Positions 1 to 43,571 of a stretch of DNA of 43,571 bases are shown here, in pieces. The position numbers and the translations under genes are program-made. Position 1 is the stretch's first letter. Each line of letters begins with the position of its first letter. A model generated the notes under the pieces. The model saw nothing but the letters and a program-made list of their open reading frames with translations, was not told where the DNA came from and did no database searches. The stretch comes from Mycoplasmataceae bacterium (GTDB lineage: Bacteria > Bacillota_I > Bacilli_A > Mycoplasmatales > Mycoplasmoidaceae), in contig JAIRME010000005.1 in NCBI GenBank assembly GCA_031258945.1, positions 1 through 43,571 on the forward strand, given 5' to 3'.

Positions 1-236
1 CCATCAAAAGTTAAAGTTTTACCATCAAAATGAAAACCGTTGGGTAAATCACCATCTACACTTAATGTACCACCATCACATGTATATTCATAACTTGTTT
101 TATAAGGAATTGCTAAATCACGCATTCCTTGAAGTGTTAATGAACCGACAACTGGTGTAGGAGGTGTTGGTGGATTTGGTTGATTATTTTTGTTGCAATG
201 TTGTTTCTTTCATTTTAAATATTTTTTATTGTCCAT
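1..236 (-). CDS. Partial protein with proline-rich linker and Ig-like segment
   Basis: Only the N-terminal 78 codons are in the window; the gene runs off the left edge. It starts at ATG (236-234) with a GAGGG Shine-Dalgarno-like stretch 8 nt upstream. The first ~15 residues are Lys-rich with one UGA-coded Trp, followed by a PNPPTPPTP linker. The next part contains LPNGFHFDGKTL, which resembles the 'LPxGLxFDG' strand of bacterial Ig-like (He_PIG/BIg) modules. I see no signal peptide, lipobox or membrane segment in the visible part, so its location is unclear. It is divergent from the GH20 lipoprotein at 330. The Ig-like reading is inferred from one motif. Confidence 0.6.
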
Positions 237-293
237 TATTTATTCCCTCTTCCCCCATCTCAATTTAATCGCATAATGGAGTTATATTGTTTT

Positions 294-299
294 TATAAT
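294..299 (+). promoter_or_regulatory. -10 box upstream of the GH20 lipoprotein gene
   Basis: A perfect TATAAT lies 30 nt before the ATG at 330. No convincing TTGACA is found 16-18 nt upstream. Just downstream, TCTTTT and AAAAGA (301-318) form a small inverted repeat in the leader. Inferred from sequence only. Confidence 0.45.
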
Positions 300-329
300 T
301 TCTTTTGACATTAAAAGAAAGTAATCATT

Positions 330-2339
330 ATGAAAAAATGAAAATTTAATAAAAATAAAACTTTTACGCATATGGTAGCGTTAACATCAATCGCTTGCAT
401 CAGTATCACTTCTACTTTAACCAGTTGTGGTTTATCAGCCGATCAGATTAAAACATTAATATTACCAACCGTAAAACAGTTTACAGATTATCAATATAAA
501 TCTTATACCATTAATGAACAAACATCGCTTGCATATGATGAAACCAGTATACCAAATGGTGCTACTCCTGAATATCCAAGGGATGGTTCGCGTCGACAAA
601 TGGTAAAGGAAATTATTCAAAATATTTCAGGTGAATATTATGCTAAATTACTCCAAACAAAACATCCACTCAATAGTCATGTAGAGTTTAAAACTCATAT
701 TGATAATAATGAGCATGAAATTTCTTTCATTTTTATCAATGATCACCTTGATAATCTCCCCGAAATAACCATCAATAAATATCCAGAAGCATATCAAATA
801 GAAATTGGGAATAAAATTATCATTAAAGCTTTTAACGAGCAAGGTTGAATTATAGCTGCTCGTACTTTATTACAGTTACAAGTAAGTAATGGTAGCATTC
901 CTTACGGAAAAATGTCGGATTGACCTAAAATTAAAGAACGTGGGATTGAATTTGATTTTTCAGGAAGAGGTTATTCCTTAAACTTTGTCGCCGATTTAAT
1001 CAAATCCATGTCATGAAATAAATTAAATACTCTTGCTTTACGTTTTGCTAGTGGCGGCATGAGATTAGACTGTAAAAAAACTGACGAAGTTGATCCAGAA
1101 AAGGAAAAACCTACAAGTGGCACCTGATTTAAAATTGATTGAAGTCAATTTGATTCAACCGGTATGGATTACTTTAATCTAAATACTAATTATCGTGATA
1201 ATAGTCCAACTTGAGATTATCGTGAAGGAAACGATACACCTGAATCTGGTTTTAGTGATTTTGGTAACATCCTTAATTTAGCTTTCAAAGAAGGAGTAAA
1301 TATTATTCCCGAAATTAATATTTTCACTCATGCTTGGTTTTTAACTGATCTAACAGCACCCAGAGACATAGATGGCAAAATAATTAGTGATGGTCGAGGA
1401 GTAACTGATTCAAATGTTAAAGCAAAAGATTTTGCCATCTGGGATGATCGTTCGGATGATCCAGACTATCCATTAGGTAAACGGATCCCTGATTCATTGG
1501 ATTTACGTGGCAAAAAACCTGGTTCCAAAGCAGTTATTGATCTTTGCAAAAGATTTGTAACTTATATGGCTAATCGTTTTACATCAGTAGGTAATTACAA
1601 TAAACATGCTCTTTTATCTTTTGGAATAGGAGGAGACGAATATATTGAAACCTTAGATAATTCTTGAAATGGTTCACAAAATGCCAATATTTGAACTGCT
1701 TCAAGCAAACAAGATATAGTTAATTCTATTTATACATTTAGTAAAACTATGTATGATGTGCTTAAAACATCTGGCGTAACAAATGTAGCGCAATGGTCTG
1801 ATTCGTTGTTAAAACAGTATCCAAATAATGATTGGCCTAAAGCAAATGCTACCAATTGAGATCCAATTGTGGCAGACGCTGATCTATTAACAATTAAACA
1901 TTGATGATCAAAATATGGAAATGCTTCAATTGATGATTTTACTAAACTATATGTAGAAGGACGGGTAGGTGGTGGCATACAAAACGTTGTAAACTACAAT
2001 TCAGATCTATTATATTTTTCTGATGATGAATCTAACACAAGTAGCGCTCCTACTACCCAAAGTTTGTTTGATAGCTTTCATCCTGGCATTTTTGCTGGTA
2101 ATGCTGGATTGTTTCTAGATAATAATGGTGTTAATTACGATGAATATCCAACATGATTGCGAGGATCAATGCTATCGGTTTGATGAGACTGATCACCACA
2201 TGTAGCTACTATGATTGATGGCCCAATGCGTGCTTTTGCTCAAAAAACCTGGAATGGAACTAATAACGCATTAAGCTTTAATCAATTTAATAATTTAGTG
2301 GATAAATTGGGTCGTGCTCCATTGATAGACTGAAATTAA
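330..2339 (+). CDS. Glycoside hydrolase family 20 (beta-N-acetylhexosaminidase-like) lipoprotein
   Basis: A 669-aa protein when TGA is read as Trp. The N-terminus is a Lys-rich, hydrophobic signal ending in lipobox LTSC (Cys33), so it should be exported and lipid-anchored outside. The GH20 catalytic barrel begins near residue 205. It shows the substrate Arg in FSGRGYSL (R213), IPEINIFTHAW in place of the usual IPE-x-PGH strand, and the GGDE signature with catalytic pair D436-E437. The C-terminal region has YPTWLRGSMLSVWWDW and RAFAQKTW, matching the Trp-rich end of GH20 enzymes. Residues ~35-200 would be the GH20b-like accessory domain. Family members remove terminal GlcNAc/GalNAc from glycans or chitin fragments; the actual substrate cannot be told here. 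The start at 330 was chosen because it supplies the full signal peptide. Confidence 0.88.
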
Positions 2340-2363
2340 TAAATTAGATACAATTAGTACCCT

Positions 2364-3275
2364 ATGGAACTTTTGGTTAACCCTACCAGTTATGCAAATG
2401 CTTTAACACTGATTGAATTAGGTGTACATCAAATTTTTATCGGTGACAATCAATTTTGTGTTAGAAATAATTGTCATGTCACTTTACAACAAATTAAAAA
2501 ACTAGTTGAATCCAAAAAAAATACAAAGATTTTAGTTCTCATTAATCGTTTTTTCTTTGATCCAGAATTACCAAAATTAGAAGAATATTTAATAGCACTA
2601 AACAAAATTAAAATTGATGGAATCATTTTTAATGATTTTGCAGTTAATCAGATTTGTCACGAAAAAAAAATACTCATCCCTCTTACATATAATCCTGAAA
2701 CTTTGGTCACTAACTATGAACAATTTCCGTTTTATTTGCAAAATAATATTCAAGAAGTATCACTAGCACGCGAATTAAATTTTCGCGAGATTCAGGAAAT
2801 TGGTGCTAACAAAAATGAAATGAAGGTACAAATCCAAGTGTCTGGTTGCACTTATATGATGCATTCGCGTTGGAAATTGATTTCTAATTTCAAACAAACT
2901 CAAAATATTAGCGATGAACTTTTTAAAACGAAATTATTAATTAGGGAAATATCAAGAAATGAACCGTGTATTATTTACGAAGACGAAAGTGGTACACATG
3001 TACTTAGTAAATATTCTTTAAATCTCATAGATTACATATACGACTTACATAGATACAAAGTTGATACAATTAGAATTGACAGTTTTTTACATGATGAAAC
3101 TTGAACCGTTTTAACTACCAAGATATATTTAAAAGCTCTTATGCACATAGAAGATCGTGAGTATGTGAAACAATTAACAAATAAACTACCAAAAGATAAA
3201 TATTCTCATGGTTTTTATTTGATGGATAAAAAAGATTTAATTTACTTAAATCAAACTGTAGGTAATTATGAATAA
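2364..3275 (+). CDS. trhP1: U32 peptidase-family protein, TrhP1 (YrrN)-like
   Basis: A 303-aa U32-family protein that reads through one TGA. It starts MELLVNPTSYANAL, the barrel start typical of the shorter partner of the Bacillus YrrN/YrrO pair, and has the VSGCTYMMHSR segment where U32 proteins carry a conserved Cys. In Bacillus the pair (TrhP1-TrhP2) hydroxylates wobble uridine 34 of some tRNAs, using prephenate. The last codons overlap the ATG of the next gene by 8 bp (TATGAATAA), so the two are translationally coupled. The assignment to TrhP1 rests on length, order and pairing; the older label is 'collagenase-like protease'. It follows the GH20 gene by 24 bp and may share its transcript. 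Confidence 0.75.
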
Positions 3276-4446
3276 AATAGAGTTATTATCTCCAGCTGGT
3301 GATTTTAATCGTGGTAAAATCGCTTTGGACTTTGGTGCTGATGCTATTTATTTTGGAGGTAAACAATACTCACTACGAGCACGTGCCTCCAACTTTGACA
3401 ATAATGATATACACAAAATGATTAATTATGCGCATAGACATCACAAAAAAGCTTATTTAGTGACTAATGTTGTTTGTCATAATCACCTCTTGCAAGGATT
3501 CGATCAATTTTTACAAGAAGTACTAAAAACACCACCAGACGCTTTTTTATGTGCCGACCCAGCCATCCTAAGAAAGATTCAAAAATTCTCTCCTACAGCC
3601 GTTATTCATGTTTCTACACAACAATCAGTAACTAACTCCAAGTCAGCTTTATTTTGAAAACGAAATGGGGCTAGTCGAATTGTGACAGCGCGAGAAGTAT
3701 CGTTAAAAGAAATAAAATTAATGACAGCCCATGTACATGGAGTTATTGAAATAGAAATGTTTGTCCATGGAGCCGTTTGCATTTCTTATAGCGGGCGTTG
3801 TATGCTGAGTAGTAACATGTGTTTAAGAGATGCTAACAATGGTGGTTGTGCTCAATCATGTCGTTGAGTTAGTGAATTAATTAAAAACAACAAATCGCTC
3901 ACTCACAAATTTAGTATGTCAGCAAAGGATATGTGTTTGATAAACCATTTTAACGAAATAAAAGCCACTAATATATCGGCGTTAAAGATTGAAGGTCGCA
4001 TGAAATCTGAACATTACATTGCAACAGTAGTTAACGCTTATCGTAAAGTGATTGACAACATCAATGTGCAAGAATATGTTGATGATATTACCAAATGCGC
4101 TAACCGTAATGTGTCGATCGGTTGATTCAATGGTCCTCCAACTCCAAACGAAATGCTATATCATGATATACATCAAAATGTAAATCAAATATTTGCTATG
4201 ATAATTGATAAAAAAATCAATGACACTACATATTTCGTTACTTCTAGAAATTATTTTAAATTAACTGATGATTTTGAGGTATTAGCAAAATGTTTGATGC
4301 ATATTGAAAAAATTAAACTGATTAGTATTAAAAATGAAAATAACTTACTAATCAATACCGTTAATCAACCTATGAGTAAATTAGTTATTCAGATTAATAA
4401 AAAATTAAATTTGGAACCAATGGATATCATCCGAATTTATAAATAA
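3268..4446 (+). CDS. trhP2: U32 peptidase-family protein, TrhP2 (YrrO/YegQ)-like
   Basis: A 392-aa protein starting MNKIELLSPAGDFNRGKIAL, the standard U32 opening. It carries the U32 signature E-x-F-x2-GAxC-x4-G-x-C (EMFVHGAVC, E163/C171). Four cysteines, C171, C178, C194 and C198, match the [4Fe-4S] set of TrhP enzymes. The RARASNF and LKIEGRMKSEHY blocks are also typical. Three TGA codons encode Trp. Its partner upstream overlaps it by 8 bp. Expected role: tRNA U34 hydroxylation with the upstream subunit. The enzyme normally uses prephenate, which would be surprising in a Mollicute, so the substrate is open. Confidence 0.82.
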
Positions 4447-4492
4447 TTTCTTTAACTTGAAAACAAAATATTAGTTTGAATGAACAATTGCT

Positions 4493-5668
4493 TTATTGCT
4501 TTATTGCATTGAAAATATTATAGGCAAATTTGGTTTTTGGTCCATTCTTACCATTTTCGTTCACAATTGAATAATGTTTGGTTAACCAATTAATGTCTTC
4601 TTTTGTAATTTTGTTTATTTGTTTAAAATCTGTGTATTTGGTAGGTAATTTTAGTATTTTAATAAAAGCTTCCAATTTTTTAAAAAATAGCAATAGAGTG
4701 TTAACACCAAATAGTGTTTTACCAATTTCTAAAGAACTTTCCCTAAATAATTTACTTTTATCGCACATAGCCTTTAAATACACTGGCGTAATAAGAGCCA
4801 ACCCTGCTCCATGTTCTACATCTCATAAACCGCTAACAGCGTGTTCTAATTTATGAACAGTTCAGTCCCCACCATTTAAATTAAATTTAGCTAAATCATT
4901 CAAAGCTCACGATGATGTTCATAGCAAATTACTACGGGCATCATAATCTTCATTGTTATTAACTAATTTCGTGGCACACATAACACAAATTTTCATATTA
5001 GCTAATAAATACTCTTTTGTTCACGCGTAAGTTTTTACCGGATCATAGTACTGTTCTAGTAAATGACTAAAAATATCAAAAATACCACAAGCTGTTTGTC
5101 ACGGTGATAAAGTTAATGTATATTTTGGATCTTCAAAACAAACTTTAGGTGTAGCACTAGGAGTAAACGTAGATTGTTTGTAATGTGTTTTACTGTTAGT
5201 AATTACACTACCAGAGTTATTTTCGCTCCCAGTAGCAGCAAGTGTAACAATGGAGAATAAGGGAATGCTTGCATTAATAGCTTTAGAATTATCAAGCACA
5301 TAATCTCAAGCGTTTTTATACATTGAATTAGTTGCTAGAATACCAATTACTTTGGCAGCGTCAATAACACTTCCTCCACCCGCGGCAATAATTAAATCAA
5401 TGTTATGTTTACGACATGTTAATGCAGCTTGATAAATACCAATATCTCTAGGATTCGGTTCAATCCCGCCATGCTCAATTACTTTAACTTTAGCTTTTTT
5501 AGCAGCTTCTAATATTTCGTCATACAAACCATTTCGTTTGATGGACCCACCACCATATGCTAACATTAAAGTTTTAATATGACGTTTCTTAAGTTCATCG
5601 CTCAAATGTTGGGGAACAACATTTTTTCCAAAATAATAAGTAGGAATAATTTTTAATTTCGTTGACAT
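4493..5668 (-). CDS. Iron-containing alcohol dehydrogenase (BDH/YugJ type)
   Basis: A 391-aa NAD(P)-dependent group III alcohol dehydrogenase. The dinucleotide-binding GGGSVIDAAK (residues ~98-107) and ATGSENNSGSVIT block are typical of the butanol dehydrogenase/YugJ branch. The four metal ligands are visible: D198 and H202 (GIFDIFSH), then H272 and H286 (HKLEH...EHG), with the family's 14-residue spacing. Four TGA codons encode Trp. It would interconvert aldehydes and alcohols and dispose of reducing power in fermentation. It converges with the trhP2-like gene across 46 bp. The upstream region holds a TCGTTA/TAACGA inverted repeat (around 5685-5703) that might be regulatory. Confidence 0.9.
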
Positions 5669-5845
5669 TGGGTGTTTCGTTTCTCGTTATCTCGTTTAAC
5701 GATAAACTATTTTAAGCGATTATGCTCTGAAAATATCAAAATAAAACGAGGATAATAATTGAAATTTTGATAAATTATTTCAAATAAATTGAATACCAAT
5801 ATATAAGAAATATAGTGCTCAAATGTGATTTTATTTGAATTGTGA

Positions 5846-6141
5846 TTAACGAATTTCAAGATTAGTAAGTCTTTGACTAACTTCACGATTAAACTCATCT
5901 TGTTTATCTAAATGAGCACCGACTTTGTCTAAACGAGACATTACTGGTTCTAAAGCTTTTGTCAAAGCTTCGGCAATACGCTCATCAAGACTTTTTCTCG
6001 GAGATTTGGGCGGTATTGCAACATTTTCTATATCATCAATGGGAGGTGTATGTTTTTTTATTTTTACATCAAGAATAACATTATCACCAACTTTGACTGG
6101 ATTGTGATCTGATTGAAGAATTTTAGCTTCTTTTTTTTCAT
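5846..6141 (-). pseudogene. Small coiled-coil protein, frameshifted at an 8-A tract after the start codon
   Basis: On the minus strand a long frame reads EAKILQSDHNPVKVGD...VILDVKIKKHTPPIDD and ends SQRLTNLEIR before TAA (5848-5846). It has no usable start. An ATG at 6141-6139 is followed by eight A (6131-6138) and is out of frame with it. One more A would give M-K-K-K-E-A-K-I-L in frame. So this is a sequencing error, a recent frameshift, or a slippage switch. The C-terminal third (LDKVGAHLDKQDEFNREVSQRL) is a short amphipathic coiled coil like those in mycoplasma DUF16-type proteins; family membership is a guess. TATAAT at 6148-6153 sits 6 nt before the ATG, supporting a real gene. Confidence 0.6.
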
Positions 6142-6147
6142 ATCTAC

Positions 6148-6153
6148 ATTATA
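6148..6153 (-). promoter_or_regulatory. -10 box placed for a leaderless transcript (coiled-coil gene)
   Basis: TATAAT on the minus strand ends 6 nt before the ATG at 6141, so transcription would start at or next to the start codon. No Shine-Dalgarno is present. Inference from spacing. Confidence 0.5.
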
Positions 6154-6266
6154 TAGATGTTTAAAACACTTGTATCTTTTCTCCAATATAAGCAAAGCTT
6201 ATTAAATTTAAATTGAACTAAATAACGATTAAATGTGTACAAATACAAGTTTTAATGTTATTGATT

Positions 6267-6272
6267 TATAAT
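6267..6272 (+). promoter_or_regulatory. -10 box just upstream of the hydrogenase gene
   Basis: TATAAT lies 9 nt before ATG 6282 and downstream of an in-frame ATG at 6255. This favours 6282 as the real start, with a very short or absent leader. Confidence 0.5.
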
Positions 6273-6281
6273 CGTAATTCT

Positions 6282-7709
6282 ATGCGTAAATTTGAAACCG
6301 ATGTTCAAAAACTAAAATATGATATTTTGGTGCAAGTCATTAAGGCTTTTGATAACAATAAATTGTCATCTATCTATCACGATATTCCTAAAATTGTTTC
6401 CCCAGGCCCAGCACCAACCATGCGTTGTTGTGTTTTTAAAGAACGTGCTATTGTGCAAGAACGAATTAAGTTAATTATGGGTGGTAATGAACAAAAAAAG
6501 CACGTTATTCAAATGATTGACATAGCCTGTGACGAATGTCCGGTAGGTGGCATTTTTGTTACTCCATCTTGTCGTGGTTGTTTGAGCCATCGTTGCCGTG
6601 ATGTTTGCCCCAGAGGAGCAATTACCATTGTTGAACGTAAAGCAGTAATTGATAAAAACAAATGTATTGAATGTGGTTTATGTGTTAAGACTTGTCCTTA
6701 TCATGCAATTGTAAATCAAGTTCGTCCATGTGTTGAAAGTTGTGGGGCGAAAGCAATTAATATGACAAATTTACGCAAAGCAACTATTGATGATGAAAAG
6801 TGTATTGCTTGTGGCAATTGTGTTTATCGTTGTCCTTTTGGTGCATGTGTTGATCGTTCCTTCATTATTGACGCAATTAAAATATTAAATAATAAGCAAA
6901 ATAATGTTTATGCAATTGTAGCACCGTCCATTGTAGGACAATTTGATTACATAGATGTTGAACAACTCATTACCGGAATTAAACAATTAGGCTTTAAAAG
7001 AGTGATAGAAGTGGCTTTAGGTGCTGATTCTATCTTACAAGACGAAGCAAATGAATGATTAAAGAAAAAAATATTGACTTCTTCATGTTGCCCATCCTTT
7101 AAATTTTTTGTTCATAAAAATTTTCCAACCCTTGCCAAATATATTTCTCAAAGTGATTCGCCGATGGTAGCCACAGGTAAATTGATTAAACAGAAGGAAC
7201 CAAAAGCTAAAGTCATTTTTATTGGTCCTTGTGCTTCTAAAAAAACTGAATTTCAATTACCCCATGCTAAGCCTTATATTGATTGCGTTATTTCTTTTGA
7301 AGAATTACAAGCATTATTTGACGCGCGTCAAATTCATTTACATGGTATCAAACCTACTAAATTGAATGATGCATCATTTTATGGTAGAATTTTTGCTAAA
7401 AGCGGCGGAATTTTAGCTGGCGTTAAAAATTTGGTAGAACAATATGATAATAAAAATTTCCATGGTATTGCAATGAACGGCATTAAAGAGTGTGATAAAT
7501 GAATGCGCGCACTGTTGACAAATAAATTAATTCAAAATTTCTTTGAGGGAATGGCCTGTCGTGGTGGATGTTTAAACGGCCCATTAGGTTTAAAGCATAA
7601 TGATCAAATGTTAGCAAATATTGATGCTTTTGGTGAACGCGCTGAACAAAACGATCCAAATATTTCTGTTAATAAATTTGACAAAAGTTGAAACAAACCG
7701 CAGAAATAA
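6282..7709 (+). CDS. hydA: [FeFe] hydrogenase, monomeric, group-B-like
   Basis: A 475-aa enzyme that makes or consumes H2 in the cytoplasm, passing electrons through Fe-S clusters. The N-terminal half has a Cys-rich block (CDECP...CRGC...CRDVC) and two ferredoxin-type motifs (CIECGLC, CIACGNC). The H-cluster domain shows all three signatures: TSSCCP (C269/C270), GPCASKK (C317) and GMACRGGC (C426, C430). The TSSCCP form and the leading RCCVFKERAI region match the clostridial group B enzymes rather than the classic TSCCP type. I chose ATG 6282 (MRKFETD) over 6255 because a -10 box lies between them and homologues begin there. Three TGA codons encode Trp. The HydE/F/G maturases are not in the window. 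Confidence 0.93.
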
Positions 7710-7714
7710 ATGTT

Positions 7715-8350
7715 ATGCTAACTACAAAAACTAATGAGCTCATTAAAGAAGCGTGCGTAGAAACAGAAAAACAAATTGATAATGCTATTAAACATAAAGC
7801 AAACCAAATAGAATTATGCTCGCATTTAGATTTTGGTGGATACACACCAAGTGATGACTTAATTCAATATGCTTTAGATAGACAAATAAAAATTTTTATG
7901 ATGATTCGTAATCGCCCAGATTACTCTACTAATTGATGAAACACTATTAAACTTAAAAGGATTATAAAAAAATACACTCAAACAGATGTTTGTGGTTTTG
8001 TTTTTGGTTTTCTCAAAAAAAACAAAATTGATAAAAAAGCTATTAAACAATTACTAAAAGTAACTAAAGGTAAAGAAACGATTTTTCATATGGCGTTTGA
8101 TGAATTAGAAAATCCTAACGAAGGTTTAGATTTATTAGCAAAACTTGGTGTCACTCGGATTCTTACTAAGGGAGCTAAGCAAGGACCGGCTATCAACAAC
8201 TTAAAACAGTTAAAAGCTTTAAAAATATACGCTAATAATCGAATTCAATTGATTGTAGGCGGTAGTGTGAATGATCATAATTATCAAAAAATTGCTAGTG
8301 CAACAGGTATAAAATATTTTCATGGTCGTAAATTAGCTTTTGATATTTAA
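7715..8350 (+). CDS. cutC: CutC family protein
   Basis: A 211-aa TIM-barrel protein. Family blocks are clear: NQIELCSHLDFGGYTPS near the N-terminus, IFMMIRNR in the middle, FHMAFDE, then GVTRILTKGAKQGPA and LIVGGSVN. CutC was named for copper tolerance, but its biochemical role remains unsettled. It follows the hydrogenase stop by 5 bp and is probably on the same transcript. An in-frame TTG at 7688 overlapping the hydrogenase end was rejected because the family homology starts after the ATG at 7715. Two adjacent TGA codons encode Trp-Trp. Its 3' end overlaps the convergent folT-like gene by 18 bp. Confidence 0.87.
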
Positions 8351-9241
8351 GGTGTCTCAACGATTATTAATATTGCTTAACACACGATTAATGGTAGGAT
8401 CAATTGCTAATATTAATGAAGTTAACAATAATGCTTCTAGCGGAGTCTTAATGCTTTGCACAATTACACGTGGAATTAGATAATACACTGCCCCATATTT
8501 AACTCAAGCGTTCGGAGGGGTGTTGTTTATGTATTCTAAATATGAGACAGTCGATATTGGCCCTAACATGAAAGATAAAATCAACGTACTAGCAGCCACA
8601 AGAATTAATGCATAAATAAAAGTAATATTACGTGTTTTATTTTGACGATGAATAATCACATTGTAAAAAGTGAATGTTTCAATTAAAATGAAAAAAGTTG
8701 TAATAAAACCAAAAGCTAATCAACGATAAATAACATATACTTGCGTTTGATATGTTGCTTCTTTTGATAATCACATTATCAAAATAACATAGCAACTCAC
8801 TGCAAACATAATGTATACCACTTGTTGGATTGCTATATCTACCCCTAGTTTAGTTTTGGGATTATTGCGTCGATAAACACACCATGAAGCAAATAATCCA
8901 GCGATCAACCCTAAGATTGGTTCTTGAATAGCATACATTCAATATCATAGCCCACCTGGGAATATCAAATAAACTAAAGTATCACTAACCGCTCCACACA
9001 TGAATCCGTAAATTGGCCCAAAATATCAACCAATCAACATAACGGGAACATAAGAAAATGAAAAATTAAGCACAAACCCTGGAATTGGAATAGCAATCAT
9101 TTGTAACACGATTCGCAAAGCAAACATTAAAGCTAAAATGAACATTAATTTAGTCGAACGAAAAACTCGCAATGGATAAAGTGGCAAAAAAAACTTAATA
9201 AAGTTTTTACGTCTACGTTGCTTGTGATCCGACATAATCAT
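8333..9241 (-). CDS. folT: ECF transporter S component, FolT-like (folate family)
   Basis: A 302-aa multi-pass membrane protein. After a basic N-terminus (KQRRRKNF) come hydrophobic segments with the S-component pattern: ALMFALRIVLQM, then FSFSYVPVMLIGWYFGPIYGF and a conserved G-x2-SDTLVYLIFPGG block. These resemble the folate-specific FolT family. It is longer than usual FolT proteins (~170-200 aa), with extra C-terminal helices. S components capture a vitamin and work with a shared EcfAA'T module, which is not in this window. An AAAGGG site precedes ATG 9241 by ~10 nt. At least 11 codons are TGA. Substrate choice within the ECF-S superfamily is uncertain. Confidence 0.75.
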
Positions 9242-9266
9242 ATGATAAATTCCCTTTAATTATTTA

Positions 9267-10361
9267 TTATCCGCTTGGTGGAGTAGGTGGTGGTGTTTTT
9301 GTTGATTCTTCAACATATTGACGCATAAGCTCATTTAAACGTTCAGTATCAATTTTTGGCCCTTTGATTGAACCAAAAGCAATACCAATGATTAATAAAA
9401 CAGCGCTTAAAATTAAAAATACATACCCAATAAATCATGCTCACAATCCGAATGATTGCACAGTTGTACCAAAAGGCGATACTCAAGGCACATTAGTAGA
9501 ATTAAAAATGGATAAATCACCACTCATTCCACCAAAAATCAATAAAAAACCAAATAATATACCAAGCATTAAATATAGTTGCCAACTAAAAGCATACAAA
9601 CGATTTTCATTTTTTTCATTTTTAATTAATGGCGCTCCAGTACGATAAGAAATAAAAATGGCAATAAAAGTTAAAAAGAAATATGGAATGGCAGTCAATG
9701 CGTTGGTATTTGTTTCTTTTATCCCATTAGCACAAATCATTCCAATCCCTACAAATAGAGCAGCTAAACCAAACAATAATAATAAACTAGATACAATTCA
9801 TTTTAGTAAAGGAATGTATTTAGGTTTAGTTTTAAATAAATATACTTTCCCTTGCATTGACTCTTGTTGAATTCTGGCGTTTGCCATTGCCGTATACATT
9901 GGGTTTTGGTCTGGTGGCAAATTGTTTGCAACACCTGGCATTACGAAGGGGAAAGGATTGTTAGCGGTTGTTTGTTTCGGAGCAGCTTCACCAACAGTTG
10001 GAACGGTGATTTTTGCATCTTTGCCTTCAGCTAAAGCAGCTAGATCCACTTTAAATATGTTACGAATATAAACATTCAAATAATTAATATCATCAATTAA
10101 TATTTCGTCATCTTCATATTTAATATTATGATCAATTACAAAATGTTTATTAGTTAATTGATTATAAGTAACAAGCAATTTATCTGATTTTAAGATTTTG
10201 TTTTTATGTTTTCTTTCAAGATAAGCCAAAATATTTAATTGTTTTTCAATAATGGATTGTAAATTACCTTGGTTTAAAGCACTCTTCAACGAAAGAGCGT
10301 TAAAAATAGTTGCAAGGTTTTTAGCAATTTTAAGTTGTTCTTTTTTAAGATCGATAGACAT
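9267..10361 (-). CDS. Conserved-looking membrane protein with soluble N-domain, function unknown
   Basis: A 364-aa protein I do not recognise. Residues 1-~125 are charged and helical, likely cytoplasmic. A Pro/Asn-rich linker (~125-160, with PFPFVMPGVANNLPPDQNP) follows. The second half has about four membrane helices, including SSLLLLFGLAALFVGIGMI, AIPYFFLTFIAIFI and LYLMLGILFGFLLIFGG. The C-terminus ends in TPPPTPPSG. It sits between the FolT-like gene (26 bp downstream) and holA (6 bp upstream), so it is probably co-transcribed with the holA-comEC group. Three TGA codons encode Trp. Confidence 0.8.
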
Positions 10362-10366
10362 ATGAA

Positions 10367-11272
10367 TTATTTGCTTAGCATTAATTTTAACCCTAAATAT
10401 GGATTAATTAAACTATGTTTAATATTATAGTCTAATGATGCTAGTTCATTAATTGTTAAGTTCAATTTGTCTATTGTAATTTTATTTAAAATATCGTAGT
10501 TAGCAAATTGCATAAATTTAGTAATCTTTAATTGACTTTCAATCTCCGTTTGCGAATAATGTTGCATCATAGCTTGTTTCAATAATTTTAAGTTAAATAA
10601 TTGTGATGACATAACTTGAATCAATTCAATAGGTTGATATTTTAATACAATAAGATTATCATAAAGTTTGATCAATGATTTTTTGTCGTTAATTAGTAAA
10701 TACTTGATAAGTTTAAAAATATTTAATTCAGTTGAATCATTGATAGCATTGTCCAACATGTTTTTGGTGATAATTTTATTTTGGCTAATTAAAATTAATT
10801 TATTTATTTCGTTTTCCATCATAAAAGGATCGTTACTTGTAAGATTTTCAAATTCTTGTTGAGTAGCGTTGCTATCAAAACGGACATTTTGTGATTTCAA
10901 TAAATTATTAATAAGTGCTTGTTTACTGGCGTTATTAAATTTAGAAATTTTTTTAATATCAACGCCTTTTGCATATTTGTTAAAAGAATCTTTCTTTCCA
11001 ATAACAATAAGATAGAGTTCATTAGATGCATGCATCAATTTTTGAGTCAATTCCATATCTTGAATTTCGCTATTTATTAAAAAGGTTGCATTATGAATAA
11101 CAAATACTTGTTCGTTATTGAACAAATCAATTTGGTAAACACAATCAATTATTTGTTGATGATTATTGTCAAAATAAATGTGTTGAATGGGAACAAAAGC
11201 ATAATATTGCACTAGCTTATGTAACTCATAAGCCATACTATTTTTATCTTCGCCATAAAAAATGTGCACCAT
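10367..11272 (-). CDS. holA: DNA polymerase III subunit delta
   Basis: A 301-aa clamp-loader subunit with no internal TGA. It opens MVHIFYGEDKNSMAYEL, matching the HolA start where the degenerate P-loop region lies. It continues with QDMELTQKLMHASNELYLIVIGK, then FENLTSNDPFMMENEINKL, a hallmark of the delta subunit (the LxxDxxxLxxEIxKL type). The C-terminal helical domain follows. It helps open the beta clamp and load it on primed DNA. Next to comEC, as in several Mollicute genomes. The ATG lies 5 bp after the stop of the upstream small membrane gene. Confidence 0.88.
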   Translation of the reverse strand: MVHIFYGEDKNSMAYELHKLVQYYAFVPIQHIYFDNNHQQIIDCVYQIDLFNNEQVFVIHNATFLINSEIQDMELTQKLMHASNELYLIVIGKKDSFNKYAKGVDIKKISKFNNASKQALINNLLKSQNVRFDSNATQQEFENLTSNDPFMMENEINKLILISQNKIITKNMLDNAINDSTELNIFKLIKYLLINDKKSLIKLYDNLIVLKYQPIELIQVMSSQLFNLKLLKQAMMQHYSQTEIESQLKITKFMQFANYDILNKITIDKLNLTINELASLDYNIKHSLINPYLGLKLMLSK

Positions 11273-11277
11273 AGATA

Positions 11278-11634
11278 TTATCTAATTATCTCTTGAATTT
11301 CTTTGCGACTATGGGTACGTTTATTTTCTACTATTTTGCCAACAGTCAAAATAGTGTTTAACACAAATGGGATTATATTTCCCATTCAAGTGGGGGCACT
11401 ATTTCAAAAAGTCAGTGATGCTTCATTTTCAATCGATATACCCAACGCATATACCACAAATGCCACATTTGCTATAGTAAAAACAAATTGTACTTTTATT
11501 ACAATGTGTTTAAAACTATGTCCTTTTATTACTTTAATTAGGTTAAAAATAGCAGCTAAAGTTAATGAAATAGCCCCAATAAAACCAATTCCTATAAATA
11601 TTCATAATGTATGATTAAATGTCATTGTGTTCAT
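11278..11634 (-). CDS. Small three-helix membrane protein, function unknown
   Basis: A 118-aa protein broken by three TGA codons. It has a short N-terminus, then helices around WIFIGIGFIGAISLTLAAIF, QFVFTIANVAFVVYALGI and MGNIIPFVLNTILTVGKI, and a charged tail (KIVENKRTHSRKEIQEIIR). AAGGA lies 7 nt before the ATG. It is placed between comEC (8 bp upstream) and holA (5 bp downstream) in one leftward operon. Nothing links it to a known family. Confidence 0.75.
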
Positions 11635-11641
11635 AAATTCC

Positions 11642-12730
11642 TTAATTAGTTTTATAAGATTTTAACATTCTTATTGTCAAATAAGACACAATAAAATAAC
11701 CGCATTGTATTAATGGAGACCAATTAGGCACACGAATGATAATATTAGTGAATCAACTTGCATTAATAACGAAGTTTACAGCTATCACAATCGCATGTTG
11801 TATAACGACAATTCATACTAATCAAAACGTTAATAAAAAATAAATAAAAATAAAAGCAAAAACATAACTAAAAATAAAGGAATTGAAAACCGCTCATAAA
11901 CTTATTTGATTTTGCATATAAATTATGAATGGTAGGCTTATTAAAGTAGCTGCTATGTTAATTAACAATTTTTCAAGTAGCATATTACTAATTTTTAAAC
12001 GATATACCAATAAAATTACTGTTGTACACAAATAGCTCATACAAAACCCAATGTTGAACATACATGTTGTGTCTCACATGATAGAAAATAAACCCGCAAC
12101 TGCTAATACATCAATTTTGTTTTTTAATCTTTTTTTGAAAATAAACGAAATTAAAAACATTAATAATACCCTAGTAACACTGACTGCAAAACTTAATAAA
12201 TAGCAATAAAATGTGATTATTATGATATTGACAATATTAGCTAAAATTGGTCATTTACGTAAAGCAAAACTAACTAATCGTTTGAGAATACTAATGTGAA
12301 AACCACTTACCACAATTAAATAAACGATTGATAAATTAATCATGTGATAATAAATAACTTTACCATTTTGATCTTTGAGGTTGAAAAGAATTAAATTGAT
12401 AAAACTACCAGTTGTTTGATCGTAATTATTTGTTACAAAATTTTGAATATGCTTTCTTATAGAAAAACGAAAAAAGTAATCAATCCAATTAGACAAACAT
12501 TGTCATAAATTGAAATCATGCGAAAATGAATTTAAAATAAGCATTAAAATTATGATTGATAAATAAATAAATAGCGTTTTTCATTTTATTTGAACGCTCA
12601 TCAAATAAAGGAAAGGAATTACTAATAATAAAAAATATCAATAGTTGACATAAATAGCAAACATTAATATTGCAATTGACATAAACGGGATAATCAAATG
12701 ATAATTTTTAAATCTATTACTATTTAACAT
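11642..12730 (-). CDS. comEC: ComEC/Rec2-type DNA channel protein, membrane core only
   Basis: A 362-aa multi-pass membrane protein with at least 7 hydrophobic segments. The competence-domain signature is VVSGFHISILKRLV (~residues 150-165), followed by FAVSVTRVLLMFLI, which corresponds to the conserved 'SxxRAxxM' helix. Compared with full ComEC (~700-770 aa) it lacks both the N-terminal OB fold and the C-terminal metallo-beta-lactamase domain, as in other small Mollicute versions. In competent bacteria ComEC moves single-stranded DNA across the membrane. AAGGA precedes the ATG by 12 nt. A palindromic element (12745-12767) lies 14 bp upstream and is shared with the C39 exporter gene. Confidence 0.8.
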
Positions 12731-12744
12731 TTAGTAGAAGTCCT

Positions 12745-12767
12745 TACTATAGTAATAGACAAAAAAA
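12745..12767 (-). promoter_or_regulatory. Palindromic regulatory element, copy 1 (before comEC)
   Basis: On the plus strand this reads TACTATAGTAATAGAC followed by seven A. The same 23 bp occurs exactly at 17227-17249. In this copy one extra T upstream makes TTACTATAGTAA a perfect 12-bp palindrome. On the minus strand it gives a T-run, GTC, then TATTACTATAGTA, 14 bp before the comEC ATG, so it may be a promoter or operator. It fills nearly all of the valS-comEC gap. Confidence 0.5.
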
Positions 12768-15356
12768 TTATTTTTTGCTTAGTAAATTTTTATAAATAGT
12801 TAAATTTTTTTGATATTGTGTTTGATATTGGTGATATTTTTCTTGTTCTTGCAGTATTTTATTTTTAGGAGCTTTTTGCAGAAATTGTTTGTTCCCCAAA
12901 ATTTTTTGAGAACGTTGTATTTCATTTTCTAAACGATCCAATTCGCTTTTAACTTTTTCTAATTGGATATTCGCATCAATAAAATTATCAATATACTCAA
13001 CCATTTGTTTACCTATAACGACTACATTGGCAGTCTTATTAATTCGTTTGTTGCTGATTTTATCGATTTTAATATTAAAAAGTTGTAGCACATCATTAAT
13101 TTCGTGCAAAACAACATGATCGTTTGTAATTAAATTAACTACAATCTGATTCGTTTGCTTGATAGCATATTTAATTCTCAATTCACGAATAAAATCATAA
13201 ATATTATTGAAAGTTTGCATTAAAACTTTAATATATTTGTCATTTTTTAAATCAATAATCTTTGGTCAAGTTTCTAACATGATCGATATATGTTCTTTAT
13301 ATAAACTACGATAGAGAAAATCAGATACAAAAGGCGCAAAGGGATGCAACATAATCAAAATCTGCTTAAATATCAATCTTGCTACATAAATAGTCTCATC
13401 GTATGATTGTTTTTGTTTTAACAGCGGTTTAATAAATTCTAAATAATGATTACAAAAATCTTGCCAAATAAAATTTTCCAAATATTTATGGGCCATTACA
13501 AAATTATATTTATCCATGTTAATCGTTAATTGTCTAATAGTGTCGTTGAAACGTTGGATGATTCATCGATTAATTAGATTAAATTTGGTGGTATTTTTTG
13601 CATATCCAGTATTAAATTGTTTTAAAAAGGAATGCGCGTTTCATAATTTATTGATGAAGGATCAACGATATTTAATTTTTTCTTCGGAATATTTTAAATC
13701 TTCTCCTACTGTTACAGTTGAAACTAAAAACATTCGTAAAGCATCTGCACCATACTCATCGATTACTTTCATAGGATCTATCCCATTATTTAAAGATTTC
13801 GACATTTTTCGATTTGATTCATCACGTACTAACCCGTGAAAAAAAATATTTTTCAAAGGTATTTGACGAGAAATATAACCGCATTGAAAAAACATACGTG
13901 CTATTCAAAAGAATAAAATGTCATAGCCAGTGACTAACATATCAATTGGATAAAAGTCTTCTAAGCCATGTTGAGAAGTTAGAGCAATTGGTCATAAACC
14001 AGAGCTAAACCATGTATCCAATACATCTTTATCCTGTATTCAACCATCCCCATTTTTGGGAGGCTGACCAACAATTATTTTATCATCTTTGTATCAAACT
14101 GGTACACGATGTCCCCATAATAATTGACGAGTTATACATCAATCTTGTACATTAATCAATCATTTATCCATTGTATTTTTAAAACGAGGTGGAATAAAAC
14201 GAGGCTTTTGTTTAGCAATCATTTGTATTGTTTGTTTTGCTAATGGTAACATTTTGATAAATCATTGTTTGGATAATAATGGTTCTACAATTTCACCGCT
14301 ACGCTCGCTATATCCAATTTCATTTTTATGTTCTTCAATTTTGACAATTAGATTATTTTCTTGCATTTCTTTTACAATTGCATCACGTGCAATCAAACGA
14401 TCAACTCCAATATATGTATTATTGGTAGAACGAGCTTTTTCATTTAAGGTACCGTCTTCATTCATGACAGAATAATAATTTTTAATATTATGTTTGATTG
14501 CTAGCTGGTAATCATTAAAATCATGAGCTGGTGTACATTTCATGGCTCCTGTTCCAAATTTCATTTCAACATAATTATCACCATACACCTTCAGCGGTTG
14601 ATTATTAATGGGATTGATTACAGTTTTATTAATATACTTGCGATAACGTTTATCTTTTGGGTTAACAAAAACCGCTACATCAACAAACATTGTTTCTGGT
14701 CGTGTAGTAGCGACTTCAATAAATTCTCGTGAATTCTCCACCATATATTTGAAATAATATAGTTTGGTGATATTTTCACGGTGCACTACTTCAATATCAC
14801 TAATAGCAGTTTTGAGAGAAACATCTCAATTAACTAGTTTAAAATCACGATAAATTAATTGTTGTTCATATAAATCTTTAAAAGTTTTAATCACTAATTT
14901 AGAAACATGTTCATCTAACGAATAAACTTCATTCTTATAGGATAGCGCAAATCCTAATTTAGCCCATTGTTTATGAATATAATCTGCTTGTTGTTTCGCT
15001 CATTCCGATAATTGCTGGAGAAATTGTTCATCGCTTAAAGTATTACGATCGGTTCCGTTCTCTTTCAATATTTTTTCAAATTTAGTTTGTGTAGCAATTC
15101 CGGCATGATCGGTTCCAGGAATTCAAATCGTACGATAACCTTGTAATTTTTTATAACGAATGATAGTGTCTTGTAAGGCACCGTCTCATGCATGACCTAA
15201 ATGAAGACGCCCAGTAATGTTCGGCGGTGGCAAAATAATAGCGTAATTTTTGCGTTTATTGTTTTTGGAAATCGGTTCAAAAAAAAGATGTTTTTTTCAA
15301 AAATCATACAAATCCTGTTCTACGAATTTGTGATCATAAATAGGAACTTTTGGCAT
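12768..15356 (-). CDS. valS: Valyl-tRNA synthetase
   Basis: An 862-aa class I synthetase that charges tRNA-Val. The HIGH motif is HLGH (52-55) within [14 protein letters not shown], and KMSKS is at 517-521 ([14 protein letters not shown]). The editing domain holds [10 protein letters not shown], typical of ValRS. The anticodon-binding region is followed by a C-terminal coiled coil ([17 protein letters not shown]) characteristic of ValRS. Many TGA codons fall on conserved Trp. TATAAT lies 7 nt before the ATG with no Shine-Dalgarno. The gene follows the C39 exporter by 14 bp but appears to have its own promoter. No T-box is seen. Confidence 0.96.
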
Positions 15357-15363
15357 GTCATAT

Positions 15364-15369
15364 ATTATA
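15364..15369 (-). promoter_or_regulatory. -10 box for a leaderless valS transcript
   Basis: TATAAT on the minus strand ends 7 nt before the valS ATG, inside the 14-bp gap to the C39 gene. Start of transcription would fall on the start codon. Confidence 0.5.
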
Positions 15370-15370
15370 C

Positions 15371-17227
15371 TTAATTGAAAATTAATAAAAAGTTATTCTC
15401 CCGCAAGTATGGTACGACAACTTGCTTAACTCATAACAAATTATTGTGTGAAACATAACGCAAACAATCATTCAAAATGATTAACTTATTCTTAACTAAC
15501 ATAACGCCTAAAATATTTATTAATGTTTGTTCATAAATGTTCAAAGCATTAACTGAAGTCAAATTAATATTAAACTTTCGAATTGTTTGTAAGAAAATTT
15601 TATTTTGTTGATCAAAATGTTGATAAATTCAACTACGTTCAATTTTCGAATCATAGTTAATAACAAATAATTTGCCCAAATAACTTTGTAAGTCAAAATT
15701 AGTGATTTGTACATCATTGATTAATAAATTTTGAGTATTTTCTTCTAATACCAAACTATTCATTAATTGTGTTTGGTAAGCATATGTTTTACCTGACAAT
15801 AATTTTTTGCCATTAAAAGCAACTGTTTTAATATTGTCCAAAATTGTTTTCCCTTTATCATCGTAATTACCCAACGTAATAAAATTTTTATAAATTTCAC
15901 TCATTTGTGTATATTCAATTCGTTTGGTAACAAACTCGCATATACCATTGAAACCACCGCTCATCATACTTATCAAACTAATCAAAAAAGTGAGTTGACC
16001 GATATTAATATTTTGATATTCCACAATTAGATAACAACCAATCATAATCAAGATTAGGTAAATGAAATTGTGCGTTATGCCTTCAAAAAAATTAAATCCA
16101 CTATTAAATTTTGCTTGCATTAAATAAATTCTTTGAAATTCTACATAATTATGTTCAAGTTGCTGATTTAATTCTTTTTGCAAAATACTATTATGCTGTG
16201 TTTTGAAATAATCAATGTATCGATGACTAATTGAATTATTAATCCGTTGGTTTTCCAAACCAACTTTAGTCATATGTTTACGATAATAGTACTGAATTGC
16301 ATTGAAAACAATGGCAAAAATGATAGAAACAAAAACAACTAATAAAAACCAAGGATTAATCAATGTAACAATTCCCACAATTACAATAACCAAAACGCAA
16401 TTTGAGCATAACATTGATACTTCCATTACAATAAAAACAGTAATAGATTGCATTGCTGTGTCTACTAAATAAAAATAATTACTATCTACTTTATTAAAAA
16501 ATGTGCGGTTTTTATTGTTCAATGCATGGATTAACTGTCGACATAAAAAGTGAAAATTAATTTTAAAATGTTTAGCGCTATACAAAGTTAAAAGATAATG
16601 CATTAATCCTTCTAATAAAAAAAATATCCCAAAAATTAACATAATGGTTATGCCATTTGTAATAGATTTATTAACAATCGCGTGGTTAATCATGATATTA
16701 AAGTAGTCAGCCGTTACAGCTCCTAACAAAATGATTACAATTTGCATGAATAAACTAATTAACAAATATTTCCAATCTAAACTATTTCATAAATCTAATT
16801 TAGGTAAATGTTCAATGTTAATTTTGGCGTTGTTTTTACTTACTAACATTACAATGCCTACAAAGTTTTCACTAAAATTATTCAAACTAGTTTGGTATTT
16901 ACCATTAGCTGAGTCATAAACATCAATTACATTTTTATATTTTTGAATAATTACGTAATGTAATCCACTACCTTTTTTAATAGGACAAACCATATATTCA
17001 TTGTTTTTTAAATTATTGAATTCATTCCACGTTAATTGAAATGTTTCTACAAAAATACCATATTGTTGAGCGAGATATTCAAAATTAAAAATAGATAAAC
17101 CTTCTTCTGTAATGTGAGCATCTTGCAAAATATTCAATTTATTAGACTTGTGGTAGAAGTGTCGTACTAGACTATTTATAACGCATACACCACACTCATT
17201 AGGATTAGTTTGATTTGTTACTTCCAT
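15371..17227 (-). CDS. C39-peptidase ABC exporter with degenerate ATPase domain
   Basis: A 618-aa protein. Residues 1-~140 form a C39 cysteine peptidase of the kind that trims double-glycine leaders: Q6-x4-E-C12, H90 in GLHYVII and D105 in VYDSANG make a complete catalytic set. Residues ~150-430 are an ABC exporter membrane domain with about six helices. The C-terminal ~180 residues align with an ABC ATPase only in outline. Where Walker A should be (~482-492) the sequence is TYAYQTQLMNSL with no GxxGxGKS. The signature is unrecognisable, and the Walker-B-like LIILND (582-587) has lost the catalytic Glu. It may be inactive as a pump, or may borrow an ATPase. No precursor peptide gene is visible beside it. 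Confidence 0.82.
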
Positions 17228-17249
17228 ACTATAGTAATAGACAAAAAAA
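17227..17249 (-). promoter_or_regulatory. Palindromic regulatory element, copy 2 (before C39 exporter)
   Basis: Exact 23-bp copy of the element at 12745-12767 (TACTATAGTAATAGAC plus seven A). Here it abuts the ATG of the exporter directly, so TATAGT touches the start codon. The position relative to the ATG differs from the comEC copy, which argues that sequence, not coding, is conserved. Confidence 0.5.
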
Positions 17250-17329
17250 GAAAAAATGACTACTTTTTTAGAAAAACATTTGATTCTTTTGATTTGTTAC
17301 ATAAAAAAAATAATAAGGCAATAAATTTC

Positions 17330-18220
17330 TTATACAACTTTCTTAGTTGTAGCAAAATCAATCTTTGCAAATTGTGATAACTTTTTTACGCCACCATCTC
17401 GATAGATTGTGCGTGCCTGTTCTATGATTTTTGGATTGGATGCACCGAGTAATAACGATATGTGTACCCGCTTAGAAAGCACAACAATCTGTTTTAAAAA
17501 AAATATTCGAGCGATAATACTAGCAGCAGCCACAGCAAGGTACTTATTTTCGGCTTTTGTTTCAAATTTAGTAATTTCATATGGGGTAATACTAATTTTC
17601 TCAAAATAAGCATAATATGCATTTCTAGCAACAAATTGATCCATTACCACATTGGCAGTTTTACCTAAGTTTAATCGCTTAGTGAGTTTTTTAATTGTTA
17701 AATCATGTAAATAAGACTTAACAATGTGTGTATTTTTAAATCTTTTAACCAGTTGATTATATTCATGCGGCAAGAGAATGCCACACTCATATTCACATAC
17801 CGTATGCAGTTTTGGAAATATATGAACCATTTGTGCATCATTTAATTTTTTAGAATCACATACACCAATTTGATTAAGTTTATTCTCATTAGATTTCTTA
17901 AGATATACAGCGCATGTCACTAATCCACCAAAATAATCGCCTACCCCAACCTCATCGCAACCAATATAATCAGTAATCTTGACATTAGTATGATTATTTG
18001 GTGTGGTTTTTTTCTGGTTTATTAGTTTTTCATAAAAATTTTTAGCACCTTGCCCTTGAACCAATATTTTTTTAGAAGTAAAAATGCTAATTGTAAGATT
18101 ATTTACTTTGTAAAAATAAAGCAAATATGGGTTATCGGGTTTAACAACTTGATATTGTTTCAAAAGATAATGTATTTTATCTATTTCATTGCTTTTTAAA
18201 ATAGTAGTAAAATTTTGCAT
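17330..18220 (-). CDS. rnhC: Ribonuclease HIII
   Basis: A 296-aa RNase HIII with no internal TGA. The catalytic region begins with IGCDEVGVGDYFGG (~residues 86-99), equivalent to GSDEVGTGDYFGP in Bacillus. VCDSKKLND, NVVMDQFVA and AAASIIARIFFL are further RNase H type 2 blocks. The N-terminal ~80 residues would be the TBP-like substrate-binding domain. It removes RNA from RNA-DNA hybrids. Upstream, TACAAT (18227-18232) lies 6 nt before the ATG, again suggesting a leaderless start. It is divergent from the divIVA-like gene with only 21 bp between start codons. Confidence 0.92.
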   Translation of the reverse strand: MQNFTTILKSNEIDKIHYLLKQYQVVKPDNPYLLYFYKVNNLTISIFTSKKILVQGQGAKNFYEKLINQKKTTPNNHTNVKITDYIGCDEVGVGDYFGGLVTCAVYLKKSNENKLNQIGVCDSKKLNDAQMVHIFPKLHTVCEYECGILLPHEYNQLVKRFKNTHIVKSYLHDLTIKKLTKRLNLGKTANVVMDQFVARNAYYAYFEKISITPYEITKFETKAENKYLAVAAASIIARIFFLKQIVVLSKRVHISLLLGASNPKIIEQARTIYRDGGVKKLSQFAKIDFATTKKVV

Positions 18221-18222
18221 AC

Positions 18223-18228
18223 TATAAT
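18223..18228 (+). promoter_or_regulatory. -10 box for divIVA-like gene, overlapping the divergent rnhC promoter
   Basis: TATAAT 13 nt before ATG 18242. On the other strand TACAAT (18232-18227) serves rnhC 6 nt before its ATG. The two boxes overlap by 2 bp in a 21-bp gap, so the two directions probably compete for polymerase. Confidence 0.5.
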
Positions 18229-18241
18229 TGTAGAATAAAAT

Positions 18242-18592
18242 ATGTCTAATAAATTAGAAGTAATGATGAACGAAATACTTCATAAAAAATTCAGCAAACG
18301 AATTCATTCAGGTTACGACCCAGAAGACGTTGATAAATTCTATGATTATATTATTACTTATTTGAAGGAAGTTGACTCCAATTGTAATCGTCTTTATGAA
18401 GAGTTAAAGAAATGCCAATTAGAGAACCAAGATCTCAAAAAACAATTAGAACAAAAAAATAATAGCATCAACACTTTAAATAATGAAATTAACTATTTGC
18501 GTAAAGAAGGATATGATAATCAACGACAGTCTAACGAGATGCGTCATTTGCGTGAAGAAATTATCAAACTGAAACAAAATACGAAAAAATAA
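18242..18592 (+). CDS. DivIVA/GpsB-like coiled-coil protein
   Basis: A 116-aa protein without TGA. The N-terminal block ILHKKFSKRIHSGYDPEDVD is the DivIVA/GpsB membrane-targeting motif (normally 'F-x3-x-RGYDxxEVDxFL'). The rest is a continuous Lys/Glu/Gln/Asn coiled coil (about residues 40-112). DivIVA proteins sense curved membrane or organise division and wall enzymes; a wall-less cell would use it for shape or division. Which subfamily it belongs to is uncertain. Confidence 0.8.
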   Translation: MSNKLEVMMNEILHKKFSKRIHSGYDPEDVDKFYDYIITYLKEVDSNCNRLYEELKKCQLENQDLKKQLEQKNNSINTLNNEINYLRKEGYDNQRQSNEMRHLREEIIKLKQNTKK

Positions 18593-18605
18593 ACTAGACA
18601 GTCCT

Positions 18606-18649
18606 AAGACAAAGATCGGACTATTTTGAGACAAACTTCGGACAGTTTT
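18606..18649 (+). repeat. Two tandem 22-bp imperfect repeats before ssb
   Basis: Two abutting 22-bp units (18606-18627 and 18628-18649) share AGACAAA, TCGGAC and TTTT and agree at 17 of 22 positions. They lie between the divIVA-like stop and the ssb Shine-Dalgarno. An AGTCC/GGACT pair (18600-18604 and 18618-18622) could also form a weak hairpin. Possible regulatory or protein-binding site; no known motif recognised. Confidence 0.45.
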
Positions 18650-18700
18650 GTTATTTTTATAACTCATAATCGACTATCTAATAAAATTTTGGGAGGTAAA

Positions 18701-18970
18701 ATGAATTTTATTGCAATTATCGGTATCGTTGATAAATTAAGTAAATCAACAACAAATAACAATCATACACTACGCATTAAAGTAGAAAAATCAGCTTTTA
18801 ATCACACAGATGAAGAATGGTATGATATTGTGAATGTCAATTTAGACAAGGAAATTTTTCAAACCGAAATGAATTCCATATCAAAAGGTTGCATTATTGG
18901 GGTAAAAGGTCGTGCACAATGAATCAATAAACAAATGCGATTGATCGGTGAAAAAGTACAAATATTTTAA
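18701..18970 (+). CDS. Short single-stranded DNA-binding (OB-fold) protein
   Basis: An 89-aa protein starting MNFIAIIGIVDKLSK, close to the opening of SSB proteins. WYDIVNVNLDKEI and GCIIGVKGRAQW follow, the usual order of OB-fold strands. GGGAGG 4 nt before ATG 18701 settles the start; an upstream in-frame ATT was rejected. It lacks the C-terminal acidic DDDIPF tail of full SSB (~160 aa), so it may be a second, reduced SSB-like protein as found in some mycoplasmas. One TGA encodes Trp. Confidence 0.75.
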
Positions 18971-19038
18971 TCCATTTGTTAAAAACATTGTGTACTAATA
19001 TAGTTAGAAATAGAGTGTAAATCTTATAATTTTAACAT

Positions 19039-19115
19039 GCATCCGTAGCTCAGTTGGATAGAGCACAAGTTTCCTAAACCTGGGGTCAGGAGTTCGAATC
19101 TCTTCGGGTGCGCCA
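19039..19115 (+). tRNA. tRNA-Arg (anticodon CCU)
   Basis: A full cloverleaf with encoded CCA. Acceptor GCATCCG pairs with CGGGTGC; D arm GCTC/GAGC; anticodon loop TTCCTAA gives CCU (reads AGG); T arm AGGAG-TTCGAAT-CTCTT. The anticodon stem CAAGT/ACCTG contains one A-C mismatch at 29-41. TATAAT at 19025-19030 is a likely -10 box. Confidence 0.93.
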
Positions 19116-19126
19116 AATAATAAGTA

Positions 19127-19999
19127 CTACTTAACGATAGCTTTTATTTTATCCACAACCGCTTCTACATGTTTTTGGTCAACAGATGTGCCACTAACAA
19201 CTGATAAATTTTTAACGTCTTTAAAAATACTTGCTTTTATTTCTTCAAGATTAGTAATTAAATGAGCTTTGATTTTATAGTATTTTGCTAGGTTAAGTAA
19301 CTGATTAACATTGTTAGAACGTGGATCACCAACTACAATTAACAAATCAGTATGTTGTAACTCACGGATGTTATCATAACGAATATGCATAGCTTTACAA
19401 GTAGTGTTGATGTAATGTAAAGCTCCGTTAGTAGCTAATAAAATGTTTTTAATTTGTTCAACTAAGGTTTTAGGAAAAGTGCTTTGATTTACTAAAGCAT
19501 ACTTTTTGTTATGTTCTCATTTTATTTTTTGGGCATCAGAAATAGTCTCAATTAATTGAATATGAGGATTAAATGATAAAATTGTTTTAGTTTCAGGATG
19601 ATGCTGTTTACCATAATAAATAATTCGATATCCTTGTTTAATTAAACGTTTAATTAGCAAAAAATTATCTTGTAAATGGGAACAAGTTAAATCATAATAT
19701 TGTTTAAAATGAGTGTTAGCATATTCAGTTGCTTCTTGCGGTGTTCCATGAGCGGATAAAACAATAATTGCCTGCGGATCTTTAATTCTAGTTAATAACT
19801 CCAGCCTTGATTTATGTGAATCATCAAGAATGATGACATTCCTATCCTTGATAATTTGCATTAATAACTTGTTGTGTGTCAATCAACCAACTAAATAAAT
19901 TTTTTGTTCTTTATGTTTAGCAATAATTTTTTGCAGAGATTTGATTGCATCTCCTACACCAGTGCATCAGCCAATGGGTTTTAGTACATTAATTTTCAT
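19127..19999 (-). CDS. ispH: 4-hydroxy-3-methylbut-2-enyl diphosphate reductase
   Basis: A 290-aa Fe-S enzyme that performs the last step of the MEP pathway, giving IPP and DMAPP. The three cluster cysteines are in GWCTGVG (C12), DLTCSHL (C106) and NTTCKAM (C201). Conserved active-site blocks are LTHN (His), SAHGTP (His), HHPET (catalytic Glu), NQST and GDPRSNNVNQL. Four TGA codons encode Trp. It begins 2 bp after the stop of the LemA-like gene, so the two form an operon. No other MEP gene lies in the window. It converges on tRNA-Arg with an 11-bp gap. Confidence 0.92.
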
Positions 20000-20001
20000 A
20001 A

Positions 20002-20529
20002 TTAATAAATCAACTCCAATTCATGAAGATCAAATATTTTAAAGAGGTATTTTCAAGGAAACATTTTCATCTTCATAACAATTTTAGCATAATGAGAGTG
20101 ATAAGCTTGAATAACATTATTGTACTCTTGTTCAGACCACGATAACACACGATTGTATTCTAAAGCCATTTGATGGTTGTAATTAACATTGGAATTCATT
20201 AATTGCAACACTCCTTCAATTTCTAATTCAATATTATTAAAAGTGTATGGATTAATATGTTGTTCAATTATACTAACGGATAATTCATCTACAATCTTAG
20301 GCATAATTTTATGATATTTCAAATAAAGTATCGCAATAAAATTTTGACGATATCGCACAATTTTTAAAAGATTGTGTCGCAATAAAGCCAAACTTTCAAT
20401 CGTTTGTTGTACTAATATTTCGTAACGACGACGACGAAATATAGGGTAAATCAACATGCAACTTAAAAAGAAAAGAAATTTTTCATGATGATATCCATTA
20501 ATTCGTCAAAGATTATATTTTCGAGTCAT
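20002..20529 (-). CDS. Small membrane-anchored protein, possibly LemA-like
   Basis: A 175-aa protein. A basic N-terminus is followed by one membrane helix (KFLFFLSCMLIYPIF) and a RRRR stop. The rest is helical. The pattern of an early Rh-LL region (LALLRHNLLKIVRYRQ), then SEQEYNNVIQAYHSHYAKIV and a final hydrophobic FPWKYLFKIF, recalls LemA proteins (yN...FP). The resemblance is by eye only. The start is ATG 20529, which extends through a TGA and supplies the anchor. Its TAA is 2 bp before the ispH ATG. Confidence 0.55.
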
Positions 20530-20827
20530 TTAGATAGTAAGCTAAATCCTTATTTAAATAATTCTAACATATTTGTATGATAAGTCCTCTAAACATGCAT
20601 AACCATTTAGTAAGAGTAATATTAATGGATTAACTTCATCATATAGTGATTATTGTTAAATTGAACGCACCATTGAAAATCTTTACTTTAAATTTACAGT
20701 TTTGCTATTGTAAATTTTGTTAGCGAGTAAATTAACTACATTTTATGTCACTATTTTTTTAACTCATTATTGGCATCTTTGGATTGTATGTTAACTTACA
20801 ACCATACTACATATAATTAGGGAAATT
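20530..20827. other. Intergenic region between LemA-like gene and ileS
   Basis: About 300 bp without a gene. It holds an inverted repeat AAATTTACA/TGTAAATTT (20690-20698 and 20709-20717, loop of 10) and, near the right end, TATAAT (20812-20817) 10 nt before the ileS start. I looked for a T-box (the conserved antiterminator GGTGG-x-ACC core) and found none. Nothing else is evident. Confidence 0.5.
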
Positions 20828-23530
20828 ATGGATTACAAAAATACATTAAATATTCTTAAAACTGATTTTGAAATGAAAGCAAATCTTAATCAGAAAGAAC
20901 CTATCTTACAAAAATGATGAATTGATCAGGCAATTTACCAGGAATTATTAAAAAAAAATAAAAATGGTAAATTATGAACATTACACGATGGTCCACCGTA
21001 TGCTAATGGTAATATCCATGTTGGCCATGCTCTCAATAAAATTATTAAAGACTTTATTGTACGATACCGTAATATGCATGGTTATTATTCTAATTATGTT
21101 GCTGGCTGAGACACCCACGGGTTGCCGATTGAACATGCCCTATTAACATCAGGTCAAAATCGTGATCCAAAAATGACATTAGTACAAAAGCGCAATAATT
21201 GCCGCGACTTTGCCGCCAAATTTATTGAATTACAAAAACATCAGTTTACTAGGTTAGGTTTATTAACTGATTTCAAACAAATTTATTGCACTTATGATAA
21301 TGAGTACGAAAATCGTCAACTCCAATTATTGCTTTCGGCTTTTAAACAAGCATTAATTTATCGTGATTTAAAACCAGTCTATTGATCTTGGTCTAGTCAA
21401 TCGGCATTAGCAGATGCTGAAGTTGAATATCATGATGTAAAATCACCTAGTGTCTATATAACTTTTAAAATATTTGATGGGAAAAATATTTTGGAAAAAG
21501 ATGACCAAATTATCATTTGAACTACTACGCCATGAACAATTCCTAGTAATTTAGCCATTGCTATTAATCCTAAATTTACTTACGTAAAAGTTCAAGTCGT
21601 TAATAATTATTACGTTGTTTCTAAAGAACGTTTGTTAAGCATTAAAGAAATTCTAGGTTGAAAATCTTATAAGGTGATAAAAGAAATTAAAGGTGAATTG
21701 TTAGAAAACATCATTTATCAACATCCACTTTATGCAAGAACTTCGCCCATTATTTTAGCAACCTATGTTTCTGACGAAGATGGTACTGGTTTAGTACACA
21801 ACGCACCAGACTTTGGTGAAGATGACTATTTAGCTTGCAAAAAATATGGTATTAGTCCGTTTTCACCAATTGACAATTACGGTAAATTTACCAATGCAAT
21901 CCATGATTCAGATTTAATCGGTTTGTTCTATGATGATACTAATAAAATAATTGCTGAAAAGTTGACAAAAGTTAATGCTTTACTCAAATTAAGTTTTGTT
22001 ACTCATAGTGTAGCACATGATTGGCGAACTAAAAAACCCGTTATATATCGTGCAACCAAACAATGATTTATTGATATTAAAAAAATCCAACCTCAAATTT
22101 CTAAAGTGCTTAAAGATGTCAAATTTAACAATGAACAAAATCGACAACACATTGAAGATATGATGAAAAATCGTGTTGAATGATGCATCAGTCGTCAACG
22201 CGTATGAGGTGTACCCATCCCCATAATCTTTAATGAGAACGATGAACCGATTATGGATTTTAATTTAATTGAAAATATTATTAATATCCTTCACAATGAA
22301 GGAACTAATGTATGATTTGAAAAACCAGTAGAGTATTTTTTAACAAAAGAATACCATAATAGAAAAAAATATCGTAAAGAAACCGATATTATGGATGTAT
22401 GATTTGACTCAGGTACTTCATTTACTCTATTGACATCTAATAATCATCTCAATTGTCCTGCTGATTTATATTTTGAAGGAAATGATCAATATCGTGGATG
22501 GTTCAATTCTTCCCTAATTAATGGTGTCATTGCCAATAACCAAGCTCCATACAAAATGTTATTAAGTCATGGAATGGTATTGGATGAACAAGGACGCAAA
22601 ATGTCCAAATCTATTGGTAATGTAATAGACCCATTGATGGTTTGTGATAAATATGGAGCAGATATTTTAAGAATTTGAACAGCTAATGTAAATTACGAGG
22701 AAGATGTGCGTATATCAAATAATATTTTGAATCAAACTGCTGAAATTTATCGTCGTATTCGTAATACTTTGTTTCGTTTTTGTCTTGCTAATATTAGCGA
22801 TTTTGACTATTCAAAAAATAAAAATATTGCTTTTGATGAAGTTGATGATTTTATCATGTGACAATTACATCAAAACATCAATAAAATTAATGAATATTAT
22901 GAAAGATATCAATTCAATAATATTATTAAAATTATTAATAATCATGTCATTGAATTATCATCATGATATTTTGATTTGATTAAAGACACACTATATTGTG
23001 AAAGTAAAAATGACCCGCAACGAAGACGCATACAAACAGTTCTATTTACTATTTTAAAATCATACTTGATTGTGCTAACTCCCATCATTCCCCATACTTG
23101 CGAAGAAGTTTATCGTTTTATTAAAATACCACAAAAACAATTATCAGTTTGTCTAGAAGATTGGATTAGTGACATATCTTTTAAACACAACTCTGTCAAC
23201 CCCCAGAAATGACAATATTTTAACGATATTAAAAATATAGTTTATGCTGAATTAGAAGTGTTAAGAAATCGTAAAGAAATCAACAAAAATAACCAAGCTA
23301 GTATAGAGCTATCTTTTAGTAATAATTTTGTTTTCAATGAACAAACATTAGCAAAATATTTAAATGTAGCTAGAGTTAAATTCAATGATCAAAATTCTCA
23401 AAAAATATTAGTAAAAGCTTACGACGCTAAACTACCGCGTTGCGAGCGATGTTGAAACCATTACGAACCTCAAAAAATGTATGATGAACATATTTGTCAA
23501 CGTTGCCATAAAGTAATTACCAATAATTAA
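20828..23530 (+). CDS. ileS: Isoleucyl-tRNA synthetase
   Basis: A 900-aa class I synthetase that charges tRNA-Ile. HIGH appears as HVGH (64-67) in [14 protein letters not shown], and KMSKS is at 591-595 in [14 protein letters not shown]. The editing region has WTTTPWTIPSNLA and [17 protein letters not shown]. The C-terminus carries the zinc site CERCWNH...CQRC. More than ten TGA codons encode Trp, including conserved positions such as AGWDTHGLP and EWCISRQRVWG. TATAAT ends 10 nt before the ATG and no Shine-Dalgarno is obvious, so the leader is very short. Confidence 0.97.
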
Positions 23531-23542
23531 TTATTGAATAGT

Positions 23543-23548
23543 TATAAT
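23543..23548 (+). promoter_or_regulatory. -10 box before the ABC-2 exporter cassette
   Basis: TATAAT 13 nt before ATG 23562, in the 31-bp gap after ileS. No Shine-Dalgarno follows. The cassette therefore seems to have its own promoter. Confidence 0.45.
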
Positions 23549-23561
23549 CTAAATTCATTTT

Positions 23562-25835
23562 ATGGTTTTATGAACATATTTTCGTTTTTTAGCCACAACT
23601 TTACTGAAGAAAAAAAGTATTTGAATTTTTAGTTTTTTATATGTATTTTTTTCTTTCTTAATATTGATAGTAGTGCCCTTGATAACCGGTAATAGTCCAT
23701 GACAATTTTGACATAACATCGCAATGAGCCCACAAACTCTATTAGCATATGTGATGGTTATTTTTGGCGCAATTATTTCTATCGCCATCTTTAAAGATTA
23801 TCGAGATGACGGAACCGAACTAATTTTAGTGACCAAACCTATCAATCGAACCAAAACCACCATAGCTAAATTCATGCTTTTTTTTTCTTTTAGTTTTGCT
23901 TTCGCTTTAATTACACTAATTAATGCCCCCATAACTTTTATTTTTAAAGATGTTACTGCCGCGCAAGTTAGTGGTTTGACATTATCATTATTGTTCTCCA
24001 ATTTCACAATTCTAATAACATATGGAATGTTAGCCACTTTTGTTTCGTTGTTTGCCAATAAAATTTGAACCATCCTAGGCAATGTTATTGTCGTTGTTTT
24101 ATTATCAATAATCTCAACAGTTAATGCTTTAGTAATTAAAACACCAGCTGCCCTAGCAAAAAAAGATGGTTATGCTATTGTTAGTGTTCAATATTTAAGT
24201 AATGATGAAAAATTTCGTTCATTTGCTGCTTTAACTCCAACCATCGAGATGGGAGAAGATATGCTTCCAACAATTAGTTTTACAACCATTGAACAAGAAA
24301 AAGCAAAATGAAACGAATACATGAATAGTTCTGTTAATGGTATATTTAATTTTTTTGATTTTTCTGGTCAGCTTACTTTACTCAACAACATGGGCGCACT
24401 TCAAGATGAGCTAACTAAATATGTCAGTCAAACATTTGGTGGAAATCGTTTTTACGATTATTATTTACAAAATCATATTTTAGAAGAAAATGATAATGCA
24501 CTTCCGTCATATTTTGTTCAAATGCCCAACTCTTTTAGTTCCATTGGTAAATTTGATCCATCGGAAGAAGGAACATTAGAAAAAATAATTGAACGCTATT
24601 TTACTTTAATGTCCGATCAATCGATCGTTATGCTTGGCTCATCGCAAGTTGATACTTCCTCGTTACTTTCGTCTATTATTCCAAAGAATTTTTATGTCGC
24701 AAAAGGAAATAACGGTTGAAGTGGCACAAACAAAAACATCATTAATTATGAATATGATGATTTAAAACCTAATGATTCCCAAAAAGAAGTTTTTGATAAA
24801 ATTCTTAATGCAATCTGGGAGGGTGATTATTCTGATGGGGTAACGTCGCACAATAAACTATATGACTTTGGCGGTGATTTACAATTAATAACCCAATATT
24901 TAAATAATCCAACAGTAGATTTAAATAACGATGGTAGTGATGTGCTTTTTAACATATGAAATCCAAATTTTACACATGACGAAGATATTCTACTTGATGG
25001 ACAGTCAAGTTTCATTAATGTTCTGGATAAAGATTCACTTAAAAAATGTAACGGGACAAATGCTGTACCAAATTTCATCCATGCATGTCTGGTTGGTGCT
25101 AATAAAGGATTGACTGAATTAAATGGCGACATAACAACTAATGGCAAATATAAAAATAAATTCTGAGATTGTTCATTAACATCATCTAAAGCTAGCGAAG
25201 GTTTAATGAAAACAATGGCAATGTTCAAATTATATGTTTTTAAAGAGTTAACAAAGTTTATTGAAAATAAAAATTTATACAAATATGCTAACGATACTAA
25301 ACTCGAGCTGTATGGATATAATTTTAATTCCCAACCGATTTTACCTTTAATGCCTGATGATGGTAAATACCCTATTGGTTATTCGTATGATTCAATTGAT
25401 TTGGTCATTTTATCCACTATTGCCCCTACAGCTAATTATGATTTAAAGGAAAATTATGGATTTGATTGACCACCAAATATAGGGTGGGCCAACGGTATAA
25501 CAACATCTTCATATTTCACGGACCCTGATGTATTAAGAGCAAGAGTTTTACTTGAATGAGCAACCGCTACACAAGAATATGGATATAGCAATGCCGTAGA
25601 TTCTGGTTTAGTGGATGATGGCGATCCTATTGTTGCTTTTGATCGCGATAAAAATTACAATGTGAATTTATTAACTACTTCTACCAATTTTCCTTTAATT
25701 TATGAATGTTTGGGTGCCACATATACAACCCATTCCAAAATGGAGTCATGACAAATTATATTATTGTGAGTATTAATCGCTTCAGTTCTCACGTCTTTAT
25801 CGTTTACGATTTATATAAGAGCGGATTTTAAATAA
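23562..25835 (+). CDS. ABC-2-type permease with very large outer domain (subunit 1)
   Basis: A 757-aa membrane protein. Five helices lie in the first ~195 residues (SIWIFSFLYVFFSFLILIV, LAYVMVIFGAIISIAIF, and three more). About 530 residues of hydrophilic, Asp/Asn/Tyr-rich sequence follow, then a last helix (IILLWVLIASVLTSLSFTIYI). After helix 2 comes KDYRDDGTELILVTKPINR, shared in form with subunit 2 (REGRDDGSELI), the likely site that touches the ATPase. The usual ABC-2 permease has no such domain between helices 5 and 6. The start was placed at ATG 23562 by reading upstream through TGA codons. The cargo is unknown. It is the first gene of a three-gene cassette. Confidence 0.8.
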
Positions 25836-25843
25836 AACAAAGT

Positions 25844-26890
25844 ATGAAAAAAATATTAAATAAAACTCAAATTCAAAAATCCAAACGTCCTTTTTTTATT
25901 ACGCATAAATATGATGAACGAGACATTGTATCTTATCAAACTTTAAAACCAGCCCCAATTCTTTATGTTAAAAATTTAACAAAAAAATATTTTGGTAAGA
26001 AAAAGCCTGCGATTAATAACATTAGTTTTAATGTGTTTCCAGGTGAGTTTCATGCATTCATTGGAGCAAATGGAGCAGGGAAAACTACGACAATCAAATG
26101 TTTAATTGGAGCATATGCAAATTGGAATGGTACTGTTTTAATCAACGGGCATAAAAATAATAAAGAAATCGCCAAAAAAAAATTAGGATATATCCCTGAA
26201 AGTGCTCGTTTTCCCGAAAAATTATCAGCAATAAAATATTTACAATGAATGACAATGCTTTCTGGTTTAACTCATAAACAAGCAAAACATTATGCTATTA
26301 ATAAACTTAAATCACTCAAAATGTGAAGTCTGCGTAATAAATCACCTAATAATTTTTCTAGCGGTCAGAAAAAAAAGATATTATTAGCTCAAGCATTAAT
26401 TCATAATCCTGAAATAATCATCATGGATGAGCCAGTTGCTAACTTGGATCCCAAAGCTAGAATTGAATTTTTTAATTTATTAATGGCACTAAGAAAAAAA
26501 GGTAAGGCTATTTTCATTTCATCTCATGTTTTAGCAGAACTTGACCTTTATGCCGACTCCGTTACTATATTAGATGGTGGTCAAATTATTTATGATGGTG
26601 ATAAAAAAAGTTTAATGCAAAAATTTTCTAGTCATCAATATGAAATCATTACTGAAAACAATAATCTTGCCAAACAATATTTGCATAAACATCACATTTC
26701 CTATTCGTTGTCTGAAGATGAAGAAGGATTTGTTGTTGACTTTAAAGAAAAAACAACTATTAATAATTTCCAGAAATACCTTTTAAAGCATAACACTACT
26801 TTTATTAAATTTACCAAACTAAATCCAACACTTGATAATGTCTATAATAAGTTAATTATTAAAGGTTCGGTAGATACACAGGAAGGTTAG
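25844..26890 (+). CDS. ABC transporter ATP-binding protein
   Basis: A 348-aa ATPase. After a ~45-residue N-terminal extension come Walker A GANGAGKTT, a Q-loop-like GYIPESARF, signature NFSSGQKKKI, Walker B IIIMDEP and the His switch ISSHVLAEL. It is a CcmA/NatA-like ATPase that partners ABC-2 permeases. The C-terminal ~90 residues form an extra domain. Two TGA codons encode Trp. It lies 8 bp after permease 1, and its TAG directly abuts the ATG of permease 2, so the three proteins probably form one exporter. Confidence 0.93.
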
Positions 26891-28840
26891 ATGCTTAATT
26901 ACTTTCGTTACATACAAAATAGCGTATTTAAGCACAAAACCATTTGAGTTTCGGTTGGTTTATATTGAATATACTTGTTTTTGATTTTAGTCTTAGTTCC
27001 ATTTATTGTTAACTTATCACCAACATCGTTGTGAAACAACACAATATTTGATTTACAAAGTTTTTCAATATTAATTCTTGCTATTGTTTGTGCTATCGTA
27101 GTTGTAGTTATTTTCCGTGAAGGTCGTGACGATGGTTCAGAATTAATCATTATGTCTAAATCAATTTCTCGTTGAAAAATAATTTTGGCTAAATTTATTT
27201 GCTTCTTATTGAATATCTTCTTGATGACTATTTTATCTATGCTAATAATGTTGGGTGTTCTATTTTTCGGTAAATACAATGCCATTAGTAACCCCAACGG
27301 TGTAAATTATCATGATGTTTTCACCATGGAAATGGGTTTATTTTTGGGTACAATAATTATTGCTTTATTTTTTGGAGCAATTGCTATATTAATTAGTACA
27401 ATTGCAACTAAAGTTATTATCATAATTTCCACAGTTGGTGTAGGGATTGTTTTTAATGTTATTTACATGTTGGTACCAATTCTAAGCATTACCCCCAGCC
27501 AATACATTCTTGATAAATATTCAGTTGGTTTAATTAGTAATAGATATATAGGATTAGATGGCCAAATGCATGATATTGTGGCAAGCGATCATGTACGTTA
27601 TACTAGTGATGATCACGATGATCCTAATACAAATTGAAATACATTGCGATATATAAATGATGGTAATACCCATGCTACTGGTGCAATTATTTCATATATT
27701 AATGTTGCCCAACAACTTTCTAGTTTATTTCATACCTTTGACATTTCATCTACAGTTGCAAATCATAGTGCTTTTGGTCAGCAATTTAACCGTAAATATC
27801 AATTAGTTGAACAAAAAAATATTTTCATGAACCCCACATCAAATTCTCGCCCTTGAATTTCTTGAAAATATGATGAACAAGAAGGGATCCCTATTATTTA
27901 TTGGAAAATGTATGGGGTAGAATTAGACTTATTAGATATATACGCAATGAGTGGTGCTAATGCTAATTCTTTATTTTACATTAAACCATCAAACCCAAAT
28001 ATTTCAAATATAACCTCTTCAAAATTTTATGGGGTAGAAAATTTTATGAATTTCCCCACAGAGGCTGCATATCAAAAGACAAGAGCATATGTTGATAAAT
28101 TAGAAACACCAGAATTAAATACCAATGAAGCCCGTGAATGATGAGGATATAACAAAAATGCCGCTACAGATAGTAATCCTTTTGGTACTAAATATATTAA
28201 AGAACTAAGAAAGCAATACACTAGGGACTTATTTGAAGATAATGAATCCGATATTTTTTATAACAATCCTAATTTCCCATTACCATACAAAGTGGAACCA
28301 AATAATTCTGATTTTAACGATCCAATGAATGTTGATTTTCTAACAATTTATTACATGCTTTTTCAAGATGTTGAACAAGCACTTTGAAATTACATGGATC
28401 AAGCGATAGAGCATTTCAGTGATGATGATGGTTTGCCTCCATTTAATGAATGAACTGATAAAGGGCAAATAAATTCAATTGCTCAAAGACTAAACCCAAA
28501 AGGTAATTTTGTCAATCAACCATTTTTGCGACATCTATATGAGGCTAATGCATATTTAACGGATAATTTTTATAAAAATGAAAATTTTCTTTTATACAAC
28601 TTCCCGTCATTTAGCACCAACAAAAATGATACCGATGGTATTTTTGAATATGCTAATCCAAAATATCATATGGCGCAACTTTATCAAGAGTTTCCATCAT
28701 CAGATGTTTTTAGTAATACATTTGCTTATAAACAAGAACCATATTACAATAGCGATAGTTTAACGATATTTTGGTCGTGTTTTGCTTTGATATTATTTGG
28801 AATAACTGCTATGGTTTACGCACGAACCGATATTAAATAA
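26891..28840 (+). CDS. ABC-2-type permease with very large outer domain (subunit 2)
   Basis: A 649-aa membrane protein with the same plan as subunit 1. Five helices lie within ~195 residues (including ILILAIVCAIVVVVIF and LGTIIIALFFGAIAILIST), then an outer region of ~430 residues rich in Asn, Tyr, Asp and Pro. A C-terminal helix follows (FWSCFALILFGITAMVYA). The REGRDDGSELIIMSKSISR segment after helix 2 parallels subunit 1. The outer domains of the two subunits do not look alike by eye. It starts at the base after the ATPase stop. It ends exactly where the convergent 28841 gene ends, with no spacer. Confidence 0.8.
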
Positions 28841-29257
28841 TTAATGAGTATATACTAAATCATTTAATTTGATTTTATGAGCATTAATTATCCCAACTTT
28901 AAAGACTCAGACATTATGTGTTTTTTTAGTAAGATGCAAAATATTGTCAGGAGAAACATTTGGTATTATTTTAATTACACGATGTTGGATGTCCGTTGCC
29001 AATATATCAGTTGATGTATTAAATAAAAATGTATCAAATTTATTCAAATGTTGGATTAAAAAACATAAATTATTGTCAATCTCAGAAAATCCACCAATCT
29101 TTTCTAGATAATTATCATGTTTAGTCAATTTAATAATACATATGTTTGTTGGCTTGTGATTAATAGTTAATGGTCTTCTAAAATAAGGTGTTTTACGTGA
29201 TAAAACATTTGCATATATTTTTTTTAAATATTGAGTTTCATTTTTATTTCAATACAT
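28841..29257 (-). CDS. Small protein, weak DUF192-like pattern
   Basis: A 138-aa protein that reads through two TGA codons. No signal peptide or membrane helix. The second half (FNTSTDILATDIQHRVIKI, then NVWVFKVGIINAHKIKLNDLV) follows the order of DUF192 proteins, in which a strand pair is followed by a 'vLEl-G-x5-i-x-Gd-v' ending. This is a visual match and may be wrong. Promoter TATAAT (29264-29269, minus) lies 6 nt before the ATG. Divergent from the gene at 29299. Confidence 0.6.
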
Positions 29258-29263
29258 AAAAGT

Positions 29264-29285
29264 ATTATAGGCTTTTAGATATAAT
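29264..29285. promoter_or_regulatory. Divergent pair of -10 boxes
   Basis: Minus strand TATAAT (29264-29269) is 6 nt before the ATG at 29257. Plus strand TATAAT (29280-29285) is 13 nt before the ATG at 29299. They sit back to back in a 41-bp gap, so the -35 regions must overlap the opposite promoter. Confidence 0.5.
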
Positions 29286-29298
29286 TGTTCGGTTAATC

Positions 29299-29955
29299 AT
29301 GCAATTATTTGAACGTCAATCGAATGATTTTGAATACTTAAATTATAAATTACGAATTAAATCCATTTTTCGTTCTCGTAATTTATTGATTGTTTCACAT
29401 AATAAATTCAAAAAAATGTTTGAATTAGGATGAGAAAAACATTATTTACGTTATCGTTTTGAATTATTAAAACATTGAATTAGAAAAAATGAATTCTACA
29501 ATGAAGAATACATTAATCATTTGAACAAACTTATTCATAAAATGTATCTAAGAAATGAATTAAATGCTTATGAGCAAGAATATATCAAACATTATCGTGC
29601 AATTGTGTTTGCTAAAATTCGTAATTTAAAAAGTTTGATTGTTGATTTCCCTCTACAAAAGAATGAAATTGCATATTACAAATATAAAAATACTAGTTTT
29701 TATCGGTTAACGGGCCAAAAATTAACACCTATTAAAAGAAACGGTGAATTATACATTACAACTAAAAAAATAATGTTAACCCACAACATGGATGTATTTC
29801 CAATAGAATTTGAAAATATTCTCAACTATAAAATTTCTCGTTTTGGTTTAACAATCATAACAAAAGAAAATACATTTATCTTTAAAACCTATGATGATTA
29901 TTTACCATATGTTTCGCTAGAGCGAATTTTCATTTTGGAAAGAATTAATTTATAG
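29299..29955 (+). CDS. Hypothetical protein with helical N-half and possible PH/GRAM-like C-domain
   Basis: A 218-aa soluble protein. Residues 1-~120 are basic and helical (rich in Lys, Arg, Asn, Tyr). Residues ~145-215 have the strand pattern LTPIKRNGELYITTKKIML, then PIEFENILNYKISRFGLTII, then ENTFIFKTYDD and a last helix. This resembles bacterial PH/GRAM folds, where short strands end in an amphipathic helix. Inferred from pattern only. It is the first gene before uvrC, which starts 3 bp after its stop, so they are likely co-transcribed. Two TGA codons encode Trp. Confidence 0.7.
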
Positions 29956-29957
29956 TT

Positions 29958-31745
29958 ATGGTTAGTCACCAACTCCAATTTAAATTGGAACGTATTCCTA
30001 AAAAACCCGGAGTGTATTTATGAAAAGATAAATATGGTCAAATAATTTATGTAGGTAAAGCCAAAAATTTATTTAGTCGTACTCATCAATATTTTAATGC
30101 TATTCATAACGATAAAAATTTTCTATTAGTCAATCATATTACTGATGTTGATTTTATTGTTGTACAAAACGAAATTGAAGCATTGATTTTAGAAGCAAAT
30201 TTGATCCAAAAACATCATCCTAAATATAACATTCTTCTCAAAGATGGCTCTGGTTATCCTTATATTTTGTTAACGGATGAAATTCATCCTCGTCTGTTAT
30301 ATACGAGGGACTATAAGAAACTTAAAGGCAAATACTACGGTCCGTTTGCAACGAACAAAAGTAATCGTTACAATACTTACAATTTATTACTAAAGCTATT
30401 CCCTCTGCGTAAATGTAGTTTTATTCCTAAAAATAAATGTCTTTATTATGATATCAAGCAATGTTTAGGTCCTTGTATACATAATATCCAACCAAAAATT
30501 TATAAACCATTTATCCAACAAATAGATGATTTTTTTAAAGGCAAGCCGAAAAATATTATCGATAATCTTACAAGCGTTGAAAAACAAGCAGCTCATGATT
30601 TAAATTTTGAAGAAGCAAAACGTAATTTGGATCTAATTAACCAAATTAAAATTGTTTCCAAAGAAATGTCACTTACTCAAAATGTGAGTTTACATGGTTT
30701 GGCCAATGAAGACATTGTAGGCTATTACATTAAATCTAATTTGATGGCAATCGTGATTTTTTCTTATGTTGGTGGTAAACTATTAACTAAACAACAACAG
30801 ATTATTGAATTCCATCTTAACTACGAAGATGTTCTAATTGAATATTTATTACAATATTACTATCAAACTTACAATCTACCAAAAAAATGCTATATTAATT
30901 TGAAATCTACATCATTAATACAATTAAGCCAAGCGATTAAACTTAATTTTATCAAACCAATATCAGGGAAACATAAATCCATTTTGCAAAATGCTGCTCA
31001 TAATGCTAAGAATTTTATGCAAACTAATTATTTAGTTTATAGAAGGCGTAAAGCACAAACTACCGAGGCATTCAATGAATTAAGAAAAGTATTAAACATA
31101 GATAATCTTTCACTTATTCATATATTTGATATTTCTAATTTATTTGGTGACGATAAAGTTGGAGCAATGATAGCATTAGAAGATGGTAATTTCAATAAGA
31201 ATCTTTATCGACGATTTATTATGAAAGATACAAATAATAATTCTGACTACAGTGCCATGTATGAAGTGATTAAACGACAATATGCAAAAATTATTACAGA
31301 ACGTTCAATGCTATTGCCCAATTTAATTGTTGTTGATGGTGGTTTAATTCAGATTAACGCTGCTCTCAAAGCATTAGCGGAATTAAACTTACACCAAGTT
31401 ATTCCAATAATTGGTTTAGCAAAAAATCAACATCATAAAACACACAGCATAGTGTTCCCTAATAAAAAACTAATCATACTAAATCAGCAATCTTCTCTTT
31501 ATTTATTCTTACTAAACATACAAGAAGAAGTACATCGGTTTGCTATTAATTTTTTTCGTCAAAGATACAAAGACTCTTCTTTTAAATCAATGTTAAACGA
31601 AATTCCAGGATTAGGGAATAAATCCATTCAAAAATTACTAAGTCATTACGATAATATTGCAAATATTAAACGAGCAAATATTGATGAATTAAGTCAATAT
31701 GTGAGAGAAGATATTGCAAAACTAATAAAAGAAAAACTAAAATAA
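29958..31745 (+). CDS. uvrC: UvrABC excinuclease subunit C
   Basis: A 595-aa repair nuclease that makes both cuts around DNA lesions. The GIY-YIG domain has PGVYLWKDKYGQIIYVGKAKNL with the catalytic Glu in NEIEALILEANLI. KCLYYDIKQCLGPC is the cysteine block, and LNFEEAKR belongs to the UVR motif. The second nuclease domain has IFDISN (usual DISH), VVDGG and EEVHRFAI, so its D-D-H triad is present. The C-terminus holds a helix-hairpin-helix pair (IPGLGNKSIQKLL). One TGA encodes Trp. Preceded by 2 bp of spacer from the upstream gene. Confidence 0.96.
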
Positions 31746-31749
31746 TACC

Positions 31750-32235
31750 ATGAAAAAACATATTTTAGTTTTATCAGATAGTCATGGAATTAATGCCTTA
31801 ATGATCCGTATTATTGAAAAAGAAGCGGTAGATTTAGTCGTCCATGCTGGCGATTATTGCATTTCAATAGATACCATGAAAAGATATTTTCATTATTTTG
31901 TAGATGGTAATAATGATTATGATGGGAAAAATATGGAAGTATTTACATATGCCGGTTTTAAATTTCTTTTAATTCATGGAGATCGTTTTTGATCATGAAA
32001 CGAAAATAAATGATACGATCGTTTACGACAACTAGGTAAAGAAAACCAAGCAGATGTTGTTATTTTTGGACATTCACATAAGGATTTAATTGACACAAGT
32101 AAACAACCATATTTATTAAATCCTGGTTCGATAAGCTTACCTCGTAATAATAAGTTACAAAAAAGTTATGCCTTAATTGAAATTGATAACCAAAACATTC
32201 ACTTCCAAATAAAATATGTTAAAAAATTAAATTAA
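31750..32235 (+). CDS. YfcE/MJ0936-family metallophosphoesterase
   Basis: A 161-aa calcineurin-like phosphodiesterase. Metal-binding motifs appear in family order: LVLSDSHG, VHAGDY, VDGNND, IHGDRF and FGHSHK, then LNPGSISLPR. The family hydrolyses phosphodiesters and sometimes cyclic nucleotides; the true substrate is unknown. Three TGA codons (WSW...W) lie after the HGDRF motif. It begins 4 bp after uvrC. A strong hairpin terminator follows at 32401. Confidence 0.9.
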
Positions 32236-32400
32236 TTTTATTAATTTAAGAAAAATATTTTTTATATAAGCCTAAAAATATGTTAAATTACTAATTGTCA
32301 ATGTGTAGTTATTGGTTGATTGTTAGATAAGAAGATTAATACACCAATATTAACCGCAATAATTAAACAATGATGAAAGTTTACAAACATCATGATTCAA

Positions 32401-32440
32401 CAAAAACAAAGACTCGCGATCTTTGTTTTTGTTTTTATTT
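32401..32440 (+). terminator. Two-way terminator between phosphoesterase gene and purF
   Basis: A perfect 12-bp stem, CAAAAACAAAGA paired with TCTTTGTTTTTG (32401-32412 and 32420-32431), with loop ctcgcga. On the plus strand it is followed by TTTTTATTTT. On the minus strand it is followed by TTG-rich sequence, so it may also end the purF transcript. The ~165 bp before it (32236-32400) show no gene. Confidence 0.8.
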
Positions 32441-33835
32441 TGGTGTTTTTACAGGATATTTACCGTTAAAACACCCTGTACAAAATTTGTCCTTGTTACC
32501 ACAACACTGGATTAATTTCTCCAAACTTAAAAAACCTAAATAATCACATCCAATGATTTTACGCATCGATGTTAAGGAATGCTTGGTGGCAATAAGCTGG
32601 TTACGATTGGGTGTATCTATCCCCAAAAAACAAGGTCATTTAATCATAGGACTGGCTGATAGTAAATATACTTTATTGGCTCCCGCATTTTTTAAAGCTT
32701 TAACTAAATGATGTGACGTTGTGCCACGAACAATAGAATCATCAATGAGTACAATGTCTTTATTCTTAATGTTAACTCTAAGTGGATTTAACTTAATGTA
32801 AACTGAACGTTCGCGTAACTCTTGAGTTGGTTTAATAAAAGTTCTAGCAATATAACGATTTTTAATCAAACCAACACCATAAGGAATCCCACTAGCTTGA
32901 GCATAACCGTTGGCAGCATGTTCCCCAGAATCTGGCGCACAAATAACCATGTCGGCTTTTAAAGGATGTTCTTGGTATAAACTTTTACCCTGAGCAATTC
33001 TAGATAAATAACAATTAACACCATCAATTGTACTATCAGGTCTGGCAAAATAAACATATTCGAATATACAAGTATGTTGCATTTGATTTTTGTTATAGAT
33101 GATGGATTTAATCCCATTCTTGGTAATTACAACCATCTCCCCCTTTTTGATATCACGAATAAAAGTAGCACCAATAACATCTAATGCACATGATTCCGAT
33201 GCAAGTATATATGCTCCAGATGGTAATTTTCCCAAACACAATGGACGAATGCCATATGGGTCACGTAAGCCGATAAGTCTGTCTTTTGTCATAATTAACA
33301 GACTAAACGAACCTTTAATATTCATGATGGTTTTTCTAATGGCGTTCACAATATCGTTGTTAGTTAAATTCTTAGAAATTAATTTGATAATTGATTCTGA
33401 GTCTACTGAAGTATAAAAATTAGAACCATGACGTTCTAGTTGATTACGTATTTCTTCAGCATTAATCAAATTACCATTGTGGGCGGTTGCAATTGGTCCG
33501 ATACGCGTATTAGTAAGCAATGGTTGGACATTTTCTACACCTTTACTGCCTGCCGTAGAATAACGTACATGACCAATTCCAATAGTGGGTTTTATTCTAT
33601 TTAAATCATTAATAATTTCACGATTGAACACTTCACCAACAGAACCAACATCTTTGTACTGATCGACAGTTTTACCATTAGAAACAGTTATGCCTACTCC
33701 TTCTTGCCCACGATGTTGTAAAGAGAATAAACCGTAATAAATTAAAGAAGGGATTTCAATCGGTCTTTTAGCAAAAATTCCAAATATACCACAAGCCTCT
33801 TTTAGTTTATCAGTTTGACAATGTTGTTTTAACAT
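32435..33835 (-). CDS. purF: Amidophosphoribosyltransferase
   Basis: A 466-aa enzyme that makes phosphoribosylamine from PRPP and glutamine, the first step of purine synthesis. The N-terminal Ntn hydrolase Cys follows a short propeptide: KLKEACGIFGIF (Cys15). Later blocks are GIGHVRYST, ATAHNGNL, GLRDPYGIRPL and the PRPP loop VLIDDSIVRGTT. CIFEYVYFARPDS and the C-terminal CCGNKDKFCTGCFNGKYP supply Fe-S cysteines as in Bacillus PurF. An in-frame ATG at 33841 lies only 2 nt after TATAAT (33849-33844), whereas ATG 33835 lies 8 nt after it. I therefore chose 33835 as a leaderless start. Two TGA codons encode Trp. No other pur gene is in the window. Confidence 0.93.
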
Positions 33836-33843
33836 AATCATAG

Positions 33844-33849
33844 ATTATA
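33844..33849 (-). promoter_or_regulatory. -10 box for purF
   Basis: TATAAT on the minus strand, 8 nt before ATG 33835. I saw no purine riboswitch pattern upstream. Confidence 0.5.
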
Positions 33850-34441
33850 AAGTATGATTGACATTAAATGTTACATCCATGATTAAGGGGCACCATAAAA
33901 GTGGTAAGGTTAGAATCTACATTTGGTATTCATTAGTTTTAATTTGATTCACGTCTTCCATATATGCGCCCATAGCTCATTGGGTAGAATGTTTGGTTGA
34001 TAAATAATGTTAAAAAATAACAACAAGTACTAAGGGTAATTGGGTTTAACCAATAATTAAGTGCATCAAATTAACTTATAAATAATTAGAGTTATGTAAT
34101 TTATTTGATTCTTTCATTAACAGAATGATGTTATTGATAAACCCAAACTTAATATATTCAAGAGACATACTTGGTATTAGTGAATGAGGCATCCTTATAT
34201 GATGAAGTACAATGTTGTTAATGTAATGCATATTAATCATAGAATAATATATCATTGTGCTACATTACTATTTAAGCACACGAATATGAATGAATTTGAA
34301 ACTTTGCAAATAAATTCATCTATAAAATGTCTCAGTGAATAGTTACTTACTCTTTATTAAAAGATGAAGATGTTCCTTTATAATGTCTACTCGGTATGGT
34401 GAGTATGAGCCCATATGTTCATAATATCGTTAAAAAATTTT
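33850..34441. other. Gene-poor stretch before the tRNA array
   Basis: About 590 bp with no supported gene on either strand. It contains a tRNA-Arg 5' remnant (33966-34004) and otherwise AT-rich sequence without long frames. I looked for tmRNA, SRP RNA and RNase P RNA landmarks and saw none. It is one of the few loosely packed parts of the window and may be the remains of a lost element or tRNA gene. Confidence 0.5.
33966..34004 (+). pseudogene. Truncated tRNA gene remnant (5' half, Arg-like)
   Basis: GCGCCCATAGCTCATTGGG and the next ~20 nt follow the 5' half of a tRNA. There is an acceptor strand GCGCCCA, then TAGCTCA-TTGG-TAGA, the D arm. The order and bases match tRNA-Arg(ACG)-type genes of related bacteria. 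No T arm and no 3' acceptor strand TGGGCGC follow, so it cannot fold into a tRNA. The D stem is also damaged (GAAT instead of GAGC). Confidence 0.55.
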
Positions 34442-34518
34442 CGGGAAGTAGCTTAGCTTGGTAGAGCACCTGGTTTGGGACCAGGGGGTCGCAGGTTCGA
34501 ATCCTGTCTTCCCGACCA
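34442..34518 (+). tRNA. tRNA-Pro (anticodon UGG)
   Basis: Acceptor CGGGAAG/CTTCCCG; anticodon stem CCTGG/CCAGG with loop TTTGGGA giving UGG; T arm GCAGG-TTCGAAT-CCTGT; encoded CCA. First of three closely spaced tRNAs. Confidence 0.97.
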
Positions 34519-34522
34519 TAAT

Positions 34523-34599
34523 GGCAGGGTATCTCAGTTGGTTAGAGAACTCGGCTCATACCCGGGGTGTCGTGAGTTCGACCCTCACCCCTGCTACCA
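34523..34599 (+). tRNA. tRNA-Met, elongator (anticodon CAU)
   Basis: Acceptor GGCAGGG with CCCTGCT (G-U at pair 1-72), as in the Bacillus elongator tRNA-Met. Anticodon loop CTCATAC gives CAU. The three consecutive G-C pairs of initiator tRNA (GGG/CCC) are absent. CCA is encoded. Separated from tRNA-Pro by 4 bp. Confidence 0.9.
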
Positions 34600-34604
34600 T
34601 TATC

Positions 34605-34682
34605 GGAACTTTAGCTCAATTTGGTTAGAGCCCCCGACTCATAATCGGTCTGTTATAGGTTCGAGTCCTATAAGTTCCACCA
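34605..34682 (+). tRNA. tRNA-Ile2 (anticodon CAU, lysidine type)
   Basis: Acceptor GGAACTT/AAGTTCC; anticodon loop CTCATAA gives CAU; T arm ATAGG-TTCGAGT-CCTAT; encoded CCA. The GGA-x3-TTAGCTCA opening and AAG-x-TCC end match mycoplasma tRNA-Ile(CAU), whose C34 is converted to lysidine by TilS to read AUA. Pair 27-43 is C-T, a mismatch. Confidence 0.85.
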
Positions 34683-34706
34683 TATTGAAAGCAATTTCAT
34701 TATTTC

Positions 34707-34749
34707 TAAAGAAGCACTCTTAACATTTCAATTTATGAGTGCTTCTTTA
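34707..34749 (+). terminator. Strong hairpin after the tRNA array
   Basis: A perfect 13-bp stem, TAAAGAAGCACTC with GAGTGCTTCTTTA (34707-34719, 34737-34749), loop of 17, followed by AATTTTATG. Likely the terminator of the tRNA-Pro-Met-Ile transcript, although the T-run is short. Confidence 0.7.
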
Positions 34750-34831
34750 AATTTTATGTAATTAGCAAAAAGTCAATTAGATTGATTGTCAAAATTATTT
34801 TAATAGTTAAATAATTATCCCTGCCAAAATC

Positions 34832-34849
34832 AATCATAAACTTATGATT
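34832..34849. promoter_or_regulatory. Palindrome overlapping the -35 region of the eno operon promoter
   Basis: AATCATAA-ac-TTATGATT, perfect 8-bp arms with a 2-nt centre. TATAAT at 34868-34873 is the -10 box, so the expected -35 position (about 34845-34850) falls on the right arm. A repressor bound here would block polymerase. No matching known operator recognised. Confidence 0.45.
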
Positions 34850-34867
34850 CATTAAGTTATTTTTACT

Positions 34868-34873
34868 TATAAT
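34868..34873 (+). promoter_or_regulatory. -10 box of the glycolytic operon
   Basis: TATAAT 34 nt before the eno ATG. Unlike most promoters here it is followed by a normal leader and a TTAGGAG ribosome site 6 nt before the start codon. Confidence 0.6.
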
Positions 34874-34907
34874 ATCCACCAATTTTAATAAATATTTAGG
34901 AGAAAAT

Positions 34908-36260
<1,353 letters not shown>

Positions 36261-36262
36261 TT

Positions 36263-37243
36263 ATGAAAATCGCTATTTTGGCTTCAGGCGGAAATTCTCC
36301 CGGTATGAATAATGCTGTTATCACACTTGTTAAATCCGCTCAATTAAATAAAATTGATGTCAAATTAATTTACGACGGCTTTCAAGGATTATTAGAAAAT
36401 AAATTTTACAATGCTGACATTCGTGCATTAGAAAATTTTAGTTCACGTGGTAATGTAGTCATTGGTACTGCTCGAAGTAAAAATTTTTATCAAATTGAAT
36501 ATAAGCGTCAGGCAATTAAAAATTTAAAAAAACAAAAAATTGATGTTTTAGTAGTTATTGGTGGTGACGGTTCATATAAAGGTGCTGCTAGTTTAGCTAA
36601 ATTAGGCATGAAGGTAATGACGTTACCTGGTACAATTGACAATGATGTAGCTTCCACTGATTCCACGATAGGCTTTTATTCTTCGCTTCACACAATCGTT
36701 GAATCAATTGATAAAATTCGTGATAGTTTTGATTCTCATTCTGGTATTTGTTTTGTAGAAGTCATGGGACGTGGTTTTAGTGATCTAGCTGTACAAGCTG
36801 GTATCGCTACAATTGCTGAAGCAATTGTCACAAGCGAAAATGTTTTAAGTATTGAAGAATTTGTAGCAATCGCTAATGAAACTAAAAAAAATAAAAAGCA
36901 TTCTTGTATTTTTGTCATCACTGAAAAAATTTATGGTATTAATGGATTCCCTACCCTTGATGAATTAGCAAAAGAAGTAGAAAAAATTACAGGACGTGTA
37001 TGTCGTGTCAATGTAATTGGTCATATGCAACGAGGTGGAGTTCCTTCTGCGACTGATCGTTATTGAGCATCAATGATGGCTAATTATTGTATTACATGCA
37101 TTAAAAATAAAAAGTTTAATCGTGCTATTGGCGAAGAACGACGCGAATTAGTAGATGTGGATATTTTTAAGGCCATCCAAATGCCCCGTAAACATAATCG
37201 CACACAATTAGCCAATGAATTTCAAAAAATTAATAGGATTTAA
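36263..37243 (+). CDS. pfkA: 6-phosphofructokinase
   Basis: A 326-aa ATP-type phosphofructokinase. The ATP site is GGDGSYKGA, the catalytic PGTIDNDVA and MGRGFSDLAVQAG are present, and HMQRGGVPSATDR is near the C-terminus. The first loop reads ASGGNSPGMNNA where most bacterial enzymes have GGDAPGMNA. The same loop lies near the allosteric interface, so regulation may differ. One TGA encodes Trp. It sits between eno and pyk with 2-bp gaps, ensuring co-expression of three glycolytic steps. Confidence 0.96.
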
Positions 37244-37245
37244 AT

Positions 37246-38769
37246 ATGAGTAAAGCTGCCCCAATTCGTGTTAAAAGTTATTATAAACGTACCAAAATTA
37301 TTGCTACCCTTGGCCCAGCTATTACACAAAAATTATGAACATTAGATGCATTGAAAAAATCTGAAAATGCTGACATGGTAAGTTTGGCTTATGAACGCAT
37401 GCAAAATATTTTAAAAGCTGGTGTTAACTGCGTTAGATTAAATTTTTCACATGGTTCACATGAAGAACAACAAGTCCGTATTAACATCGCTAGAGATGTA
37501 GCTAAAAAAATGAATCGTCATATTTCTATCATGCTTGATACAAAGGGACCTGAAATTCGCGTAGGGCAAATTAGAAACGGCCCAATTGCCATTAACAAAG
37601 ATAGTAATATTACGATTTATACCAAGGAACAAATTATTGGTGATGCAAATAAATTCTTTGTCACCGATTCCACTGGTACTTACAATATGGCTAAAGATGT
37701 AAAAGTTGGTGGCACAATATTGGTAGACGATGGTAAGTTACAACTAAAAATTAGCGAAGTTAATGTTGTACAAGGGTATATTAAAACAATCGCTTTAAAT
37801 AGCCATTTTATCAATGATAAAAAACGGATTAATTTACCTAACACCGAATATTCAATGCCATTTATGTCACAAAAAGATCGTGAAGACATTCTTTTTGGTA
37901 TTAAAAATAATGTAGATTATGTAGCAGCAAGTTTTGTCAATTCTAAAGAAAATGTACAAGAAATTCGTAATTTTTTGGATGCAAATGGTGGTAATCAGAT
38001 TCAAATCGTTTCCAAAATTGAATCAACCCATGCTATTCGTAACATTGATGAAATTTTAGAAGCTACTAATGGAGTAATGGTAGCTCGCGGTGATTTAGCT
38101 TTGGAAATACCTTTTTATGATGTGCCTTATTGACAAAAATACATTATTCGTAAATGTCGTTTTATTGGTAAGCCTTCCATTGTCGCTACTCAAATGTTAG
38201 ATTCACTAGAAAGAAATATTCAACCCACCAGAGCCGAAGTAACAGATGTATTTTTTGCTGTTGATCGCGGAGCAGATGCTACGATGTTATCTGGTGAATC
38301 GGCTCAAGGTCAATTTCCAGTAGAAGCAGTTTATACAATGCGCCAAATTAACAAAAAATCAGAATTATTGTTTGATTACAATCGCGCGATTAATTGATAT
38401 TTTTCCAAAGCTAATTTACCAAAATATGCTAAAAAAATAGCTAAAAAAATTGCCATTAAATGTCTACCACATGGTAATGATATCACCCCTACTTTTAAAT
38501 ACAATTTTGTGGTTATTTTTACTAATGATAAAGTCACAATTTGAACTATCTCCAATATTCGCCCAGCTGCCACCATTATTGTTGTAACTGATGAACTAGA
38601 ATTATTAACATGTTTTGGTATTAATTATGCTATTCAAACTCACTATGTCAAAGATTTAAATGTAGCTAAATTAAATTACCAAAAAATTGCCCGCGAAGCC
38701 ATTGATCGTTTTGAACCAAATGAACAACAAGCAATTGCTTTTATTGATAAAAAATTTAAAGAGCTTTAA
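37246..38769 (+). CDS. pyk: Pyruvate kinase
   Basis: A 507-aa enzyme that makes pyruvate and ATP from phosphoenolpyruvate. Motifs: KIIATLGPA, VRLNFSHGS, LDTKGPEIRVG, VSKIES (catalytic Lys), GVMVARGDLALEI, ATQMLDSL and PTRAEVTDV, and MLSGESAQGQFP. Between the first strand and RLNFSHG there is a longer segment than usual (ITQKLWTLDALKKSENADM). TGA codons encode Trp at five positions. The last 14 bp overlap the 3' end of the convergent ald-like gene. Confidence 0.96.
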
Positions 38770-39916
38770 TTTTTAACAATGTATGAATATCTTTATATTC
38801 TAAATGTAAAGCGTCCGCCACAATTCTATTAGTCAAATGACCTTCATAAGTCATGATAGCATTCATTAAATTAGGATGTTCTTTTAAAATACTCAATACA
38901 TTTTCGCCCTTGAGATTTTTTAAAAATTTTTCTGTCAAAATATTGCTAATGGCAACACTTACACTATTGGCAAATAATGCTGGAATATTTTCAATTGCAA
39001 AATGCTTTACACCTTCTACAATGTAATATGGTTTTTGGAAAGTAGTTGGTTTTTTTTCAGTGTCACCTGCAACGCCTTGATCAATGGCTAAATCAATAAT
39101 CACACTACCTGGTTTCATTGTTGAAACCATTTTTTGAGTAATACGTTTAGCAGTCAATGAACCTGGTAAAGAATTAGTATTGATTAATACATCAGTTGTT
39201 GTTACAATTTTACTTAAGTCAGTGTAATCTGCTTTAATTACTTCAAATTTTACATTATTTAATTTAGCTAATGTGTGCAAATAATGATCGTCCTTAATTT
39301 GCTTAGCTAGATGTTCGTCATTTTCCAAAACAGTTAAATTACCACCTAAGCCTAAGATAGCTTTAGCAGCTTCTAAACCTGCATAAGAAGCATTAATAAT
39401 AGTAAATTGAGCCTTATTTTTATTGTGTTCAATTGATGCAAAAATTTTACCTAACCCAAACTTAGCCAACTTAGATAAGTTATAAGCACCTAGTAAAGCT
39501 CCAAATTTACCTTTAATTTGTTCATTTGGTATCATTAAAGTAAAAATCCCATTTTCTTGAATTGCTTCTAAACCTAAAGTTATTTGTTGAAACTTCAATA
39601 ACTTTTCCAAAACTTTAGGATTATTAGCAAGATTAAATAATGAAACTAATATTTGATTAGGACTAATAGTCTTGAATTCGCGTCCAGTTGGTTTACTAAG
39701 TTTAAGAATAATATTACTATTACCAATGGCTTCACTATTATTATTCGCAATTTTAGCACCGGCCTCTAAATATTCACGATCAGTAAACCCAGCCTCTTGA
39801 CCAGCGTTTTTAGTAATAATAATTTCATGCTTATTTGCTACTAAAACTTTTACATCAGCTGGTATCAAACATACACGATATTCATTTTTATTCTCTTTTA
39901 GTAATGCAATTTTCAT
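38756..39916 (-). CDS. Alanine dehydrogenase-family protein, divergent active site
   Basis: A 386-aa protein with no TGA. Family features: MKIALLKENKNEYRVCLIPADV (R14), LKLSKPTGREF (K72, usual VKVKEP), LGLEAI, LGAYNLSKLAKFGLGK and VIIDLAIDQG. Key positions differ from real alanine dehydrogenase. The catalytic His in YLHLA is Asn here (LFNLA, N95). The Rossmann glycine motif is INASYAGLEAA rather than GxGxxG. NAD-dependent pyruvate/alanine exchange is therefore doubtful; it may be a divergent enzyme or a regulator. AGGAG lies 7 nt before the ATG, overlapping the upstream gene's stop. Likely last gene of rpmF-small TM-ald. Confidence 0.8.
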   Translation of the reverse strand: MKIALLKENKNEYRVCLIPADVKVLVANKHEIIITKNAGQEAGFTDREYLEAGAKIANNNSEAIGNSNIILKLSKPTGREFKTISPNQILVSLFNLANNPKVLEKLLKFQQITLGLEAIQENGIFTLMIPNEQIKGKFGALLGAYNLSKLAKFGLGKIFASIEHNKNKAQFTIINASYAGLEAAKAILGLGGNLTVLENDEHLAKQIKDDHYLHTLAKLNNVKFEVIKADYTDLSKIVTTTDVLINTNSLPGSLTAKRITQKMVSTMKPGSVIIDLAIDQGVAGDTEKKPTTFQKPYYIVEGVKHFAIENIPALFANSVSVAISNILTEKFLKNLKGENVLSILKEHPNLMNAIMTYEGHLTNRIVADALHLEYKDIHTLLKIKAL

Positions 39917-39925
39917 ATATTTCTC

Positions 39926-40144
39926 CTAGGCAAAATGATAGACTATCATACCAATAATGACACCAATACATGTACCGATGGCAATCACCAAAAAAGCCAT
40001 AACCGAATTGAATCAACGATTTTCAGGTCTTACTTTAATTTTTTGAAATTCATCACCAGAGGGAATACTTTTAAAATCAATGTCATTTAGTATTTTAGTT
40101 TGTTGGTCTGATAATTTATTCTCTTTTTTAGATTGATCGTTCAT
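39926..40144 (-). CDS. Small single-span membrane protein, function unknown
   Basis: A 72-aa protein missed by standard-code searches because of an internal TGA. Charged N-terminus (MNDQSKKENKLSDQQTK), then a membrane helix near the C-terminus (NSVMAFLVIAIGTCIGVII). The stop (TAG) overlaps the AGGAG ribosome site of the ald-like gene. It begins 2 bp after the rpmF stop (TAGTAATG). Co-transcribed with both. No family recognised. Confidence 0.65.
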
Positions 40145-40146
40145 TA

Positions 40147-40323
40147 CTATTTAACATTAATCACTTTAATACCTTTGTAATAACCACAATATGGGCAAAC
40201 TTTATGTGGTTGAATAGGTCGACCACATTTTTTGCAAATTGTCGTTGTTGTTTGTTTCAAAGCATGATGCGAACGACGCATTCCTTTTCTTGATTTACTT
40301 ACTCGTCTTTGTTGTACAGCCAT
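40147..40323 (-). CDS. rpmF: Ribosomal protein L32 (bL32)
   Basis: A 58-aa ribosomal protein. MAVQQRRVSKSRKGMRRSHH is the conserved N-terminus, and the two zinc CxxC pairs are CKKCGRP and CPYCGYYKG. AAGGAAATT precedes the ATG. It heads a leftward operon ending with the ald-like gene. Confidence 0.96.
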   Translation of the reverse strand: MAVQQRRVSKSRKGMRRSHHALKQTTTTICKKCGRPIQPHKVCPYCGYYKGIKVINVK

Positions 40324-40449
40324 AATTTCCTTTTATTTTTCTTTAAGTCAATTTTAAATTGTTATACATTATATGAATTTTTTAGAACATATTGTTCCAA
40401 CAAATATTTAGGTTATGAGTTGGATTAAAAATAGAAAAAAGTAACTCGT

Positions 40450-40593
40450 TTAATTAAATGATAATTCATCACAAATTTTTTTTAAGTCTTCTTCAATCGG
40501 TTCGTTGATCACTTGTTCAATTTTAGAGTCGTACTCTTGGTAATTAATCTTTTTATTGCTCACCAAGTAAGGGGTAAAGAAGATAAAACACAT
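40450..40593 (-). CDS. 47-aa protein, copy A of a duplicated family
   Basis: Reads MCFIFFTPYLVSNKKINYQE and ends in KKICDELSFN. From NKKINY onward it matches the protein at 42319-42462 almost residue for residue (YDSKxEQVINEPIxEDLKKICxELSFN). The first 12 residues are unrelated to copy B, so this copy may be truncated at its 5' end with a chance start. DNA similarity continues across the stop. Function unknown. Confidence 0.5.
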   Translation of the reverse strand: MCFIFFTPYLVSNKKINYQEYDSKIEQVINEPIEEDLKKICDELSFN

Positions 40594-40597
40594 GTTG

Positions 40598-40603
40598 TAT
40601 AAT
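40598..40603 (+). promoter_or_regulatory. -10 box before small protein gene 40613
   Basis: TATAAT 9 nt before ATG 40613, just upstream of the copy A start on the other strand. No Shine-Dalgarno. Confidence 0.4.
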
Positions 40604-40612
40604 AATAAACGT

Positions 40613-40837
40613 ATGGCAGGTATTGAAGATACACTTATTGAAACAGAACATAGCTATGTTCAAGTAGGCGATAAAATTAGAATTATTCCGAATATTGTTT
40701 CAACTGTTCATGATTCTATTAAGAGAAAAAAACCTAATAAACATAGAGGTATGCCAGCGTGATTTCGCGGTATGATCTGAAATTCAATTTCAATCATTAG
40801 TAAAATGCGTTGTTCATCTTGAAACTCGCTTAAATAA
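40613..40837 (+). CDS. Small basic protein, function unknown
   Basis: A 74-aa protein broken by three TGA codons, so invisible in a standard-code search. It reads MAGIEDTLIETEHSYVQVGDKIRII, then a basic stretch (IKRKKPNKHRG), then WFRGMIWNSISIISK. No signal peptide. It lies 64 bp before the cysteine-desulfidase gene on the same strand. Coding is supported by the promoter position and length only. Confidence 0.45.
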
Positions 40838-40901
40838 TCTTGTTCAAGGAAACAATCTTAAAGAATAAGCAATAAATTTTTAAAATATTACAAACATAAT
40901 T

Positions 40902-42185
40902 ATGAAAACAATAAAAACTAAAGAAATATTTATTTTGAATTTATTAGATAGGATTGTAACTCCAGCTTTAGGATGTACTGAAATTGGATGCATTGCACTA
41001 GCTACTAGTATTACTTCTGAACATTTAAAATTACCATTAGCCAAAGCTATTGTCTATGTTTCTGGTTTTATTTATCGCAATGTAATTAATGTTGGAGTAC
41101 CTTTTATTGGTAGAGTAGGAGCCAAAGGTATAGCTGCAGCAGGTTTTATAATCAAGCAATCAAATAGAGGATTATTAATCTTAGAAGGTGTGTCGAACAC
41201 TCAAGTACATCAAATCAAGCAATTGATTGCTAAAGATAAAATAAAAGTTATCATTCAGAGAAATTGCAATCCTGTTTATGTCAGAGTTGTTGCAAAAGAT
41301 ATTGGTGGCAATACTTATGATGTATTAATTGAACGAGGACACGATAATGTTAAATTCGTGAGAATAAATAATATTAATCTGCCAATTGAATCATACAAAA
41401 AGTGTAAAGCAAAGAAAACTTCTCAACCAGAGTTTGATGTTGACGATATTACTTTAGCAGATATCTATCACACTATTAAAAAAGTCAAATTAAAAAAATT
41501 AATCTTTTTGCAAAAAGGGATTGAGATGAATGAAAATATTGCTAATTTTCCAAACAAAAATCTATACTTCCACCCAATTAATAAAAAATCAAGTTGAAAG
41601 GAAGCTATTTTAGCTCATACATTTAATGCTGTTGCCTCAAGAATGGATGGGTGTCCTTTACCTGTCATGTCTTCAAATGATAGTGGTGATCATGGTTTGA
41701 CTGTCAATTTACCTCAATATGTTTATTGACAAAAAATGCACACAAGTAAAATTGTAATGTTCCAAGCAATTGCCTTAGCCAATTTAATTACATGAAAGAT
41801 TAAAAAGAATATTGGCAGTTTATCTGCATATTGTGGTAGCGTTGTAGCAGCCACCACTGGTTCAATTTGTGGTATTGGTTTACAACGAAATTACAATATT
41901 CAACAAATTAATGAATTGATCAATTACTGTTTAAATTTCTTTACAGGAATACTTTGTGATGGTGCAAAAATTTCGTGTGCTTGGAAAGTAGAAGCAGCTT
42001 TATCAGTTGGTTTTAAAGCGCTTGAGCTTGTTGAAAGTAAACGCAAAATTAATAGTGATGGCATTAATAATATTGATGCCTTTAAAACCATTAAATTAAT
42101 TGGTAATTTATCCAAAACAATTATGACTAGTATCAACGATAAAATCGTGGATATCATTGATTATAATTTAGATTCACGTTCGTAA
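40902..42185 (+). CDS. cyuA: L-cysteine desulfidase family Fe-S enzyme (UPF0597, CyuA-like)
   Basis: A 427-aa member of the CyuA/YhaM family, related to L-serine dehydratase. The N-terminal PALGCTEIG supplies the catalytic Cys25. Cluster cysteines lie at C311 (SAYCGSV), C352 and C359 (LCDGAKISCAWK), with spacings close to those of the archaeal cysteine desulfidase. The MDGCPLPVMSSNDSGDHG block is typical. It would turn cysteine into pyruvate, sulfide and ammonia in the cytoplasm. Serine dehydration is an alternative. The gene is bracketed by the two 47-aa gene copies. Four TGA codons encode Trp. Confidence 0.88.
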
Positions 42186-42318
42186 GTTATTACTATTAGC
42201 AAATCTCTTATTGTTTTTCATTATATTTTCTCTTAAAACTATGAATAGAAGTCTTTACTTAATCAAAAATGGTTGGTGAAATGATAATATTAAGATTTCA
42301 AATGAAAAAATTACATGT

Positions 42319-42462
42319 TTAATTAAATGATAATTCATTACAAATTTTCTTTAAGTCTTCATCAATTGGTTCATTTATCACTTGTTCAAGTTTAGAATCA
42401 TAATCTTGATAATTAATCTTTTTGTTGGTTCAAGTAACTGTTTTTGAATTTTTAGTTTTCAT
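42319..42462 (-). CDS. 47-aa protein, copy B of a duplicated family
   Basis: Reads MKTKNSKTVTWTNKKINYQD, continues DYDSKLEQVINEPIDED and ends KKICNELSFN. Charged, helical, soluble, one UGA-coded Trp. It matches copy A at 40450-40593 from NKKINY to the stop. Because its N-terminus is plausible, this is probably the more complete copy. A further weak relative lies just upstream on the other strand (42561-42632). Function unknown. Confidence 0.55.
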
Positions 42463-42560
42463 AGTGAAATTATATCACATCGGTTTGCCTTATATCGATC
42501 CAAACGCTATTTTTTAATTTATTTTCAATCCAAAAACCCAGTTGAATAGAAACAAAATGT

Positions 42561-42632
42561 ATTGACGAAATAATTAATCAACCGCTAAATAAAAATTTAG
42601 AAAAGCTTTACGAATTTCTTTCTAAAAATTAA
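42561..42632 (+). pseudogene. Possible remnant related to the 47-aa family
   Basis: The plus-strand frame ending at TAA 42632 reads IDEIINQPLNKNLEKLYEFL and SKN. This follows the spacing of LEQVINEPIDEDLKKICNELSFN (I-N-x-P, then L-x-K, then L-S-x-N) but with few identities. The frame extends upstream with a Trp codon but no ATG. It is inverted relative to copies A and B. Weak evidence. Confidence 0.3.
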
Positions 42633-42686
42633 TAGTATTTTTGAATTTATTTTTTGTCTACATAAGAACAAATAATCTAGTTAATT

Positions 42687-43361
42687 TTAATTAACGTTTC
42701 CTCTAGTTTTATTGTAGCCTTTGTTATTAGCATCAAATGTCATTATAGTTTTTCTCTCTAATTCATTTAAAGTAAAACAATCAGAATCTTTAAGAGAAAT
42801 CATTTTAATTTTAAATTTATCTCCGTGTTTGTAATCAGCATATACATCGCCGTTTCCTTTGCCAGAAAAATGTTTACCAACTCGATCAAACACACGACTA
42901 CCTTGACCAACATAAGGCATATTTTTACTTTCGTTAAAAATTATGTAAACACCCGCAAAATTGTATTCTCTTGGTAATGATGATTGGGATTTAATTTTGA
43001 AAAATTCTTCTGGCGTTAATTCAATACCATTTTTTGATAAACCCAAAATAGTTTGTTTTATTTGTGTAGATTCACGTTTAAAAGAACGCAGTGCATGTTT
43101 TTTAGCAACAAGACATATAACAACCATATAAATTGGAATAGATGCCAATGATATTCCTCAAAAAATCATACCTAAAATACCAAAAACATTTTCAAAAGGA
43201 CTTGTTGATTCTTTTTGATGTATACCTATAAAAAATAACGTTAGCCCACCTATCACAAAACCAATACACATAATTCAGTATATAACTCTGTGTTTTTTTG
43301 CTCAAGAAGATTGGAGAATCTCTTCCATTTTTTCATTAATAATTTTATCGTCAGTTTTCAT
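42687..43361 (-). CDS. Membrane-anchored GIY-YIG domain protein
   Basis: A 224-aa protein. The N-terminal ~30 residues are charged, followed by two membrane helices (VIYWIMCIGFVIGGLTLFFIG and GMIFWGISLASIPIYMVVIC). The rest is cytoplasmic. The C-terminal GIY-YIG domain (~residues 135-224) shows GVYIIFNESKNMPYVGQG, R/H positions in RVFDRVGKHF, and NELERKTI with the likely catalytic Glu. Three TGA codons encode Trp. Such domains cut DNA, but anchoring to the membrane is unusual. The start was placed at ATG 43361 by reading through TGA codons. Confidence 0.78.
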
Positions 43362-43441
43362 ATAGTTTTCTCTCACTTGTAGCGCATACTTCATATTTGC
43401 TACAATTTTTTCCCTTCGTATAGCACACATTACATGGTCCT

Positions 43442-43469
43442 ATAATTCTTTACTTCCATAAAGAATTAT
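43442..43469. other. AU-rich hairpin upstream of the GIY-YIG gene
   Basis: ATAATTCTTTA and TAAAGAATTAT (43442-43452, 43459-43469) form a perfect 11-bp stem with a 6-nt loop. No clear T-run on either side. Possible structured leader, weak terminator or protein-binding site. Confidence 0.4.
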
Positions 43470-43505
43470 TAAAATATTTACCCCATCTTGCGCGCAGGAG
43501 ACATC

Positions 43506-43536
43506 AAAAAATCCCAACCATTGCTGGCTGGGATTT
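43506..43536 (-). terminator. Rho-independent terminator (leftward)
   Basis: On the minus strand AAATCCCA, an inner CCA/TGG stem, and TGGGATTT (43509-43536) form a stem with one unpaired base per side, followed by TTTTTT (43511-43506). It probably ends a leftward gene that lies beyond the right edge. Confidence 0.7.
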
Positions 43537-43571
43537 ATTTGCGACGCACGACCTATTCTAACAACTAAATG

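Follow-up and report, generated by a model that had tools for sequence, protein, structure and literature searches.

Conserved [FeFe]-hydrogenases in a genus of Mycoplasmatales lacking recognizable HydE, HydF and HydG

Members of a mycoplasma genus carry conserved [FeFe]-hydrogenases in genomes where none of the three known maturases was detected, which is more unusual than a simple H2-making mollicute. The gene that led to this pattern lies at 6282-7709 of the window, the whole 43,571-nucleotide stretch analysed here (contig C38 of a Mycoplasmatales MAG of 835 kb, 46 contigs and 85.8% completeness). We put a probability of roughly 0.5 on this gene encoding a real, selected, ferredoxin-linked fermentative group B1 hydrogenase whose diiron site would be supplied without HydEFG. 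HydEFG are held to be essential for [FeFe]-hydrogenases, and the hydrogenases of Giardia and Entamoeba, found without them, are an old open question.

Identity, coding and ancestry of the B1 gene

The protein encoded at 6282-7709 matched the NCBIfam family TIGR04105 (FeFe_hydrog_B1) at 520.7 bits over model positions 1-460 of 462, against a curated cut-off of 450 bits, bearing out the group B assignment of the first-pass annotation; group A hydrogenase models scored far under their own cut-offs. Pfam recovered Fe_hyd_lg_C (187 bits) and several Fer4 motifs. All three H-cluster motifs, the four cluster cysteines and the proton-relay cysteine are present (Table 1), and 16 of 16 cysteines in the N-terminal Fe-S domains are invariant across 22 diverse B1 enzymes, so every H-cluster and ferredoxin signature is intact, as had been claimed. 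An AF2 model built from a 22-sequence alignment (mean pLDDT 91.1) has the predicted [FeFe]-hydrogenase fold, with the H-domain and ferredoxin-like domains both present; VIA-align placed it close to CbA5H (Z 36.5) and CpI (Z 35.1), and Foldseek matched it to CpI (4.7e-21); the Desulfovibrio enzyme was a further structural match. The enzyme class is almost certainly group B1 [FeFe]-hydrogenase.

Table 1. Coordinates of the hydrogenase features (window positions, except for the operon on contig C8)
Feature	Position	Strand	Basis
Group B1 [FeFe]-hydrogenase gene, 475 aa, code 4	6282..7709	+	TIGR04105, conserved start, predicted fold
N-terminal Fe-S cysteines C83, C86, C97, C100, C105, C109 (accessory ferredoxin-like domain)	6528..6608	+	Invariant in 22 B1 enzymes
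[4Fe-4S] motif CIECGLCVKTC (C128-C138)	6663..6695	+	Pfam Fer4; invariant cysteines
[4Fe-4S] motif CIACGNCVYRC (C174-C184)	6801..6833	+	Pfam Fer4; invariant cysteines
TGA = Trp, W259	7056..7058	+	In-frame codon
H-cluster motif L1 TSSCCPSF (C269, C270 = CpI C299, C300)	7077..7100	+	Invariant in 22 B1; alignment to CpI
H-cluster motif L2 GPCASKKTE (C317, K320, E323 = CpI C355, K358, E361)	7224..7250	+	Invariant in 22 B1
TGA = Trp, W407 (Trp invariant in genus)	7500..7502	+	In-frame codon, genus alignment
H-cluster motif L3 EGMACRGGCLNGP (M424, C426, C430 = CpI M497, C499, C503)	7545..7583	+	Invariant in 22 B1
TGA = Trp, W470	7689..7691	+	In-frame codon
Operon hydC (NuoE/HoxE-like)-hydB (NuoF-like)-hydA	L083:719-4875 (contig C8)		Profile matches

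The open reading frame at 6255-7709 (+) is open only with code 4 (table 4), with three TGA codons inside the frame. Since the start codon at 6282 (MRKFETDVQ...) is kept in 8/8 genus homologues, the gene bounds 6282-7709 are correct. The earlier view that the gene is a long-standing resident of a mollicute that reads UGA as Trp is borne out. The data come from a MAG, and a contaminating or mis-binned contig might be suspected; this reading, to which we assign a negligible probability, is already contradicted. Window genes adjoining B1 likewise read TGA as Trp, so the contig did not come in from an organism with the standard code; an A-type hydrogenase gene on a separate contig also uses TGA for Trp, and B1 orthologues were found in seven further genomes of the genus.

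The nearest public homologues belong to Mycoplasmataceae bacterium MAGs, and B1 proteins from the genus are 65-85% identical to the 6282-7709 protein, with full-length frames in 8/8. In the B1 tree, the genus sequences form a single clade (100/100 support) beside gut Bacteroidales (L113, L114) and two Clostridia (L118, L119; long branch). The first-pass annotation had proposed clostridial group B enzymes and Izemoplasmatales for comparison; of these two, the tree covers Clostridia, and it groups the mycoplasma clade with gut Bacteroidales and some of the Clostridia rather than with the Bacilli sampled. This position, away from the sampled Bacilli, suggests lateral transfer of B1 into the ancestor of the genus, followed by descent with losses.

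Redox partners and the search for maturases

The source genome encodes the partners that a ferredoxin-linked hydrogenase would use. Profile searches located a pyruvate:ferredoxin oxidoreductase (PFOR) gene on contig C28 (1639-1673 bits), and contig C42 encodes a 57-aa 2[4Fe-4S] ferredoxin; both had been named as things to look for, and both were found. Because PFOR and ferredoxin are encoded, reduced ferredoxin can form, and a hydrogenase would be a natural outlet for it; at the gene level, this supports a putative PFOR-ferredoxin-hydrogenase route. PflA is also encoded in the genome, and the window holds an Fe-ADH and an alanine dehydrogenase-like enzyme (profile matches) together with enolase, phosphofructokinase and pyruvate kinase, judged from their sequence. 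At 330-2339 (+), the window further encodes a lipoprotein-like glycoside hydrolase family 20 protein with 17 TGA = Trp codons.

A second [FeFe]-hydrogenase, an NADH-type HydABC (group A6 in NCBIfam naming), is encoded outside the window on contig C8. Its HydA scored 835.6 bits against NF040763 (cut-off 765), and among solved structures it comes closest to Acetobacterium woodii HydA1 (7q4v, 653 bits). The serine in its TSCSPGW motif was considered as a sign of decay, a reading rejected since A. woodii HydA1 has the same motif. Relative to the electron-bifurcating HydABC of A. woodii, the mycoplasma system has the operon order hydC-hydB-hydA and a genome without maturases. Hydrogenases occur in 20/36 genomes of the genus, A-type in 19 (one just below cut-off) and B1 in eight, with overlapping sets. 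Five genomes (G007, G015, G017, G031, G020) have a shorter A-type enzyme of 446-466 aa without the NuoG-like N-terminal part (L024-L027, L029), with maturases missing there too, and G011 encodes a 582-aa A-type hydrogenase (L100:3935-5683; TSCCPGW) with no adjoining hydB or hydC and with PFOR about 1.6 kb away. A literature search among open-licence papers found no earlier report of hydrogenases in Mycoplasmatales, nor of a PFOR-ferredoxin-hydrogenase route in true mycoplasmas.

None of the maturases was found with the partners. No genome of the genus (0/36) had HydE, HydF or HydG over cut-off, including the 20 that carry a hydrogenase. The HydG profile gave zero matches among 60 relatives; the HydE profile gave nothing in the source genome and at most 28 bits in other relatives (cut-off 255); and the HydF profile hit other GTPases solely through their GTPase part, at no more than 101 bits (cut-off 326). 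A HydF hidden among the latter was rejected, since coverage extended only over positions 2-195 of 392. The six radical-SAM proteins of the source genome (MiaB, HemW, MtaB, PflA, RlmN and NrdG) all scored over cut-off in housekeeping families, leaving none for HydE or HydG, and a divergent radical-SAM maturase in this genome was likewise rejected. Among conserved neighbours, no candidate for a new maturase was seen around hydABC or B1, the neighbours being housekeeping or variable genes.

Alternatively, maturases may exist in these genomes and have escaped the search through extreme divergence or assembly gaps, as the incomplete source genome and the MAG or draft status of all genus genomes might allow. 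We consider this improbable. Identical profiles, serving as positive controls, reached 421-929 bits in other Bacilli, and no scores in the checked set fell between these matches and background; every radical-SAM protein of the source genome is assigned; and, were losses independent, MAG gaps would hide one and the same gene in 20/20 of the genus MAGs with a hydrogenase at a probability of about 2e-17. The known maturases are thus very likely missing genus-wide, to judge from profile searches. The first-pass annotation had made its proposal of an H2-making mollicute depend on HydE, HydF and HydG, and the proposal does not follow, because neither the source genome nor the genus has these enzymes, for which the need is established. 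Its converse, that loss of all maturases and of any ferredoxin-reducing enzyme in a complete genome would dispose of the idea, held only in part: the maturases are missing, but the genome encodes PFOR and is only 86% complete.

Active-site conservation and the maturase gap across Bacilli

Strong purifying selection acts on the two hydrogenases and extends to residues that contact only the diiron site. Omega was 0.06-0.10 for the nearest B1 pairs in the genus, where dS is close to saturation, and 0.03-0.04 for three A-type pairs whose dS (0.24-0.30) is not saturated. In CpI numbering, with equivalences read off an alignment of the B1 protein to CpI, C299, C300, S319, P324, C355, K358, E361, F417, M497, C499 and C503 show no variation across 22 diverse B1 enzymes; according to established structural work on CpI, the contacts of several of these residues are confined to the diiron part or its proton path. 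The diiron-contact residues are invariant in the eight genus B1 proteins and nearly so in the 19 genus A-type enzymes. The patchy occurrence (B1 in 8/36 and A-type in 19/36 genomes) and a B1 gene neighbourhood that varies between genus members could point to a relic or a recent acquisition without function. However, omega values well below 1 already contradict this very improbable reading, as do the single, fully supported clade with its within-genus identities, the full-length frames and the TGA = Trp usage.

A more serious alternative is that these are apo-enzymes holding [4Fe-4S] clusters only, in which case HydABC would be a ferredoxin:NAD+ oxidoreductase, B1 would relay electrons much as a ferredoxin does, and neither would carry out H2 chemistry. 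In favour of this reading, all three maturases are missing, PFOR brings a need to reoxidise ferredoxin, and HydB (NuoF-like) and HydC (NuoE-like) are intact, so that NADH chemistry would be independent of the H-cluster; purifying selection could equally maintain an apo-form. Yet if the diiron cluster had been lost long ago, relaxation would be expected at the diiron-contact residues, and none is relaxed: the equivalents of CpI C299, S319, K358, F417 and M497 are invariant B1-wide, in maturase-free genomes too, whereas sensor-type paralogues beside B1 in other Bacilli vary at those positions (e.g., TSACHS). We regard apo-enzymes as possible but rather unlikely, and an active hydrogenase that is matured through another route as about an even chance.

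The gap extends well beyond the genus. In an evenly drawn sample of 247 Bacilli genomes, B1 was over cut-off in 54 (source genome counted) and HydG in 17. HydE was found in seven of the 53 other B1 carriers, HydF in the same seven and HydG in five of these; HydE and HydF co-occur without exception in this set. All three were missing from the remaining 46 B1-bearing Bacilli beyond the genus, most of them 91-100% complete, so that the gap is no quirk of the source MAG or its genus. Many of these Bacilli B1 genes, unlike those of the mycoplasmas, sit in an operon that in L163-L169, L172 and L178 comprises a thioredoxin-like [2Fe-2S] ferredoxin (83 aa), a PAS-bearing sensor-type hydrogenase (~560 aa) and a SpoIIE-like phosphatase (~390 aa), followed by B1. 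Given this operon, some Bacilli B1 enzymes may serve sensing.

Two Bacilli genomes, G226 (L175:3-5387) and G239 (L176:6639-13999), encode HydE and HydF without HydG. The two genes are clustered with a pair of nitrogenase-like proteins (PF00148) and with Hyp genes, of which HypD and HypE are confirmed and HypC was recognised by eye. This cluster may supply the Fe(CO)(CN) unit independently of HydG. Such a route was rejected for the mycoplasma genus on searches for PF00148, HydE and HydF: in 18 genus genomes, PF00148 had no match over cut-off, and HydE and HydF were likewise under cut-off.

Possible cofactor sources and their meaning

In the fermentative reading, PFOR would reduce ferredoxin, B1 would reoxidise it with protons as acceptors to yield H2, by analogy with gut Bacteroides group B enzymes, and HydABC may couple NADH and ferredoxin to H2. 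The gut enzymes are active, bind the diiron site and reoxidise PFOR-derived ferredoxin to form H2 (Welsh et al. 2025, PMC12578642); the main text of that paper names none of HydE, HydF and HydG. With these group B (B1) enzymes of gut Bacteroides and Firmicutes, the mycoplasma protein shares its NCBIfam family, its motifs and a likely PFOR-reduced ferredoxin partner, and it is 51% identical to a gut Bacteroidales homologue. Unlike them, it belongs to a host that reads UGA as Trp and has a genome without HydEFG. Among wall-less Bacillota, Ca. Mycoplasma girerdii has PFOR, ferredoxins, PFL with its activase and code 4, and no hydrogenase gene was found in it (Costello et al., PMC5476646); it thus resembles the source genome in PFOR and ferredoxin, with zero hydrogenases against two. 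Xianfuyuplasma/Izemoplasma has an [FeFe]-hydrogenase like the mycoplasma but differs in having hydEFG, which are present in a cultured member of the Izemoplasmatales (PMC8397711).

With the residues around the diiron site still invariant, the enzyme probably receives its cofactor, which would then arrive without HydEFG. One candidate source is a set of proteins belonging to an as yet undescribed maturation route; another is uptake from gut neighbours that do have maturases and could provide the cofactor or a precursor. Such uptake is chemically conceivable, since an externally supplied synthetic diiron complex enters living E. coli and activates apo-enzyme there (PMC6984386). A table in one review lists activities for a few [FeFe]-hydrogenases produced in E. 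coli with maturation credited to the "host", among them one Entamoeba enzyme and one from a termite protist (PMC7460606). That the genus and many other Bacilli assemble a diiron H-cluster without HydEFG, through undiscovered maturation or cofactor from neighbouring cells, is a tentative proposal that we hold at somewhat below even odds.

Comparable gaps have been described in protists. Hydrogenases are present and HydE, HydF and HydG were not found in Giardia (PMC6397501) or are absent in Entamoeba (PMC4967309), and the maturation proteins of the cytosolic Spironucleus hydrogenase were termed unknown (PMC6397501). These are eukaryotes, whereas the mycoplasmas and other Bacilli are bacteria, with many species affected together.

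The maturase gap is now seen in a bacterial genus with a strongly conserved active site and in most other B1-bearing Bacilli sampled. At the gene level, PFOR-ferredoxin-hydrogenase metabolism is extended to true mycoplasmas. If the enzymes are inactive, hydrogenase genes alone would be an unreliable indicator that H2 is produced in gut metagenomes; if they are active, they would point to unknown cofactor biology that is accessible in culturable bacteria.
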